Shown here: positions 1-64,000 of the stretch, piece after piece
How the letters are laid out: the number at the start of each line of letters is the position of its first letter
How positions within the stretch are numbered: the stretch's first letter is position 1
DNA from: Sedimentitalea arenosa
Lineage (GTDB): Bacteria; Pseudomonadota; Alphaproteobacteria; Rhodobacterales; Rhodobacteraceae
Direction: 5' to 3'
Length of the DNA: 64,000 nucleotides
Assembly (NCBI RefSeq): GCF_016428585.1
Contig: NZ_JAELVR010000011.1
Span: 62,001-126,000, forward strand
Notes under the pieces: model-generated
The model's database searches: none
The model's input: the letters and a program-made list of their open reading frames with translations, nothing else
What the model was told of the DNA's origin: nothing
Translations under genes and position numbers: made by a program

Positions 1-24
1 CGCTACGCGCTTTTCACGTGCCAT
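1..24 (-). CDS. rpsK: 30S ribosomal protein S11, first 8 codons (partial)
   Basis: Only the start codon and seven more codons (MAREKRVA) lie in the window; the gene continues past the left edge. The call rests mainly on position: it follows rpsM on the same strand after a 15-bp gap, as rpsK does in alphaproteobacterial ribosomal operons, and S11 proteins usually begin MAR followed by basic residues. Too little sequence is present for an independent identification. Confidence 0.75.
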
Positions 25-39
25 GATGTCAGCCCTCCC

Positions 40-408
40 TTATTTCTTCTTGCCGGCAATGGCCTTTGCGGGGCCTTTGCGGGTGCGAGCGTTGGTGTGG
101 GTGCGCTGACCGCGAACCGGCAGGTTGCGGCGGTGACGCAGGCCGCGGTAGCAGCCGAGGTCCATCAGGCGCTTGATGTTCATCTGGGTTTCACGGCGCA
201 GGTCGCCTTCGACGCTCAGGTTGGCGTCGATGAACTCGCGGATCTGCAGCACTTCGCTGTCGCTGAGTTCGTTGACCCGGCGGGACTGGTCGATACCGAC
301 CGCGTCGCAGATCGACTTGGCGGTCGCGTTGCCGATTCCGGTGATGTAGGTGAGAGCGATGGGAACCCGCTTGGCAGTCGGGATATTAACGCCGGCAATA
401 CGTGCCAC
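40..408 (-). CDS. rpsM: 30S ribosomal protein S13
   Basis: S13 of the small subunit head, contacting 16S rRNA and the P-site tRNA region. The 122-aa product is full length. It opens [10 protein letters not shown], has the helix-two-turn-helix segment, the C-terminal motif [20 protein letters not shown] near residues 90-109 and a basic tail ending GKKK. The start codon is GTG, preceded by an AAGGAA Shine-Dalgarno. It lies between adk and rpsK; the usual adk-rpsM junction is stretched to nearly 600 bp by a hydrolase remnant. Confidence 0.97.
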
Positions 409-567
409 GTGTCACTTTCCTTTTCGTTGCGGACCCGTGATCCCAGGTCCTTTTTTCACAACGCCCGACCGTGGCAGTGTCGCCAGTGGGTCCGACATTT
501 TCGAGGTGGTCATGCGGCAGGAGCGAATCCTGCACATGCAAATGATTCCCTTCCGGGATGGGGGTGG

Positions 568-972
568 TTATGGCGGTTTGCCGGTGACGTCAAGCCCTTG
601 CGGCGCAGCCCGACCGGATCGTCGGGGAAACAGCCGGCCCTGAAGGAATCCGCCGATGATTTCGGTGAGCTCCGCATGCACCTCCGCCCGGTCGCGGGTG
701 CCGTGATCGGCGCTGATGTTGTCATCCCCGGCAAGCGCGATCACCGCCCAGCCGAGCGGGCTGCATTCCGCGAGAAAAGCGAAATGATAGGTGTCGGGAA
801 GGCTGACATAGCGCACCTGCGCACCGGTCGCCGCCAGCGTGTCGGCGCGCATGCCGGGGGCGATGCTGTCGGGGGCGCCCAGGTTCACGAGCAGCGCCGA
901 GTTGGTCAGGCCGCCCAACCCGCCGGGCTTGACCGCCAGCGGCAGAGCCGGATCGACGGCGACCGTGGCGTT
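568..972 (-). pseudogene. Remnant of a dienelactone-hydrolase-type alpha/beta hydrolase (C-terminal part only)
   Basis: An open frame on the minus strand runs from just after a stop at 973-975 to a stop at 568-570. It carries the C-terminal third of an alpha/beta hydrolase: a strand ending LLVNLGAPDSI, a later segment with catalytic-His context (DTYHFAFLAEC) and a final helix AEVHAELTEIIGGFL. The N-terminal half with the nucleophile elbow is absent and there is no good start codon (a TTG at 918 is the nearest). I read it as a decayed gene fragment between adk and rpsM. A short expressed protein cannot be excluded. Confidence 0.6.
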
Positions 973-991
973 TCACGACGCGGTCACTCCG

Positions 992-1629
992 TCAGTCGAG
1001 AACCGCCGCGATCGCGTTCTGGACCTCGGCGATCTCGCCCAGGCCGTTCACCGTCGAAAGCTTGCCCTTGGCATGGTAGTAGCCCAACAGCGGCGACGTC
1101 TTCTTGTAGTATTCCATCAGACGCGTGCGCAGCGACTCTTCGTTGTCGTCGGCGCGGCGCTTGAACTCGGTGCCGCCGCAGGCGGTGCACTTGCCATCGG
1201 CGGGGATCGGTTTGGTCAGGTCGTTATAGACCTCGCCGCAGGCGCCGCAGGTCGAGCGGGCGGTGATGCGCTGCACCAGCTCGTCGTCGTCGACCTCCAT
1301 CGCGATCACGGCGTCGAGCGTCTGGCCGGTGCTGGCGAGCAGGTCGTCGAGCGCGTCGGCCTGGGCCAACGTCCGGGGGAACCCGTCGAAGATGAAGCCG
1401 CCCGGCGCGCCCTGTTCGAGCTTCTCGCGGATCAGGCCGATCACGATCTCGTCGGTGACGAGCTCGCCGCGGGCCATGACTTCGGCGACGCGCTTGCCCA
1501 TCTCGGTGCCGCTGTCCTTGGCCTCGCGCAGCATGTCTCCGGTGGAGAGCTGCACCATGCCGCGGGAGTCGACGAGGTGACGGGCCTGCGTGCCCTTGCC
1601 GGCGCCCGGCGGTCCCAGCAGGATCAGGT

Positions 1630-1633
<4 letters not shown>
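992..1633 (-). CDS. adk: Adenylate kinase, zinc-binding long form
   Basis: Cytosolic enzyme converting ATP + AMP to 2 ADP. The 213-aa protein has the P-loop [10 protein letters not shown] at residues 7-16, the AMP-site strand FIFDGFPRT, and a long LID with four cysteines (CGAC near 130 and CTAC about 20 residues later), the structural zinc site found in some alphaproteobacterial Adk proteins. Its ATG overlaps the secY stop by four bases (ATGA), so the two are translationally coupled, as is usual for secY-adk. Confidence 0.97.
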
Positions 1634-2997
<1,364 letters not shown>

Positions 2998-3022
2998 GAA
3001 TGGGGTCTCTTTCATGCGAGCA

Positions 3023-3052
3023 CCGCCCGAAACCGTTTTCCGGCTCGGGCGG
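3023..3052 (-). other. Strong hairpin between rplO and secY
   Basis: CCGCCCGA at 3023-3030 pairs perfectly with TCGGGCGG at 3045-3052, and the interior (CCG/CGG) extends the stem. There is no T-run on either side, so it does not look like an intrinsic terminator. Lying just 5' of secY in the transcript, it could be an RNA-processing or attenuation element. Confidence 0.5.
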
Positions 3053-3107
3053 CGTCATGGGAAAACTGAGGGTTATGTAAGCGGCCTGCACGCCGCTCAC
3101 AACCCGC

Positions 3108-3581
3108 TTATTCTGCTGCGGTCGCGGTTGTGACCGTCAGTGCGCCGCCCGCTTTCTCGACCGCCTCGACGGCCGACTTGGAGGCGCCGGTGACTTCCAG
3201 CGTGATCTTGCTGGTGACATCGCCCTTGGCGAGCACGCGCACGCCATCGAGCTTGCGGCGCACCAGACCGGAGGCGACGAGCGCGTCCTCGGTGATCGGC
3301 TGGCCCGCGTCGAGCTTGCCGCCGTCGATGAATTTCTGGATCAGCCCCAGGTTCACGACCGCAAAGGACTTGCGGTTGGGCTTGTTGAAGCCACGCTTGG
3401 GCAGGCGCTGGTAGAGCGGCATCTGGCCGCCTTCGTAGCCATTGATCGCAACGCCCGAACGGGATTTCTGACCCTTGATGCCGCGCCCGGCGGTCTTGCC
3501 GGTGCCGGACCCCGGACCGCGGCCGACCCGCTTGCGTTTCTTGGTGGCGCCTTCGTTGTCGCGCAGTTCATGCAGTTTCAT
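3108..3581 (-). CDS. rplO: 50S ribosomal protein L15
   Basis: Large-subunit protein that organises 23S rRNA late in assembly. The 157-aa product starts [20 protein letters not shown] and has the Gly/Lys-rich region [24 protein letters not shown] typical of L15, then [16 protein letters not shown]. The start at 3581 has a good AAGGAG Shine-Dalgarno; an upstream in-frame ATG at 3644 adds non-conserved residues. Unlike the canonical spc operon, no rpmD or rpsE lies directly upstream. Confidence 0.96.
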
Positions 3582-3950
3582 GTCGCTTCTCCTTTGGCCG
3601 GATGCGGCCCCCAGCGACGGGAGCGGCCGAACGCGGCGTTTCATACGGTGAGTCGTGCGGACCCGTCAGGTCCACCGGGGGCGTATAGGCGAGGATGGGC
3701 GGCGGTTCAAGCGGGGATGTGGACCGGAGCGGGCGGCAGATCGCGCCCGTCCGTCCGAAGGTCGGCGGGCGCGATCCCTGCCACAAGCGACCCGGACGGT
3801 CGGGAGCCACGCAACCCGGGCCGGGGCAGCCACGCCGGCTTTGGACCGCCTTGACGCAGGCGGGCCAGACGCCCGGCATGGACGTTCAAGCAGAATGGCC
3901 CGGTGCCGCCTGTCAGGATTGCGGGGCAGCGCCGGGCGGATCAGTCCGGC
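3582..3950. other. 369-bp intergenic region upstream of rplO
   Basis: No reading frame here resembles a known protein; the open frames are low-complexity products of high GC. In the canonical operon rpmD (L30) would sit here, and I find no L30-like sequence in any frame. The promoter for rplO-secY-adk-rpsM presumably lies in this stretch, but I cannot point to a convincing -35/-10 pair. Confidence 0.6.
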
Positions 3951-4388
3951 CTAGTGCCCCTGCGGCCAGACGAAATCGGGGCGCAGGGCCTCGTGCACGG
4001 GCTTGCCGTCGTCGGGGCGCGGGACGCCGGTCGCCGGGTCGTAGAAGGCGTGGTAGGTCGTGTCGGGGAAGGAGGGATCGTATCCCATGAGGTTGGGTAC
4101 GATCACCCTGATGCGGTTCTGCTTGTCGTCGAGCATGATCGGGGTGCCGCAGTCCGCACATGTGCAGAGTTCGAGCGGGCCGTCCGGGTTGTTGGCGTTG
4201 AACGGCTGGCGGTTCAGCTTCTCGGGGTGGTCCACCTCGAGATCATCATGCCTGAAGAAGGCGACATGGGTCGTGGGCTGGCCCGTCACGCTCTTGCAGA
4301 CGGAGCAATGGCAGGTGTGGTTGTCGATCGGGTCGTGATCGGCGTGCGTGTGCACATGGTCACAACCTCCGGAAAAGCTGTGTGACAT
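3951..4388 (-). CDS. GFA/CENP-V family zinc protein
   Basis: A 145-aa protein of the glutathione-dependent formaldehyde-activating (GFA) / CENP-V fold. Zinc-binding cysteine clusters are visible: CHCSVC near residue 28 and CTCADCGTPI near residue 76. The family includes Gfa, but most members have no known substrate, so the reaction is not assigned. The start at 4388 (MSHSFSGG) has a strong GGGAGGA Shine-Dalgarno; the longer in-frame start is less likely. It stands alone, divergent from the aminotransferase gene. Confidence 0.8.
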   Translation of the reverse strand: MSHSFSGGCDHVHTHADHDPIDNHTCHCSVCKSVTGQPTTHVAFFRHDDLEVDHPEKLNRQPFNANNPDGPLELCTCADCGTPIMLDDKQNRIRVIVPNLMGYDPSFPDTTYHAFYDPATGVPRPDDGKPVHEALRPDFVWPQGH

Positions 4389-4586
4389 GACGTCCTCCCG
4401 TTCTTGATTGGTGTCGGCGGCGGTGCCGACCATGGCATTAGGGCCGATCCGGACCCGTCTGCCAAGCTAGACATGGGTCTGTGTTGCAGGCGGTGGCGGG
4501 CGCGGCAGAGTCGCGCTCTGGTGCGGAACAGGTCTGGACGCCTGACCTAGTCGCGCCTAGTCTCGCGGCAGGGAGGACCTTCAGAC

Positions 4587-5456
4587 ATGGCGACCGGCAG
4601 CAATATCCGCACCTATTTCAACGGCACCTGGCATGATGGCGACGTGCCGATCATGTCGGCGGCCGATCACGGCGCCTGGCTGGGCAGCGGGGTGTTCGAC
4701 GGGGCGCGCAGCGTCGACGGCATGACCCCCGACCTCGACAAGCATTGCGCGCGGGTCAACCGCTCGGCCGAGGCGCTGATGGTGACGCCGACGGTCAGCA
4801 CCGAGGACATGGTCGCGCTGGTGCATGAGGGGCTGGCGGCCTATCCCAAGGATGCCGCCATCTACATCCGCCCGATGTACTGGGGCATCGACGGCGACAT
4901 GACCGCGATTGTGCCGAATGCGGACAAGACCGGCTTCGCGATCTGCCTCGAGGAGATTCCGCTGGCGCCGCCGACCGCCAGCGCGACGCTGACACGCACC
5001 CGGTTCCGCCGCCCGGTGCTGGAGGATGCGGTGGTCAACGCCAAGGCCGGCTGTCTCTATCCCAACAACGCGCGGATGCTGGTCGAGGCGCGCCGCAAGG
5101 GATTCAGCAACGCGCTGGTCGCGGATGCGATGGGCAACGTGGCCGAGACCGCCACCGCCAACATCTTCATGGTGAAGGATGGCGAGGTCTTCACCCCGAT
5201 TCCCAACGGCACCTTTCTGGCCGGGATCACCCGCGCGCGTCACATCGCCAACCTCGAGGCGGACGGGACCGCGGTGCACGAGACCGTGCTGAGCTTCGAG
5301 GATTTCGCCGGTGCGGACGAGGTGTTCATGTCGGGCAACATGTCAAAGATCACCCCGGTCACCGCGTTCGACGACACGCAATACCAGGTCGGCCCGGTCA
5401 CCCGGCGGCTGCGCGAGATGTACTGGGACTGGGCCGCCAGCGACGCCGCGCGCTAA
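4587..5456 (+). CDS. Class IV PLP aminotransferase, branched-chain type
   Basis: A 289-aa fold-type IV aminotransferase. Family features are GVFDGARSV near residue 37, the PLP lysine in NAKAGCLYPNN near 152, the E-T-A-T-A-N-I-F phosphate-side segment near 187, and a late SGNMSKITPV loop. Annotated relatives are called branched-chain amino acid aminotransferases (IlvE-like); D-amino-acid transaminase and aminodeoxychorismate lyase share the fold, so substrate is inferred. The ATG has an AGGGAGGA Shine-Dalgarno. It is followed by usp and an HCCA-isomerase gene in tight spacing. Confidence 0.85.
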   Translation: MATGSNIRTYFNGTWHDGDVPIMSAADHGAWLGSGVFDGARSVDGMTPDLDKHCARVNRSAEALMVTPTVSTEDMVALVHEGLAAYPKDAAIYIRPMYWGIDGDMTAIVPNADKTGFAICLEEIPLAPPTASATLTRTRFRRPVLEDAVVNAKAGCLYPNNARMLVEARRKGFSNALVADAMGNVAETATANIFMVKDGEVFTPIPNGTFLAGITRARHIANLEADGTAVHETVLSFEDFAGADEVFMSGNMSKITPVTAFDDTQYQVGPVTRRLREMYWDWAASDAAR

Positions 5457-5515
5457 GCGATTGCCAGCGGACCCGGGCTGCGGCAAGATCGCGGCGAAAC
5501 GGGGGTGGAGCCGAT

Positions 5516-5971
5516 ATGCGCAAGTTTCTGGTCGTTCTGGACGACAGCCGCGAATGTCTGAACGCGATGCGGTTCGCCGCGATGCGCGCGGCCAAGACCG
5601 GCGGCGGGGTCGCGATCCTGTCGGTGATCCCGCCGGACGAGTTCAACCACTGGATCGGCGTCGGCGAGGTGATGCGCGAGGAGGCGCGGGAGCGGATCCA
5701 CGCGCATTTCGAGGTCTTCGCCAAGTGGATGCGCGACAAGCAGGGTGTCGATCCCGAGCTGGTGATCCGCGAGGGCGAGGCGGTGCCCGAGATTATCGCG
5801 CAGATCAAGGAAGACCCCGATATCGGCGTGCTGGTGCTGGGCGCCGGCACCGACAACAAGGGGCCCGGGCCGCTGGTGACGCAGCTCAGCCGGTCCGCCG
5901 GGTCGCTGCCGATCCCGATCACCATCGTGCCGGGCGACCTGAGCAAGGAAAAGCTGGAAGCGATCACCTGA
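5516..5971 (+). CDS. Universal stress protein (UspA family)
   Basis: A 151-aa single-domain Usp protein. It starts with the first beta strand MRKFLVVLDDS and has the ATP-loop GAGTDNKGPGPLV at about residues 113-125, close to the family G-2x-G-9x-G(S/T) pattern. Usp domains bind ATP and accumulate under stress; the specific role is unknown. It lies 59 bp after the aminotransferase and one base before the next gene, so the three are probably cotranscribed. Confidence 0.9.
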   Translation: MRKFLVVLDDSRECLNAMRFAAMRAAKTGGGVAILSVIPPDEFNHWIGVGEVMREEARERIHAHFEVFAKWMRDKQGVDPELVIREGEAVPEIIAQIKEDPDIGVLVLGAGTDNKGPGPLVTQLSRSAGSLPIPITIVPGDLSKEKLEAIT

Positions 5972-5972
5972 G

Positions 5973-6572
5973 ATGGCGGCGCGGATCGATTTCTGGTTCG
6001 ATTTCGCATCGACCTATTCCTATCTGTCGGCGATGCGGATCGGGGACGCCGCACGGGATGCGGGCGTCACGGTGACATGGCGGCCCTTCCTGCTGGGGCC
6101 GATCTTCGCGGCGCAGGGCTGGACCACCTCGCCGTTCAACCTGTTCCCCGCCAAGGGCCGCTACATGTGGGAGGACATGGCGCGGCTGTGCGCGGCGCGG
6201 GGCCTGCCGCTGGTGCAACCGCCCGGCTTTCCGCAGAACGGCCTGCGCGCGGCACGGGTGGCGCTGGCGGCGCTGGAGCACGACGCGGGGCCGGCGTTCT
6301 GCCGCGCGGTGTTCGCGGCGCAGTTCGGCGAGGGGGCCGACATCGCACAGGACGCGACCATCGCCGCGTGCCTGGCGCGGGCCGCTCTGCCCGAGTCGCT
6401 GCTGGCCGCAGCCGACGATCCGGCGCGCAAGGCGGCCTTGCGCGCGCAGACCGAGGCGGCACAGGCGCTGGGGCTGTTCGGCGCGCCGAGCTTTACCCTG
6501 GGCACGGCCATATACTGGGGCGATGACCGGCTCGACATGGCGCTGGCGGCGGCGCGCGCGGACAAAGATTAG
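5973..6572 (+). CDS. 2-hydroxychromene-2-carboxylate isomerase-like (DsbA-fold)
   Basis: A 199-aa kappa-class GST / HCCA isomerase family protein. The N terminus IDFWFDFASTYSYLS is the family's active-site strand, with Ser in place of a redox Cys. RPFLLGPIF and a C-terminal cis-Pro segment GAPSFTLG also fit. In naphthalene degraders the enzyme isomerises 2-hydroxychromene-2-carboxylate with glutathione; no aromatic-degradation genes are nearby, so the true substrate is open. Its stop codon overlaps the Irr-type box of nfuA. Confidence 0.85.
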   Translation: MAARIDFWFDFASTYSYLSAMRIGDAARDAGVTVTWRPFLLGPIFAAQGWTTSPFNLFPAKGRYMWEDMARLCAARGLPLVQPPGFPQNGLRAARVALAALEHDAGPAFCRAVFAAQFGEGADIAQDATIAACLARAALPESLLAAADDPARKAALRAQTEAAQALGLFGAPSFTLGTAIYWGDDRLDMALAAARADKD

Positions 6573-6584
6573 AATCGTTCCAAA
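6568..6584. promoter_or_regulatory. Irr (ICE)-type iron box upstream of nfuA
   Basis: The sequence ATTAGAATCGTTCCAAA is an imperfect inverted repeat (TTAGAA-TCG-TTCCAA), one mismatch from the core of the alphaproteobacterial Irr iron-control element (TTAGAA-N3-TTCTAA). It ends two bases before the -35 hexamer of the nfuA promoter, a position that fits direct control of an Fe-S assembly gene by Irr. Confidence 0.6.
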
Positions 6585-6586
6585 CC

Positions 6587-6615
6587 TTGACTCGGGCGAC
6601 GCGCGGGCGCATATC
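6587..6615 (+). promoter_or_regulatory. Sigma70-type promoter of nfuA
   Basis: TTGACT at 6587-6592 is followed by a 17-bp spacer and CATATC at 6610-6615, then nfuA starts at 6642. The hexamers and spacing fit a housekeeping promoter, with the iron box abutting its upstream side. Confidence 0.6.
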
Positions 6616-6641
6616 CTGACGTAATCAATCGGAGATACGCC

Positions 6642-7205
6642 ATGTTCATCCAGACCGAATCCACGCCGAACCCCGCGACGCTGAAATTCCTGCCCGGCCA
6701 GACCGTGCTGGAGGTGGGAACGGCCGATTTCCCGAGTGCCGACACCGCCGGCAAGTCGCCGCTGGCCAAGCGCATCTTCGCGGTCGAAGGCGTGACGGGC
6801 GTGTTCTTCGGCAACGATTTCGTGACCGTGACCAAGGCCGACTCGGTCGATTGGGACCATATCAAGCCCTCGATCCTGGGCGCGGTGATGGAGCATTACC
6901 AGTCCGGCCAGCCGGTGATGGACGACGGGCACACCGCCGCGTCGGGCCATGCCGAGCACAGCGGCGAGGATGCCGAAATCGTCGGTCAGATCAAGGAGTT
7001 GCTGGACAGTCGCGTGCGCCCCGCCGTGGCGCAGGACGGTGGCGACATCACCTTTCACGGTTTTGATCGCGGCGTGGTCTACCTGCACATGCAGGGCGCC
7101 TGCGCGGGCTGCCCCTCCTCGACCCTGACGCTAAAGATGGGCATCGAGAACCTGCTGCGCCACTACATTCCCGAGGTGACCGAGGTACGCCCGGTTGCCG
7201 TCTGA
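6642..7205 (+). CDS. nfuA: NifU-family Fe-S scaffold protein with Nfu N-terminal domain
   Basis: A 187-aa Fe-S cluster carrier. Residues 1-90 form the Nfu_N domain (MFIQTESTPNPATLKF, then FAVEGVTGVFFGNDFVTVTK). Residues 105-187 form the NifU C-terminal domain with the cluster-binding CxxC in GACAGCPSSTLTLK. It passes [4Fe-4S] clusters to target enzymes in the cytosol. The gene is led by an Irr-type box, so iron-dependent control is likely. Its last codons overlap the TTG start of tsaB. Confidence 0.93.
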   Translation: MFIQTESTPNPATLKFLPGQTVLEVGTADFPSADTAGKSPLAKRIFAVEGVTGVFFGNDFVTVTKADSVDWDHIKPSILGAVMEHYQSGQPVMDDGHTAASGHAEHSGEDAEIVGQIKELLDSRVRPAVAQDGGDITFHGFDRGVVYLHMQGACAGCPSSTLTLKMGIENLLRHYIPEVTEVRPVAV

Positions 7206-7779
7206 ACACCTGGTTCTGGGCTTTGACACATCGGCCGCGCATTGCGCGGCCGCTTTGCTGTCGGGCGAGCGGCTTCTGACCGAGCGGCTGGAGCCGATGA
7301 CCCGGGGGCAGGCCGAACGGCTGATGCCGCTGCTGGAGGACGTGCTGGCCGAGGCGGGCATCGAGTGGGCCGACCTGACCGCGATCGGTGTCGGCGTCGG
7401 CCCGGGCAATTTCACCGGTATCCGCATCGGCGTCTCGGCGGCGCGCGGGCTGGCGCTGGGGCTTGGCATTCCGGCGGTCGGCGTGACCGGCTGCGCGGCG
7501 CGCGCGCGTCTGGCGCCGGGCGCGACGGTCGGCATCCCGGCCCCGCGCGACCAACTTTATCTGTGCGACGCGGCCGCGCCCGACGCCGTGCCCCGCCTCG
7601 TCGATCGCACCGAGGCGGGCGACGTGTTGGCCGAGCCCAGCCCCGCCGGGCTGGCCGAGGCCATCGCCCGGATCGCGGCCGAACGCTGGCGCGACGTGAC
7701 GGCACCGCCCGCACCGCTCTATGCGCGGGCCGCAGATGCGGCCCCCTCGCGGGACGCGCCCCCGGTGCTGCTGGATTGA
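7195..7779 (+). CDS. tsaB: tRNA threonylcarbamoyladenosine biosynthesis protein TsaB
   Basis: The 194-aa ASKHA-fold partner of TsaD in t6A37 tRNA modification. Visible features are the N-terminal phosphate strand LGFDTSAAHCAAALL, GQAERLMPLLEDVLAEAG, and the family signature GVGVGPGNFTGIRIGVSAARGLALG at about 62-86. The start is TTG at 7195, overlapping nfuA by 11 bp; no better start exists before conserved sequence. Its TGA overlaps the rimI ATG, the classic tsaB-rimI pairing. Confidence 0.9.
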   Translation: MPSEHLVLGFDTSAAHCAAALLSGERLLTERLEPMTRGQAERLMPLLEDVLAEAGIEWADLTAIGVGVGPGNFTGIRIGVSAARGLALGLGIPAVGVTGCAARARLAPGATVGIPAPRDQLYLCDAAAPDAVPRLVDRTEAGDVLAEPSPAGLAEAIARIAAERWRDVTAPPAPLYARAADAAPSRDAPPVLLD

Positions 7780-8192
7780 TGACGCCCGCCCAGATGGCCG
7801 AAACCCACGCGGCGGCCTTCGCCGAGGCGCGGCCCTGGAGCGAGGCGGAATTCGCGGCGCTGCTGGCCCAGCCCCATTGCCATGCAATCGGCGATGCACG
7901 GAGCTTTGCGTTGATCCGGGTGATCGCGGACGAGGCCGAACTGCTGACCATCGCCACCCGCCCCGACGCGCGGCGGCAAGGGCTGGCGCGGGCCCGGATG
8001 GAGGCGTGGCAGGCGCGCGCCCGCGCGACGGGCGCGGACCGCGCGTTCCTCGAGGTCGCGGCGGACAACGTGGCGGCGCTGGCGCTCTACAAGACATGCG
8101 GATTCGCCGTCGAGGGACGGCGCAAGGGCTATTACCCGCGCGCCGGGAGCGCGGCGGTCGACGCGATCGTGATGGCACGCGCGCTGACCTGA
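7779..8192 (+). CDS. rimI: Ribosomal-protein-alanine N-acetyltransferase, GNAT family
   Basis: A 137-aa GNAT enzyme that in model bacteria acetylates the N-terminal alanine of S18. The acetyl-CoA loop reads RRQGLARARM near residues 66-75, followed by FLEVAADNVAALALYKTCGFAVEGRRKGYY, the typical RimI C-terminal half. Position directly after tsaB (TGATG overlap) supports RimI over a generic GNAT. Confidence 0.87.
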   Translation: MTPAQMAETHAAAFAEARPWSEAEFAALLAQPHCHAIGDARSFALIRVIADEAELLTIATRPDARRQGLARARMEAWQARARATGADRAFLEVAADNVAALALYKTCGFAVEGRRKGYYPRAGSAAVDAIVMARALT

Positions 8193-8350
8193 CGGCAGCG
8201 GCGCGACTCCGCGGTTGCCGCGGGCAGAAAGCGGTTGACCCTGTGCGGGCTCTGCGGCCTTATTCTGGGCATCACGGCCGACATGCGCGCCGGACCGGGC
8301 CGACCGGGAACCTGGCGGCCTGAGACACAAAACCAACCGGGAGACGACAC

Positions 8351-9349
8351 ATGACATTGATGAAGACTCTGACGGGCGCGGCCGCGGGCCTGGCCCTGAC
8401 CACGGGCGCCGCGCTGGCCGAACCGGCGCTGATCTTCGACCTCGGCGGCAAGTTCGACAAGTCCTTCAACGAGGCGGCCTTCAACGGGGCGCAGCGCTGG
8501 GTCGAGGAAACCGGCGGCTCGTTCCGCGAGATTGAACTGCAATCGGAAGCCCAGCGCGAGCAGGCGCTGCGCCGCTTCGCCGAGGCCGGGTCGAACCCGG
8601 TGATCACCATGGGCTTTGCCATGGCCGATCCGCTGTCGTCGGTGGCGCCGGATTACCCGGACACGAAATTCGTCGCGATCGACGTGACCTGGCTTGAATC
8701 ACCGAACATTCGCCAGATCGGCTTTGCCGAGCACGAAGGCTCGTACCTGGTCGGGATGATGGCGGCGATGGCGTCCGACTCCGGCACGGTCGGCTTCATC
8801 GGCGGCATGGACATCCCGCTGATCCGCCATTTCGGCTGCGGCTATGCGCAGGGTGCCAAGGCGGTCAACCCGGACATCACCGTGATCGCCAACATGACCG
8901 GCACCACCCCGGCCGCCTGGAACGACCCGGTGAAGGGCAGCGAACTGACCAAGGCGCAGATCAGCCAGGGCGCCGACGTGATCTATGCCGCCGCCGGCGG
9001 CACCGGCGTGGGCGTGCTGCAGACCGCCGCCGACGAGGGCATCCTGTCGATCGGCGTGGACAGCAACCAGAACCACCTGCATCCGGGCCAGGTGCTGACC
9101 TCGATGCTCAAGCGGGTGGACGTGGCCGTCTATGACGCGCTGAAGGCGGGCGAGAACGTCGAGACCGGCGTCTTTACCCTGGGCCTGGCCGAGAACGGCG
9201 TCGGCTATGCGCTGGACGACAACAACGCGCCGCTGGTCAGCGACGAGATGAAGGCCGCCGTGGACGAGGCGCGCCAGAAGATCATCGACGGCGAGATCGA
9301 AGTGGTCAGCTACTACGCCAACGACAGCTGCCCGGCTCTGAGCTTCTAG
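8351..9349 (+). CDS. BMP-family ABC transporter substrate-binding protein
   Basis: Periplasmic receptor, 332 aa, for the importer encoded downstream. It has a Sec signal peptide (cleavage after GAALA, near residue 24) with no lipobox, then the PnrA/Med/BMP domain beginning LIFDLGGKFDKSFNEAAFNG. Family members bind purine nucleosides or related ligands; nucleoside import is inferred. A strong GGGAGA Shine-Dalgarno precedes the ATG. A TTGACC at 8235 may mark its promoter, but the spacing to a -10 is poor. Confidence 0.9.
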   Translation: MTLMKTLTGAAAGLALTTGAALAEPALIFDLGGKFDKSFNEAAFNGAQRWVEETGGSFREIELQSEAQREQALRRFAEAGSNPVITMGFAMADPLSSVAPDYPDTKFVAIDVTWLESPNIRQIGFAEHEGSYLVGMMAAMASDSGTVGFIGGMDIPLIRHFGCGYAQGAKAVNPDITVIANMTGTTPAAWNDPVKGSELTKAQISQGADVIYAAAGGTGVGVLQTAADEGILSIGVDSNQNHLHPGQVLTSMLKRVDVAVYDALKAGENVETGVFTLGLAENGVGYALDDNNAPLVSDEMKAAVDEARQKIIDGEIEVVSYYANDSCPALSF

Positions 9350-9413
9350 GTGATGCAGCAACACTCTTCAGCCAGGTGCGCAAGGATCTGGCTGGATTGC
9401 CGTGGGGGCTAAG

Positions 9414-9704
9414 ATGCGCAATTTGCTTGCAATATCCGCCTTGCTTTTAGGGTTCGCGTCCGCGGCCGGCAGTCAGGTCATCGAGTTTCAGGCTGACGGT
9501 GACGTTGTGATTGTCCGAACGGTTGAGATGTTCGGATCAGCCAAAACGGAATTCATCGGCCAGCCCGGTCAGTATTACCAATGTGTCGCCTTTGACCAGG
9601 ATGACAAACCTCTCGGTGTAACGACTGCAACAACGGAGCTCGGCGCGATTTTTCAAGACCTTCCGGCTGCCGATGTTGCCAAAGTCGTTTGTCGGAAAGT
9701 GTAA
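9414..9704 (+). CDS. Small secreted protein of unknown function inside the BMP transporter operon
   Basis: A 96-aa product with a clear signal peptide (MRNLLAISALLLGFASAAGS) and a short beta-rich mature part with two Cys (near residues 57 and 93) that could form a disulfide. I do not recognise the family. A GTG at 9402 gives four extra residues; I prefer the ATG at 9414. It lies between the receptor and ATPase genes and ends ten bases before the ATPase start. Its codon choice is AT-richer than its neighbours, suggesting recent acquisition. Confidence 0.65.
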   Translation: MRNLLAISALLLGFASAAGSQVIEFQADGDVVIVRTVEMFGSAKTEFIGQPGQYYQCVAFDQDDKPLGVTTATTELGAIFQDLPAADVAKVVCRKV

Positions 9705-9713
9705 GGTAATGCT

Positions 9714-11243
9714 GTGACGTCCCCGGCGATTGAACTCAAGGGCATCTCGAAGGCCTTTGGCCCGGTGCAGGCCAACAAGGACATCTCGATCCGGGTGATG
9801 CCGGGCACGATCCACGGCATCATCGGCGAGAACGGGGCGGGCAAGTCCACCCTGATGAGCATCCTGTACGGCTTTTACAAGGCGGATGCGGGCGAGATCT
9901 TCATTTCCGGTCAAAAGACGGAGATTCCCGACAGCCAGGCCGCCATCGCCGCGGGGATCGGCATGGTGTTCCAGCACTTCAAGCTGGTGGAGAATTTCAC
10001 CGTGCTGGAGAATGTCGTGCTGGGGGCCGAGGACGGGCGGCTTCTGAAGCCGAGCCTCGCCAAGGCGCGGGCCAGCCTGCTGGACCTGGCCGAGGAATAC
10101 GGACTGAACGTCGATCCGGACGCGCTGATTCAGGATATCGGTGTTGGCAAGCAGCAGCGGGTCGAGATCCTGAAGGCGCTGTATCGGCAGGCGGACATCC
10201 TGATCCTGGACGAGCCCACCGGGGTTCTGACGCCCGCCGAAGCGGACCAGCTGTTCCGCATCCTGCACAGGCTGCGCGAAGAGGGCAAGACGATCATCCT
10301 GATCACCCACAAGCTGCGCGAGATCATGGATACGACCGACACCGTCAGCGTGATGCGGCGCGGCGAGATGACCGCGACGGTCAAGACCAGCGAAACCAGC
10401 CCGGAGCACCTGGCCGAGCTGATGGTCGGGCGCAAGGTATTGCTGCGCGTGGACAAGGCGCCCGCGACGCCGGGCCAACCGGTGCTCGAGATCGAGAACC
10501 TGCGGGTGGTGGACGAAAAGGGCGTCGAGCGCGTAAAGGGCATCGACCTGACCGTGCGCGCGGGCGAGATCCTGGGCATCGCCGGGGTGGCCGGGAACGG
10601 GCAGTCCGAATTGCTGGAAGTTCTGGGCGGGATGCGGCCGGGCACCGGAACGATCCGCCTGAACGGCATGCCGCTGGCCCTGTCGGGGCCGGGATCGGAC
10701 GCGCAGGCGCGCCGCGCGGCACACATCGCCCACGTGCCCGAGGACCGGCAGCGCGAGGGGCTGATCATGGACTTCCACGCCTGGGAGAACGTCGCCTTCG
10801 GCTATCACCGGGATGCGCGCTACAGCAGCGGGCTGCTGATGAACAACCACGCGCTGCGCGCGGACACCGAGGCGAAGATCGCCAAGTTCGACGTGCGCCC
10901 CGCCGACCCCTGGCTGCCGGCGAAGAACTTCAGCGGCGGCAACCAGCAGAAGATCGTCGTGGCGCGCGAGATCGAGCGCAACCCGGACCTGCTGCTGGTC
11001 GGGCAGCCGACGCGCGGCGTCGATATCGGCGCGATCGAGTTCATCCACAAGCAGATCGTGGCGCTGCGCGACGAGGGCAAGGCGATCCTGCTGGTCAGCG
11101 TCGAGCTGGAGGAGATCTTCGGGCTCGCCGACCGGATCGCGGTGATGTTCGACGGTCACATCATGGGCGAGCGGATGCCGGACGCCACCGACGAAACCGA
11201 ACTGGGCCTGCTGATGGCCGGGGTCGCCGGGGAGGCCGCCTGA
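9714..11243 (+). CDS. ABC transporter ATPase with two nucleotide-binding domains (nucleoside/sugar type)
   Basis: A 509-aa fused ATPase energising the BMP importer. The first domain has Walker A GENGAGKST near residue 40 and Walker B ILILDEPT near 163. The second has a degenerate P-loop GVAGNGQSE near 287, the signature FSGGNQQK near 404, and LLLVGQPTRGVD as Walker B. This arrangement is typical of the RbsA/YufO class. The start is GTG. It is followed two bases later by the first permease gene. Confidence 0.93.
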   Translation: MTSPAIELKGISKAFGPVQANKDISIRVMPGTIHGIIGENGAGKSTLMSILYGFYKADAGEIFISGQKTEIPDSQAAIAAGIGMVFQHFKLVENFTVLENVVLGAEDGRLLKPSLAKARASLLDLAEEYGLNVDPDALIQDIGVGKQQRVEILKALYRQADILILDEPTGVLTPAEADQLFRILHRLREEGKTIILITHKLREIMDTTDTVSVMRRGEMTATVKTSETSPEHLAELMVGRKVLLRVDKAPATPGQPVLEIENLRVVDEKGVERVKGIDLTVRAGEILGIAGVAGNGQSELLEVLGGMRPGTGTIRLNGMPLALSGPGSDAQARRAAHIAHVPEDRQREGLIMDFHAWENVAFGYHRDARYSSGLLMNNHALRADTEAKIAKFDVRPADPWLPAKNFSGGNQQKIVVAREIERNPDLLLVGQPTRGVDIGAIEFIHKQIVALRDEGKAILLVSVELEEIFGLADRIAVMFDGHIMGERMPDATDETELGLLMAGVAGEAA

Positions 11244-11244
11244 G

Positions 11245-12414
11245 ATGGACGTGATGCCGAAATGGGCCGATGTCGTCCTGATCCCGCTGATCAGCCTGAT
11301 CCTGGCGGCGATCCTGTCCGCGCTCGTCATCATCGGGATCGGCGAGGACCCGGTCGCCGCCGTCAAGCTTATGGTGCAGGGCGCGCTGGGATCGACCTAT
11401 GGCTGGGGCTACACGCTCTATTACGCGACCAATTTCATGTTCACCGGGCTGGCCGTGTCGGTCGCCTTTCACGCCCGGCTGTTCAACATCGGCGGCGAGG
11501 GCCAGGCGATGCTGGGAGGGCTCGGCGTCGCCATCGCCTGCCTTTACGTGCCCTGGCCGCACTGGTCGCTGGCGCTGATCGCCGCGACGCTGGCGGCGGC
11601 GCTGTTCGGGGCGGCCTGGGCGGCGATCCCGGCCTGGCTGCAGGCCAGGCGCGGCAGCCATATCGTCATCACCACGATCATGTTCAACTTCATCGCCGCG
11701 GCGGTGCTGAACTATGTGCTGGTCAACCTGATGCGGCCGCAGGGCTCGCAGGATCCGGCCAGTGCGCGGTTTCCAGACGCGGTCCACCTGCCCACCCTGC
11801 ACGAGATGCTGGCCCCTGTCGGTATCGAGTTCTCGAAGGCGGCGCCGGCCAATATCAGCCTGCTGGTGGCGATCGGCGCCTGCATCTTTGTCTGGCTGCT
11901 GATCTGGCGCACCCGCCTGGGCTATGAGATCCGCGCCTATGGCCATTCGGAAACCGGGGCGCTTTATGCCGGGATCTCGGCGGTGCGGATCACCATGGTC
12001 GCGATGCTGGTCTCGGGCGGGCTTGCGGGCATGATGGCGATCAACAACGTGATGGGCGAGGCCGAGCGTCTGGTCATGAACGCCACCGAGGGGGCCGGGT
12101 TCATCGGTATCGCGGTGGCGCTGATGGGGCGCAGTCATCCGTTCGGCGTGTTCCTGGCGGCGATCCTGTTCGGCTTTCTCTACCAGGGCGGCGCGGAGCT
12201 GGCGCTGTGGACGACCATCCCGCGCGAGCTGATCGTGGTGATCCAGGCGCTGGTGATCCTGTTCACGGGCGCGCTGGACAACATGGTGCGGATGCCGCTC
12301 GAGCGTCTGTTCCTGGCGATGGGGCGTCGTCAGGGCGCGGCACAGCCCGCCCCGCTGCCCGCACCGACGCATCCGCCCTCGGTCGAGCGCAAAGACGGCC
12401 GGGAGGAACCGTGA
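11245..12414 (+). CDS. ABC transporter permease, nucleoside type (YufP-like)
   Basis: A 389-aa inner-membrane permease with eight to ten hydrophobic segments. The conserved family segment FNIGGEGQAMLGGLG lies near residue 81 and the RAYGHSETGALYAGIS loop near 230. Together with the next gene it forms the heterodimeric channel of the BMP-dependent importer. The charged C-terminal tail overlaps the next start codon by one base (TGATG). Confidence 0.9.
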   Translation: MDVMPKWADVVLIPLISLILAAILSALVIIGIGEDPVAAVKLMVQGALGSTYGWGYTLYYATNFMFTGLAVSVAFHARLFNIGGEGQAMLGGLGVAIACLYVPWPHWSLALIAATLAAALFGAAWAAIPAWLQARRGSHIVITTIMFNFIAAAVLNYVLVNLMRPQGSQDPASARFPDAVHLPTLHEMLAPVGIEFSKAAPANISLLVAIGACIFVWLLIWRTRLGYEIRAYGHSETGALYAGISAVRITMVAMLVSGGLAGMMAINNVMGEAERLVMNATEGAGFIGIAVALMGRSHPFGVFLAAILFGFLYQGGAELALWTTIPRELIVVIQALVILFTGALDNMVRMPLERLFLAMGRRQGAAQPAPLPAPTHPPSVERKDGREEP

Positions 12415-13379
12415 TGGATTTCCTGACGCTGATCCAGGTGCTGGACAGCACGATCCGGCTGGCGACGCCGTTGCTGCTGGCCTGCCTCGCCGGGCTGTAT
12501 TCCGAGCGCGCGGGCATTTTCGACATCGGGCTGGAAGGCAAGATGCTCGCCGCGGCCTTCTTTTCCGCCGCCGTGGCCGCGGTGACCGGATCGGTCTGGC
12601 TGGGCCTGCTGGCGGGGATCGCGGCCTCGCTGGTGCTGGCCGGGCTGCACGGGCTGGCCTCGATCACCTTTCGCGGCAATCAACTGATCTCGGGCGTGGC
12701 GATCAACTTCCTGGCGGCCGGCATGACGGTGCTGATCGCGCAGGACTGGTTCAGCCAGGGCGGGCGCACGCCGTCGCTGATGGGCGGGGCGCGGTTCGAG
12801 CCGATCACCCTGCCCTTCGCCGAGGCGCTGTCGGGCGTTCCGATCCTCGGCCCGATCTATTCCGAGCTGCTGTCGGGGCATTCGATCCTGGTCTACCTGG
12901 CCTTCGCGGCGGTGCCGCTGACCTGGTGGGTGCTGTTCCGCACCCGCTTCGGCCTGCGCCTGCGCGCGGTGGGCGAGAACCCGGCCGCGGTGGACACGGC
13001 GGGGGTTTCGGTGGTGGGCTTGCGCTATGCGGCGGTGGCGATCTGCGGCGTGCTCTGCGGCATCGCCGGCGCCTATCTGGCCACGGCTCTGCAGGCGGGC
13101 TTCGTCAAGGACATGACCGCGGGGCGCGGCTTCATCGCGCTGGCGGCGCTGATCTTCGCCAAGTGGCGGCCCTGGCATGCGATGTATGCCTGTCTGCTGT
13201 TCGGCTTCCTGCAGGCGGTGGCGCTGCGCTATCAGAACATCGACCTCGGCGGGATCGTGATCCCGGTGCAGGTGATGGACGCCCTGCCCTATATCCTGAC
13301 GGTGGTGATCCTGGCCGGCTTCGTCGGCAAGGCGATCCCGCCGCGGGCAGGTGGCGAGCCCTACGTCAAGGAGCGGTAA
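12414..13379 (+). CDS. ABC transporter permease, nucleoside type (YufQ-like)
   Basis: A 321-aa second permease. The FDIGLEGKMLAAAF segment near residue 37 and RAVGENPAAVDTAGVSV near 185 are the counterparts of those in the partner permease, as expected for a paralogous pair. The start is the ATG overlapping the previous stop, preceded by GGGAGGAA. It closes the operon; 88 bp follow before the next gene. Confidence 0.9.
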   Translation: MDFLTLIQVLDSTIRLATPLLLACLAGLYSERAGIFDIGLEGKMLAAAFFSAAVAAVTGSVWLGLLAGIAASLVLAGLHGLASITFRGNQLISGVAINFLAAGMTVLIAQDWFSQGGRTPSLMGGARFEPITLPFAEALSGVPILGPIYSELLSGHSILVYLAFAAVPLTWWVLFRTRFGLRLRAVGENPAAVDTAGVSVVGLRYAAVAICGVLCGIAGAYLATALQAGFVKDMTAGRGFIALAALIFAKWRPWHAMYACLLFGFLQAVALRYQNIDLGGIVIPVQVMDALPYILTVVILAGFVGKAIPPRAGGEPYVKER

Positions 13380-13467
13380 GGCCAGTCTGAGGTTTGTGAT
13401 CGGTCCTGAGGGCCACCGAGCGGCATGATCTGTTGATTTCCGTCGATCCGGCGGTCTAACAAGGACC

Positions 13468-14388
13468 ATGCAGATCTACCTTCCCATAGCCGAGGTTTCG
13501 GTCAACGCCTTCCTTCTGCTCGGCCTTGGTGGGATGGTGGGCATCCTGTCGGGCATGTTCGGGGTCGGCGGTGGCTTCCTGATGACGCCGCTGCTGTTCT
13601 TCATCGGCATTCCGCCGGCGGTCGCTGTCGCCACCGAGGCGAACCAGATCGTCGCCTCGTCCTTTTCCGGCGTGCTGGCGCATTTCAGGCGCAAGACGGT
13701 CGATCTGAAGATGGGCACGGTGCTGCTGGTCGGCGGCCTCGTCGGCGCCGCGCTGGGCGTCGTGGTGTTCAACTACCTCAAGAGCATCGGCCAGGTCGAT
13801 CTTCTGGTGCGGCTTTGCTATGTCGTGTTCCTGGGCGTGGTCGGCGCGCTGATGTTCGTCGAGAGCCTGAACGCGATCCGCAAGTCGCGCAAGCCGGGCG
13901 GCGCGCCCGTCGCACGGCGGCAGCGGACCTGGGTGCATGTGCTGCCCTTCAAGATGCGGTTCCGCACCTCGGGGCTCTACATCTCGGTCATCCCGCCGCT
14001 CGTCGTGGGTGTTCTGGTCGGCATCCTGGCCGCGATCATGGGGGTCGGCGGCGGTTTCATCATGGTGCCCGCGATGATCTATATCCTGGGCATGCCGACC
14101 AAGGTGGTCGTCGGTACCTCGCTGTTCCAGATCATCTTCGTCACCGCCTTCACCACGATGCTGCACGCGACCACCAACTACACGGTCGACATCGTGCTTG
14201 CGGTGCTGTTGCTGGTCGGCGGCGTGGTCGGCGCGCAGATCGGCACCGTGATCGGCGTTCGGATGAAGGCGGAACAGCTGCGCATCCTGCTGGCGTTGAT
14301 GGTGCTGGCGGTCTGCGGCAAGCTGGCGCTGGACCTGTTGCTGCAGCCCGGCGAGCTTTACTCGCTCGGCGCGCCGGGCGGGCATTGA
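13468..14388 (+). CDS. TSUP-family anion exporter (TauE/SafE)
   Basis: A 306-aa membrane protein with two homologous halves, each marked by a Gly-rich helix (GMFGVGGGFLMTPLL near residue 30; AAIMGVGGGFIMVPAM near 187). Family members export sulfite, sulfoacetate or related organosulfur anions. It is paired two bases upstream of a TIGR02186-family gene, a pairing common in alphaproteobacteria, which suggests the two work together in the envelope. Confidence 0.88.
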   Translation: MQIYLPIAEVSVNAFLLLGLGGMVGILSGMFGVGGGFLMTPLLFFIGIPPAVAVATEANQIVASSFSGVLAHFRRKTVDLKMGTVLLVGGLVGAALGVVVFNYLKSIGQVDLLVRLCYVVFLGVVGALMFVESLNAIRKSRKPGGAPVARRQRTWVHVLPFKMRFRTSGLYISVIPPLVVGVLVGILAAIMGVGGGFIMVPAMIYILGMPTKVVVGTSLFQIIFVTAFTTMLHATTNYTVDIVLAVLLLVGGVVGAQIGTVIGVRMKAEQLRILLALMVLAVCGKLALDLLLQPGELYSLGAPGGH

Positions 14389-14390
14389 GC

Positions 14391-15149
14391 ATGCGCGCCT
14401 TCCTCCTCGCCCTGCTGATGCTTCTGCCGGGACTGGCCATGGCCGAGGAGGTCGTGCTGGGCCTGAGCAGCGACCAGGTGGCGATCACCACCAGTTTCGA
14501 CGGCTCGGAGATCCTGATTTTCGGCGCGGTCAAGCGCGAGCGCCCGATCCCGGCCGGCGAACCGCTGGAAGTGGTGATCACCGTGGCGGGCCCGTCGCGC
14601 CCGGTTATGGTGCGGCGCAAGGACAGATGGTTCGGCATCTGGGTCAACACCGACGCGGTCGAGGTCGACCGCGCGCCGAGCTTTTACGCGGTGGCGACCA
14701 CCGCGCCGATGAACGAGGTGTTGAGCAACACCGAGGACCTGCGCCACAGGATCACGATCGACCGGGCGATCCGGTCGGTGGGCGCGCCGGATTCGGTCAA
14801 GGATTCGGCCAGTTTCACCGCCGCGATCATCCGCATCCGGCGTGACAACGGGCTCTACCAGATGCTGGAAGGCCAGGTGGCGCTGGACCAGCAGACGCTG
14901 TTCCGCACCGCGATCCGGATGCCGGCCAATCTGACCGAGGGCGATTACATCACCCGCATCTACCTGACCCGCGGCGGGCAGGTCGTGTCGAGCTACCAGA
15001 CCTCGATCGACGTGCGGAAGGTCGGGCTGGAGCGCTGGCTGTTTGGCATGTCGCGCGAACAGCCGATGCTGTACGGGCTGATGTCGCTGGCCATCGCCAT
15101 CGCCGCTGGCTGGGGCGCCTCCGCCGCGTTCCGCCTGTTGCGGAACTAG
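14391..15149 (+). CDS. TIGR02186-family membrane-anchored periplasmic protein
   Basis: A 252-aa protein with an N-terminal signal peptide (MRAFLLALLMLLPGLAMA), a periplasmic beta-rich domain and one C-terminal transmembrane helix near residues 224-246. The start of the mature part, VVLGLSSDQVAITTSFDGSEILIFG, fits the alphaproteobacterial TIGR02186 family, whose function is unknown. It probably assists the preceding TSUP exporter. Confidence 0.82.
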   Translation: MRAFLLALLMLLPGLAMAEEVVLGLSSDQVAITTSFDGSEILIFGAVKRERPIPAGEPLEVVITVAGPSRPVMVRRKDRWFGIWVNTDAVEVDRAPSFYAVATTAPMNEVLSNTEDLRHRITIDRAIRSVGAPDSVKDSASFTAAIIRIRRDNGLYQMLEGQVALDQQTLFRTAIRMPANLTEGDYITRIYLTRGGQVVSSYQTSIDVRKVGLERWLFGMSREQPMLYGLMSLAIAIAAGWGASAAFRLLRN

Positions 15150-15151
15150 GT

Positions 15152-15889
15152 TCAGCCGCGCCCGATATAGGGCATCTTGGTCGCCATCACCGTCATGAAC
15201 TGGACATTGGCCGAGAGCGGCAGGCTGGCCATGTGCAGCACCGAGTTCGCCGCGTCCCGCACCTCCATCACGGGCTGCAGGTCGGCGTCGGGGTTCTCGG
15301 CGAGCGCCCGGTCGTTCAGGCTCTGCACCATCGGGGTCAGCGCGTTGCCGATGTCGATCTGCCCGCAGGCGATGTCGAAGGGACGCCCGTCCAGCGACAG
15401 GCTGCGGGTCAGGCCGGTGATCGCGTGTTTCGTGGCCGTGTAGGGCACCGAGCCCGGGCGCGGCACATGAGCGGCGATGGAGCCGTTGTTGATGATCCGC
15501 CCACCCTGCGGCCGCTGCGCCCGCATGGCGGCGAAGGCCGCGCGGGCGGCGAGGAACATGCCGGTCAGGTTGACGTTCACGGCGCGCAGCCAGTCATCGA
15601 TCTCGATCTCGTCGATGTTGCCCTGCGGGGTGAAGATGCCGGCATTGTTGAACAGCACGTCGAGCCGCCCGGTTTTGCCGACGAAGCTGTCGAAGGCCGC
15701 CGGAAGCGCCGTTGCGTCGGTGACGTCGGCCACCAGAGGCTCGACCTGGTCGGGGTAGCTGTCGGCCAGGGTCTGGAGCGGCGCCGCGCGGCGGGCCAGC
15801 GCGCCGACATGCCAGCCTGCCTGCAGGAAGGTTTCGGCGGTGGCGAGGCCGATGCCCGAACTCGCCCCGGTGATGAGGATGGTTTTCAT
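15152..15889 (-). CDS. Short-chain dehydrogenase/reductase
   Basis: A 245-aa classical SDR. The cofactor motif TGASSGIG is at residues 7-14, NNAG near 85, a serine within INNGSIAAH near 139, and the catalytic YTATK near 155-159. The substrate cannot be read from sequence. Its start overlaps the stop of the helicase gene by four bases, so it is the second gene of a two-gene operon. It converges with the TIGR02186 gene, two bases apart. Confidence 0.9.
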   Translation of the reverse strand: MKTILITGASSGIGLATAETFLQAGWHVGALARRAAPLQTLADSYPDQVEPLVADVTDATALPAAFDSFVGKTGRLDVLFNNAGIFTPQGNIDEIEIDDWLRAVNVNLTGMFLAARAAFAAMRAQRPQGGRIINNGSIAAHVPRPGSVPYTATKHAITGLTRSLSLDGRPFDIACGQIDIGNALTPMVQSLNDRALAENPDADLQPVMEVRDAANSVLHMASLPLSANVQFMTVMATKMPYIGRG

Positions 15890-17415
15890 GGGGTCTCCGC
15901 TTCAAGGGTGAGGGGAGCGGGCGCCGGGCGGCGCAGGTCGTCGACCTGCAGTGGACGGGTCGGCCGCGCCAGGCGGTTGCGCACGACCCAGATCAACCGG
16001 TCCTGCGCCCGCGTGATCGCCACGTAGGCAAGGCGTTTCCACAGCGGTTGGCCGGCCTCGACCCGGCCCATGCGCGCCGCGACGAAAAGATCGGGGGCAA
16101 AGACCTGCACCGTTTCCCATTGCGAGCCCTGCGCCTTGTGGATCGTGACCGCCGCGCCGTGCAGGAAGGTCGCACCCATGCGGGCGGCGTAGGGAATGAA
16201 CGGCTCCTCCTCGTCGGGCTTCTCGATCTTGACGATCGAGGCTGCGCTGACCTGCGGGTCTTCGGCGCCGATCACGTGAAGCCGCGAGAATCCCGGCTTG
16301 TTGCCGGGGCCGAGATAGACGACCTGCGCCCCCTTGATGAGACCGCGCGCCTCGAGATCGAGCCGTTTCTTGCGGTGTTTCAGGGGCAGTTCGATGCCGT
16401 CGCAGACCAGTGGCTCGCCCTCCAGCAGCGCATCCTCGGGCGCGCCATGGACCGACCGGAAGGCGTTGATCAACCGGATGCGCGTGGCGTTGCGCCAGAC
16501 CAGAACCGGGCTGCGCGCCATCAGGTCGACCTCGACACGCTGGCCCCAGACCACCCTGTCGTCACGACGGGCGGTCTCCTCGACCATGCGTTCGAAATCG
16601 TGGAACTCGAGTTGCGGGTCCGCCAGAGCGTGGGCGAGATCCAGGATCGGGTTGTCGGCCTCCTGCCGGTGGATGCGGCTGAGTTCGAGCTTGCGGGCCT
16701 TGGGCAGCCCGTCGAACACCATGCTGCCGGACTGGTTGACCGGCGCAAGCTGTGCCGGGTCGCCGAACAGAAGGAGCGTGGGAAAGATCTCTTTCAGGTC
16801 CTCGAACTGCCGGTCGTCGAGCATCGACGCCTCGTCGACAAAGCCGATGTCGAGCGGATCTTCGCGCCGTTTCCAGCCGGTGATGAAATCCGAGCCGCGC
16901 AGGCCGGCTGCGGCGAGCGCTCCGGGGATCGAACTGTTGGAGGCATAGAAGGCCGCAGCGCGATCCAGCGCCTGTTCGGTCAACCCCTCGATCACGGGCC
17001 GTTCACCATTGCCGGCCAACCATTCGGCAATGCGCTCGTATTCCGGGTCATAGACCGGTGTATAGAGGATGCGGTGGATCGTCGTCGCCGGCACCCCGCG
17101 CAGGCGCAGGACGCTCGCCGCCTTGTTGGTCGGGGCGAGGATCGCCAGCGTCCGGCGGTCCTTGCGGCGGCGGCCCTCGTAGTCGCCCGAGACGATGTCG
17201 ACACCCGCGGCCTTGAGGTTCCTGTAGAATTCCGCCAGCAGCAGCGTCTTGCCCGAGCCGGCCTTGCCGATCAGCGCCGCGACCCCTGCACCCGCCTCGC
17301 GCGGCGGCAGCAGCAGGCCGTCGTCGAGGTCGATGCCCGCGCCGCGCAGCATCTCGGTGACGCTGTCATGGGCAGCGGCCTGGTCCTCGGACAGGGTGAC
17401 GGGTTGGTCGGTCAT
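15886..17415 (-). CDS. RecD-like ATP-dependent DNA helicase (AAA superfamily 1)
   Basis: A 509-aa SF1 helicase. Visible motifs are Walker A GKAGSGKTLL near 51-60, motif Ia LAPTNKAASVLR, Walker B GFVDEAS, motif III LLFGDPAQLAPV, a late AVTIHKAQGSQWETV, and motif VI YVAITRAQDRL near 470. The arrangement matches stand-alone RecD/Dda-like exonuclease-V-type helicases. It probably works in DNA repair or recombination; no RecBC partner is nearby. Confidence 0.88.
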   Translation of the reverse strand: MTDQPVTLSEDQAAAHDSVTEMLRGAGIDLDDGLLLPPREAGAGVAALIGKAGSGKTLLLAEFYRNLKAAGVDIVSGDYEGRRRKDRRTLAILAPTNKAASVLRLRGVPATTIHRILYTPVYDPEYERIAEWLAGNGERPVIEGLTEQALDRAAAFYASNSSIPGALAAAGLRGSDFITGWKRREDPLDIGFVDEASMLDDRQFEDLKEIFPTLLLFGDPAQLAPVNQSGSMVFDGLPKARKLELSRIHRQEADNPILDLAHALADPQLEFHDFERMVEETARRDDRVVWGQRVEVDLMARSPVLVWRNATRIRLINAFRSVHGAPEDALLEGEPLVCDGIELPLKHRKKRLDLEARGLIKGAQVVYLGPGNKPGFSRLHVIGAEDPQVSAASIVKIEKPDEEEPFIPYAARMGATFLHGAAVTIHKAQGSQWETVQVFAPDLFVAARMGRVEAGQPLWKRLAYVAITRAQDRLIWVVRNRLARPTRPLQVDDLRRPAPAPLTLEAETP

Positions 17416-17475
17416 GGCGCGACCCTACAGTCGCGCCCATGGCTTCGCCAGTCGGGAAAGCGCCCCGGTGTCTGA

Positions 17476-18111
17476 TCAGGCCGACAGGGCGACCTGCGGC
17501 CGCGCGCCCGCACCAAAGGCGCGGTCGAACCAGAGGCGCGACAGTTCGGGCGAAATCCCCGCGCGGCGGGCGATGGTCGCCTTGGCTTCGGGCGTGAATT
17601 CCCAAAGGCCGACGCTGATCTTGTCGCGCCCTTCGCCTTCGCTGCCCAGAACTTCGGGCGACGATCCGATCAGGCGGTAGATGCGCACCATGCGGGCGTC
17701 GAACACGCCGACGAAATGACGGATGCCGAAGCCGGTCATGATTTCGCCACCGGCGAGCATCAGGGCCGCGGCCACGTTGGAGGCCGCGTTGCGTGACAGG
17801 CAGAAGCGGGTGCACTCCCAGATCAGCGCGCTCGAAATCACGGCACCGGTCAGGTGGCCGAATACATCGTTGACCATCACCGGGCCGGTGGTCGGCAGGA
17901 AACGCATCGAGCCGCCATGGCTGCCATCCGCGTTCTCCCAGATCACGTAGAGCGGGTTGAGCCGGTCATACTGATCGCGTTCCTGGCCGTTGGCGTCGAC
18001 ATCGACATCCCAGCCGAGGCGCGTCTTGAACTGGTCGGCGCGGTCCTCGAACATGGTCCGGGCCAGTTTCGGGTGATTGTGAAGGTCGTTTGCGTAGATG
18101 TAGCGCAGCAT
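17476..18111 (-). CDS. luxI: Acyl-homoserine-lactone synthase (LuxI family)
   Basis: A 211-aa autoinducer synthase that makes N-acyl-homoserine lactones from SAM and acyl-ACP. LuxI landmarks are present: an N-terminal Arg-Phe-Trp cluster (FEDRADQFKTRLGWDVD), the DxxD-type pair in DQYDRLNPLYVI, the catalytic Arg in SMRFLPTTGP, and WECTRFCL with Glu, then Thr where many enzymes have Ser. Two in-frame ATGs lie upstream; the ATG at 18111 has an AGGGGA at good distance. It lies 82 bp downstream of luxR on the same strand. Its chain-length specificity is unknown. Confidence 0.9.
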   Translation of the reverse strand: MLRYIYANDLHNHPKLARTMFEDRADQFKTRLGWDVDVDANGQERDQYDRLNPLYVIWENADGSHGGSMRFLPTTGPVMVNDVFGHLTGAVISSALIWECTRFCLSRNAASNVAAALMLAGGEIMTGFGIRHFVGVFDARMVRIYRLIGSSPEVLGSEGEGRDKISVGLWEFTPEAKATIARRAGISPELSRLWFDRAFGAGARPQVALSA

Positions 18112-18193
18112 GAGCATGTCCCCTTGTCGTCCTGCATGAGAACAAACGTAGGACAAAGAAGGTTAATACCGCGTCAGCGGCGCGCGCGGTTCA

Positions 18194-18913
18194 TCAAACC
18201 ACGATTAACCCGCGGCTCATCGCACGGGCGACCGCGTGGGTTGTGTTGAGCGCACCGAGCTTGAATCGGGCGCTTTCTATATAAACTCGCAACGTGTGTT
18301 CGGAGATCGAAAGCGTCTCGGCGACCTGTGCCCTACTGTAGCCCATGGCCAGCAACGTCATCGCATCCACTTCGCGCGGGGACAGCGCTCGGGATTGTTC
18401 AGGTTGCCGGTTGGGCTCGAATTCCAGGGCCTTTCGATTGAAGTAATGCGCGATGAGAATCAGGTCGCGGCTGTGTTCCTCTGTGAATGCCTCCCACGTG
18501 GCGTCGTCGCAATTGTGGCTGACCGTGAAAAGGGCGAACTGCCCGTTCGGTCCGCGAATCGGAATCGAGAAGCCCTGGTTTCCGACCCCGTATTTGAGGG
18601 CCTCGCCGAAAAAGTGCCGTGAGGCTTTCGAAGACCAGTCGAGCCGTTTCCAGTCCACCGGATGAAATCTCTGGAAGCATCCGGCGATGACGGGGTCGAT
18701 TCGGTGATAGTTGAGCTCCAGATAGCGGTCGCGCCATTCGTCGGAATAGGTGCCGCAGCCATATTGGTCGCCTGCGCTGTCGACCCAATGATAGACGATG
18801 TGGTCAACACTGAACGCGTCGCGCAGGGCCTCGGTAATTCCCTGCAGTTCCTCAAGCGCGCTGGTGGCGTCCAAGTCCTCCAAGATCTGGTTCAAGTTGA
18901 CCGTGTTCACCAT
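18194..18913 (-). CDS. luxR: LuxR-family quorum-sensing transcription factor
   Basis: A 239-aa regulator. Residues 15-165 form the autoinducer-binding domain with Trp/Tyr/Asp-Pro landmarks (YHWVDS, DEWRDRYLELNYHRIDPV). Residues 173-239 form the LuxR helix-turn-helix (LSPREVDAMTLLAMGYSRAQVAETL, ISEHTLRVYIESARFKLG). It is the cognate regulator of the adjacent luxI. Its ATG sits inside the end of a small upstream ORF on the same strand (62-bp overlap), implying coupled translation. I saw no clear lux box. Confidence 0.92.
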   Translation of the reverse strand: MVNTVNLNQILEDLDATSALEELQGITEALRDAFSVDHIVYHWVDSAGDQYGCGTYSDEWRDRYLELNYHRIDPVIAGCFQRFHPVDWKRLDWSSKASRHFFGEALKYGVGNQGFSIPIRGPNGQFALFTVSHNCDDATWEAFTEEHSRDLILIAHYFNRKALEFEPNRQPEQSRALSPREVDAMTLLAMGYSRAQVAETLSISEHTLRVYIESARFKLGALNTTHAVARAMSRGLIVV

Positions 18914-19070
18914 TTAAACGCGCCTGCGCCTTTTCGTTCTGGGACGCGATTTCTGCAGCCGCGATCAGCTTGGTGTCATCGAGCTGTTCGGCCAAGGCCC
19001 CCAGGCCATTTGCCGAGGCAAATGATTTGAGGTCCGCGAGAACGTCCAGTATCCAGTCATTGTGCGTCAT
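18852..19070 (-). CDS. Small protein preceding and overlapping luxR
   Basis: A 72-aa predicted protein. The first 45 residues (MTHNDWILDVLADLKSFASA, LGALAEQLDDTKLIAAAEIA) look like a compact helical domain; the tail overlaps luxR in another frame and looks unconstrained. I recall similar small ORFs beside roseobacter luxR genes, but no function. By analogy with CinS of rhizobia it could modulate quorum sensing, which is speculation. It lies right behind the perfect CtrA box. Confidence 0.6.
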   Translation of the reverse strand: MTHNDWILDVLADLKSFASANGLGALAEQLDDTKLIAAAEIASQNEKAQARLNGEHGQLEPDLGGLGRHQRA

Positions 19071-19089
19071 CAGAATCGTCTCACAGTAG

Positions 19090-19105
19090 TTAACGAAAGA
19101 TTAAC
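19090..19105. promoter_or_regulatory. Perfect CtrA binding site upstream of the luxR module
   Basis: The sequence TTAACGAAAGATTAAC matches the CtrA consensus TTAA-N7-TTAAC exactly; the opposite strand also reads TTAA-N7-TTAAC. It lies 20-35 bp upstream of the small ORF that leads into luxR and luxI. Quorum sensing and CtrA are known to be linked in Rhodobacterales such as Dinoroseobacter. Confidence 0.7.
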
Positions 19106-19220
19106 ACAACTTTAGCACGAGCCGATTTGTTAGGAAATTCGCCGCTTTCAACTCCCCAGAAACAGCGAGGGCGGATTTTGCAAGCCACTGATCCCGAAAG
19201 GACCGCTCCAAACACGACGA

Positions 19221-19252
19221 CACCCGCGACGCCGGTGAGCGATTCGCGGGTG
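19221..19252 (-). terminator. Hairpin downstream of ccr
   Basis: CACCCGCGA at 19221-19229 pairs perfectly with TCGCGGGTG at 19244-19252 around a 14-base loop. It sits 33 bp past the ccr stop codon. No T-run follows, so termination is only a possibility. Confidence 0.35.
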
Positions 19253-19284
19253 CCAGAGTTCAGGTCGAGACAGCGAGTCGCCGG

Positions 19285-20571
19285 TTAACGGCGGGCCTCC
19301 AGAACTTCCTCCAAGGTGCGCAGCCCGGTGGTGGGGGACTGGACCAGCACCGACATGTTGCCGGGCTTGTGCTCGTTGCGCAGCATCTTCATGTGCGCCT
19401 GCGGCAGGTCCGCCCAAGAGAACACTTCGGACATGCAGGGATCGAGCCGCCTTTCGAGCATCAGCTTGTTCGCCGCCGAGGCCTGCTTGAGATGTGCGAA
19501 GTGGCTGCCCTGCAGGCGCTTCTGATGCATCCACATGTAGCGCACGTCAAAGGTCAGGTTGAAGCCGGTTGTCCCGGCACAGATCACGACCATGCCGCCC
19601 TTCTTCACCACGAAGGTCGAGACCGGGAAGGTGCTCTCGCCCGGGTGCTCGAACACCATGTCGACATTGACGCCCTTGCCGGTGATGTCCCAGATCGCCT
19701 TGCCGAACTTGCGCGCTTCCTTGAACCATTCGGCGTATTCCGGCGTATTGACGGTCGGCAATTGGCCCCAGCAGTTGAAGTCCTTGCGGTTGATCACGCC
19801 CTTGGCGCCCAGATCCATCACGAAATCACGCTTGGATTCATCCGAGATCACGCCGATCGCATTGGCACCGGCGGTATTGATCAGCTGGATCGCATAGGAG
19901 CCCAGCCCGCCCGACGCGCCCCAGACCAGCACGTTCTGGCCCGGCTTCAGGTCATGCGGTTCGTGCCCGAAGAGCATCCGATAGGCGGTGGCGAGCGTCA
20001 GGGTATAGCAGGCCGATTCCTCCCAGGTGAGATGCTTGGGCCGCGCCATCAGCTGCTGCGCCTGCACATTGGTGAACTGTGCGAAGGAGCCGTCGGGCGT
20101 CTCATAACCCCAGATACGCTGGCTGGGCGAATACATCGGGTCGCCGCCGTTGCATTCCTCGTCGTCGCCGTCGTCCTGGTTGCAGTGGATGACGACCTCG
20201 TCGCCGACCTTCCAGCGCTTGACCTTGTCGCCCACGGCCCAGACGATTCCCGACGCGTCCGAGCCAGCGATGTGGTAGGGCTGCTTGTGACCGTCAAACG
20301 GGCTGATCGGCTTGCCCAACGACGCCCAGACGCCGTTGTAGTTCACACCGGCCGCCATGACGAGGACGAGCACTTCGTGGCTGTCCAGCTCGGGCACGTC
20401 GACGACCTCCTGCACCATCGCGCTGTCGGGTTCGCCGTGGCGTTCACGCCGGATCGCCCATGCGTACATCTTCTTGGGGACATAACCCAGCGGCGGGATT
20501 TCTCCCATTTCGTAGAGATCCTTTTCGGGAGCTTCATACGGAGCGATGTCGCTGTGGGTATCCAAAGCCAT
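19285..20571 (-). CDS. ccr: Crotonyl-CoA carboxylase/reductase
   Basis: Key enzyme of the ethylmalonyl-CoA pathway, reductively carboxylating crotonyl-CoA to ethylmalonyl-CoA with NADPH. The 428-aa protein is a medium-chain reductase: GroES-like N-terminal domain with AGVNYNGVWASLG and HIAGSDASGIVWAVG, and a nucleotide loop LVWGASGGLGSYAIQL near residues 215-230. The acidic insert CNQDDGDDEEC near 150 and FNCWGQLPTVNTPEYAEW near 263 are Ccr-specific. An AAAGGAGG Shine-Dalgarno precedes the ATG. ecm lies 2.3 kb away on the other strand, as in many Rhodobacteraceae. Confidence 0.96.
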   Translation of the reverse strand: MALDTHSDIAPYEAPEKDLYEMGEIPPLGYVPKKMYAWAIRRERHGEPDSAMVQEVVDVPELDSHEVLVLVMAAGVNYNGVWASLGKPISPFDGHKQPYHIAGSDASGIVWAVGDKVKRWKVGDEVVIHCNQDDGDDEECNGGDPMYSPSQRIWGYETPDGSFAQFTNVQAQQLMARPKHLTWEESACYTLTLATAYRMLFGHEPHDLKPGQNVLVWGASGGLGSYAIQLINTAGANAIGVISDESKRDFVMDLGAKGVINRKDFNCWGQLPTVNTPEYAEWFKEARKFGKAIWDITGKGVNVDMVFEHPGESTFPVSTFVVKKGGMVVICAGTTGFNLTFDVRYMWMHQKRLQGSHFAHLKQASAANKLMLERRLDPCMSEVFSWADLPQAHMKMLRNEHKPGNMSVLVQSPTTGLRTLEEVLEARR

Positions 20572-20680
20572 TGTGGCCTCCTTTTATCCTATGTTCGCCG
20601 CAATGCAGAATCGCGTATCTGACACCGGGATATGAAGAGGCGCGCAACAATGCAACATCAAATGAGACCGTTTTGAAACT

Positions 20681-22096
20681 TTATGACCCAGCAGGCGCAG
20701 AAAGTTGCGCTGCGTCCGCAGCATGATCCGCGCCGTACGGCCCCAGTATGTGCCGGATCGAATTGGCGTAGAACCTCAGAAGCTCGGTCTCTTCCGGCAC
20801 CACTTCGTAGCGATCACCGCGCAGGACCAGAACCCGCCGCTCGATCAGGTGCCGCAGCCCGGTCTCGGCGGCGTAGTCGCGATTGTGGCGCGGCAGATAG
20901 ACGTGGGAGTCCGGGTGCGCGCGCATCGTCGCGCTGAACCCGGTTTCGACGTCCGCACGAGTCATCGGCCCGTTCTTCAGGATCAGCCACGCGACAAGCG
21001 GGACCGGCAGAATCGGCACGATGGCCCCGATCTCGCGACTCAGGCGCCGCGCCAGCGGAACGGTCGGATCCGAGGCACCCGCCCCGCCGACGACCTCTTT
21101 CAGGGACAGCGGCGTCCCAAAGCTGACGGCCGCATATCCGAAACGGTGATACCGTCCCGTGACCCGCAGCCAGACCTGTTTCACCGCGTTGCCGGCGATC
21201 ACTCCGATGCGGGCATTGAAGCGTCCGTTGGGATCGTGCGCCGCGGCCACGAGGATGCGATCCTCCAGCACCCTGTCGTAGTTCAGCGCCACCGGCACGA
21301 ACACCACGTCACGCCCGCCGGGGTCGAAATCGTCGACGATGTATTTCAGCAATCCCAGCTTGGGCCGCATCAGCGCGCCGGACTGGCTCAGCCCGCCTTC
21401 GGGAAAGATCGCCTGGGTCACACCGGCATCCGTCGCCAGCCTCACATAGCGCGCCAGCACCTTGCGATAGAGTTCGTTGCGGGACTTGCGCCGGATGAAA
21501 TAGGCGCCCATCGCCCGGATCAGACCGCTCAGAGGCCAGACCCGCGCCCATTCGCCGACGGCATAGGACAGGGCGGACCGCTCGGCGGCAAGATAGGTGA
21601 CCAGCACATAATCCATGTTGCTGCGGTGGTTCATCACGAAAATCACCGTCGCGTTGGTGTCGATCGCCTTCAGCCCATCCTCGTCCTGGTATCCCAACCG
21701 CACCCGATACAGCGCGTTGGACAGAAAACGCGCCGCCCGGATCGCAAAGCCGAAATAGGCCGAAGCGGAGAAGGACGGCACGATCTCGCGCGCGTACCTG
21801 CGGGCCTCCTCGAAGGCGACGCTTTCGGGGATACCTTCGGCTGCTGCGTGATCGGCCACCGCCTGGCTGACCTGCGGATCATAGATCAGGCGCTGGATCA
21901 TGTCGTGACGGCGGGCAAGCTTGAACGGCTGGATCGGACGCTCCAGCTTTTCGTTCAGCCGCGCAACCGCCCGCTCCAGACGACGCCGGAAAAACCAGCG
22001 GACCGACGGCACCATGACACGGTCGAAGGCTGCGATCACGGCGAACCCGATGATCAGAACCAGAAGCCAGAGTGGGATTTCGACGATCGAAGACAT
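20681..22096 (-). CDS. 1-acyl-glycerol-3-phosphate / glycerol-3-phosphate acyltransferase-like membrane protein
   Basis: A 471-aa acyltransferase with an N-terminal transmembrane helix (residues 6-24). Acyltransferase block I is NHRSNMD (HX4D) and block III is FPEGGLSQSG. The long form resembles PlsB-like glycerol-3-phosphate acyltransferases more than the short PlsC. It should act at the inner membrane in phospholipid synthesis; the acceptor is inferred. The start at 22096 (MSSIVEIPLW) is preferred over an in-frame ATG 41 codons upstream that would overlap the divergent GNAT gene. Confidence 0.8.
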   Translation of the reverse strand: MSSIVEIPLWLLVLIIGFAVIAAFDRVMVPSVRWFFRRRLERAVARLNEKLERPIQPFKLARRHDMIQRLIYDPQVSQAVADHAAAEGIPESVAFEEARRYAREIVPSFSASAYFGFAIRAARFLSNALYRVRLGYQDEDGLKAIDTNATVIFVMNHRSNMDYVLVTYLAAERSALSYAVGEWARVWPLSGLIRAMGAYFIRRKSRNELYRKVLARYVRLATDAGVTQAIFPEGGLSQSGALMRPKLGLLKYIVDDFDPGGRDVVFVPVALNYDRVLEDRILVAAAHDPNGRFNARIGVIAGNAVKQVWLRVTGRYHRFGYAAVSFGTPLSLKEVVGGAGASDPTVPLARRLSREIGAIVPILPVPLVAWLILKNGPMTRADVETGFSATMRAHPDSHVYLPRHNRDYAAETGLRHLIERRVLVLRGDRYEVVPEETELLRFYANSIRHILGPYGADHAADAAQLSAPAGS

Positions 22097-22131
22097 GACC
22101 GATCCTTGCAGGACGTGCCTGCAAGGTAAAT

Positions 22132-22752
22132 ATGTCATTGATGACCGGATCACACGCCTCTCCCAAGATCGAAATCTCACCGGGTTTTCACGATTCGGAA
22201 CGAGACTTCGCCGCGACACTGTTCTGGCAGGCGTTTCAGGCCAAGCTGGCGCCGCTCATGAGACCGCAAGCGAAGGCGCTGGCGTTTCTTGCGCGCACGA
22301 TAGACCCCGCGTTCTGCCTCGCCGCACGATCAGAGGATGGGCAATTGCTGGGTCTGGCCGGTTTCAAGACCGACAAGGGCGCTCTGGTGGGCGGCACCAT
22401 GTCCGATCTGGCCGAGACCTACGGCTGGATCGGCGCGCTGTGGCGTGCGCCCCTCTTGGCCCTCCTCGAGCGCGATACAAGGCCCGGCGTGTTCCAGATG
22501 GACGGTATCTTCGTCGCACCGCAGGCGCGCGGTCTCGGTGTCGGGACGGCGCTACTCGGAGCGATCCGGGAACATGCCCGCGATCTTGGCATGGGGGAAA
22601 TCAGTCTCGACGTGATCGATACCAACCCGCGCGCGCGGGCACTCTATGAACGGTTCGGGTTCACCGCCACGCAGACGACCGACATCGGCCCGCTGCGCCA
22701 TTTGTTCGGATTCCGGAGCAGCACGCAGATGCGGATGCACATCATGGAATGA
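22132..22752 (+). CDS. GNAT-family N-acetyltransferase
   Basis: A 206-aa acetyltransferase with the acetyl-CoA loop in VAPQARGLGVGTALL near residues 126-140, followed by SLDVIDTNPRARALYERFGF, a standard GNAT C-terminal half. Substrate unknown. The gene starts 35 bp from the divergent acyltransferase and has an AAGGTAA Shine-Dalgarno. It lies between ccr and ecm. Confidence 0.85.
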   Translation: MSLMTGSHASPKIEISPGFHDSERDFAATLFWQAFQAKLAPLMRPQAKALAFLARTIDPAFCLAARSEDGQLLGLAGFKTDKGALVGGTMSDLAETYGWIGALWRAPLLALLERDTRPGVFQMDGIFVAPQARGLGVGTALLGAIREHARDLGMGEISLDVIDTNPRARALYERFGFTATQTTDIGPLRHLFGFRSSTQMRMHIME

Positions 22753-22778
22753 CTCGGCGGATGCCGCATCGCAGCGAA

Positions 22779-22807
22779 TTGACATATGTCGAAAATTTCT
22801 GTTTAGA
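22779..22807 (+). promoter_or_regulatory. Promoter of ecm with an overlapping palindrome
   Basis: TTGACA at 22779-22784, a 17-bp spacer and TTTAGA at 22802-22807 form a near-consensus sigma70 promoter 46 bp before the ecm ATG. A perfect 10-bp palindrome, GACATATGTC (22781-22790), overlaps the -35 hexamer and may be an operator. Confidence 0.6.
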
Positions 22808-22852
22808 CACTTGGGACGAAAGATAATTGCTCACTTCACTTGCGAGGCCGCC

Positions 22853-24820
22853 ATGTCACAGACGCAGAAAGACCGCCCCTGGCTGATCCGGACCTATGCC
22901 GGACATTCCACCGCAAAGGCCTCGAACGCACTCTATCGCGGCAACCTCGAAAAGGGCCAGACCGGGCTTTCCGTCGCCTTCGACCTGCCGACCCAAACCG
23001 GCTATGACAGCGATCATACGCTGGCGCGCGGCGAAGTCGGCAAGGTCGGCGTGCCGATCTCGCATCTGGGCGACATGCGCACGCTGTTCGACCAGATCCC
23101 GCTGGACCAGATGAATACATCGATGACGATCAACGCCACTGCGCCGTGGTTGCTGGCGCTCTACATCGCCGTGGCCGAGGAACAGGGTGCGGATGTCAGC
23201 AAGCTGCAGGGCACGGTCCAGAACGACATCATCAAGGAATACCTGTCGCGCGGCACCTATGTCCTGCCGCCCGAACCGTCGCTGAAGATGATCGCCGACG
23301 TGGCCGAATATTGCTACTCCAACGTGCCGAAATGGAACCCTATGAACGTGTGTTCCTATCATCTGCAGGAAGCAGGCGCGACGCCCGAGCAGGAGCTCGC
23401 TTTCGCACTGGCGACCGCCATCGCGGTCCTTGACGAATTGCGCCCGCGCGTTCCCGAAAAGGATTTTCCGACGCTCGTCGGCCGGATCTCGTTCTTCGTC
23501 AACGCAGGCATCCGTTTCGTCACCGAGATGTGCAAGATGCGCGCCTTCGTCGACCTTTGGGACGAGATTTGCGAACAGCGCTATGGCGTGACCGACCCCA
23601 AGATGCGGCGCTTCCGGTATGGCGTGCAGGTGAACTCGCTGGGCCTGACCGAGCAGCAGCCCGAAAACAATGTTTATCGCATCCTGATCGAGATGCTGGC
23701 CGTGACCCTGTCCAAGAAGGCCCGCGCCCGCGCGGTGCAGCTTCCGGCCTGGAACGAGGCGCTCGGCCTGCCCCGTCCCTGGGATCAGCAATGGTCGATG
23801 CGGATGCAGCAGATCGTCGCCTATGAAACCGACCTGCTGGAATACGACGACCTGTTCGACGGCAACCCGGCGGTCGATCGCAAGGTCGAGGAGCTGAAAA
23901 CCGGCGCCCGCGCGGAACTCGCCAATCTCGACAGCATGGGCGGCGCGGTGTCCTCGATCGAGTACATGAAATCCCGCCTCGTGGAATCCAACGCCGACCG
24001 TCTCAACCGTATCGAATCGGGCGAGACAACCGTCGTGGGCGTCAACAAGTTCACCACCACCGAACCTTCGCCGCTGATGAGTGCGGATGGGGGCATCCTG
24101 GTCGTCGACCCCGCGGTCGAGCAGGACCAGATTGCACGCCTCAAGGAATGGCGCGACAGTCGCGACGCCGAGGCGGTGGCAAACGCCCTCGCCGCGCTGC
24201 GCGAGGCCGCCCGCAGCGGCAGCAATGTCATGGAACCGTCGATCCGCGCCGCAAAGGCCGGAGTCACCACCGGCGAATGGGCCGAGGAAATGCGCCGCGT
24301 CTTCGGCACCTACCGCGGCCCGACTGGCGTTTCGGCCTCGGTGTCCAACAAGACCGAAGGCCTGGACCACATCCGCGATGCCGTGAACGCCGCCAGCGAC
24401 CGACTGGGTCGGCGGGTCAAGTTCCTCGTCGGCAAACCCGGGCTTGACGGGCATTCCAACGGCGCAGAGCAGATCGCCTTCCGCGCCCGCGATTGCGGCA
24501 TGGACATCACCTATCAGGGAATCCGGCTCACACCCGAGGAAATCGTCGCTGCCGCACAGGCCGAAAACGCCCATGTGGTCGGCCTTTCGATCCTGTCCGG
24601 CAGCCACGTTCCGCTTGTCGAAGAGGTGATGGAGCGTATGAAAACGGCAGGAATGGCGCACATTCCCGTCATCGTAGGCGGAATCATACCGGAAGAAGAC
24701 TCCCAAAGGTTGCAAAACCTCGGCGTATCAAAAATATACACGCCGAAGGATTTCGAGTTGAACACGATCATGATGGATATCGTGTCGCTTGTGGATCCTG
24801 GGCAAATCGCAGCCCAGTAA
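22853..24820 (+). CDS. ecm: Ethylmalonyl-CoA mutase
   Basis: B12-dependent mutase converting (2R)-ethylmalonyl-CoA to (2S)-methylsuccinyl-CoA. The 655-aa chain has the methylmalonyl-CoA-mutase-type barrel (RTYAGHSTAKASNALYR near the start; FDLPTQTGYDSDH near 45) and a C-terminal cobalamin domain with the base-off His motif DGHSNG near residue 530. The shorter N terminus, single-chain build and linkage to ccr distinguish it from methylmalonyl-CoA mutase. The start is the ATG at 22853 behind GAGG. Confidence 0.95.
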   Translation: MSQTQKDRPWLIRTYAGHSTAKASNALYRGNLEKGQTGLSVAFDLPTQTGYDSDHTLARGEVGKVGVPISHLGDMRTLFDQIPLDQMNTSMTINATAPWLLALYIAVAEEQGADVSKLQGTVQNDIIKEYLSRGTYVLPPEPSLKMIADVAEYCYSNVPKWNPMNVCSYHLQEAGATPEQELAFALATAIAVLDELRPRVPEKDFPTLVGRISFFVNAGIRFVTEMCKMRAFVDLWDEICEQRYGVTDPKMRRFRYGVQVNSLGLTEQQPENNVYRILIEMLAVTLSKKARARAVQLPAWNEALGLPRPWDQQWSMRMQQIVAYETDLLEYDDLFDGNPAVDRKVEELKTGARAELANLDSMGGAVSSIEYMKSRLVESNADRLNRIESGETTVVGVNKFTTTEPSPLMSADGGILVVDPAVEQDQIARLKEWRDSRDAEAVANALAALREAARSGSNVMEPSIRAAKAGVTTGEWAEEMRRVFGTYRGPTGVSASVSNKTEGLDHIRDAVNAASDRLGRRVKFLVGKPGLDGHSNGAEQIAFRARDCGMDITYQGIRLTPEEIVAAAQAENAHVVGLSILSGSHVPLVEEVMERMKTAGMAHIPVIVGGIIPEEDSQRLQNLGVSKIYTPKDFELNTIMMDIVSLVDPGQIAAQ

Positions 24821-24830
24821 GGGTTTTTTT
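24798..24830 (+). terminator. Possible terminator at the end of ecm
   Basis: CTGGGC (24798-24803) pairs with GCCCAG (24812-24817) within the last codons of ecm, and a run of seven T follows at 24824-24830. The six bases between stem and T-run make it non-canonical. Confidence 0.4.
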
Positions 24831-24869
24831 GCCGATTTTGAAAATTGACGCTGAAGCGCTTTACATTGC

Positions 24870-24906
24870 ACGCTATTGTGCCAATGTTGACGCTATTGTG
24901 CGTCAA
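24870..24906. promoter_or_regulatory. Repeat and palindrome upstream of the H-NS gene
   Basis: A 12-bp direct repeat, ACGCTATTGTGC, occurs at 24870-24881 and 24890-24901, spaced exactly 20 bp. The second copy is inside a perfect inverted repeat TTGACGC-N6-GCGTCAA at 24887-24906. A third TTGACGC lies at 24845. These face the ribosome binding site of the H-NS gene and may be its operator, possibly autoregulatory. Confidence 0.5.
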
Positions 24907-24928
24907 GTTGACCTATTTGGAGAAAACG

Positions 24929-25249
24929 ATGGCGATAGACCTTAAGACCATGTCGCGCAGCGAATTGAAGAAACTGAAAGACGACGTGGTAAAGGCGCTG
25001 AATGACGCTGAAAAGCGCGAACGCCGTGAAGCCCTTAAGGCGGCCAAGAAAGCGGCTGCGGAATACGGCTTTGCCCTCGACGAACTGTCCGGGGATGTCC
25101 GCCGACTCGACAAAGTCAAAACCAAAAATCCCCCCAAATACCGAAACCCGGACAATCCGGAACAAACCTGGACCGGCCGTGGCCGCAAACCGCAATGGGT
25201 CCACGATGCCCTCGCCCGGGGTATCGACGTATCCGATCTTGAAATCTGA
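24929..25249 (+). CDS. H-NS family nucleoid-associated protein (HvrA-like)
   Basis: A 106-aa DNA-binding protein. The N-terminal half is a Lys/Glu-rich coiled coil (residues 5-45) for oligomerisation. The C-terminal domain has the H-NS signature KYRNPDNPEQTWTGRGRKPQW near residues 72-92, which inserts into AT-rich minor grooves. Size and arrangement match HvrA/Spb of Rhodobacter. The start at 24929 has TTTGGAGA upstream; a longer in-frame start adds unlikely residues. Confidence 0.92.
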   Translation: MAIDLKTMSRSELKKLKDDVVKALNDAEKRERREALKAAKKAAAEYGFALDELSGDVRRLDKVKTKNPPKYRNPDNPEQTWTGRGRKPQWVHDALARGIDVSDLEI

Positions 25250-25267
25250 CCGGATCGGCAATCTTTC

Positions 25268-25972
25268 ATGACAATTCACATTGGCGCGAAACCCGGCGAA
25301 ATTGCCGAAACCGTTCTCTTGCCCGGCGATCCCTATCGCGCGAAATGGGCGGCCGAAACCTTTCTCAGCGAGGTTCGGCTGATCAACGAGGTCCGGGGAA
25401 TGCTGGGCTTCACCGGTTTCTGGAACGGGCATCGCGTGACGATTCAGGGCAGCGGCATGGGGATGCCGTCGCTGTCGATCTATGTGAACGAACTGATCCG
25501 GGACTATGATGCAAAGACGCTGATCCGCATCGGGTCATGCGGCGGCATGCAGGATCACGTCGGCTTGCGCGACGTGATCCTTGCCATGACCGCCAGCACG
25601 CTCAGCACACCGTCCCGCGGCATTTTCCGCGAGCTGTCCTTTGCGCCTTGCGCCGACTGGTCGCTTCTGCGCGCGGCGGCAAAAGCCGCGGAAGACAAGG
25701 GCACTGCGACCCATGTGGGCGGCATCTATTCCTCGGACGTCTTTTACGACGAACGCCCCGATCTCAACGAACAGATGGTGCGGCACGGAATTCTTGGCGT
25801 CGAGATGGAAGCGGCCGAACTCTATACGCTGGCGGCGCGCTACGGAAGGCGTGCGCTCGCGGTTCTGACCGTGTCAGACCATCTGGGGACCGGCGAGGCC
25901 CTCCCGGCAGCCGACCGTGAGACCAGCTTCGCCGACATGGTCGATATCGCGCTGCATGCCGCCTTCGCATGA
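25268..25972 (+). CDS. deoD: Purine-nucleoside phosphorylase, DeoD type
   Basis: A 234-aa hexameric-type phosphorylase cleaving purine (deoxy)nucleosides with phosphate. Features are the start [26 protein letters not shown], the phosphate-site RIGSCGGMQ near 77-85, [17 protein letters not shown] near 177, and the catalytic Asp in VSDHLGTG near 202. It is an obvious metabolic partner of the BMP-type nucleoside importer at 8.3-13.4 kb, though not linked to it. It lies 18 bp after the H-NS gene. Confidence 0.93.
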
Positions 25973-26034
25973 TCCGGCGGAACGTGCGGACAGGGCGCGA
26001 TCGGAATGATCTTCTGGATTTGTGACGCGGAGCC

Positions 26035-26883
26035 CTAAAGCCCGTGGCTTCCGTCATAGCCGTTGCGGTCAGGGCTGCGCCATCCGGCGAGCGCTCCGAT
26101 CCGTGGCGTGAACACATCGACCAAGAGCGGATAGCAGACCGCCGTATCACTGGAATGCTCCGCGCTGCAATCGCCCCCGGGGCACGCACTGAGGGCTCCC
26201 AGCAAGTCGATCTCGGCGAAAAACTCGAGAAAATCGCCGGGTCGGACCGGGCTGGCTTTCATGAAATACTGCCCGGTGTCTCGTGTGAAGCCGGTGCACA
26301 TGAAAACGTTCAGCACGTCATGCACATGCGGCTCGGCCTCGCGTATCGAAGCGCCCAGATGACCCGCCAGCGCCCGGGTCAGGTTTGAGTGGCAGCAGTG
26401 ATGATACTGGCTGCCGGACAACAGATTGCCGGTATAGGGGTCGCAGCGGGTTCCGATGACGTCATGAACGCTGCCTCCGAACGCATCCCGGCCGTACCAG
26501 TCCAGGCTGTCTTCGATGATCGTCGCCATCGGTCGAAGATGGGGAAAGCTGCTCCACATACGACGCCCGGTGGTCAGATGCGTGCCGTGCAGAGCGCGCG
26601 TCTTGCCGGAATAGAACCGCTCGGACAGGTCGGTCGCGTTCCAGAGATTGAGGTCGCCGACCTGCGGCCCCTCGACGGAGGTAATCCGGAAGAACGAGCC
26701 CGCCGGAACGGAAAAGCAGCGTGCCTCACGCGGAGGAACCGTCACAGAGGCGGTCTCGTGCGCCCCCTCGCGCGCAGCCCGGTAGAGATCAAGATCCGGC
26801 GCGGGCAAAGTCTCGGTCGGATAGCAGATGACAGGATCGATCGCGCGGCGCAGATCGGCATCGGCAGGGGGATTTCGGGTCAT
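26035..26883 (-). CDS. Urea carboxylase-associated family (DUF1989) protein
   Basis: A 282-aa DUF1989 protein. The metal-binding cupin-like features include GDLNLWNATDLSERF near residue 95, HGTHLTTGRRMWSSF near 120 and TRCDPYTGNLLSGSQYHHCCHSN near 160. Relatives accompany urea carboxylase or act in guanidine/carboxyguanidine breakdown; no urea carboxylase genes are nearby, so the role is open. The start at 26883 is preceded by GGAG; an in-frame ATG 26 codons upstream is less likely. Confidence 0.75.
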   Translation of the reverse strand: MTRNPPADADLRRAIDPVICYPTETLPAPDLDLYRAAREGAHETASVTVPPREARCFSVPAGSFFRITSVEGPQVGDLNLWNATDLSERFYSGKTRALHGTHLTTGRRMWSSFPHLRPMATIIEDSLDWYGRDAFGGSVHDVIGTRCDPYTGNLLSGSQYHHCCHSNLTRALAGHLGASIREAEPHVHDVLNVFMCTGFTRDTGQYFMKASPVRPGDFLEFFAEIDLLGALSACPGGDCSAEHSSDTAVCYPLLVDVFTPRIGALAGWRSPDRNGYDGSHGL

Positions 26884-27000
26884 GCAAAGCACTCCTTTTC
26901 TGCGCAAGACTGCGTCAGGAAAGGCACGGTTGAAAGACCCGGTCTGTGGCGGCCTTCCCAAACGCTGCAGCCAGTGCGTGTCAGGTCATCGTGGCGATGC

Positions 27001-27044
27001 TGGGGCTCTGCCCCAGACCCCGGAGTATTTGAACGAAGATGAAA
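27001..27044 (-). repeat. Rhodobacterales-type intergenic repeat, copy A
   Basis: This copy has a hairpin TGGGGC-TCT-GCCCCA followed by CCCCGGAGTATTT and GAACGAAGATGAAAA. Read on the minus strand it gives TCATCTTCG..AAATACTCCGGGG then a GC hairpin, the same layout as the copy at 51214. I recognise the CCGGAGTATTT core from many roseobacter intergenic regions. Confidence 0.7.
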
Positions 27045-27073
27045 AAAGGACCGGAAAGGCGTTTCACCTCGAT

Positions 27074-27124
27074 GGAAATACTCCGGGGGAGACTACCAAA
27101 GGTAGTCGGGGGCAGCGCCCCCAA
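27074..27124 (+). repeat. Rhodobacterales-type intergenic repeat, copy B (opposite orientation)
   Basis: The same core (GGAAATACTCCGGGGG) appears inverted 30 bp from copy A, followed by two perfect hairpins, GACTACC-AAA-GGTAGTC and GGGGGC-AGC-GCCCCC. Copies A and B face each other in the 287-bp gap between the decarboxylase and DUF1989 genes, both of which are read from the minus strand. Confidence 0.7.
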
Positions 27125-27170
27125 CTCCTGTTCAGAGTATGCCCGTTACGACATTCCGGGCACCGAACTG

Positions 27171-28355
27171 TCAGAGAACGACGATATCCAGCGGCGGGAA
27201 ACCGTTGAACCCGACCGAGGCATAGGTCGAGGTATATGCACCGCAGTTGCGGATCAGGAACCGGTCTCCGGCACGCAGACCCAGCGGCAGCGCGACCGGA
27301 CGCTTCTCGTACAGAACATCGGCACTGTCACAAGAGGGTCCGGCAAGGATGCAGGCTCCAGTCTCTTCGTGGTCCCGGTCGGTCACGAACTGGTAGCGGA
27401 TCGCCTCGTCCATGGTTTCGGCCAGGCCCGAGAACTTGCCGATGTCCAGGTAGACCCAGCGATACATGTCGTTGTCGGACTTTCGGCTCACCAGCAGCAC
27501 TTCTGCCGCGATCATGCCGGCCTCCGCGACCAGCCCCCGGCCCGGCTCGGCCATGATCTGGGACACGTCGCCGAAACGGGCGGAGATGAGCTCCATCACC
27601 TTGGCGGCGTAGGGCGTCGGCGCTTCGATCTCTTCACCGTAAAAGGCCGGAAATCCACCGCCGATGTTCAACAGGGTGAGGTCGTGGCCGGCGGCGCGGG
27701 CGGCATGCCAGATTTCCGCCACCTGATCGAGCGTCGTGGTCCACATCTCGGCGCGCCGGGTCTGGCTGCCGACATGGAAGGAGAAACCGACCGGCGACAG
27801 CCCCAGTGCAACGGAGAGGTCGAGCAGTGCGATCGCCTTGTCCCGGGCGCAACCGAACTTGCGGCTGAGCGGCCAGTCGGCCTCGGAGGCATCGACGATC
27901 AGGCGAATATAGACCCGCGCGCCGGGGGCGTGCTCGGCGATCTTTTCCAGCTCTTCCTCGGCATCGGCGGCGAACAGGGTCACGCCGGCATGATGCGCGA
28001 AGGCAATGTCGGAGGCCCGCTTCACGGTGTTGCCGAAGGAAATGCGCGCCGGCTCGGCCCCCTGCGACAGGCACAGTTCGATCTCGGCCCGGCTGGCTGC
28101 ATCGAAGCCCGAACCGAGGTTGACCAGTTCCTCGATGATCTCGCGCTGCGGGTTCGCCTTGACGGCGTAGTGGATATGCGCACGGCCGAGACCCGCTTTC
28201 AGAGCGCGATACTGGCGCGCGACGGCATCGATATCCAGAACCAGCGTCGGACGATCAAACCGTGTGGTGCGCAGAAAGGCTTCGATGCGGGAGGCGGGCG
28301 ATGCAGCAGGCGCAACAGTGGTGACAGCCGACAAGTCGGTTACGATAGCGTTCAT
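27171..28355 (-). CDS. Ornithine/lysine decarboxylase (PLP fold-type III)
   Basis: A 394-aa eukaryotic-type (alanine-racemase fold) basic amino acid decarboxylase that makes putrescine and/or cadaverine. The PLP lysine is in YAVKANPQ near residue 64, the Gly loop in NIGGGFP near 223, EPGRGLVAEAG near 261, and the catalytic Cys in GPSCDSADVLYE near 340. The start at 28355 (MNAIVTDLS) has TTGGAGA at good distance. Ornithine is the likeliest substrate; it cannot be separated from lysine by inspection. Confidence 0.88.
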   Translation of the reverse strand: MNAIVTDLSAVTTVAPAASPASRIEAFLRTTRFDRPTLVLDIDAVARQYRALKAGLGRAHIHYAVKANPQREIIEELVNLGSGFDAASRAEIELCLSQGAEPARISFGNTVKRASDIAFAHHAGVTLFAADAEEELEKIAEHAPGARVYIRLIVDASEADWPLSRKFGCARDKAIALLDLSVALGLSPVGFSFHVGSQTRRAEMWTTTLDQVAEIWHAARAAGHDLTLLNIGGGFPAFYGEEIEAPTPYAAKVMELISARFGDVSQIMAEPGRGLVAEAGMIAAEVLLVSRKSDNDMYRWVYLDIGKFSGLAETMDEAIRYQFVTDRDHEETGACILAGPSCDSADVLYEKRPVALPLGLRAGDRFLIRNCGAYTSTYASVGFNGFPPLDIVVL

Positions 28356-28480
28356 GGTCATCTCCAATAGACCCGGCCATATATGACCGCTCAGTTCCAT
28401 TCAGAGACGTTACCGTCGCTACGTAACCATGGGGGTTTCACCCTTGGGACAGAGGCGCGTGCGTTGGCGTCTTATCCGCG
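28356..28480 (-). ncRNA. Structured 5' leader of the decarboxylase gene, possible speF-type element
   Basis: The leader contains stretches that can fold alternatively: CCC-AA-GGG versus GGGT-GAA-ACCC around 28430-28450, and GTTAC/GTAAC with a 9-base loop at 28409-28427. The speF RNA motif is known upstream of this class of decarboxylase in alphaproteobacteria, and location and size fit. I cannot confirm the consensus by eye. Confidence 0.35.
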
Positions 28481-28520
28481 CATATCGGATCAAACCCGAT
28501 TCCGATCAAGAGGAAAAATG
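28451..28520. repeat. Diverged direct repeat, copy 1
   Basis: This segment matches 29509-29578 at 54 of 70 positions without gaps (my count), in the same orientation. The best-conserved block is CGATCAAGAGG near its right end. On the minus strand both copies can be read as a hydrophobic peptide (FFLLIGIG.. here). The two copies flank the cyclase pseudogene. Confidence 0.7.
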
Positions 28521-28721
28521 CGAAGCTGTCTAATTATTTTGGCACACGGGCTTTGCGACAGGGCACGTTGCGCTTGCGCCACAGAGTCGCGGACCGATTG
28601 CCGGTTTTTCGTGGACCCATCCACCGAAAGCACCGCGGCGACAAGACCGTTCGCCCTGCGTGCGATACGCCCGAAACGGAAAACCTGCAGGATTCATCGC
28701 AAAACATGCTAAAGTTGAAAC

Positions 28722-29431
28722 GTGTCCGATACCCCGGCCCATTCCCGGCGTCTTGCAGCCATCGTCGTATCCGACGTCGTCGGATATTCGCGGCTGGTCG
28801 GACAGGATGAGGCGGGCACCGTCGCCGCCTTGCGGGACCTGCGCCGCGACCTGATCGAACCGCTTCTGAAGCAGCACAACGGGCGGTTCGTGAAACTGAT
28901 GGGCGATGGCGCGTTGGCGAGTTCGCCTCCATCGTCGATGCGGTGACGTTTCCCGTCGACTTGCAGCGCGCGATGGCCCCGCGTAACGTGCCACTGCCCG
29001 AGCCACGACACATCACTCTGCGCATGGCATTTTCCGGCGATTGGGATGGCGGCGTGGCCTTGATCGACAAGGCATTTGCATTCAACGTCTCGGTGGTTCC
29101 AAACGTCGCGTACTACGCGACGGCCAAGCACCACTACGTGCGTGGAGAATACCCCGAGGCCATCGCCGAGTTCCGCAAGACCTTCATTCCGGGCTTCTGG
29201 CTGAATGACCTCGTATCGGCCTGTACCTATGCCGCCTGGGGCAAGCAGGAGGAAGCCGAGACAGCCGCCGCCGAACTGCTGAAGAAGCGCCCCGACTTCG
29301 TGATCGAGGATGCGCTGGTCTTCTATCGGAAATGGCAGGTCCAGAACAGCTATCTTGAGAAGATGGCCGCCGTTCTGCGCCAAGCCGGCCAGCCCTCACG
29401 CGCGGACCCGGCACAGCAGGCCAGAAACTGA
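28722..29431 (+). pseudogene. Class III adenylate/guanylate cyclase with TPR tail, frameshifted and internally deleted
   Basis: The 5' part (GTG at 28722) encodes a class III cyclase start: IVVSDVVGYSRLV near residue 14 and FVKLMGDGAL near 57. At about 28918 one base is missing; the next frame resumes EFASIVDAVTFPVDLQRAM. After ITLRM (about 29027) the rest of the cyclase domain and several TPRs are absent and the sequence jumps to a C-terminal TPR-like end (GDWDGGVALIDKAFAFNV onward). Intact relatives exceed 500 aa, so this is a remnant that cannot make an active enzyme. Confidence 0.85.
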
Positions 29432-29508
29432 CGCCGGTTAGACCGTGCCGTCGAGCATCATGGTCTTGATCCCGGCAATCGCGAGGAGTGGATTCAGGAT
29501 CTTGAAGC

Positions 29509-29578
29509 AGAGATGCGTGCGTTGGTGCCGTGCTCGCGCACATCAGAACCAAGCCGATTGCGATCAAGAGGATATATG
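29509..29578. repeat. Diverged direct repeat, copy 2
   Basis: Partner of 28451-28520, 77% identical over 70 ungapped bases and about 1.06 kb away in the same orientation. Its minus-strand reading, YILLIAIGLVLMCAS, parallels that of copy 1. It lies between the cyclase pseudogene and a small membrane protein gene. Confidence 0.7.
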
Positions 29579-29598
29579 TGGAGAACTGTAGGCACCTG

Positions 29599-29826
29599 TC
29601 ATCGGTCGTTCCGCGGCGATCCCTGTGGCGGACGCGCAACGCATTCGCGGGGCGGCTCGCCATCCGACGTGCGCATCTCGCCGCCGCAGGCGACACAGTT
29701 GAAATGTCCCGGTCCCGCGGCTCGGTTCGCCCGCCAGCGGCAGTGCCGCGTCAGGGTGCTGTCACGGTTTCGCCAGTAGACATACGCGATCAGGGCGACG
29801 ACCAGAGGGACCAGCAGGATCAACAT
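29599..29826 (-). CDS. Small membrane protein with a Cys-pair domain, unknown function
   Basis: A 75-aa protein with one N-terminal transmembrane helix (MLILLVPLVVALIAYVYW) followed by a basic stretch and CVACGGEM, which with the later Cys may bind metal. Similar short one-helix proteins with a C-terminal CxxC segment occur in Rhodobacteraceae, without known function. It lies 42 bp downstream of a 49-codon gene on the same strand. Confidence 0.6.
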   Translation of the reverse strand: MLILLVPLVVALIAYVYWRNRDSTLTRHCRWRANRAAGPGHFNCVACGGEMRTSDGEPPRECVARPPQGSPRNDR

Positions 29827-29868
29827 GGTGCAATCCCGCTGGCCCTGATGTCGTTCGCATCATGCCGA

Positions 29869-30018
29869 TCAAGCCGCCGGCGCATGTTCGTAGTATTCAG
29901 GCGTCTCTTGCCGAGAGTCCCCGTGCATCGCGTCCGGCGTGTAGTAGGCATAGGCCTGCTCAAGCAGTTCAAGGGCTTCACGGGCTTTGGCGTTGGGCAG
30001 TTTTACCAGGGTTTTCAT
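29869..30018 (-). CDS. 49-aa protein of unknown function
   Basis: A short gene with ATG at 30018 and a clear GGAG Shine-Dalgarno. The product begins MKTLVKLPNAKAREALELLE, an amphipathic helix, then a Tyr-rich part (QAYAYYTPDA; PEYYEHAPAA). Codon use is typical of the genome. I do not recognise the family. It is probably cotranscribed with the small membrane protein downstream and lies 90 bp from a perfect 19-bp palindrome. Confidence 0.6.
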   Translation of the reverse strand: MKTLVKLPNAKAREALELLEQAYAYYTPDAMHGDSRQETPEYYEHAPAA

Positions 30019-30107
30019 GGACTTCTCCGAGGGTTTGTCTCCCTCCCCACGGACTAGGTAATACGCTCATTCGCGCTTTGCACCCTCTGTTCGGGCAAAA
30101 ACTGCCC

Positions 30108-30126
30108 TTGTGACCCAAGGTCACAA
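30108..30126. promoter_or_regulatory. Perfect 19-bp palindrome, candidate operator
   Basis: TTGTGACCCAAGGTCACAA has 8-bp perfect arms around CAA. It lies just past the ZIP gene stop and 90 bp upstream of the 49-aa gene, so it may control the latter. TGTGA/TCACA half-sites recall the CRP/FNR superfamily, but the 7-bp spacing differs from the usual 6. Confidence 0.5.
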
Positions 30127-30137
30127 ATCGGAACGGA

Positions 30138-30854
30138 TCAGGGCAGCATCAGGTGACCGGCCAACCCCAGGGCGAACCCTGCAACCGCGCCCAGCGGCGG
30201 CGACCAGTGACGTTCCAGCGGAACCTGCGGAGCGACATCCTCGAACAGCAAGTAGAGGATGCCACCGCTCGCGAACATCATCATCGCGCCCAGGACGCTG
30301 GGATCGTCGACCAGGTAAACTTGTCCCAGATACGCCGCGAGGGGGCCGACGGGCACCATCAACAGGAACAGCAGGAACAGCCGACGACGCGACGCGCCCC
30401 AGGTCTGGGCCATTTCGCGAAATGCGTTGAACCCTTCCGGCAGGTTCTGCAAGGCGATCAGCGCCGCCATCAGGATCGCCAGAGACAGGTTGTCGGCCAG
30501 CAAGGCTCCGAGCGCCATCGCCTCGGGAACATAGTCGAGCATCATCGCCAGGAACTGCGCCGCATGCCCGCCCCTTGCCGCAAGAAGGCGGTCGATCGCG
30601 AAGAACACCACCCCGCCCAGAACGAACCAGATGAGTGCGGGCGTCGCGGCCAGCCGGTGGCTACCCTCGGGCACCAGCACAAGCGCGACCGCCGAGATCA
30701 GCGCCCCGGCCCCGAAGGCGACAACGGTATGGCGGAATTCTTCCTGCAGCCAGCCGGGCAACAGGCGGTCATAAGTCGAGAGGGCGGCACCAATGGGGAT
30801 TGAAGCGCCGGCCAGCGTGGCCAGCGCCATGGCGATGTAGAATTCGTCGTTCAT
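30138..30854 (-). CDS. ZIP-family divalent metal transporter
   Basis: A 238-aa inner-membrane transporter with eight hydrophobic segments. The ZIP metal-site helices are visible: DYVPEAMALGALLAD in TM4 and ALQNLPEGFNAF in TM5 (Gln where many have His). Zinc or another divalent metal is the likely substrate. The start at 30854 lies 23 bp downstream of the sdhB stop, so the gene may be cotranscribed with sdh. Confidence 0.82.
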   Translation of the reverse strand: MNDEFYIAMALATLAGASIPIGAALSTYDRLLPGWLQEEFRHTVVAFGAGALISAVALVLVPEGSHRLAATPALIWFVLGGVVFFAIDRLLAARGGHAAQFLAMMLDYVPEAMALGALLADNLSLAILMAALIALQNLPEGFNAFREMAQTWGASRRRLFLLFLLMVPVGPLAAYLGQVYLVDDPSVLGAMMMFASGGILYLLFEDVAPQVPLERHWSPPLGAVAGFALGLAGHLMLP

Positions 30855-30877
30855 CCCCAGCTCCGGCTGGCCAAGGC

Positions 30878-31657
30878 TTATATGGTGCGCTCGACCATCA
30901 TCTTCTTGATCTCGGCGATAGCCTTGGCCGGGTTCAGACCCTTGGGGCAGGTCTTGGCGCAGTTCATGATCGTATGGCAGCGATACAGCTTGAACGGATC
31001 TTCCAGGTCGTCCAGCCGTTCGCCGGTCGCCTCGTCGCGTGAATCGATGATCCAGCGATAGGCATGCAGCAGCGCCGCCGGGCCCAGATACCGGTCGCTG
31101 TTCCACCAATAGCTCGGGCAGGCGGTCGAACAGGACGCGCACATGACGCATTCATACAGACCGTCAAGCTTCTTGCGGTCTTCGATCGACTGCTTCCACT
31201 CCTTCGCCGGGCGATTGGTCTTGGTTTCAAGCCACGGCATGATGCTCGCATGCTGGGCATAGAAAAGCGTGAGGTCCGGGATCAGGTCCTTGACCACTTC
31301 CATGTGCGGCAGCGGATAGATCTTCACGTCACCCTTGATCTCGTCCAGCCCGTAGATGCACGCCAGCGTGTTGATCCCGTCGATGTTCATCGCGCAGGAT
31401 CCGCAGATGCCTTCGCGGCAGGACCGGCGAAAGGTCAGGGTGGGGTCGATCTCGTTCTTGATCTTGATCAGCGCGTCCAGAACCATCGGGCCGCACTTGT
31501 CCATGTCGATGAAATACGTGTCGACGCGCGGATTCTGTCCATCATCCGGGTTCCAGCGGTAAATCTGGAACTTGCGGATATTGGTCGCGCCCTCGGGCTT
31601 GGGCCACGTCTTGCCGGTCGTGATGCGGCTGTTCTTGGGCAGGGTCAGTTGAACCAT
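30878..31657 (-). CDS. sdhB: Succinate dehydrogenase iron-sulfur subunit
   Basis: The 259-aa electron-transfer subunit of complex II. The [2Fe-2S] site is [15 protein letters not shown] near residues 80-94. The [4Fe-4S] and [3Fe-4S] sites are [16 protein letters not shown] near 172 and [17 protein letters not shown] near 229. It sits on the cytoplasmic face with SdhA. It is separated from sdhA by a glycosyltransferase gene and 184 bp of non-coding sequence. Confidence 0.97.
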
Positions 31658-31841
31658 GGAAATGCCTCCTGGTAGATGGCGACCTCTGGGACCAGAGGTG
31701 AGAATGAGAGCGGCGTGGACGGGACGAAACTGGGGCGAGAGCAGGCAAAGCGGCGATGTACCGATGACGGAACCACACCCGCCGTCACCGGCGTGGCCTC
31801 ATGAACGGAAAAAAGCATGTCACGGGATTGATCGATCTGAC

Positions 31842-33074
31842 TCATGGAGCTGCAGACCTCGCTACATCGACGGTTTCGGTTCGGCGTTGCAAGTTCCATG
31901 ACATCTTTATCGGATAGGTCGGCGGTTCACGGAACGTCCACCTGTTAACTCGGGCCTGTTTCCGAAGTTTTCTCGCTGTCTTGTCGCGAGTGTCCGCAAA
32001 CGAGATCCGAGCATGGTCGCGATACATGGATGTAAGCGTCCGTTCGAGGCGTATCTGCTTTCGGAACTCGACATCCTTGGATGCTTTGCGGAACCGCAGC
32101 GTTCGGTCGGGACTGTTCTTCATATCCGACAGCTCGCGCAGGATCTTTCTTATCCCGGCTTCCAAACGAAACCGCTCCGGAAAGTCAGCCTGCATTTTCA
32201 GCGCAAAATCCCTTGCCGCTTCATAGCCATCAAGGATTTCCTTGCACAGCGCGTCCGCCGAACGCCTTTGACGACTGTCACGACCGCTGAAATTGTACCA
32301 CTCGGCCTTGTCCATGATTTGCGCGTCATGCAACCAGCCACACCCACCGAAGCAGTCGTAACACATCACAGCGCGCCCCGCGCGCAGGGCGTATTGGACG
32401 GTCTTTCCAATGGTCAGCACGGCATCGTGCTCGACCAGAAGTTCTGGCGTCAGCCGCCGCTGTTGCCCTTCGAACCCTAGAAAACTGACCTCGACACCGC
32501 TTTCCGCAAGCATCGAAATCGCCTCCGTCACTTCTTCGGGTGGATGATTGGAAACCAGAAGCAAACGCTTCAGTTTCCGGGATGGCGCGGGCGTTGCCGC
32601 CGCAAAACTTTCCGGGGCAGGGTTTGGAAATACCCGAAGCCGATCATCTTCCAGACCGAATTCACGCATCGCCACAGTCGTTTCCGGTGAATTCGTCAGA
32701 ATCAGATCCGCGAGGCGTTGTTCTGCAAAAGGCCCCGGGGCTTCCAACGGGTGAAACGCCGACAGGTGCATGCACAGGAGCGCCGGCCATGAATCCGAAG
32801 CCAGACCGGCGTCCAGAAGATCTTCCGAGATCATACCGACCATTTGATGCAAACAGATTACCAGGTCAGCCTTGGAAAAATCCACGGTGCCTGGCTGGAA
32901 CTCCGCGACCCTGAAGCCATCGACGCGATCGGGGCACATGCTCTCGTCCAGCAAGACGGCATAGAATTCAACGGTCCATCCCTCTCCGAAAAGCCATTCC
33001 GCAATTTCGGCCAGCACGATTTCCGATCCAGCAAGCTGGTGGAACTGGTTCGTCAAGAGCACTGCGTGCGGCAT
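31842..33074 (-). CDS. Glycosyltransferase-like protein inserted between sdhA and sdhB
   Basis: A 410-aa protein resembling GT-B glycosyltransferases of family 4/1 type. The N-terminal part has VLLTNQFHQLAGSEIVLAEIAEWL, typical of a GT4 donor-loop start, followed by TNSPETTVAMREFG and VFPNPAP linker motifs. The middle has LLLVSNHPPEEV, and the last 100 residues are strongly basic. The acceptor is unknown. The start has no strong Shine-Dalgarno and base composition looks lower in GC than the flanking sdh genes, suggesting acquisition. It has no evident link to respiration. Confidence 0.72.
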   Translation of the reverse strand: MPHAVLLTNQFHQLAGSEIVLAEIAEWLFGEGWTVEFYAVLLDESMCPDRVDGFRVAEFQPGTVDFSKADLVICLHQMVGMISEDLLDAGLASDSWPALLCMHLSAFHPLEAPGPFAEQRLADLILTNSPETTVAMREFGLEDDRLRVFPNPAPESFAAATPAPSRKLKRLLLVSNHPPEEVTEAISMLAESGVEVSFLGFEGQQRRLTPELLVEHDAVLTIGKTVQYALRAGRAVMCYDCFGGCGWLHDAQIMDKAEWYNFSGRDSRQRRSADALCKEILDGYEAARDFALKMQADFPERFRLEAGIRKILRELSDMKNSPDRTLRFRKASKDVEFRKQIRLERTLTSMYRDHARISFADTRDKTARKLRKQARVNRWTFREPPTYPIKMSWNLQRRTETVDVARSAAP

Positions 33075-33131
33075 TAATTCAGAGGTCCTCGCGACGCGTC
33101 ATTCGGCACGCCTGGAAATGGCCAATACTCG

Positions 33132-34937
33132 TCAGAACGTCCGCGCCTTGGGCGCGATCTTCTTCAGTTCGATGCCGCCCTCGGATTCGGTCGTCAGCGG
33201 GTCGACAACGACGGGGCGATAGGACAGCGAAACGTCCTTGCCGTTGACACGGCTGATCGTGTGCACGCGCCAGTTCTCGTCGTCGCGCTTCTCGAAATCC
33301 TCGTGCGCGTGGGCGCCGCGGCTTTCGTGCCGCGCCTCGGCCCCGGCGATGGTCGCCAACGCGTTCGGCATGAGGTTGGTCAGTTCCAGCGTCTCCATAA
33401 GGTCGCTGTTCCAGACCAGGCTGCGGTCGGTGACCTTGAGATCGCCAAGCCGCTCGGCGATGGCATCCATCTTCTGTACGCCCTCGGCCAGCGTCTTGGA
33501 GGTGCGGAACACGGCGGCGTCGGCCTGCATCGTCTTCTGCATCTCCAGCCGCAAGTCCGCGGTCGGTGTTCCCCCATCGGCGTAGCGCAGCCCGTCGAAG
33601 CGGTCAAAGGCGGCATCGACAGAGGCCTGGTTCAGCCTGGGATTGGGCGCATCGGCGTCGACCACCTTGCCCGCGCGGATCGCCGCGGCGCGCCCGAACA
33701 CCACGAGGTCGATCAGAGAGTTCGACCCCAGCCGGTTGGCCCCGTGCACCGAGGCACAGCCTGCCTCGCCCACGGCCATCAGGCCCGGCACCACGGCGTT
33801 CTGGTCCTTCTCGGTCGGGTTCAGCACCTCGCCCCAGTAGTTCGTCGGAATGCCGCCCATGTTGTAATGCACGGTCGGCAGAACCGGGATCGGTTCTTTC
33901 GTCACGTCGACACCGGCAAAGATCTTGGCGCTTTCCGAGATGCCCGGCAGGCGTTCATGCAGCGCCTCGGGCGGCAGGTGCGACAGATTCAGGTGGATGT
34001 GATCGCCATCCGGCCCGACTCCACGTCCTTCGCGGATTTCCATCGTCATCGACCGGCTGACATAGTCCCGCGGCGCCAGATCCTTGTAGTTGGGCGCGTA
34101 GCGTTCCATGAACCGCTCGCCCTCGGAATTGGTGAGGTATCCGCCTTCGCCCCGCGCGCCTTCGGTGATCAGGCAGCCCGACCCGTAGATGCCGGTCGGA
34201 TGGAACTGCACGAATTCCATGTCCTGCAAGGGCAAACCGGCCCGAGCCACCATACCGCCGCCATCGCCGGTGCAGGTATGCGCCGAGGTCGCGCTGAAAT
34301 AGGCGCGGCCATAGCCGCCGGTGGCCAGCACGACCATCTTGGCGTTGAACACGTGCATGGTGCCGTCATCCAGCTTCCAGCAGACGACACCCTGGCATTG
34401 CCCGTCCTCGGACATGATCAGGTCGATGGCGAAATACTCTACATAGAACTCGGCCTTCTGCTTCAGGCTCTGTCCATAGAGCGTGTGCAGGATCGCATGG
34501 CCGGTGCGGTCGGCGGCGGCGCAGGTGCGCTGCACCGGCGGGCCTTCGCCGAATTCAGTGGTGTGGCCGCCGAAGGGGCGCTGATAGATCTTGCCCTCCT
34601 CGGTGCGCGAAAACGGCACGCCGTAATGCTCCAGCTCATACACCGCCTTGGGCGCTTCGCGGGCGAGGTATTCCATCGCATCGGTATCGCCCAGCCAGTC
34701 CGACCCCTTCACGGTGTCGTACATGTGCCACTGCCAGTTGTCCGGCCCCATGTTCGACAGCGACGCCGCGATGCCGCCCTGCGCGGCCACCGTGTGGCTG
34801 CGGGTGGGGAACACCTTGGTCACGCAGGCGGTGCGCAGGCCCTGTTCGGCCATGCCGAGCGTCGCGCGCAGACCGGCGCCCCCGGCCCCGACAACAACCA
34901 CGTCATATTCATGTGTTTCGTATTCGTAAGCAGCCAT
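33132..34937 (-). CDS. sdhA: Succinate dehydrogenase flavoprotein subunit
   Basis: The 601-aa catalytic subunit of complex II, oxidising succinate to fumarate with covalent FAD. The dinucleotide fold [15 protein letters not shown] is at residues 14-28, the FAD-attachment His in [10 protein letters not shown] near 47, the substrate loop in HTCTGDGGG near 220, and [11 protein letters not shown] near 400. It is followed by the inserted glycosyltransferase gene rather than sdhB. Confidence 0.98.
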
Positions 34938-34986
34938 GATGTTCAGCGTCTTTCGTTCGGAGTGACAGCGCGAAGCGCCTCAGCAG

Positions 34987-35358
34987 TTAGAGCGCGATCC
35001 GCGCGATGGCAAACAGACCGGTGGCCGCCGCCGCGTAGGACAGGCAGATGACGCCGATGATCAGCACCTTCTGGGCCAAACCATGGACGTAGTCCTCGAT
35101 CAGAACCTGTGCGCCGTCCTTGAAGTGCATGAACCCGACCACGATGGTCAGGGCGGCGACGATGGCCGGGAAGGGGCGGGCGAAATAGGCGACCACCTCG
35201 GCATGGGGCCTGCCCAGCATCGACCCGACCATGAAGACGAACAGCGGGACCAGAACCAGCAGCCCGACCGAACTGACCTTCATCGCCCAGGCGTGGGCGG
35301 TTCCGGATTTCGCCGAGCCCATGCCCTCGGCGCGTTTGCGATCCGTGAGATAATGCAT
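34987..35358 (-). CDS. sdhD: Succinate dehydrogenase membrane anchor subunit
   Basis: A 123-aa membrane anchor with three helices. The heme/quinone region includes HFKDGAQVLIEDYVHG near residues 79-94, with a ligand-candidate His. It lies 10 bp after sdhC and 49 bp before sdhA, in the normal order. Confidence 0.92.
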   Translation of the reverse strand: MHYLTDRKRAEGMGSAKSGTAHAWAMKVSSVGLLVLVPLFVFMVGSMLGRPHAEVVAYFARPFPAIVAALTIVVGFMHFKDGAQVLIEDYVHGLAQKVLIIGVICLSYAAAATGLFAIARIAL

Positions 35359-35368
35359 TGATCGCTCC

Positions 35369-35755
35369 TTACTGGATGGCGAAGAGGGTGACCGCGGTCA
35401 GGATGAACGACCCGGCGATGACGGCATAGCCGAGCTTGTAGGCGGTCGGGATGTCGAGACCGACCGCGTTGTCCCAGATCAGGTGACGCACTCCGGCCAG
35501 CAGGTGATACCAGAGCGCCCAGACCGACGCCGCCATGATCAGGTCGCCGATCAGCGACGTGATCACCGCGTCCGCCAGCTCGAAATATTCCGGCGAGGTC
35601 GCCGCGGCGAGGAACCACCACACGATGAGCAGCGATCCCACCAGCAGCGCATTGCCGGTGATCCGGGTCAGGATCGACGTGATCGAGGTCAGCTGCGGGC
35701 GATAGATCGTCAGGTGCGGCGAAAGCGGGCGATTGCTCTTCGTGGCTCCGGCCAT
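35369..35755 (-). CDS. sdhC: Succinate dehydrogenase cytochrome b556 subunit
   Basis: A 128-aa anchor subunit. The N-terminal signature RPLSPHLTIYRPQLTSITSI precedes three helices; the likely heme-ligand His lies in WYHLLAGVRHLIWD near residues 82-95. The start at 35755 (MAGATKSNRP) has GAAGGA upstream; the longer open frame upstream is not coding. A TATAAA in the leader (35789-35794, minus strand) may be the -10 box. Confidence 0.95.
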   Translation of the reverse strand: MAGATKSNRPLSPHLTIYRPQLTSITSILTRITGNALLVGSLLIVWWFLAAATSPEYFELADAVITSLIGDLIMAASVWALWYHLLAGVRHLIWDNAVGLDIPTAYKLGYAVIAGSFILTAVTLFAIQ

Positions 35756-35884
35756 GGTCGGTCCTTCCGTCAAAAACTCTTGGTTGGTTTTATACCTTTT
35801 TTTCCGTCTGTCACCCGCGCGGGAGGGGGAGAGGCGCGGTTTTTTGGCGCGGGTGGACACAAAATTCGGCCGATTCACCATAAC

Positions 35885-35915
35885 TGTGATCACACGCTGG
35901 CAAGCCGTGATCACA
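35885..35915. promoter_or_regulatory. Double GTGATCAC operator upstream of sdhC
   Basis: TGTGATCACA at 35885-35894 and CGTGATCACA at 35906-35915 are two palindromes with centres 21 bp apart, two helical turns. The same pair with the same spacing precedes sucC at 42953-42985, and the second copies share the 15-bp string AAGCCGTGATCACAA. It lies 130-160 bp upstream of the sdhC start. Confidence 0.7.
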
Positions 35916-35956
35916 ATATCGATTCCAGCGATTCGCCCAGCGGCCAACCGGCCGAG

Positions 35957-36622
35957 TCACTCCGGCAGGGCCGCCGATTGCTTCGTGACCTCGCGCAGCA
36001 GCTTGCGACGGATTCGCGCCGGGTAATCCCGAAAGCTCGCCGCAGTTTCCACAAAGGCGCCCTCGCCGGTGATCACGTTCTCGAAGAAATACGCGGTCAG
36101 ATCCGGCTCGCTCGCCTCGATCGCGAGGGCGTTGACGGTGACCTCGGCGCGGTTCAACTGCGTATGCACCGCACCCGGCGCGACACCCTCATTGGACAGC
36201 CCGTCCCCGGACAGGTCGATCAACCGGCGCGCACAGTGATCAACCCGCTCGAAGGCCGGCAGCACGAACTGCAGCGCCTCGCCGATGGCGGTGGAATAGT
36301 TGCGCCAGGCGCGCGGCGCGGCCGCAACCTCCGCGGCGAACCGGTCAAGCGCCGCGAAACTGTCGATCCGGGTCCAGGGGAGCGTCACCTCCTGCCGCGA
36401 CGAGCCGGTCCATTGCACCAGCATCACCTCGGCCCGCGCGCGCACCAGCGCTTCCGAGATCACGCCATCGCGCAGCGCCTCGGCCAATCCGTCCATCTGC
36501 AATCGATATTCCTCGGCGTCGACCGATCCCGATACATCGACCGCCAGGGCCAGCGCCAGGTCGCAGCCCCGTCCGGGCAGCGGCAGCATCAGAACGATCA
36601 GGGCGGCGAAGACCAGGCGCAT
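35957..36622 (-). CDS. DUF1194 / von Willebrand A-type secreted protein
   Basis: A 221-aa protein with a signal peptide (MRLVFAALIVLMLPLPGRG) and a VWA-like fold. The metal-ion adhesion motif is DVSGSVDAEEY near residues 29-39, and LIDLSGDGLSNEG near 138 holds the third-site residues. The family is alphaproteobacterial and uncharacterised. An in-frame ATG five codons upstream is possible. It lies upstream of and collinear with sdh, separated by the double operator. Confidence 0.82.
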   Translation of the reverse strand: MRLVFAALIVLMLPLPGRGCDLALALAVDVSGSVDAEEYRLQMDGLAEALRDGVISEALVRARAEVMLVQWTGSSRQEVTLPWTRIDSFAALDRFAAEVAAAPRAWRNYSTAIGEALQFVLPAFERVDHCARRLIDLSGDGLSNEGVAPGAVHTQLNRAEVTVNALAIEASEPDLTAYFFENVITGEGAFVETAASFRDYPARIRRKLLREVTKQSAALPE

Positions 36623-36670
36623 GGCCCACCCTAGCAACCAGCCCCCGCCCCGCCTATCCCGTTGTCCGGG

Positions 36671-37717
36671 TCAGAGCGGCATCAGGGCCCAGTAATCGAG
36701 GTCCAGCAACACCTCAGAGCGGTACTTTCCATCCTCGCCACGCAGCACAAAGGGCGCATGACCCTTGGTCGCGACCAGCCGCAAGCGGATCGCGCCGACG
36801 CCCGGCGCGTCCGTTTCGGCCTTGTCCAGAACTTCCGACCAGGCGTGGATCGTGTCACCCGCAAGACACGGGTTTGCATGTGCCCCGGCATTCAGACCCA
36901 CTATCATCTGCGCGTTCGCAAGACCGTTGAACGACAACGCCCGCGCCATCGAGATCACGTGCCCGCCATAGATCAGCCGCGTGCCGTCGGGCCGCGCACC
37001 GGTGTCGAAATGCACCTTGGCAGTGTTTTGCCACAGGCGTGTGGCCATCATGTGCTCGGCTTCCTCGACGGTGACACCGTCGACATGGTCGATCTGCTCA
37101 CCAATCTGGTAGTCGCCCCAGCGATGCGGCTCGCCGGCCAGCGTGAAATCGTATTCGGCGAAACTCAGCCCCTTCGGGATCGCCAGCGTCGCCGGGTCGA
37201 CCACCTTGGCCAGATCCGGCACCACCGGCGCGGGCGCGGGCGCGTCCAGGTCGCGTTTGCGCACCATGACCCAGCGCACGTAGTCCATCACCGTCTCGTC
37301 GTGCTGGTTCAGACCCTTGGTGCGCACATAGACCACGCCGGTCTTGCCGTTGGAGTTCTGCTTGACCCCGATCACTTCGGACACGGACCGCAGCGTGTCG
37401 CCCGGCCAGACCGGCGCCAGCCAGCGCCCCTCGGCATAGCCCAGGTTGGCCACCGCGTTCAGCGACACGTCGGGCACGGTCTTGCCAAAGACGACATGAA
37501 ACGCCACCAGATCATCCAGCGGGCTGAACGGCAATCCGCACCCCTGCGCAAACTGATCCGACGAATGCAGCGCATGACGCGCGGGATAGAGCATGTGGTA
37601 AAGCGCGCGTTCGCCCATCTTGACCGTGCGCGGCACCGCGTGGGTCAGCACATCGCCCACCGCGTAGTCTTCGAAGAACCGGCCCGGGTTGGTCTTCTGG
37701 GTGGTCTGCGCAGTCAT
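36671..37717 (-). CDS. mch: Mesaconyl-CoA hydratase (beta-methylmalyl-CoA dehydratase)
   Basis: MaoC-type hydratase of the ethylmalonyl-CoA pathway interconverting mesaconyl-CoA and beta-methylmalyl-CoA. The 348-aa chain has two hotdog halves. The first begins NPGRFFEDYAVGDVLTHAVPRTV; the second has YQIGEQIDHVDGVTVEEAEHMMATRLWQN near residue 205. It follows the DUF1737 gene without a gap, in the same operon as nnrU and mcl2. This mch-mcl2 linkage supports the assignment over a generic MaoC. Confidence 0.9.
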   Translation of the reverse strand: MTAQTTQKTNPGRFFEDYAVGDVLTHAVPRTVKMGERALYHMLYPARHALHSSDQFAQGCGLPFSPLDDLVAFHVVFGKTVPDVSLNAVANLGYAEGRWLAPVWPGDTLRSVSEVIGVKQNSNGKTGVVYVRTKGLNQHDETVMDYVRWVMVRKRDLDAPAPAPVVPDLAKVVDPATLAIPKGLSFAEYDFTLAGEPHRWGDYQIGEQIDHVDGVTVEEAEHMMATRLWQNTAKVHFDTGARPDGTRLIYGGHVISMARALSFNGLANAQMIVGLNAGAHANPCLAGDTIHAWSEVLDKAETDAPGVGAIRLRLVATKGHAPFVLRGEDGKYRSEVLLDLDYWALMPL

Positions 37718-37924
37718 TCACTGGTCTCCAAGTTTCATGTCGGGAGTGTAGTCGGCCGCGACTTCCTTGATCACGGCCTGGCCGCAGCGCATCACGCCGC
37801 TGGCCGCGTCGAACGTCTGGGTTGGCGACCCGTAAAGGCTCCACCCGTTGGCAAGTGCCGCGCTGACCTTGTGGCAGAAGGCCGACGTGTCCTCTTCCGA
37901 GAGGAACCGGTAGAGCGTCGTCAT
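37718..37924 (-). CDS. DUF1737 small protein
   Basis: A 68-aa protein of the DUF1737 family, beginning MTTLYRFLSEEDTSAFCHKV, with GWSLYGSPT near residue 27 and MRCGQAVIKEV near 45. The function is unknown. It overlaps the nnrU stop by four bases and abuts the mch start, so it belongs to that operon. Confidence 0.85.
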   Translation of the reverse strand: MTTLYRFLSEEDTSAFCHKVSAALANGWSLYGSPTQTFDAASGVMRCGQAVIKEVAADYTPDMKLGDQ

Positions 37925-38484
37925 GACGGGAAGGGCCAGTAGCCCAGCCAGATATGGATCGCCGCCACCGCCCCATACAGCACCACCGTGATCACCAGCA
38001 GGCGCACCTTGGTCGCCGTGCCGGCGGTTCCGGGCGGGGTCCAGTCCGGGTCCGCCCGATTGATCAGGATCACCTCGCCCACGGCCCAGGCCAGCAGACC
38101 GCCGAACAGCACGATCGCGGCCAGGTCGCCATTGACCAGCAGGTGCGCCAGCGCCCAGATCTTGACGGCGGTCAGCTGCGGGTGACGGATCTTGTTGGCG
38201 GGCCAGACCTTGGCCCCCTTGGCCATGCTCGACCCATAGACCCAGAAGGCCAGGATCATCAGCGTGTTGTTGACATGGGTCAGGAAGGCCGGCGGAGACC
38301 AGACGTGGACATAATCGGTCCAGCGATAGCCCAGGATCATCAGAACCAGCCCGAGGACGATCCCGACCGCGACCACGCCCTTGCCGGCGTCGCCCATCGC
38401 CGCGCGCTGCTCCGGCATCAGCCGCTTGAAGAAATGCGCCGCCGTCCACAGCGCCAGACCCAGAATCAGTAATACCCAGCCCAT
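37921..38484 (-). CDS. NnrU-family membrane protein
   Basis: A 187-aa membrane protein with five to six helices. Family features are MGWVLLILGLALWTAAHFFKR at the N terminus and KIRHPQLTAVKIWALAHLLVNGDLA near residues 98-122, shared with NnrU and the methyltransferase-like NnrU/PEMT fold. NnrU is tied to nitrite/NO metabolism in some denitrifiers; here it sits between EMC-pathway genes, so its role is unclear. Confidence 0.87.
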   Translation of the reverse strand: MGWVLLILGLALWTAAHFFKRLMPEQRAAMGDAGKGVVAVGIVLGLVLMILGYRWTDYVHVWSPPAFLTHVNNTLMILAFWVYGSSMAKGAKVWPANKIRHPQLTAVKIWALAHLLVNGDLAAIVLFGGLLAWAVGEVILINRADPDWTPPGTAGTATKVRLLVITVVLYGAVAAIHIWLGYWPFPS

Positions 38485-38490
38485 GTCGGA

Positions 38491-39348
38491 CTACCCCGCT
38501 TGCAATGCTTCGATCATCTCCGCTTTTGCCAGCAATTCACGGGCCGTGGCAACGTGAAGGTTCTCGACGATCTTGCCGTCGACCACCGCGACCCCCTGCC
38601 CCTGCGCCTCGATTTCCTCGAAGGCGGCGATCTGGCGGCGGGCCAGGTCGATTTCTTCCGGCGAGGGCGCGAAGGCGGTATTGGTCACCTCCACCTGGGC
38701 CGGATGGATCAGCGACTTGCCGTCAAAGCCCATGTCGCGGCCCTGGTCGCATTCGCGCTTTAGGCCCTCGTCATCCTTGAACGCGTTGTAAACGCCGTCG
38801 ATCACGATGACGTCATGCGCCTTCGCGGCCAGCAGGCACAGGCCCAACGAGGTGACCAGCGGCGCGCGGTCGGCGCGGAACCGCGTGTTCAGCTCCTTGG
38901 CGAGATCGTTGGTGCCCAGCACGAAACCGGTGATCAGCGGATGCGCCGCGATCGCGGCGGCGTTCAGCATCCCCTGCGGGGTTTCCATCATCGCCCAGAT
39001 CGGCCGGTCGCCGGTGATCTCGGCCAGCGCGTCCACGTCCTCCGGGCGCCCGACCTTGGGCAGCAGGATCACGTCGGCTTCCATGTCGCGCGCGGCTTCG
39101 GCATCGGCCCGGCCCCATTCGGTGTCCAGCCCGTTGATCCGCACGATGCGCAGCCGGGGACCATAGCCGCCCTGCGCCAGCGTCTCGGCCAGCAGCGCAC
39201 GGGCGTTGGCCTTTTCCTCGCCCGTCACCGCGTCCTCGAGATCGAAGATGATCGCGTCCACCGGCAGCGTCTTCGCCTTCTCCAGCGCGCGGGGCTTGGA
39301 CCCCGGAATATAAAGAACGGACCGATACGGGCGGGCGCTGGATACCAT
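38491..39348 (-). CDS. mcl2: (3S)-malyl-CoA thioesterase (CitE/HpcH family)
   Basis: A 285-aa CitE-like protein matching Mcl2, which hydrolyses (3S)-malyl-CoA to malate in the last step of acetate assimilation. It starts RSVLYIPGSKPRALEKAKTL and has IIFDLEDAVTGEEK near residue 33, the Mg-site Glu in MMETPQG near 131, and GFDGKSLIHPAQ near 215. Length and this N terminus fit Mcl2 better than the longer Mcl1 lyase. The start at 39348 has GGAGAG upstream. Confidence 0.85.
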   Translation of the reverse strand: MVSSARPYRSVLYIPGSKPRALEKAKTLPVDAIIFDLEDAVTGEEKANARALLAETLAQGGYGPRLRIVRINGLDTEWGRADAEAARDMEADVILLPKVGRPEDVDALAEITGDRPIWAMMETPQGMLNAAAIAAHPLITGFVLGTNDLAKELNTRFRADRAPLVTSLGLCLLAAKAHDVIVIDGVYNAFKDDEGLKRECDQGRDMGFDGKSLIHPAQVEVTNTAFAPSPEEIDLARRQIAAFEEIEAQGQGVAVVDGKIVENLHVATARELLAKAEMIEALQAG

Positions 39349-39659
39349 GAGTCTCTCCACAGGACATAATGTTGCGCGGAAAGGGGCATTTTTGGTCGGA
39401 AAGTTCAAGCGGAAATCGCCGCATTGCAGCAATTCCGCCCATTTCTCCACCCGCCACCGGCCCTGCGAACGGACCGTTAACCATTTTTCAGCACCAGATG
39501 GAGCAGTGTTTCCTCGTCGGATCGGAGCAGGCTGGCCCGGCAACGCGGCCAGCAGACCACAGCCACCGAACCGGCGAGCGAGCAACCACTGGGCAGGTCG
39601 CCCCGCACCCCGAACGGGGTTGCCCCGGGCACGCAGGCCACAGCGAAAGGGCAAGACCC

Positions 39660-39980
39660 ATGAACAAGGCACTGTTGAACATGACGATCGGACTGGGCGT
39701 GATGGCGCTGGCGGCGCAACAGGTCGCGGCCGAGCCGCAGACCCGGAACTGCGCCCCGCGCGACACCGTGATCGACCGGCTCGCCACCGGCTACGGCGAA
39801 ACCCGCCAGAGCATCGGGCTCGGCTCCCAGGGCAGCGTGGTCGAGGTCTTCGCCTCCGACGACACCGGCTCGTGGACGATCACGGTCACCCTGCCCAACG
39901 GCCTCACCTGCCTGATCGCCTCCGGGCAGTCCTTCGAGACCCTGGCCGAGGCGCTGCCGCCCAAGGGCAACGACGCCTGA
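39660..39980 (+). CDS. Small secreted protein, Rhodobacterales-specific, unknown function
   Basis: A 106-aa protein with a signal peptide (cleavage after QQVAA, near residue 24). The mature part has two Cys (NCAPRD near 30; LTCLIASG near 84) and a central GETRQSIGLG. I recall close homologues in other Rhodobacteraceae, all uncharacterised. It converges with the TSUP permease gene at 39981 with no gap, and is divergent from mcl2. Confidence 0.7.
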   Translation: MNKALLNMTIGLGVMALAAQQVAAEPQTRNCAPRDTVIDRLATGYGETRQSIGLGSQGSVVEVFASDDTGSWTITVTLPNGLTCLIASGQSFETLAEALPPKGNDA

Positions 39981-40736
39981 TCAGGCCAGCGCGTCCCAGA
40001 TCAGCTTGCTGCCGGTCAGCCCCAGCAGCACATAGGTGATCGCAAAGAACAGCGGCTCCGGCACGACCCGGTGCGCGCGCACCCCGATCCAGGTCCCCGC
40101 CAGCGCAAAGGGCGCCAGCGCCAGATCGGCCAGAGCGGTTTGCACCGTGAACATCCCGAGAAACGCGTAAGGCACGAACTTGGCGATGTTCAGAACCCAG
40201 AACACCAGCACCGTCGTGCCCTGGTACCCCGTCTTGGTCAGTCGCTGCGACAGCAAATAGACAGCCGCCGGCGGCCCGCCCGCGTGGCTCACGAAACTGG
40301 TAAAGCCGGTGACGATGCCGGACAGCATCCCGGCCCAGCCCGGCAGGCGCTGCGCGAAGGGGCGGATCAGCCCGTTGCGCTGCGCCAGTTGCCAGCCGAC
40401 GAAGCCCAGCGCGATTCCCCCGATCAGCAGCCGCAACAGGTCGGCATCCGCCGCGCGATAGAACAGCGCGCCCAATGCCACCCCCGGCACGCCGCCGAGG
40501 ATCAGCACCCGTGCGTCGGGCCAGCTCCACTTGCGCCAATAGGGCCTGAGCGAGGCGGCATCGATCAGCATCAGCAGCGGCAGCATGATGCCCAGCGCCT
40601 GACCCGGCTCCAGGATCAGCGCCAGAATCGTGGCCGAGGCAAAGGCCGCACCCGACCCGAACCCGCCCTTCGATATGCCCGCGAACATCACGGCCGGCGC
40701 CGCCACCGCGAAAAACGCGGCGTTCAATTCCAGCAT
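39981..40736 (-). CDS. TSUP-family sulfite/sulfonate exporter-like permease
   Basis: A 251-aa membrane protein of the TauE/SafE family with about eight helices. The first half has FAGISKGGFGSGAAFAS near residue 18 and the second half GFTSFVSHAGGPPAAVYLL near 142, both family hallmarks. The substrate is an anion, unspecified. The start at 40736 is chosen because upstream codons up to 40895 are not membrane-like and overlap mdh. Confidence 0.85.
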   Translation of the reverse strand: MLELNAAFFAVAAPAVMFAGISKGGFGSGAAFASATILALILEPGQALGIMLPLLMLIDAASLRPYWRKWSWPDARVLILGGVPGVALGALFYRAADADLLRLLIGGIALGFVGWQLAQRNGLIRPFAQRLPGWAGMLSGIVTGFTSFVSHAGGPPAAVYLLSQRLTKTGYQGTTVLVFWVLNIAKFVPYAFLGMFTVQTALADLALAPFALAGTWIGVRAHRVVPEPLFFAITYVLLGLTGSKLIWDALA

Positions 40737-40774
40737 CGCGACGCCCCTAACCCGCTTTCCGGAAAGTGCTTTAG

Positions 40775-41857
<1,083 letters not shown>

Positions 41858-41881
41858 CCCGCGCCCGGCATCGCATTGTAT

Positions 41882-41908
41882 GGGCCGGCGCAACAGCCGG
41901 CCCTTTTT
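41882..41908 (+). terminator. Intrinsic terminator of mdh
   Basis: GGGCCGGC (41882-41889) and GCCGGCCC (41896-41903) form a perfect 8-bp stem with a 6-base loop, followed at once by five T. It stands 25 bp after the mdh stop. Confidence 0.9.
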
Positions 41909-41962
41909 GTTTCAATTCCGGACATATCCGACACGATTTCGGTCCATGCGACGCAATCCAGA

Positions 41963-41990
41963 TTGATTTGACTAAAAATGCGCGTATGAT
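41963..41990 (+). promoter_or_regulatory. Candidate promoter of the CTERM protein gene
   Basis: TTGATT (41963-41968), a 16-bp spacer and TATGAT (41985-41990) resemble a sigma70 promoter just downstream of the mdh terminator, with the gene start about 100 bp further on. Confidence 0.45.
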
Positions 41991-42092
41991 TTTCGCGTGG
42001 AAGTAACTATCTTGCGGCGCTTGCGTCTTGGTCGGTGTTTTTGCCCAGTCCTCGCGGTGTCTGCCTGTAGTTTTTATTTAGAGGACTAGTAA

Positions 42093-42851
42093 ATGTTCGG
42101 AAAAGTAACCGCGGCCGCCTTTGCGGCAGCACTCCTGTGTACCGGGGCAAACGCAGCATCCGTTTCGTGGTCGTCTTACAGCAGCGCGAATCTGGCGCAG
42201 GCCAAGACGGACCGTGCGGCCCTTGATGTCGACTTCCAGGTCGCCTTCGAGGATTTCGAAAGCTTCAGCCCGGTCCTGGGCAACACGGGCACGGGATCGT
42301 TCACACCGCTGAACACGGCCGTCGGCGTGTTCACGACAACGCCCGGCGCGACCTGCGGCGGGTCGTGCAACCAGCCCAATGACCAGAGCCTCGTTCGCAA
42401 CGCCTCGTCTTTCGGGCGCTACAACACGACCGATTCCGGCGCCCAGTGGCTCGACAGCAATGACAACGCGGCGATCAACCTCGCCGGGTCGGCCGGATCG
42501 AACTTCGACTCGATCAGCTTCTTCCTGACCGATATCGACGATGTGGGTCTCGTCACGTTCAACATCGACGTCGATGGCCAGAACTTCGATATCGCGGCCG
42601 ACATCTTCAACGGCCTGAAACAGCAGAACGGCGACCTGTTCCTCGTGCGGATCGAACTCGGCGGACCGGTGGCGTCCTCCGCCCTGTCGCTGAACATCGA
42701 TACGGGTGACGGATTCGGCCTCGATGATGTGCGCCTTGGAAGCAGCACGGCCCCGGGGCCCTCGCCGGTTCCGGTCCCGGCCTCGCTGCCTCTGCTGCTC
42801 GGTGGCCTGGGCGCGATCGCCTGGGCGAAGCGTCGGCGCAAGGCGGCCTGA
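42093..42851 (+). CDS. Secreted protein with VPLPA/PEP-CTERM-type sorting tail
   Basis: A 252-aa exported protein. It has a signal peptide (MFGKVTAAAFAAALLCTGANA), a beta-rich middle with a Cys pair (TCGGSCNQP near residue 87), and a C-terminal sorting region: PVPVPASLPLLLGGLGAIAWA followed by the basic end KRRRKAA. That tripartite tail is typical of exosortase/CTERM substrates, targeted to the envelope and often surface-related. The exosortase itself is not in the window. It is monocistronic, framed by terminators. Confidence 0.82.
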   Translation: MFGKVTAAAFAAALLCTGANAASVSWSSYSSANLAQAKTDRAALDVDFQVAFEDFESFSPVLGNTGTGSFTPLNTAVGVFTTTPGATCGGSCNQPNDQSLVRNASSFGRYNTTDSGAQWLDSNDNAAINLAGSAGSNFDSISFFLTDIDDVGLVTFNIDVDGQNFDIAADIFNGLKQQNGDLFLVRIELGGPVASSALSLNIDTGDGFGLDDVRLGSSTAPGPSPVPVPASLPLLLGGLGAIAWAKRRRKAA

Positions 42852-42880
42852 GCGCCCCCCGATATCGAATCACGCCGAAA

Positions 42881-42908
42881 GGGCCGCCGGACATCCGGCG
42901 GCCCTTTT
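42881..42908 (+). terminator. Intrinsic terminator of the CTERM gene
   Basis: GGGCCGCCGG (42881-42890) and CCGGCGGCCC (42895-42904) form a perfect 10-bp stem with a 4-base loop, followed by TTTT. It isolates the CTERM gene from the sucC operon. Confidence 0.9.
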
Positions 42909-42951
42909 GATTCGCACCGCCTTTCCCGGCCCGAAAAAGGCGCGGGACAGC

Positions 42952-42986
42952 TTTGTGATCACGCATTTTAAAGCCGTGATCACAAA
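42952..42986. promoter_or_regulatory. Double GTGATCAC operator upstream of sucC
   Basis: The outer arms TTTGTGATCACG (42952-42963) and CGTGATCACAAA (42975-42986) are perfect inverted repeats, and each contains its own GTGATCAC palindrome. Palindrome centres are 21 bp apart, as upstream of sdhC. It lies about 110-140 bp before the sucC start. Confidence 0.75.
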
Positions 42987-43093
42987 TGTCGCTTTTCCGC
43001 CGAAAATTCTAGCCTGCGTCAATATTTCGTTTATCGGCTATGTAAAGTGGAGCGTATACGCGCTCCAATCGCAGCAAGACGGGACAGCATTCG

Positions 43094-44287
43094 ATGAACA
43101 TCCACGAATATCAGGCCAAAGCGCTCCTGCGCAGCTACGGTGCTCCGGTTTCCGACGGACGCGTGGTTCTCCGCGCCGAGGAAGCCAAGACCGCCGCCGG
43201 AGAAATGGACGGACCCGTCTGGGTGGTCAAGGCACAGATCCACGCCGGCGGCCGCGGCAAGGGCAAGTTCAAGGAGAGCGATGCCGGCGACAAGGGCGGC
43301 GTGCGCCTGACCAAGTCGGTCGAGGAAGCCGCCGAGGAAGCCCGCAAGATGCTGGGCCGCACCCTCGTCACCCACCAGACCGGCCCCGCCGGCAAGCAAG
43401 TCAACCGCATCTATATCGAAGACGGCAGCGGCATCGAGACCGAGATGTATCTCGCCCTCTTGGTCGACCGCCAGACCAGCCGCGTCAGCTTCGTCTGCTC
43501 GACCGAGGGCGGTATGGACATCGAGGAGGTCGCCGCCAGCACCCCCGAGAAGATCCTCAGCTTCTCCGTTGATCCGGCCACCGGCTACCAGCCCTTCCAC
43601 GGCCGCCGCATCGCCTTCAACCTCGGCCTGACCGGCAAGCAGGTGAAGCAATGCGTCAGCCTGATGGGCACGCTCTATCGCATGTTCATCGAGAAGGACA
43701 TGGAGATGCTCGAGATCAACCCGCTGATCGTGTCGGACAGCGGCGACCTCAAGTGCCTCGACGCCAAGATGGGCTTTGACGGCAACGCGGTCTACCGCCA
43801 CGCCGAAATCGCCGAACTGCGCGACACCACCGAGGAAGATCCCAAGGAGCTCGAAGCCTCCAAGTTCGACCTGAACTATATCGCACTGGACGGCGAAATC
43901 GGCTGCATGGTCAACGGCGCGGGCCTCGCCATGGCGACGATGGACATCATCAAGCTCTACGGCGCCGAGCCCGCCAACTTCCTTGACGTGGGCGGCGGCG
44001 CGACCAAGGAAAAGGTCACCGAGGCGTTCAAGATCATCACCTCGGACCCGCAGGTCAAGGGCATCCTGGTCAACATCTTCGGCGGCATCATGCGCTGCGA
44101 CGTCATTGCCGAGGGCGTGGTCGCCGCGGTCAAGGAAGTCGGCCTCAAGGTCCCGCTGGTCGTCCGGCTCGAAGGCACCAATGTCGACAAGGGCAAGGAG
44201 ATCATCAACACCTCCGGCCTCGACGTGATCGCCGCCGACGACCTCAAGGACGGCGCGCAGAAAATCGTGAAGGCCGTCAAAGGCTGA
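43094..44287 (+). CDS. sucC: Succinyl-CoA synthetase beta subunit (ADP-forming)
   Basis: The 397-aa ATP-grasp subunit that activates ADP or GDP in succinyl-CoA synthetase. It starts [16 protein letters not shown], has the nucleotide-binding [14 protein letters not shown] near residue 46, and the CoA/succinate-side [16 protein letters not shown] near 303. It leads the operon sucC-sucD-DUF805-sucA-sucB and onward, behind the double operator. Confidence 0.97.
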
Positions 44288-44345
44288 TCCTGGGGTGGGT
44301 GCCAACCCACCTTCCCCAAAGCAATATTTCAAGGAGAACGCCAAG

Positions 44346-45227
44346 ATGGCAGTCCTCATCGACGAAAACACCAAAGTCATCTGCCAGGGCCTGACCGGCT
44401 CGCAGGGCACCTTCCACACCGAACAGGCCATCGCCTACGGCACCAAGATGGTCGGCGGCGTGACGCCGGGCAAAGGCGGCATGGAACATATCGGCCTGCC
44501 GGTGTTCAATTCCGTGCACGAAGCCAAGCACGCCACCGAAGCCAACGCCACGGTCATCTACGTGCCGCCCCCCTTCGCGGCCGACAGCATCCTCGAGGCG
44601 ATCGACGCCGAGATGGAAGTCATCGTCGCCATCACCGAAGGCATCCCGGTTCTGGACATGATGCGCGTCAAGCGCGCGCTCGAAGGCTCCAAGAGCCGCC
44701 TGATCGGCCCCAACTGCCCCGGTGTCATCACGCCCGATGCCTGCAAGATCGGCATCATGCCCGGCCACATCCACAAGCGCGGCTCCTGCGGCGTCGTCTC
44801 CCGCTCGGGCACGCTCACCTACGAGGCGGTCAAGCAGACCACCGATGTCGGCCTCGGCCAGTCCACCTGCGTGGGCATCGGCGGCGACCCGATCAAGGGC
44901 ACCGAACATATCGACGTGCTGGAATGGTTCCTGGCCGATGACGAGACCCACAGCATCATCATGATCGGCGAAATCGGCGGCTCCGCCGAGGAAGAAGCCG
45001 CCCAGTTCCTCGCCGACGAGAAGAAGCGCGGCCGCTGGAAGCCGACCGCCGGCTTCATCGCCGGGCGCACCGCCCCTCCGGGCCGGCGCATGGGCCACGC
45101 GGGCGCCATCGTCGCCGGCGGCAAGGGCGGCGCCGAGGACAAGATCGAAGCGATGAAATCCGCCGGCATCGTCGTCGCGGAAAGCCCCGCCAGCCTGGGC
45201 GAGGCGGTCCTGGAAGCCATAGGATAA
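44346..45227 (+). CDS. sucD: Succinyl-CoA synthetase alpha subunit
   Basis: The 293-aa subunit carrying the phosphohistidine. The CoA-binding start is [19 protein letters not shown] near residues 11-29. The active-site His lies in [13 protein letters not shown] near 245, and [10 protein letters not shown] is near 121. The start at 44346 ([11 protein letters not shown]) has AAGGAGA upstream; the longer in-frame start adds non-conserved residues. Confidence 0.97.
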
Positions 45228-45231
45228 CGCC

Positions 45232-45774
45232 ATGGGCTTTGCGCAGTCGGTCAAGACCTGTCTCCGGAAATACGTGACCTTCTCGGGTCGGGCCTCGCGC
45301 GCCGAATACTGGTGGTTCGCGCTGTTCATGATCCTCGTCAGCCTGGTGACGGGCCTGATCGACTTCGCCCTCTTCGGTCAGGCGGTCAGCGTGACCACCG
45401 AGACCGGCACCGCCGTCGCCGCCGAAACGCAGGGGCCGTTGCAATCGATCGCGGGCCTCGCGCTGTTCCTGCCCCATCTCGCCGTCGCCTGGCGGCGGAT
45501 GCATGACAGCGGGCGCAGCGGGCTCTACGCGCTGTTTCCGCTGCTGCTGATCCTCGGCGCCGGCGCGGTGCTGCTCTTCGGCATCGGCATCGCCGGCTCG
45601 TTCGAGCATGGCGGCACGATGGACCTGCTGTTCACCCGTGCGACCCTGCTGGTCTCGATCCCGGCGCTGATCCTGCTGCTGATCTCGCCGCTTCTGATGC
45701 TCTGGTGGCTGACACGGCCCAGCCAACCCGGCCCAAATGCCTATGGCCCCAACCCGCATGAGGTTCCGTCATGA
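45232..45774 (+). CDS. DUF805 membrane protein
   Basis: A 180-aa membrane protein with four to five helices. The family signature is the start GFAQSVKTCLRKYVTFSGRASRAEYWWF; RRMHDSGRSGLYAL near residue 84 is the second. DUF805 has no known biochemical role. It sits between sucD and sucA and overlaps sucA by four bases (ATGA), so it is translated with the 2-oxoglutarate dehydrogenase genes. Confidence 0.9.
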   Translation: MGFAQSVKTCLRKYVTFSGRASRAEYWWFALFMILVSLVTGLIDFALFGQAVSVTTETGTAVAAETQGPLQSIAGLALFLPHLAVAWRRMHDSGRSGLYALFPLLLILGAGAVLLFGIGIAGSFEHGGTMDLLFTRATLLVSIPALILLLISPLLMLWWLTRPSQPGPNAYGPNPHEVPS

Positions 45775-48728
45775 CCGACCAATCCCCCAACGACCAGTTC
45801 CATGCCTCGAGCTTCATGCAGGGGCACAACGCCGAGTATCTCGAACAGCTCTACGCCCAGTATGCCGGCAACCCGGACGCGGTCGATGACGCCTGGGCCG
45901 AATTCTTCCGCGCCCTCGGCGATGCCGAAAGCGACGTCCAGGCCGAGGCGCAGGGCCCCAGCTGGGCGCGCCGCGATTGGCCGCTCGTGCCCGCGGATGA
46001 CCTGACCGCGGCGCTGACCGGCGAATGGCCCGACGCCGAGGCAAAGGCCGCCGGCGGCAAGATCGCCGCCAAGGCCGCCGAAAGCGGCGTCGCGCTGTCC
46101 GAAGACCAGATCAAGCGCGCCGTGCTCGACAGCATCCGCGCCCTGATGCTGATCCGGGCCTACCGGATCCGCGGCCATCTCGTCGCCGATCTCGACCCGC
46201 TGGGGATGCGCGACGAGACCCCGCATCCCGAACTCGATCCCCGCACCTACGGCTTCTCCGACGCCGACATGGACCGGCCGATCTTCATCGACAACGTGCT
46301 CGGCCTGCAGGTCGCATCGATGCGCCAGATCGTGGACATCGTGAAACGCACCTATTGCGGCACCTTCGCGCTGCAATACATGCACATTTCCAACCCCGAG
46401 GAAGCCGGCTGGCTCAAGGAGCGGATCGAGGGCTTCGGCAAGGAAATCAACTTCACCCGTGAAGGCCGCAAGGCGATCCTGAACAAGATGGTAGAGGCCG
46501 AGGGCTTCGAGAAGTTCCTGCATGTCAAGTTCATGGGGACCAAGCGCTTCGGCCTGGATGGCGGCGAAAGCCTGATCCCGGCGATGGAGCAGATCATCAA
46601 GCGCGGCGGCGCGCTCGGCGTCAAGGACATCATCATCGGCATGCCCCACCGGGGCCGCCTGTCGGTGCTGGCCAACGTGATGGCCAAGCCCTACCGCGCC
46701 ATCTTCAACGAATTCCAGGGCGGCAGCTTCAAGCCCGAGGACGTCGACGGCTCGGGCGACGTGAAATACCACCTCGGCGCCTCCAGCGACCGCGAATTCG
46801 ACGGCAACTCGGTACACCTGTCGCTCACCGCCAACCCCAGCCACCTCGAGGCGGTCAACCCGGTCGTGCTGGGCAAGGCCCGCGCCAAGCAGGACCAGAA
46901 CAACGATTCCCAGCGCACCTCGGTGCTGCCGATCCTGCTGCATGGCGACGCGGCCTTCGCGGGCCAGGGCGTCGTGGCAGAATGTTTCGGCCTGTCGGGC
47001 CTCAAGGGCCATCGCACCGGCGGCACCATGCATATCGTGGTGAACAACCAGATCGGCTTCACCACCGCGCCCCACTTCTCGCGCTCCTCGCCCTACCCGA
47101 CCGATATCGCGCTGATGGTCGAGGCGCCGATCTTCCACGTCAACGGCGACGACCCCGAGGCGGTGGTGCACGCCGCCAAGGTGGCGACCGAGTTCCGCCA
47201 GAAATTCCACAAGGACGTGGTCATCGACATCTTCTGCTATCGCCGCTTCGGTCACAACGAAGGCGACGAGCCGATGTTCACCAACCCGATCATGTACAAG
47301 CGGATCAAGACCCACAAGACGACGCTCAGCCTCTACACCGAGCGCCTCGTCAAGGACGGCCTGATCCCCGAGGGCGAGATCGAGGACATGAAGGCCGCCT
47401 TCCAGGCCCATCTGAACGAGGAGTTCGAGGCCGGCAAGGACTACAAGCCCAACAAGGCCGACTGGCTCGACGGACGCTGGTCGCACCTGAACCGCGAGGG
47501 CGAGGAATACGTCCGCGGCGAAACCGCCATCCAGCCCGAGACCATGTCCGAGATCGGCACCGCCCTGACCAGCGCGCCCGACGGGTTCCCGCTGCACCGC
47601 ACGGTGGCGCGCCTGCTCGAGTCGCGCGGCGAGATGTTCAAGTCCGGCAAGGGCTTTGACTGGGCCACCGGCGAGGCGCTGGCCTTCGGCTCGCTTCTGA
47701 CCGAAGGCTACCCGGTCCGACTCTCCGGGCAGGACGCGACCCGCGGCACCTTCAGCCAGCGCCACTCCGGCCTGATCAGCCAGGACACCGAGGAACGCTA
47801 CTACCCGCTCAACAACATCCGCGCCGGGCAGTCCAACTACGAGGTCATCGACTCGATGCTCAGCGAATACGCCGTGCTCGGGTTCGAATACGGCTACTCG
47901 CTGGCCGAACCCAACGCGCTGGTGCTGTGGGAAGCGCAGTTCGGCGATTTCGCCAACGGCGCGCAGATCATGTTCGACCAGTTCATCAGCTCGGGCGAAA
48001 GCAAGTGGCTGCGCATGTCGGGCCTCGTCTGCCTGCTGCCGCACGGCTATGAGGGCCAGGGCCCGGAACACTCCTCCGCCCGGCTGGAACGCTTCCTGCA
48101 GATGTGCGGCCAGGACAACTGGATCGTCGCCAACTGCACGACGCCCGCGAACTATTTCCACATCCTGCGCCGCCAGATCCACCGCTCCTTCCGCAAGCCG
48201 CTGATCCTGATGACCCCGAAGTCGCTGCTGCGCCACAAGCTGGCCGTGTCGGATGCCGAGGATTTCACCACCGGGTCGAGCTTCCACCGCGTGCTCTGGG
48301 ACGACGCGGAAAAGGGCCATTCCGACACCAAGCTGGTCGCCGACGACAAGATCAAACGCGTGGTGCTGTGCTCGGGCAAGGTCTATTACGACCTGCTCGA
48401 GGAACGCGACGCCCGCGGCATTGACGACATCTACCTGCTGCGGGTCGAACAGTTCTATCCGTTCCCGGCGATCTCGATGGTCAAGGAACTGGAACGCTTC
48501 AAGCAGGCCGAAATCGTCTGGTGCCAGGAAGAGCCCAAGAACCAGGGCGCCTGGACCTTCATCGAGCCCAACATCGAATGGGTGCTCGGCCGGATCAACG
48601 CCAGCCACAAACGGCCGGTCTATGTCGGCCGCGCCACCTCGGCCTCGCCCGCCACGGGCCTCGCCAGCCAACACAAAGCCCAACAAGAAGCGCTCGTGAA
48701 CGACGCGCTGACGATCGAAGGAAACTGA
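45771..48728 (+). CDS. sucA: 2-oxoglutarate dehydrogenase E1 component
   Basis: The 985-aa thiamine-diphosphate subunit of the 2-oxoglutarate dehydrogenase complex. Features are the N-terminal E2-docking start (NAEYLEQLYAQYAGNPDAV), IGMPHRGRLSVLANV near residue 290, the TPP/Mg site GDAAFAGQGVVAE with NNQIGFTT near 390-430, and GHNEGDEP near 500. Length is normal for the family. sucB follows three bases after its stop. Confidence 0.97.
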   Translation: MTDQSPNDQFHASSFMQGHNAEYLEQLYAQYAGNPDAVDDAWAEFFRALGDAESDVQAEAQGPSWARRDWPLVPADDLTAALTGEWPDAEAKAAGGKIAAKAAESGVALSEDQIKRAVLDSIRALMLIRAYRIRGHLVADLDPLGMRDETPHPELDPRTYGFSDADMDRPIFIDNVLGLQVASMRQIVDIVKRTYCGTFALQYMHISNPEEAGWLKERIEGFGKEINFTREGRKAILNKMVEAEGFEKFLHVKFMGTKRFGLDGGESLIPAMEQIIKRGGALGVKDIIIGMPHRGRLSVLANVMAKPYRAIFNEFQGGSFKPEDVDGSGDVKYHLGASSDREFDGNSVHLSLTANPSHLEAVNPVVLGKARAKQDQNNDSQRTSVLPILLHGDAAFAGQGVVAECFGLSGLKGHRTGGTMHIVVNNQIGFTTAPHFSRSSPYPTDIALMVEAPIFHVNGDDPEAVVHAAKVATEFRQKFHKDVVIDIFCYRRFGHNEGDEPMFTNPIMYKRIKTHKTTLSLYTERLVKDGLIPEGEIEDMKAAFQAHLNEEFEAGKDYKPNKADWLDGRWSHLNREGEEYVRGETAIQPETMSEIGTALTSAPDGFPLHRTVARLLESRGEMFKSGKGFDWATGEALAFGSLLTEGYPVRLSGQDATRGTFSQRHSGLISQDTEERYYPLNNIRAGQSNYEVIDSMLSEYAVLGFEYGYSLAEPNALVLWEAQFGDFANGAQIMFDQFISSGESKWLRMSGLVCLLPHGYEGQGPEHSSARLERFLQMCGQDNWIVANCTTPANYFHILRRQIHRSFRKPLILMTPKSLLRHKLAVSDAEDFTTGSSFHRVLWDDAEKGHSDTKLVADDKIKRVVLCSGKVYYDLLEERDARGIDDIYLLRVEQFYPFPAISMVKELERFKQAEIVWCQEEPKNQGAWTFIEPNIEWVLGRINASHKRPVYVGRATSASPATGLASQHKAQQEALVNDALTIEGN

Positions 48729-48731
48729 ACC

Positions 48732-50303
<1,572 letters not shown>

Positions 50304-50316
50304 GAGCCGAAAGAAG

Positions 50317-50820
50317 ATGGAAAGGCCAGCCGACCCCGCTCACGAACCCCATATCGAAGCGTTCAACCTGACGGTGGCGCTGGTCTTCAACCATCTCTAC
50401 ATCAATTTCCCTATCCGGCAGTGGTTCACCGCCGGAACGCTGGGCGACGCATTCAAGGAACTCTGTGAGACGCCTGATCAGGATCTGGTCCTGCCTTCCG
50501 GTATACCGCAAGAGGCCGGAGTGACTTACATTCGCGGATCCAACGTTCCTCCTTCGCGCTACCTACAGGAAATCTTGCGATGGCTGGAAATCAATGGGCT
50601 GCATTTTCGCGACACGGATTCCGACGGTGACGATGTTTTTCAGATGACGTCCAAGGCCCTGACGATACTGGGGAAATCTCCTGACGGCATATCCGGAAAC
50701 CTTGGCAACAGCCTGACAAATGCAGTCGGCGCTGCAGGTGCGGAAGCCGGCAAGGCCGCCATCGGCGAGGTTGTCGGACAGATCATCGGCGCTGCCGCGC
50801 GCGGATTTGCAGGAGGATAA
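50317..50820 (+). CDS. Protein of unknown function in the sucAB operon
   Basis: A 167-aa protein I do not recognise. The N-terminal two-thirds look globular (FNLTVALVFNHLYINFPIRQW near 16; RYLQEILRWLEINGLHF near 81). The last 40 residues are a Gly/Ala-rich amphipathic stretch (NAVGAAGAEAGKAA, GEVVGQIIGAAARG) that could associate with membranes. It begins 13 bp after sucB and ends four bases before the next gene. It is not a usual member of this operon and may be an insertion. Confidence 0.7.
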   Translation: MERPADPAHEPHIEAFNLTVALVFNHLYINFPIRQWFTAGTLGDAFKELCETPDQDLVLPSGIPQEAGVTYIRGSNVPPSRYLQEILRWLEINGLHFRDTDSDGDDVFQMTSKALTILGKSPDGISGNLGNSLTNAVGAAGAEAGKAAIGEVVGQIIGAAARGFAGG

Positions 50821-50824
50821 TGAT

Positions 50825-51214
50825 GTGACCCCCGAACTCACCGCCCTCACCCTCGCCGCCCTGCTGCAAGTGCTCCAGTTCGCGGCCTACTCGGTCACGG
50901 CCAACCTCCAGGTCGGGACGAAAACCGCGCTCGGCCCCCGCGATGAACCGGTGCATCTCACCGGCACCGCGGGCCGCCTGCAGCGCGCGATGACCAACCA
51001 TTTCGAAGGGCTCATCCTCTTCACCATTGCCTGCACGGTCATCGCCCTCACGGACCAGTCGACCGCCCTCACCCAAACCTGCGCCTGGACCTACCTCGCC
51101 GCCCGCGTGCTCTACGTCCCGGCCTACGCCTTCGGCCTGACCCCCTGGCGCTCGCTGATCTGGGGTGTCGGCTTCCTCGCCACCGTCACCATGCTTCTGG
51201 CGGCGCTGGCATGA
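50825..51214 (+). CDS. MAPEG-family membrane protein
   Basis: A 129-aa four-helix membrane protein of the MAPEG (membrane-associated eicosanoid/glutathione) family. The GTG start gives VTPELTALTLAALLQVLQF; RLQRAMTNHFEGLILFT near residue 53 is the family core with the glutathione-site Arg/Asn/Glu, and RVLYVPAYAFGLTPWRS near 92 is typical of the bacterial branch. The substrate is unknown. It sits within the odh operon before lpd. Confidence 0.83.
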   Translation: MTPELTALTLAALLQVLQFAAYSVTANLQVGTKTALGPRDEPVHLTGTAGRLQRAMTNHFEGLILFTIACTVIALTDQSTALTQTCAWTYLAARVLYVPAYAFGLTPWRSLIWGVGFLATVTMLLAALA

Positions 51215-51279
51215 TCTTCATCTTCGCGGAAATACTCCGGGGTGAGGCGCGCACGCGCCGAGGGGCGGAGCCCCTGTCC
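51214..51279 (+). repeat. Rhodobacterales-type intergenic repeat, copy C
   Basis: Right after the MAPEG stop the sequence reads TCATCTTCG..AAATACTCCGGGGT and then two hairpins, GGCGCG-CA-CGCGCC and GGGGC-GGA-GCCCC. The first 25 bases match the minus strand of the copy at 27001-27044. It lies between the MAPEG gene and lpd. Confidence 0.7.
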
Positions 51280-51376
51280 CGGCCCGCGCCATCGCTTTCG
51301 CTGCACACCGCGTATGTACGCGATATGCACGGCATGTGTACGCTTGGCACAGCCCGAATTCCCACAGGAGACTCCC

Positions 51377-52765
51377 ATGGCTAACTACGACGTCATCATC
51401 ATCGGTTCCGGCCCCGGCGGCTATGTCTGCGCCATCCGCTGCGCCCAGCTGGGCCTGAAAACCGCCTGCGTCGAGGGCCGCGACACGCTCGGCGGCACCT
51501 GTCTGAACGTCGGCTGCATCCCCTCCAAGGCGCTGCTGCACGCCAGCCACATGCTGCACGAGGCCGAACACAATTTCGCCGCAATGGGCCTCAAGGGCAA
51601 AAGCCCCTCCGTCGACTGGAAACAGATGCTCGCCTACAAGGACGACACCATCGGGCAGAACACCAAGGGCATCGAATTCCTGTTCAAGAAGAACAAGATA
51701 GACTGGATCAAGGGCTGGGCCTCGATTCCCGAGACGGGCAAGGTCAAGGTCGGCGACGACGTGCACGAGGCAAAGAGCATCATCATCGCCACCGGCTCCG
51801 AACCCGCCTCCCTGCCCGGCGTCGAGGTCGATGAAAAGACCGTCGTCACCTCCACCGGCGCGCTGGAACTGGGCAAGGTGCCGAAGAAGCTCGTGGTGAT
51901 CGGCGCCGGCGTCATCGGCCTCGAACTGGGCAGCGTCTATTCCCGTCTCGGCGCCGAGGTCACGGTGATCGAATATCTCGACGCCATTACCCCCGGAATG
52001 GATTCGGAAGTCCAGAAGACCTTCCAGAGAATCCTGAAGAAACAAGGGCTTGAATTCATCATGGGCGCGGCGGTCCAGAAGACCGAAACCCTGAAAACCA
52101 AGGCCAAGGTACACTACAAGCTCAGGAAGGACGACAGCGAACACGTGCTCGACGCCGACGTGGTGCTGGTCGCCACCGGACGCAAACCCTATACCGACGG
52201 GCTCGGGCTCGACGGTCTCGGCGTGACCCTCTCCAAGCGCGGCCAGATCGAAGTCGGCAAGGACTGGCAGACCAACGTCAAGGGCATCTACGCCATCGGC
52301 GACTGCATCGACGGCCCCATGCTGGCCCACAAGGCCGAGGACGAAGGCATGGCCGTCGCCGAACAGGTTGCCGGCAAGCACGGGCATGTGAACTACGGCG
52401 TCATCCCCGGCGTGATCTACACCCACCCCGAGGTCGCCAATGTCGGCGAAACCGAACAAACCCTGAAAGAACAAGGCCGTAACTACAAGGTCGGCAAGTT
52501 CATGTTCATGGGCAACGGCCGCGCCAAGGCCAATTTCGCCGCCGACGGCTTCGTCAAGATCCTCGCCGACAAGGAGACGGACCGCATCCTCGGCGCGCAT
52601 ATCATCGGCCCCAGCGCGGGTGAGCTGATCCACGAGATCTGCGTCGCGATGGAGTTCGGCGCCGCCGCCGAAGACATCGCCCTGACCTGCCACGCCCACC
52701 CGACCTATTCCGAGGCCGTGCGTGAGGCGGCCCTGGCCTGCGGCGACGGCCCCATCCACAGCTGA
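51377..52765 (+). CDS. lpd: Dihydrolipoamide dehydrogenase (E3)
   Basis: The 462-aa flavoenzyme reoxidising dihydrolipoyl arms of 2-oxoglutarate dehydrogenase. FAD loop [14 protein letters not shown] is at residues 7-20, the redox disulfide in [13 protein letters not shown] near 38-50, the NAD loop [22 protein letters not shown] near 175, and the His-Glu pair in [11 protein letters not shown] near 441. The start at 51377 has CAGGAG upstream. Linkage to sucAB argues that this E3 serves 2-oxoglutarate dehydrogenase. Confidence 0.96.
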
Positions 52766-52782
52766 CCATTGGCCCCGGCGGA

Positions 52783-53361
52783 TCACACCGCCGGGGTCAA
52801 CCACGCTCGCAGGTAGGTCTGCAGGCGCGCCTCGAAGGACTGCGCCGCATGCAAGGCACAGAACTGCAGCGCCATCGACTGGACCGCAAAGGCCTGCACC
52901 CCCTCGGCCAGCAACTCCGCGTCCACGTCCCGGCGATAGGACCCGGCCGAGATCCAGCCCGCGACCAGCGTCACGTACCGATCGAAACTCTTCGCGATCG
53001 GTCCGATCTCGGACACGGCAGCGGCTCCCGAATAGCGCAGGATCACGTCGAACACGTAGCGTTCCGAGGTCATGAAACTGTGCAGCGGCATGAGCTGCGC
53101 GCAAATCCCGGCCACATCCCGCGGCACGGGCACCGACTCGGCGCGTTCCAGCAAAGTGTCGAGTTCGCCGCCGATCAGCAGTTCCATCAACGCGTCCTTG
53201 TCCCGGAAATGCGCAAAGAATGTCCCCTTGGCCACGCCGGCGCGTGCCACCACGTCCTCGACCCTCAGCGCCTCGTACCCCGACTCGCGCACCAGGGCGT
53301 CCGCCTCTTCCAGCAGCCTGGCGCGCGTGCGCAGGGTCCGTTGTTGAATTGGTTTGCTCAT
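52783..53361 (-). CDS. TetR-family transcriptional regulator
   Basis: A 192-aa repressor-type regulator. The N-terminal helix-turn-helix is RVEDVVARAGVAKGTFFAHFRDKDALMELL at about residues 36-65, the standard TetR DNA-binding pattern. The C-terminal ligand domain is unassignable. It is divergent from the flavodoxin-fold gene at 53465, with three operator-like palindromes between them, so it probably represses that gene and itself. Confidence 0.92.
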   Translation of the reverse strand: MSKPIQQRTLRTRARLLEEADALVRESGYEALRVEDVVARAGVAKGTFFAHFRDKDALMELLIGGELDTLLERAESVPVPRDVAGICAQLMPLHSFMTSERYVFDVILRYSGAAAVSEIGPIAKSFDRYVTLVAGWISAGSYRRDVDAELLAEGVQAFAVQSMALQFCALHAAQSFEARLQTYLRAWLTPAV

Positions 53362-53383
53362 GCAGCTCTTGTGACAGTTTTTC

Positions 53384-53448
53384 TGACCGTGGTCAAATTT
53401 TGTAATTGACCACGGTCACTTTATGACGCAAATAAGTGACCACGGTCA
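53384..53448. promoter_or_regulatory. Three TetR-type operators
   Basis: The 12-bp palindromic core TGACC-N2-GGTCA occurs three times: 53384-53395, 53407-53418 and 53437-53448, with centres 23 and 30 bp apart. The first is in the opposite sense of the other two. They fill the space between the divergent tetR and oxidoreductase genes. Confidence 0.8.
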
Positions 53449-53464
53449 ATTTATGGAGAATCAC

Positions 53465-54058
53465 ATGTCATCCAGGAAGATATTTGTCCTCGACGGTCAC
53501 CCCGCGAAAACCAGCCTGTCGCGAGAATTCGCCGAACGCTATGCCGACGCGGCCCGCCACGCGGGCCACGAGGTGCGGATCACGCATCTCTCCGAACTCG
53601 TCTTCGATGAGGATTTCGGTCAGGGAAACTATGAGAATTTCAAACCCCTGGAACCTGTGCTTGAGCAGGTCATGGAGGATATCGAGTGGAGCGAGCACCT
53701 GGTCCTGACCTCACCGATGTGGTGGGGCGGCCTGCCCGCGCGCCTGAAGGGATTGATCGACCGCGCCTTCGTGCCGGGGCGCGCATTCGATCCGCGCAAC
53801 ACCACGCTTTCCGGGATGCCCTCGCCGATGCTGACCGGACGCTCGGCCCGTGTCATCCTCACCTCGGACACGCCGGGCTGGGTGATGCGCCTGCTCTATC
53901 GGCGCGCGCTGATCTGGCAGATGCGGGGGCAGATCCTGGGCTTCGTCGGGTTCAAGCCGACCCGCTTCACCTATTTCGCGGGCGCCAGCTACCCCAAGCC
54001 GGGCATGGTCGAGCGTTGGATCGGACAGGTCGAACGGATCGGCGCGGCCGCGGCGTGA
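53465..54058 (+). CDS. NAD(P)H-dependent oxidoreductase, flavodoxin fold (MdaB/NQO-like)
   Basis: A 197-aa flavodoxin-like protein. The FMN phosphate loop is near the start (IFVLDGHPAKTSLSREFAERY), and LVLTSPMWWGGLPARLKGLIDRAF near residue 80 is the family hallmark of quinone reductases. Divergent TetR control suggests induction by a quinone-like or electrophilic compound. The start at 53465 has TGGAGA at good distance; two upstream in-frame ATGs overlap or adjoin operator 3. Confidence 0.88.
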   Translation: MSSRKIFVLDGHPAKTSLSREFAERYADAARHAGHEVRITHLSELVFDEDFGQGNYENFKPLEPVLEQVMEDIEWSEHLVLTSPMWWGGLPARLKGLIDRAFVPGRAFDPRNTTLSGMPSPMLTGRSARVILTSDTPGWVMRLLYRRALIWQMRGQILGFVGFKPTRFTYFAGASYPKPGMVERWIGQVERIGAAAA

Positions 54059-54064
54059 CGTCGC

Positions 54065-54667
54065 TCACCAGAGCGTTTCGGCGGCGCGAGCACCCCAGGC
54101 CGTGTCATAGGCCGCGCCGCCCTCTTCGCCATCGGTCATCTCGGCCAGGATATCGCCTACGCTCGGCAGTCCGGCGCTGTCATCACGGGACCAGAGACCG
54201 GCGCGCAACACCGCCCGCGCGCATTGGGTATAGACCTCGCCGATGCGGATCACGATCACCGTCGCCGGTTGCCGCCCTTTCTTCGTAAAACGGTTCCGCA
54301 ACTCCGCGTCCGTGGTCAGTTTCGCACGTCCGTTGATCCGCACGACCGTGTCGGACCCCGGCACCATGAACATCAACGACACGCGCCCGTCCGTCACGAT
54401 ATTGCGCAGGGAATCCAGCCGGTTGTTGCCGCGCCAGTCGGGCATCGCCAGGGTTCCCGGGTCCAGTTCGACGACCACCGGGCCGTCATCCCCACGCGGG
54501 CTGCCATCGGTGCCATCAGTGCCGACCGTGACCAGCACGCAAAAGCGCGAGGCGGCGATCCAGCGCCGGTAGAGCGGCGTCATCCGCGCGGCGACCTTGC
54601 GCAACGCTGGTTGGCCCGGTTCGCCATAGAGCGCTTCCAGCGCCTCGATATCCTCAAGATACTGCAT
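54065..54667 (-). CDS. Pyridoxamine 5'-phosphate oxidase-like FMN protein
   Basis: A 200-aa PPOX-type split-barrel protein, probably binding FMN or F420. The barrel core is ASRFCVLVTVGTDGTDGSPRGDDG near residues 39-62, DWRGNNRLDSLRNIVTDGRVSLMFMVPG near 77 and RINGRAKLTTD near 109, as in the MSMEG_1061 group. The reaction is unknown. It overlaps the plsC gene by 14 bp and ends the ftsE-ftsX-plsC operon. Confidence 0.83.
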   Translation of the reverse strand: MQYLEDIEALEALYGEPGQPALRKVAARMTPLYRRWIAASRFCVLVTVGTDGTDGSPRGDDGPVVVELDPGTLAMPDWRGNNRLDSLRNIVTDGRVSLMFMVPGSDTVVRINGRAKLTTDAELRNRFTKKGRQPATVIVIRIGEVYTQCARAVLRAGLWSRDDSAGLPSVGDILAEMTDGEEGGAAYDTAWGARAAETLW

Positions 54668-55397
54668 CGGCCTCGAACCCCGCTTCGCGCATCAGTGCGT
54701 CCGACCGGGTTTCGACCCGGCGTTCCAGTTCCTTCATGAACTCGACCCGCGACAAACCCGGCGGCATCGGCTCGAGAAACTCGACCACCGCGACGCCGGG
54801 ACGGCGCATGATGCCCTTGCGCGGCCACAGCACCCCGACATTCGTCGCCACCGGCACGCAGGTCTGGCCCAGCTGTTCATACAGGATGCCGGTGCCGACC
54901 TTGTAATCGGCCTTCATCCCCGGCGCGACGCGGGTACCCTGCGAATAGATCACCAGCTGTCCGGCCTCCTGCCGGCCTGCATTGACGTCTCGCACCATCT
55001 TGTCGATCGCCGCCCCGCGCTTGCCCCGGTCGACCGGAACACAGTCCAGCAGCTTGGCATATTGACCGATGACGGGCGTGCGCAGGATCTCCTTCTTCAT
55101 GATGAACTTCGCCGTGGGCAAGGCGGTGAAGATCATCATGATGTCCAGAAAAGACTGGTGCTTCGCCGCGATCAGCGCCTCGCCCTGGGGCGGCGTGCCG
55201 CGCACCTCGCAGCGGATCCCGACCATCCAGCGCGCTGACCAGAACACCCAGCGGGAATAGGTCTTGCAGCAAACCCGTGCCCCATGCTTGCTGAACAGCG
55301 CCCACGGCGCGAATACCAGCCCCACGATCGGCATCATCACATAGATCTGCCCGACGAAGAGCAGAGAGCGCAGCCATTGGAAAGCGTCCCGGATCAT
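54654..55397 (-). CDS. plsC: 1-acyl-sn-glycerol-3-phosphate acyltransferase
   Basis: A 247-aa inner-membrane acyltransferase making phosphatidic acid. The HX4D motif is KHQSFLD near residues 78-84, with a PVDRGKRGAA block near 120, and YSQGTR near 151 where EGTR is usual (Glu to Gln). One or two N-terminal helices anchor it. It overlaps ftsX by four bases. PlsC is the best call; a lyso-ornithine-lipid acyltransferase is an alternative. Confidence 0.86.
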   Translation of the reverse strand: MIRDAFQWLRSLLFVGQIYVMMPIVGLVFAPWALFSKHGARVCCKTYSRWVFWSARWMVGIRCEVRGTPPQGEALIAAKHQSFLDIMMIFTALPTAKFIMKKEILRTPVIGQYAKLLDCVPVDRGKRGAAIDKMVRDVNAGRQEAGQLVIYSQGTRVAPGMKADYKVGTGILYEQLGQTCVPVATNVGVLWPRKGIMRRPGVAVVEFLEPMPPGLSRVEFMKELERRVETRSDALMREAGFEADAVS

Positions 55398-56293
55398 TGC
55401 AATCGCTCCAGTTTTCGATGCGCCGCGACCCAGGTCGCCCCAAAGGCCACTGCCGCCGCAAGGATCGGGATCAAAAGCGGCAACAGCCAGCCCGCCCCGC
55501 GGAACCCCAGCCCGGTCAGAACGCCGCCGGCCTCGCTGGCCGCGGGCAACAGCGCGACTCCTGACATGCCGAGCGCAATCCCGCCGCCCGCCCCGATCAG
55601 GGCACGGAATGTGAACCGGCGGATGAAGGCCTGCGCAATATAGCGGTCCCGTGCCCCGACCAGCCGCAGTACTTCGATCACCTGCGCGTTCGCCGCGAGA
55701 GAGGCATTGGCCGCCAGAGTGATCATCGCGGCGGTCGCGCCGGCGATCAGCAGGATCGAGATCAGCGCCATGCGCCGCAGGCCGTGCGCCGCATCGACCA
55801 GCGGCGCCCGCCAGCGGCCGTGATCGTCCAACACCGCGCCCGGCACCTCGGCGCTCAGCCGCAGGCGCAGCCCGGCCGCGTCGTACCCCGGATCGGCGGC
55901 GACGACATCGATCAGCTGCGGCACCGGCAGGCCATCGAGCGGCAGTTCGGCTCCGAACCAGGGCTCCAGGAGCGCGGCCTGCTCCTCGGCGGTCAGCGGC
56001 TCCGCACTGGCGACCCCCGGGGTCTGCCGCAGGATGGTCAGCGCGGACTCGGTCTGCGCGGCAAGCTGCTCGGGCGGGGCCGAGATGCGCAGCGTCGCGC
56101 TGCGGGCCAACTCGTCGGCCCAGCGATCCGCCAGCCGCCCGGATGCCAGCGACAGCGCCAGGGCAAAGACCGCGAGGAAGGCCATCGCACCCGCGACGAA
56201 CACGGTCAGCTGCGCCGTGATCCCACTGGGCGGCACCACCCGGTCGGCCTGCGCATCACCGACAAGAAAGGCGCGAATATTGCCCTTGCTCAC
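55394..56293 (-). CDS. ftsX: Cell division protein FtsX
   Basis: A 299-aa ABC-type membrane protein that with FtsE couples the divisome to peptidoglycan hydrolases. A hydrophobic N-terminal segment (LTVFVAGAMAFLAVFALALSLASG, residues 29-52) is followed by a periplasmic domain (55-165) and three C-terminal helices, with VIEVLRLVGARDRYIAQAFIRRFT near 210 as the FtsX/permease signature. It overlaps both ftsE and plsC by four bases. Confidence 0.9.
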   Translation of the reverse strand: MSKGNIRAFLVGDAQADRVVPPSGITAQLTVFVAGAMAFLAVFALALSLASGRLADRWADELARSATLRISAPPEQLAAQTESALTILRQTPGVASAEPLTAEEQAALLEPWFGAELPLDGLPVPQLIDVVAADPGYDAAGLRLRLSAEVPGAVLDDHGRWRAPLVDAAHGLRRMALISILLIAGATAAMITLAANASLAANAQVIEVLRLVGARDRYIAQAFIRRFTFRALIGAGGGIALGMSGVALLPAASEAGGVLTGLGFRGAGWLLPLLIPILAAAVAFGATWVAAHRKLERLQ

Positions 56294-56967
56294 AGATCCG
56301 CCCCCGCCAGTTGCAACCGCCGGTCCGAGATCCGCAGCACGCGCGCCTGCACCTGGCTCTTGGCGGCCCGGATCAGCGCGAGGTCGTGGCTGGCGATCAG
56401 CACCGTCTTGCCCATCCGGTTCAGCTCAACCAGCAGGCGCAGCAGGCGCTGCGACATCTCCCAATCGACATTGCCGGTCGGCTCGTCCGCGAGGATCACG
56501 TCGGGCGACATGATGACGGCCCGCGCCAGCGCCGCCCGCTGACGTTCGCCACCCGAGAGTTCCGGCGGCAGCGCATCGGCCCGGGCGGACAGGCCGACCC
56601 AGTGCATCAGGTCACTGAGGTTCTCGCTCTCCTGCGTCACGTCCCGCCCCGACACGGTCAGAGGCAGGGCGATATTGTCGGCCAGCGGCAAGTGATCGAG
56701 AAAACGGCAATCCTGGTGGACGACCCCGATGCGCCGCCGCAGCAATGCCATCTGGTCGCGATCCAATTGGGTCAGGTCGGCATCAAAGGCGGTGACGCGG
56801 CCCGCCGTGGGCAACAGCGCACCATAGCAGATCTTCATCAGCGTGGTCTTGCCCGAGCCCGACGGCCCGGTCAGGAAATGGAACGACCCCGGGGCAAGGC
56901 GCACCGAGATGTCGCTCAGCAGTTCGCCGCCGCCATAGCTGTAGCCCACCTGTTCAAGCTCGATCAC
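56290..56967 (-). CDS. ftsE: Cell division ATP-binding protein FtsE
   Basis: A 225-aa ABC ATPase partner of FtsX. Walker A GPSGSGKTTLMK is near residue 36, the Q-loop region RRRIGVVHQDCRFLDHLP near 82-99, the signature LSGGERQRAALARA near 138, and Walker B VILADEPTGNVDW near 160. The start is GTG at 56967 (VIELEQVGYSYGG) with AGAGGG upstream; the longer open frame upstream is non-conserved. Confidence 0.93.
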   Translation of the reverse strand: MIELEQVGYSYGGGELLSDISVRLAPGSFHFLTGPSGSGKTTLMKICYGALLPTAGRVTAFDADLTQLDRDQMALLRRRIGVVHQDCRFLDHLPLADNIALPLTVSGRDVTQESENLSDLMHWVGLSARADALPPELSGGERQRAALARAVIMSPDVILADEPTGNVDWEMSQRLLRLLVELNRMGKTVLIASHDLALIRAAKSQVQARVLRISDRRLQLAGADL

Positions 56968-57156
56968 GGCCAACCCTCTGCCATCCTCGTGCCTTTTGCC
57001 TGACACACAGATCAGTTTCAATGGCCGTTCGCCCGGCCCGGTGGCAGGCCGCCGCCGGGTGTCAAATTGGGCCTTTGCGAAAGGGATGCGACCCCCTATG
57101 GTTCGGCAAAACAATCAGGACCGGTGCAGGCAGTCACCCGGATCAGGAGGGGCAGA

Positions 57157-57843
57157 ATGCGTCTGACATGCCCGAAATGCGGTGCCCAGTACGAGGTGCC
57201 GGATGAGGTGATCCCCACGGAAGGGCGCGACGTGCAATGCTCGGCCTGCGGCACCACGTGGTTCCATGCACATCCCGATCATCCCTCGGTCGCCCAGGCG
57301 GATGCTCCGGCGGCTGAGATCGCGGCTGCCGCCGAGGATACGGACGACGAACCCGAGGCAGACAACGATCCGCTGGAAACTCCACCGCGCCGGGAACTCG
57401 ATCCCGAGGTCGCGGAAATCCTGCGCTCGGAAGCCGATCGCGAGTCCCGCCTGCGGGCGGCGGAACGTGATCCCACCGCCACGGCGCCCGCCTTGGACCA
57501 AACGCCGGCCGATGATGGTGCCACCAAGCCTGTCGTTTCCGCCCCCACACGCGATGGCGGCGAGACAACCACGACCCCACATGGCGAGGCCCCAACGACG
57601 GCGGAGCCGTCCGATGCGTCCGAGAAAGCGCCGCGCAAAAGCGGGTTTCTGCGCGGGTTCAGCCTGATCATCCTTCTGGCGATGGCGCTGGTGCTGATCT
57701 ATTCGAACGCTGCCGAAATCTCGGCGGCAATGCCCGCACTCGCGCCAACGCTCGACAGCTATGTCGATCTGGTGAACCAGGGCCGGGTGTGGCTCGACGC
57801 GACGATCAGCCCGCAGTCCCCCCAACCCGCCCCGACGGAATAG
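57157..57843 (+). CDS. MJ0042-type zinc-ribbon protein with a C-terminal membrane helix
   Basis: A 228-aa protein. The N-terminal zinc ribbon is MRLTCPKCGAQYEVPDEVIP and VQCSACGTTWFH (two CxxC pairs, residues 5-34). A long acidic, Pro-rich linker follows, then one transmembrane helix (FSLIILLAMALVLIYS near 176-191) and a short periplasmic tail. It stands divergent from ftsE, an arrangement I recall from other Rhodobacterales. Its function is unknown. The ATG has GGAGGGG upstream. Confidence 0.83.
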   Translation: MRLTCPKCGAQYEVPDEVIPTEGRDVQCSACGTTWFHAHPDHPSVAQADAPAAEIAAAAEDTDDEPEADNDPLETPPRRELDPEVAEILRSEADRESRLRAAERDPTATAPALDQTPADDGATKPVVSAPTRDGGETTTTPHGEAPTTAEPSDASEKAPRKSGFLRGFSLIILLAMALVLIYSNAAEISAAMPALAPTLDSYVDLVNQGRVWLDATISPQSPQPAPTE

Positions 57844-57855
57844 TCAGGCAGGCGA

Positions 57856-60438
57856 TCAGAACCGTTCCAGCAACCTCTGAAGGTAGTCCAGCTCGACCTC
57901 GGGCCGTTCGCCATCGCCGGATCGGCGGCGGATCTCGTCCAGCAACTCCCGCGCGCGGCGATAGACATCTTCGCCCTGCAACAGGTTCTCGGGAGTCCCG
58001 AGCGAGCCGTTGGAACCGGTGTCGCGCCCCAGCGGATCACGATTCTGCGCCCGCATGTCTCCGTCGGTCGTGCCCTGGCCCGGCTGGTTCTGCTGTTCCT
58101 GCGCCATTGCTTCGCCGAGCGCCCGCATACCTTCGCGCAGCGCTTCCATCGCCTCGGATTGCCGGTCGATCGCACCGGCGTAATCGTCCTGCCGAAGGGA
58201 CTCTTCGGCCCCGTCCATCGCGCGCCCGGCCCGGTCCAGCGCCTCGCGCGCTGCGTCGCCTTCCGGCGTTCCCGCACCCGGCATCTGGCCCTGCTGGCGA
58301 GACAGCTCATCGCGCAGGGCGCGCTGCCGATCCGCCAGCGATTGCTGACCGCCGGGCTGCCCCGGCTGACCTGGCTGAGCGCCTTCGCCCTGGCCGTCGG
58401 CGCGCCCCTGGCCCTGGCCCTCATGGCTCTCGCCACGGCCCTGACCACCGTTGCGGCCCTGGTTGCCCTCGTTTTCACCGGCCTGCGCGCCCGGGTTGAA
58501 CTGTTCCTGCAGGTCGCGGAACGCCTGATCCGAGAGACCTTGCTGCTCGCGCAGTGTCTCGGCCAGTCCCTCCATCGCCTGCTGCCCCGGGGACTGGCCG
58601 CCCTGGCCCTGTCCCTGGGTCACGCGCATGTTCTCCATCATTTGCTGCAGTTCCTGCAGCGCCTGTTCGGCCTCGGCCATGCGGCCCTGCTCCATCAACT
58701 CCTGGATGCGATCCATCATGCGCTGCAGATCGTCCTGCGTCATCTGCATCGAGTTCTGCGCCTGCTGCTGTCCCTGCTCGCCCTGTTGCCCTTGCTGCTG
58801 GGCCTGGCGGGACAGTTGACGCAGGTAGTCATCGGTGGCGCGCCGCAACTCCTGCATCAGTTCGGCGATCTCCTGATCGGACGCGCCGTTGCGCATCGCT
58901 TCGCTCAACTGCTCCTGCGCGCGGCGCAGGCGCTCCAACGCGTCGCCGAGATCACCCTCTTCCAGCAGGATCGCCAGATCCCACAACGCCTCCGCCATCT
59001 CGTTCTGCGCCTCGACGGCCAGCAGGTCGCGTTCCGCGAGGCTTTCCAGCCGGCGCAGGATCACCCTGAGCCGCAGATAGGCGGTTTCCGAACGGAACAC
59101 TTCGTCCGGGCGGTGCGAGATCGCCCGCAGCACCTGAGCCACGCGCGGCGCATTCGCCCGCGCCCAAAGCAGGTCGCGCCGCATCTCGATCACGGCGGCG
59201 GCCATCGGATCGAAGAAGCGCCGCGCCGGCAGAGTCATCGCATGGGCCTCGCCCACGGTGACGTTGCCGGCCGAATCCGTCGCGGACAAGGTGACCGTCA
59301 CTGGCAGATGGGCCCAGGGATGCTTGGACAGATCCTCGATCAGCGTCTCCGTGAACATCGTCCGATCCCCCGCGATCGGCATCGGCAGCGGGACAGCGAC
59401 AGGCTCTCGCGGATCGGGATCGGTGGCGAGGCCATATTCGCGGGTCAGCGCCGGGAGGTCGAGGGCGATGACTGCTTCGCCCGAGACGACGCCGTAGTCG
59501 TCGCTCGCCGTGAAGGGCAAGGTCATTTCGCCGGTCGCCTCGGCCTCGGGCACGCCGGCGACCGTGATCTGCGGCGGCGTGTCTGACAGAACGCGGATGT
59601 CCCAAGCGCGACCGCCGGGACCGTCGATGCGCAGTTCTCCATCCTGCGTGACGGTGAAATCCTGCACCGGGTCCGAGGCGGGGGGCAATTCGCCGATACG
59701 GCCCGATACGGTCTCGGCCAGTGTCAGGTCGCCGACTTCACCATAGAACCGCAGCAGGATACGACTGTTGACCGGCACCTCTATCGCCGCGCTGTCGATA
59801 TCCTTCATGTAGATGGTCGGCTTGCCCGTGTACCGCGGTGGCTCGACCCACCCTTCCCATGTCGGTCCGCCGGCGAGGTCGCCCCCACCGGGGGTCATAT
59901 CCACGACCGACCCTACCCGCCAGATCGACCCGAACAGCAACGCGACGAGAAACGCCAGAAGCGCCACATAGCGCAGCGCGAAGGGATCGCGCCGGGCGAG
60001 TTTCAGGTCGGGCGCCGGCGCTTGCGCCGCGGCAGCCCGATCGGCCATGCGCGCCTGGTGGGCACGCCAAACCGCCATCGAGGATTCATCGCCGGTTCCG
60101 ATGGCCTGCTGGTCCATCACAGCCTGAATCGGTCGCCCGGGCAAGGTCGCATCGAGCCGCGCAAGCGCCATCTGGCGCGTTGGCCAGACAAAGCGTCTGA
60201 CACCCGAGATCGCAGCGACCAGAGCCGCAAGCGCGAAGACCACCGTGCCGACCCAGACCGCCTCAATCGGCAGATGGTCCTGCACCCCCAGCATCAGAAG
60301 CGCCGCCGCCAGAAGGATCACACTGATCAGGGGCCAGAACCCGCGCAGCAGCTGTTCGGCCAGCAGGCCGCAACGCGTCAGGAAAAGCGGCAGACGCAGT
60401 TTGTGCAGGACAGGCGGGATGGCAGTCGGTTCGGCCAT
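57856..60438 (-). CDS. DUF4175 / TIGR02302 family large membrane protein
   Basis: An 860-aa protein with three N-terminal helices (about residues 30-80 and 150-170), a beta-rich region, then a long helical, Gln/Gly-rich C-terminal part. The low-complexity segments lie near residues 542-566 (Gln-rich), 606-620 and 646-698 (Gly/Gln/Glu-rich). It matches the alphaproteobacterial TIGR02302 family of unknown function. It converges with the zinc-ribbon gene (12 bp apart) and follows lysA by 34 bp. Confidence 0.87.
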   Translation of the reverse strand: MAEPTAIPPVLHKLRLPLFLTRCGLLAEQLLRGFWPLISVILLAAALLMLGVQDHLPIEAVWVGTVVFALAALVAAISGVRRFVWPTRQMALARLDATLPGRPIQAVMDQQAIGTGDESSMAVWRAHQARMADRAAAAQAPAPDLKLARRDPFALRYVALLAFLVALLFGSIWRVGSVVDMTPGGGDLAGGPTWEGWVEPPRYTGKPTIYMKDIDSAAIEVPVNSRILLRFYGEVGDLTLAETVSGRIGELPPASDPVQDFTVTQDGELRIDGPGGRAWDIRVLSDTPPQITVAGVPEAEATGEMTLPFTASDDYGVVSGEAVIALDLPALTREYGLATDPDPREPVAVPLPMPIAGDRTMFTETLIEDLSKHPWAHLPVTVTLSATDSAGNVTVGEAHAMTLPARRFFDPMAAAVIEMRRDLLWARANAPRVAQVLRAISHRPDEVFRSETAYLRLRVILRRLESLAERDLLAVEAQNEMAEALWDLAILLEEGDLGDALERLRRAQEQLSEAMRNGASDQEIAELMQELRRATDDYLRQLSRQAQQQGQQGEQGQQQAQNSMQMTQDDLQRMMDRIQELMEQGRMAEAEQALQELQQMMENMRVTQGQGQGGQSPGQQAMEGLAETLREQQGLSDQAFRDLQEQFNPGAQAGENEGNQGRNGGQGRGESHEGQGQGRADGQGEGAQPGQPGQPGGQQSLADRQRALRDELSRQQGQMPGAGTPEGDAAREALDRAGRAMDGAEESLRQDDYAGAIDRQSEAMEALREGMRALGEAMAQEQQNQPGQGTTDGDMRAQNRDPLGRDTGSNGSLGTPENLLQGEDVYRRARELLDEIRRRSGDGERPEVELDYLQRLLERF

Positions 60439-60472
60439 AAGGGTCTCCGAATGGCCGGAGAGCGGGATAGCC

Positions 60473-61738
60473 TCACAGCCATTCGGGGATGGTATCGCGT
60501 TTTATGATTTCGTCAAAGGTCGGACGTGGGCGAATAACCGCGAATTGATCCCCTTTCACCAGAACCTCGGGGATCAGGGGGCGCGTATTGTATTCGCTGG
60601 ACATGACCGCACCGTAGGCGCCCGCGCTGCGGAACGCGACAAGATCACCAGCGGTCAGCGGCGGCATCGCGCGCTGGCGGGCGAAGGTGTCGCCGCTCTC
60701 GCAGACCGGGCCGACGATGTCATAGGGCTGCCGCTCGATTCCCGGGCGCGGCTCGACGACCGGGACGATATCGTGATGCGCGTCGTACATCGCCGGGCGG
60801 ATCAGGTCGTTCATAGCGCCATCGATGATGAGAAAATCGCGCCCCTCGCCCTGTTTCACATAGATCACCGCGCTGACCATGATCCCCGCGTTGCCCGCGA
60901 TCAGGCGGCCGGGTTCGATCTCGATCTCGCACCCCAGATGCCCGACCTTGCGCTTGATGAGCGCGCCGTAATCCAGCGGAAGGGGCGGTGCGCTGTTGGA
61001 CTGTTCATAGGGAATGCCCAGCCCGCCACCCAGGTCGAGCCGCCGGATGTGGTGCCCGTCCGCCCGCAGCGCCTCGGTCAGCTCCGCGACCTTGCGATAG
61101 GCCGTCTCGAAGGGTTCCAGCTCGGTCAGCTGGCTGCCGATATGCACGTCGATCCCGACCACATCCAGCCCGGGCATCGCACCGGCGCGGGCATAGACCT
61201 CGCGCGCCCGTGCGATCGGAATGCCGAACTTGTTCTCCGACTTCCCGGTGGCGATCTTGGCATGCGTGCGGGCGTCGACATCCGGATTGATCCGGATCGT
61301 GATCGGCGCGATCTTGCCCAGCGACAGGGCGACCGCGTTCAGAACCTCCATCTCGGGCTCGGATTCGACGTTGAACTGTCGGATGCCGCCTTCCAGGGCC
61401 ACGCGGATTTCATCCGCCGTCTTGCCGACGCCGGAAAAGACGATCCGCTCACCCGGCACGCCCGCCGCCTTGGCGCGCAGATATTCCCCGACAGACACCA
61501 CGTCCATTCCTGCCCCAGCCTGCGCCAATGTCATCAGGATCGCCTGGTTGCTCGCGGCCTTCATCGCGTAGCAGACCATGTGATCCATGCCGTCGAGCGC
61601 CTCATCGAACAGCGTGAAATGACGCAGAAGCGTGGCGGTCGAATAGACGTAAAACGGCGTGCCGACCGCAGCGGCGATGTCGCTGATCGGCACGTCTTCG
61701 GCATGCAGGCTGCCGTTGCGGTACAGAAAGTGATCCAT
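60473..61738 (-). CDS. lysA: Diaminopimelate decarboxylase
   Basis: The 421-aa PLP enzyme of the last step of lysine synthesis. The PLP lysine is in CYAMKAASNQ near residue 58, the HIGSQL loop near 197, the Gly loop GGGLGIPY near 240, EIEPGRLIAGNAG near 280, and the active-site Cys segment GPVCESGD near 345. The start is MDHFLYRNGSLHAEDVP. It is cotranscribed with the upstream argH cluster and DUF2834 gene, as commonly seen in Rhodobacterales. Confidence 0.96.
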   Translation of the reverse strand: MDHFLYRNGSLHAEDVPISDIAAAVGTPFYVYSTATLLRHFTLFDEALDGMDHMVCYAMKAASNQAILMTLAQAGAGMDVVSVGEYLRAKAAGVPGERIVFSGVGKTADEIRVALEGGIRQFNVESEPEMEVLNAVALSLGKIAPITIRINPDVDARTHAKIATGKSENKFGIPIARAREVYARAGAMPGLDVVGIDVHIGSQLTELEPFETAYRKVAELTEALRADGHHIRRLDLGGGLGIPYEQSNSAPPLPLDYGALIKRKVGHLGCEIEIEPGRLIAGNAGIMVSAVIYVKQGEGRDFLIIDGAMNDLIRPAMYDAHHDIVPVVEPRPGIERQPYDIVGPVCESGDTFARQRAMPPLTAGDLVAFRSAGAYGAVMSSEYNTRPLIPEVLVKGDQFAVIRPRPTFDEIIKRDTIPEWL

Positions 61739-61770
61739 GTCGCGCGCTTAGACCGAAACGCCGGCCCGGA

Positions 61771-62106
61771 TCAAACGGATTCGCCCTGCCCGGCGCCCGG
61801 GCGATTGCGCAGGAACAGGTAGAGCGGCAAGCCGCAGCTGACACCGATGCAGAACGTGGCGGGAATCGCGACCAGACCGATCCAGTTTCGGCGCGCGACG
61901 GACTCGGCGATGACGAAGACGGTCAAGGCCACGGCGGCAATCGTCAGGTCCCAGACGAGCCCGCTGCTGGCCGCGTTGACGTGCCAGGCATCGACCATGC
62001 CGCCGAGGTCGAATCCGTTCTCGCCGAACCATTGCAGGAAGTAATACATAGGGTGGATCGCGCCCCAGATCGCCAGCGCGAGAAAGACCAGACGCAGCGG
62101 CGACAC
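61771..62106 (-). CDS. DUF2834 membrane protein
   Basis: A 111-aa protein with three helices. The family features are the first helix RLVFLALAIWGAIHPMYYF, the FDLGGMVDAWHVNAASSG segment near residue 32 and LVWDLTIAAVALTVFVIAE. DUF2834 has no known function. It lies three bases downstream of a small lipoprotein gene and 32 bp upstream of lysA. Confidence 0.87.
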   Translation of the reverse strand: MSPLRLVFLALAIWGAIHPMYYFLQWFGENGFDLGGMVDAWHVNAASSGLVWDLTIAAVALTVFVIAESVARRNWIGLVAIPATFCIGVSCGLPLYLFLRNRPGAGQGESV

Positions 62107-62109
62107 CGC

Positions 62110-62280
62110 TCAGAATCCCAAGTAAATCGAAAGGGGCCCCTGGTGCAGCCCGACGCCGCCATAGGTGTTAACCCCACCCGATCCGACTCCGATGCCCACG
62201 TTCATCGAGGGCTGGACCGGCTCGCCATCGACGCCGCACCCGGCCAGAAAGATTGCCGCCACAAGAATGAGTTTCTTCAT
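62110..62280 (-). CDS. Small lipoprotein (56 aa)
   Basis: A short gene with ATG at 62280. The product begins MKKLILVAAIFLAGCGVDGE, a lipoprotein signal peptide with lipobox LAGC (Cys-15), and continues with a Gly-rich part (GIGVGSGGVNTYGGVG) ending YLGF. It would be anchored to the envelope after diacylglyceryl modification. Unknown function; it belongs to the argH-lysA operon. Confidence 0.72.
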   Translation of the reverse strand: MKKLILVAAIFLAGCGVDGEPVQPSMNVGIGVGSGGVNTYGGVGLHQGPLSIYLGF

Positions 62281-62331
62281 CCGTTCGCCCCCGATACGTT
62301 CCCGCGCGACATTTTCGCCGCGCCGACGTCG

Positions 62332-62550
62332 CTACCGCATCGGAGTATAGGGCGAACCGGACCACGGGTCGACTGCATTGCGCAGCGAGACGGAGATGCC
62401 GGCCCGCGCAGTGCCTGACACGCGGACGGACCCGTTTGACCCGCTGGCCTGCTGCGGTCCGCGCGCCTGTTCGGGTGGGGCTGACCGGGTGACCGGCTCA
62501 CACGCCGCAAGTGCGAGCACCGCAGCGGCGGCCAGGCCTGCGCGGATCAC
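62332..62550 (-). CDS. Small lipoprotein (72 aa) overlapping argH
   Basis: The GTG start at 62550 overlaps the argH stop (GTGA). The product starts [20 protein letters not shown], a lipoprotein signal with lipobox LAAC (Cys-17), then a short polar tail ([18 protein letters not shown]). Relatives near argH exist in Rhodobacterales. Function unknown; two consecutive small lipoproteins separate argH from DUF2834 and lysA. Confidence 0.72.
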
Positions 62551-63935
62551 AGTGCGTCCTTCCAGCGCGCGATCTGCGCCCTGACCTGATCGGGCGCGGT
62601 TCCGCCATAGGAGGTGCGCGAACGCACCGAGTTGTCCACACCCAGCACCTCGAACACGTCCTGCGTGATCTCCTTGTGCACGCTGTGCATGTCGGACAAC
62701 GCAAGCTCGGGCAGGTCGCAGTTCTTGGACTCGGCCAGAGCGACCAGCGATCCGGTGACATGATGGGCCTCGCGGAACGGCAGGCCCAGAACCCGCACCA
62801 GCCAGTCGGCGAGGTCGGTGGCAGTCGAGAAGCCCGAGCCTGCGGCGGCTGCGAGGCTGTCTCGGTTGGCGGTCATGTCCCGCACCATACCTTCCATCGC
62901 GGCCAGCGCCAGCATCCAGTTGTCGGCGGCGTCGAAGACCTGTTCCTTGTCTTCCTGCATGTCCTTGGAATAGGCCAGCGGAAGCCCTTTCATCACCATC
63001 ATCAGTGCCGTGTTCGCCCCGTAGATGCGCCCGACCTTGGCGCGGATCAATTCGGCCGCATCCGGATTCTTCTTCTGCGGCATGATCGAGGAGCCTGTCG
63101 AGAACCGGTCGGACAAGGCTACAAAACGGAACTGCGCGCTGGACCAGATCACCAGTTCCTCGGCGAACCGGCTGAGATGCATGGCACAGATGCTCGCAAC
63201 ACTCAGAAACTCCAGCGCGAAATCCCGGTCGCTGACCGCATCCAGCGAATTGGCCGCCGGGCGATCGAAGCCGAGGGCGCGCGCCGTCATCTGCCGGTCG
63301 ATCGGGAAGCTGGTACCCGCCAAAGCCGCCGCGCCCAACGGGCATTCGTTCATCCGCGCCCGCGCATCGCGCACGCGCGACAGGTCGCGCCCGAACATCT
63401 CGACATAGGCCATCATGTGATGGCCCCAGGTAACGGGTTGCGCCGTCTGCAGATGGGTGAACCCCGGCATGACCCAATCCGCACCGGCCTCGGCCTGCCC
63501 CAGAAGGGCCTTGATCAGGGCGATCAGCCCGGTCTCGGCCGCATCGAACTGATCGCGCACCCACAGCTTGAAATCGGTCGCCACCTGGTCGTTGCGGCTG
63601 CGCCCCGTGTGCAAGCGTCCCGCCGGTTCGCCGATGATCTCCTTCAGCCGGGCTTCGACATTCATGTGGATGTCTTCCAACGCCGTGGAAAAGGCGAAGG
63701 TTCCGGCCTCGATCTCTGACAAGACTGTGAGCAGCCCTTTCCCAATCGCCTCGGCGTCGCTATCGCTTATCACACCCGTCGCGGCCAACATCGCCGCATG
63801 GGCCCTTGAGCCGGCAATGTCCTGCGCCGCCATCCGCTGATCGAACCCGATCGAGGCGTTGATCGCCTCCATGATCGCGTCCGGGCCTGCGGCAAAGCGG
63901 CCGCCCCACATCTGGTTCGAGGTCGTTTCGGTCAT
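62547..63935 (-). CDS. argH: Argininosuccinate lyase
   Basis: The 462-aa enzyme splitting argininosuccinate to arginine and fumarate. Signatures are [23 protein letters not shown] at the start, [21 protein letters not shown] near residue 107, and the superfamily signature [20 protein letters not shown] near 277-296. Length is normal. It heads a minus-strand operon (argH, two lipoproteins, DUF2834, lysA) and is divergent from a tlpA-like gene 22 bp away. Confidence 0.97.
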
Positions 63936-63957
63936 CTGTCAGCCCTTCGGAGGGGAA

Positions 63958-64000
63958 ATGAAAAAACTGTTGCTCGCGCTCGTTTATACGGCCCTCGCAT
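63958..64000 (+). CDS. Start of an exported protein, probably TlpA-like thiol-disulfide protein (partial)
   Basis: Fourteen codons are visible (MKKLLLALVYTALA), a signal-peptide or anchor start, behind a strong GGAGGGG Shine-Dalgarno. In other Rhodobacterales a tlpA gene is divergent from argH, which is the basis for the guess. The rest lies beyond the window. Confidence 0.45.
   Translation, partial: MKKLLLALVYTALA

Follow-up and report, generated by a model that had tools for sequence, protein, structure and literature searches.

Paired palindromes upstream of sdhC and sucC in Rhodobacteraceae: a probable two-dimer operator of the GntR-type regulator AkgR

In the window (the whole 64,000-nucleotide stretch of Sedimentitalea arenosa DNA analysed here), the operons beginning with sucC and sdhC are each preceded by two copies of the palindrome GTGATCAC, and the locus raises the question of which protein reads these pairs and what it does there. 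A first-pass annotation had described a pair with centres 21 bp apart inside a 12-bp inverted repeat before sucC and an equally spaced pair before sdhC. We found both as described: the copies start 21 bp apart at either site (Table 1), and the sucC pair is enclosed by perfect 12-bp arms (42952–42963 and 42975–42986). The distance from the pair, referred to below as the twin, to the start of the gene is 110 bp for sucC and 130 bp for sdhC. The earlier identification of the two operons was borne out by profile matches to sucC and sdhC. A VPLPA-CTERM protein gene (window 42093–42851, plus strand) intervenes between mdh and the sucC twin, so that sucC is separated from mdh here. A DUF1194 protein gene (window 35957–36637, minus strand) adjoins the sdhC twin, and its homologues are close to the sdhC twin in several of the family loci fetched.

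Table 1. Predicted operator and promoter elements and the genes they precede (window coordinates)
Feature	Position	Strand	Basis or remark
distal AkgR palindrome (predicted), sucC twin	42955..42962	.	GTGATCAC
proximal AkgR palindrome (predicted), sucC twin	42976..42983	.	GTGATCAC
distal AkgR palindrome (predicted), sdhC twin	35907..35914	.	GTGATCAC
proximal AkgR palindrome (predicted), sdhC twin	35886..35893	.	GTGATCAC
putative -35 GTGACA of sdhC	35809..35814	-	72 bp after twin (family mode ~60); inferred from sequence
putative -10 TAAAAC of sdhC	35787..35792	-	30-region consensus TAnnAA, N16 after GTGACA; inferred from sequence
putative -35 TTATCG of sucC	43031..43036	+	T-rich columns 48-50 bp after twin (39 regions); weaker than sdhC
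putative -10 TATACG of sucC	43055..43060	+	weak
sdhC	35369..35755	-	TIGR02970, PF01127
sdhD	34987..35358	-	TIGR02968
sdhA	33132..34937	-	TIGR01816
sdhB	30878..31657	-	NF004616
sucC	43094..44287	+	NF001913
sucD	44295..45227	+	NF004230
sucA, 2-oxoglutarate dehydrogenase E1	45771..48728	+	NF006914
sucB	48732..50303	+	TIGR01347
lpd, dihydrolipoyl dehydrogenase	51242..52765	+	TIGR01350

The window holds nine copies of GTGATCAC against 1.29 expected, a number reached in none of 100 shuffles. In the whole 3.98-Mb genome, the exact arrangement GTGATCAC-N13-GTGATCAC occurs twice only, before sucC (42955–42983) and before sdhC (35886–35914), and the runner-up N13 pairs elsewhere carry two mismatches. 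A string that had been cited as common to the two sites, AAGCCGTGATCACAA (AAGCC plus the palindrome), carries no weight as an argument, because it has opposite orientation relative to sucC and sdhC and because AAGCC belongs to the poorly conserved spacer. A scan of the genome for a wider regulon, using TTGTGATCACAA with up to two mismatches, returned 44 sites, four of which are the palindromes of the two twins. Among nine further sites of this type that were inspected, the one before akgR (see below) is alone in being clearly upstream of a gene with an exact core. Three (L264, L271, and L296) lie within long ORFs, and L259 (core GTGAACAC), L262, L297, L299, and L300 are not clearly gene-upstream with an exact core. 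L259 (G000:C22:257099-257110, TTGTGAACACAA) is one mismatch away from the symmetric consensus and is located upstream of a gene for a putative transporter substrate-binding protein, judged from the translation; it is a possible further AkgR-like site.

Conservation of the twin was followed through the family and the class. Of the 198 genomes drawn from the same family (197 genera), 175 contain an exact pair with a spacing of N0–26. In a draw from the class, with the spacing set to N11–14, the pair was found in 5/5 family members as compared to 5/380 genomes of other families, in agreement with the earlier view that the pairs did not arise by chance. We examined 85 twin-bearing loci (a single twin in each), of which the family contributed 80 and other families five; the loci are a non-random set, made up of the best matches of the search and of second sites for genomes among the matches listed. 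Among the 80 family twins, 75 stand before sucC, sdhC, or sucA, and every one of these has an N12 or N13 spacer: 39 are at sucC (34 N13 and 5 N12), 35 at sdhC (31 N13 and 4 N12), and one at sucA (G177, L302), between mdh and sucA-sucB. In that last genome the twin follows mdh and stands directly before sucA-sucB, and sucCD is absent from that place. Thus, the scan of relatives proposed with the first-pass annotation, which asked for clustering before sdhC and sucC, was strongly positive. For mdh, also named there as a possible target, the whole-genome scan revealed no exact twin here; one of the 80 family twins, from another genus, precedes fumC (G042, L099:1501-1529, N13). With this third twin, the pattern reaches the next TCA enzyme in one genus. 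Another of the 80 precedes akgR (G187, N5), and the remaining three lie inside long ORFs (N10 and N19) or overlap a short ORF (N23).

In an alignment anchored at the twin, the palindromes and the TTT/AAA at their edges were conspicuous, and the flanks were diverged; among the family members fetched, the spacer shows little conservation away from its edges. In Rhodobacter calidifons (L258:12610-12659), three copies of GTGATCAC precede sucC at exact 21-bp steps, forming an extended in-phase array. In a genome of another family (f15), an N13 twin (L076:992-1020) lies between a TonB-dependent-receptor-like ORF (from translation) and a GntR/FCD gene whose product is 30% identical to AkgR. A search allowing up to two mismatches, applied to the 23 twin-less genomes and to four twin-bearing genomes without akgR, gave matches in 24 of these 27; among the matches listed, they look scattered except in G040, where the sucC twin and the sdhC twin are both present, each with a single mismatch.

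We take RSP_0981 of R. sphaeroides to be the gene named AkgR. In the available part of PMC4344238, RSP_0981 (GntR family) is the predicted regulator of sucCD, sdhCDA, and sucAB-lpd, while the available part of PMC6365646 cites GTGATCAC, secondhand, as a motif among AkgR sites and terms AkgR a transcriptional activator. The motif, the regulator, and the target genes are already known, and the present finding is an example of the AkgR regulon at the scale of the family. In our genome, akgR encodes protein P0001 (216 aa, G000:C23:14371-15018, on a contig other than that of sdhB), which has a GntR domain (PF00392, 2.2e-12) and an FCD domain (PF07729, 5.2e-17). It is one of ten FCD matches in the genome, and GTGATCAC stands directly before its start. 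The gene is near an rplT-like ORF (from translation). Orthologues of P0001 in the family are 71–94% identical among the matches listed, the protein itself aside. The orthologue of Cereibacter johrii, a congener of R. sphaeroides (now Cereibacter sphaeroides), is 79% identical and adjoins sdhB, in the order akgR, sdhB, sdhA, D, C, twin, mdh, second twin, sucCDAB. The R. sphaeroides locus tags, as given in the accessible text of the sources, are 0967 for sucC, 0968 for mdh, 0976 for sdhA, and 0979 for sdhB. RSP_0981 therefore falls at the place of the orthologue, because the tag order RSP_0979 (sdhB)/RSP_0981 matches the C. johrii order; P0001 is thus equated with RSP_0981 by gene order and tag numbers rather than by sequence alignment.

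All 12 named genomes (chosen from 80) contain a twin, and all 12 contain an akgR orthologue; this set overlaps the family draw in at least two assemblies (G586 = G065 and G581 = G191, with identical coordinates). In the family draw, an akgR orthologue is present in 171 of 175 twin-bearing genomes and in 4 of 23 twin-less genomes (Fisher p 5e-19), with an orthologue cut-off of E<=1e-75 that was set after inspection of the table, where matches split at 3e-80 or better versus 2e-58 or worse. The twin-bearing genomes without an orthologue-grade akgR are G019, G033, G096, and G114 (91, 74, 77, and 100% complete, respectively); being 100% complete, G114 is an exception hard to blame on incompleteness. 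The twin-less genomes with akgR are G040, G147, G155, and G166. The single-mismatch twins of G040 account for the first, but not for the other three (73, 92, and 71% complete). No orthologue-grade akgR was detected outside the family in the class draw, where the best match listed had 43% identity. In other families, GTGATCAC lies within 250 bp upstream of 6 of the 13 FCD homologues examined (L308, L310, L314, and L316 from family f105, L322 from f43, and L076 from f15), so the palindrome seems to belong to FCD regulators of a broader clade, and its doubling ahead of sdhC and sucC to this family. The comparative data support the earlier claim of a shared TCA-cycle regulator with a two-dimer operator, and, as judged from the genomes compared, this regulator is very probably AkgR, a member of the GntR/FCD family.

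Downstream of the sdhC twin, a GTGAC or TTGAC element was found in range in 30 of 35 regions, followed by TAnnAA at N16; no such element was seen in range in the other five. The combination GTGAC/TTGAC-N16-TAnnAA is a credible candidate for the sdhC promoter. Its first element lies 58–61 bp after the twin in 24 of the 30 regions, and at 49, 49, 70, 72, 79, and 81 bp in the other six. A family-wide search for a twin followed by N44–74 and GTGAC returned 128 rows, spread over 122 of the 198 genomes, with 103 rows at 57–62 bp. The 25 rows outside this range were checked for the gene that they face, with 20 places fetched; this check of the gene concerns the outliers rather than the whole main group of 103 rows. 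Removed were sucC sites (G169, G016, G123, and G146), rows of G005, G002, and G003 that face away from sdhC and have no sucC, sdhC, sdhD, or sucA on that side, a G000 row facing away from the window's sdhC, a G192 row (72 bp) likewise facing away from sdhC, and G100 (52 bp), which has a second GTGAC at 61 bp. The 15 outliers kept all face sdhC or sdhD and lack a main-group GTGAC; six are at 48–50 bp and nine at 69–72 bp. None of 300,000 random draws was as extreme as these 15 rows, and with none of the 25 rows dropped p was ~1e-4 at a period of 10.5, values that are too small because the rows come from related genomes and are not phylogenetically independent. The distances from the sdhC twin to its putative promoter thus form three groups one helical turn apart (about 49, 60, and 71 bp), with the window's sdhC, at 72 bp, in the far group. 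For sucC, a simple promoter model yielded no single clear −35/−10 pair, and only T-rich columns at 48–50 bp recur; these suggest, more weakly, that the sucC promoter may be about one turn closer to its twin than that of sdhC.

The site before akgR is single and differently placed. Of 42 orthologues, 38 carry GTGATCAC immediately ahead of the akgR start codon (30/30 best family matches and 8/12 named genomes); those without it there are L231, L233 (C. johrii), L235, and L237. The nearest TTGAC precedes the core by exactly 18 bp in 30 of the 38 regions, and in most the akgR start codon is 8–10 bp past the core. The core would therefore sit at the end of the −35/−10 spacer, with the start codon near the expected transcription start, which is a repressor-type position on a leaderless promoter. 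This geometry suggests that AkgR represses its own gene, whose promoter is apparently leaderless. An autoregulatory operator is common, though not obligatory, among GntR/FCD regulators. Our genome possesses this feature, but akgR autoregulation is not universal, since 4 of 42 orthologues are without the core; the 30/30 set consists of the closest relatives.

Several other accounts of the twin have to be weighed. Chance, or a generic GATC-containing repeat of no regulatory role, is scarcely credible: GTGATCAC does occur inside ORFs as well (e.g., L271 and L296), and single copies are common, but pairs of fixed spacing stand at two orthologous genes in much of the family while their flanks have diverged. 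It is very improbable that the site is used by CceR, a LacI-family protein with sdh and mdh among its R. sphaeroides targets. CceR (RSP_1663) is the predicted regulator of sdhCDA and mdh in the available part of PMC4344238, and succinate and 2-oxoglutarate dehydrogenase are listed in its R. sphaeroides regulon in the available part of PMC11323563; however, its predicted motif, [A/G/T]GTT-N6-8-AAC[A/C/T] (PMC4344238), is by inspection not matched by GTGATCAC. Quite improbable, too, is that the main reader of the twin is an AkgR paralogue, of the type of P0002 (38% identical, the closest in this genome), or some other GntR/FCD protein. The recognition regions of AkgR and the paralogue are nearly identical (MTPVREAIRRL and MTPAREAVRRL), and the motif, found before six of the 13 FCD homologues mentioned above, is not unique to AkgR. 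Used as a control with a cut-off of E<=1e-50, however, P0002 is present in only 91 of 175 twin-bearing genomes (and in 3 of 23 twin-less genomes, p 6e-4). Since P0002 also correlates weakly with the twin, part of the akgR co-occurrence reflects shared phylogeny; the association of AkgR with the twin is nonetheless much tighter. In addition, 9 of 10 paralogue upstream regions examined contain a different palindrome, TTTGATCAA, which is perhaps the paralogue's own operator. In L012, L238–L241, L243, and L318–L320, TTTGATCAA lies ~50–141 bp upstream of the paralogue; it is related to GTGATCAC, yet different.

The remaining account concerns not the identity of the protein but the sign of its action, with AkgR acting at the twins of sdhC and sucC as a repressor that a ligand releases, or as a dual regulator of the two genes. 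Repressors are frequent among GntR/FCD regulators, and the akgR site, which overlaps the inferred promoter, occupies a repressor position. The sdhC and sucC twins, however, stand clear of the inferred −35 elements, on their upstream side, and their distances are phased in the case of sdhC; AkgR is, moreover, named a transcriptional activator in the available part of PMC6365646. We therefore consider repression at the twin unlikely. The preferred reading, in which a pair of AkgR dimers on the twin would activate sdhCDAB and sucCD-sucAB-lpd while AkgR limits its own gene, appears highly probable as a whole. Its sites, positions, conservation, co-occurrence, and phasing come from sequence, and the activator role and GTGATCAC recognition come from the literature.

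According to the preferred reading, each GTGATCAC would accommodate one AkgR dimer, and, with centres 21 bp, or two helical turns, apart, both dimers would lie on the same face of the DNA and probably bind cooperatively. AkgR would then activate promoters with predicted starts ~90–130 bp downstream of the palindromes, presumably by contacting RNA polymerase. A cooperative dimer pair touching the polymerase from one face is suggested because the sites are symmetric and two turns apart, their spacing is fixed, their location is upstream of the promoter, and the distance changes by whole turns; these features fit the dimer-of-dimers arrangement on one helix face proposed earlier. The genes after sucC and sdhC probably share their transcripts, so that sdhCDAB and sucCD-sucAB-lpd, the enzymes from 2-oxoglutarate to fumarate, would be switched together, and the single GTGATCAC between the −35 and −10 elements of akgR would let AkgR limit its own level. 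The AkgR ligand is likely a TCA carboxylate, by analogy with FCD proteins and from the regulator's name. We also offer, tentatively and with somewhat more doubt than confidence, a stronger version, in which the dimer-of-dimers is obligate. Only an in-phase array of two dimers (N13 or N12) would then reach RNA polymerase, promoters would have evolved in jumps of 10–11 bp, there would be room for a third palindrome in phase (the case in Rhodobacter calidifons), and repression would need no more than the single akgR palindrome. This half of the cycle, from 2-oxoglutarate to fumarate (and on to malate where fumC takes part), would then form one cooperative switch, common to the family and with negative feedback built in.

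With these results, an orphan operator gains a likely named regulator, and the paired operator proves widespread in the family (175/198 genomes). The GntR-type family is better known for repressors than for activators, and the natural distance series (about 49, 60, and 71 bp) lends itself directly to experiments on the helical phasing of a GntR-type activator. No description of a twin operator for AkgR was found in the available parts of the literature searched (including PMC6365646, PMC11323563, PMC4419725, PMC7471390, PMC4344238, and PMC8920488), and PMC3849096 contained none of the terms sought. The paired, helix-phased layout, its family-wide spread, and the akgR operator may be new here, though the original AkgR paper may already contain the twin.

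The closest known system is the AkgR (RSP_0981) regulon of R. sphaeroides, which, as far as the accessible sources go, is alike in the core GTGATCAC, in the targets sucCD, sdhCDA, and sucAB-lpd, and in the GntR family of the regulator, while the 21-bp twin, the sdhC phasing, and the akgR operator are described here and may also be shown in the original paper. In our genome, akgR is on a contig other than that of sdhB and has the core before it, whereas in C. johrii it adjoins sdhB and the core is absent. PS417_07240, a GntR protein of the deoxyribonate cluster of Pseudomonas simiae, is 32% identical to AkgR and is a predicted binder of GTGATCAC, at −47 to −40 relative to its own start; it differs from AkgR in the genes concerned and in the palindrome being single (PMC6365646, available part). 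CceR (RSP_1663), of the LacI family, likewise has sdh and further genes of central carbon metabolism among its targets, but belongs to a different family and has a different motif. According to the available part of PMC11323563, its targets in R. sphaeroides include sdh, 2-oxoglutarate dehydrogenase, and fumarase. AkgR is therefore one of at least two inputs into the TCA-cycle genes of that organism.
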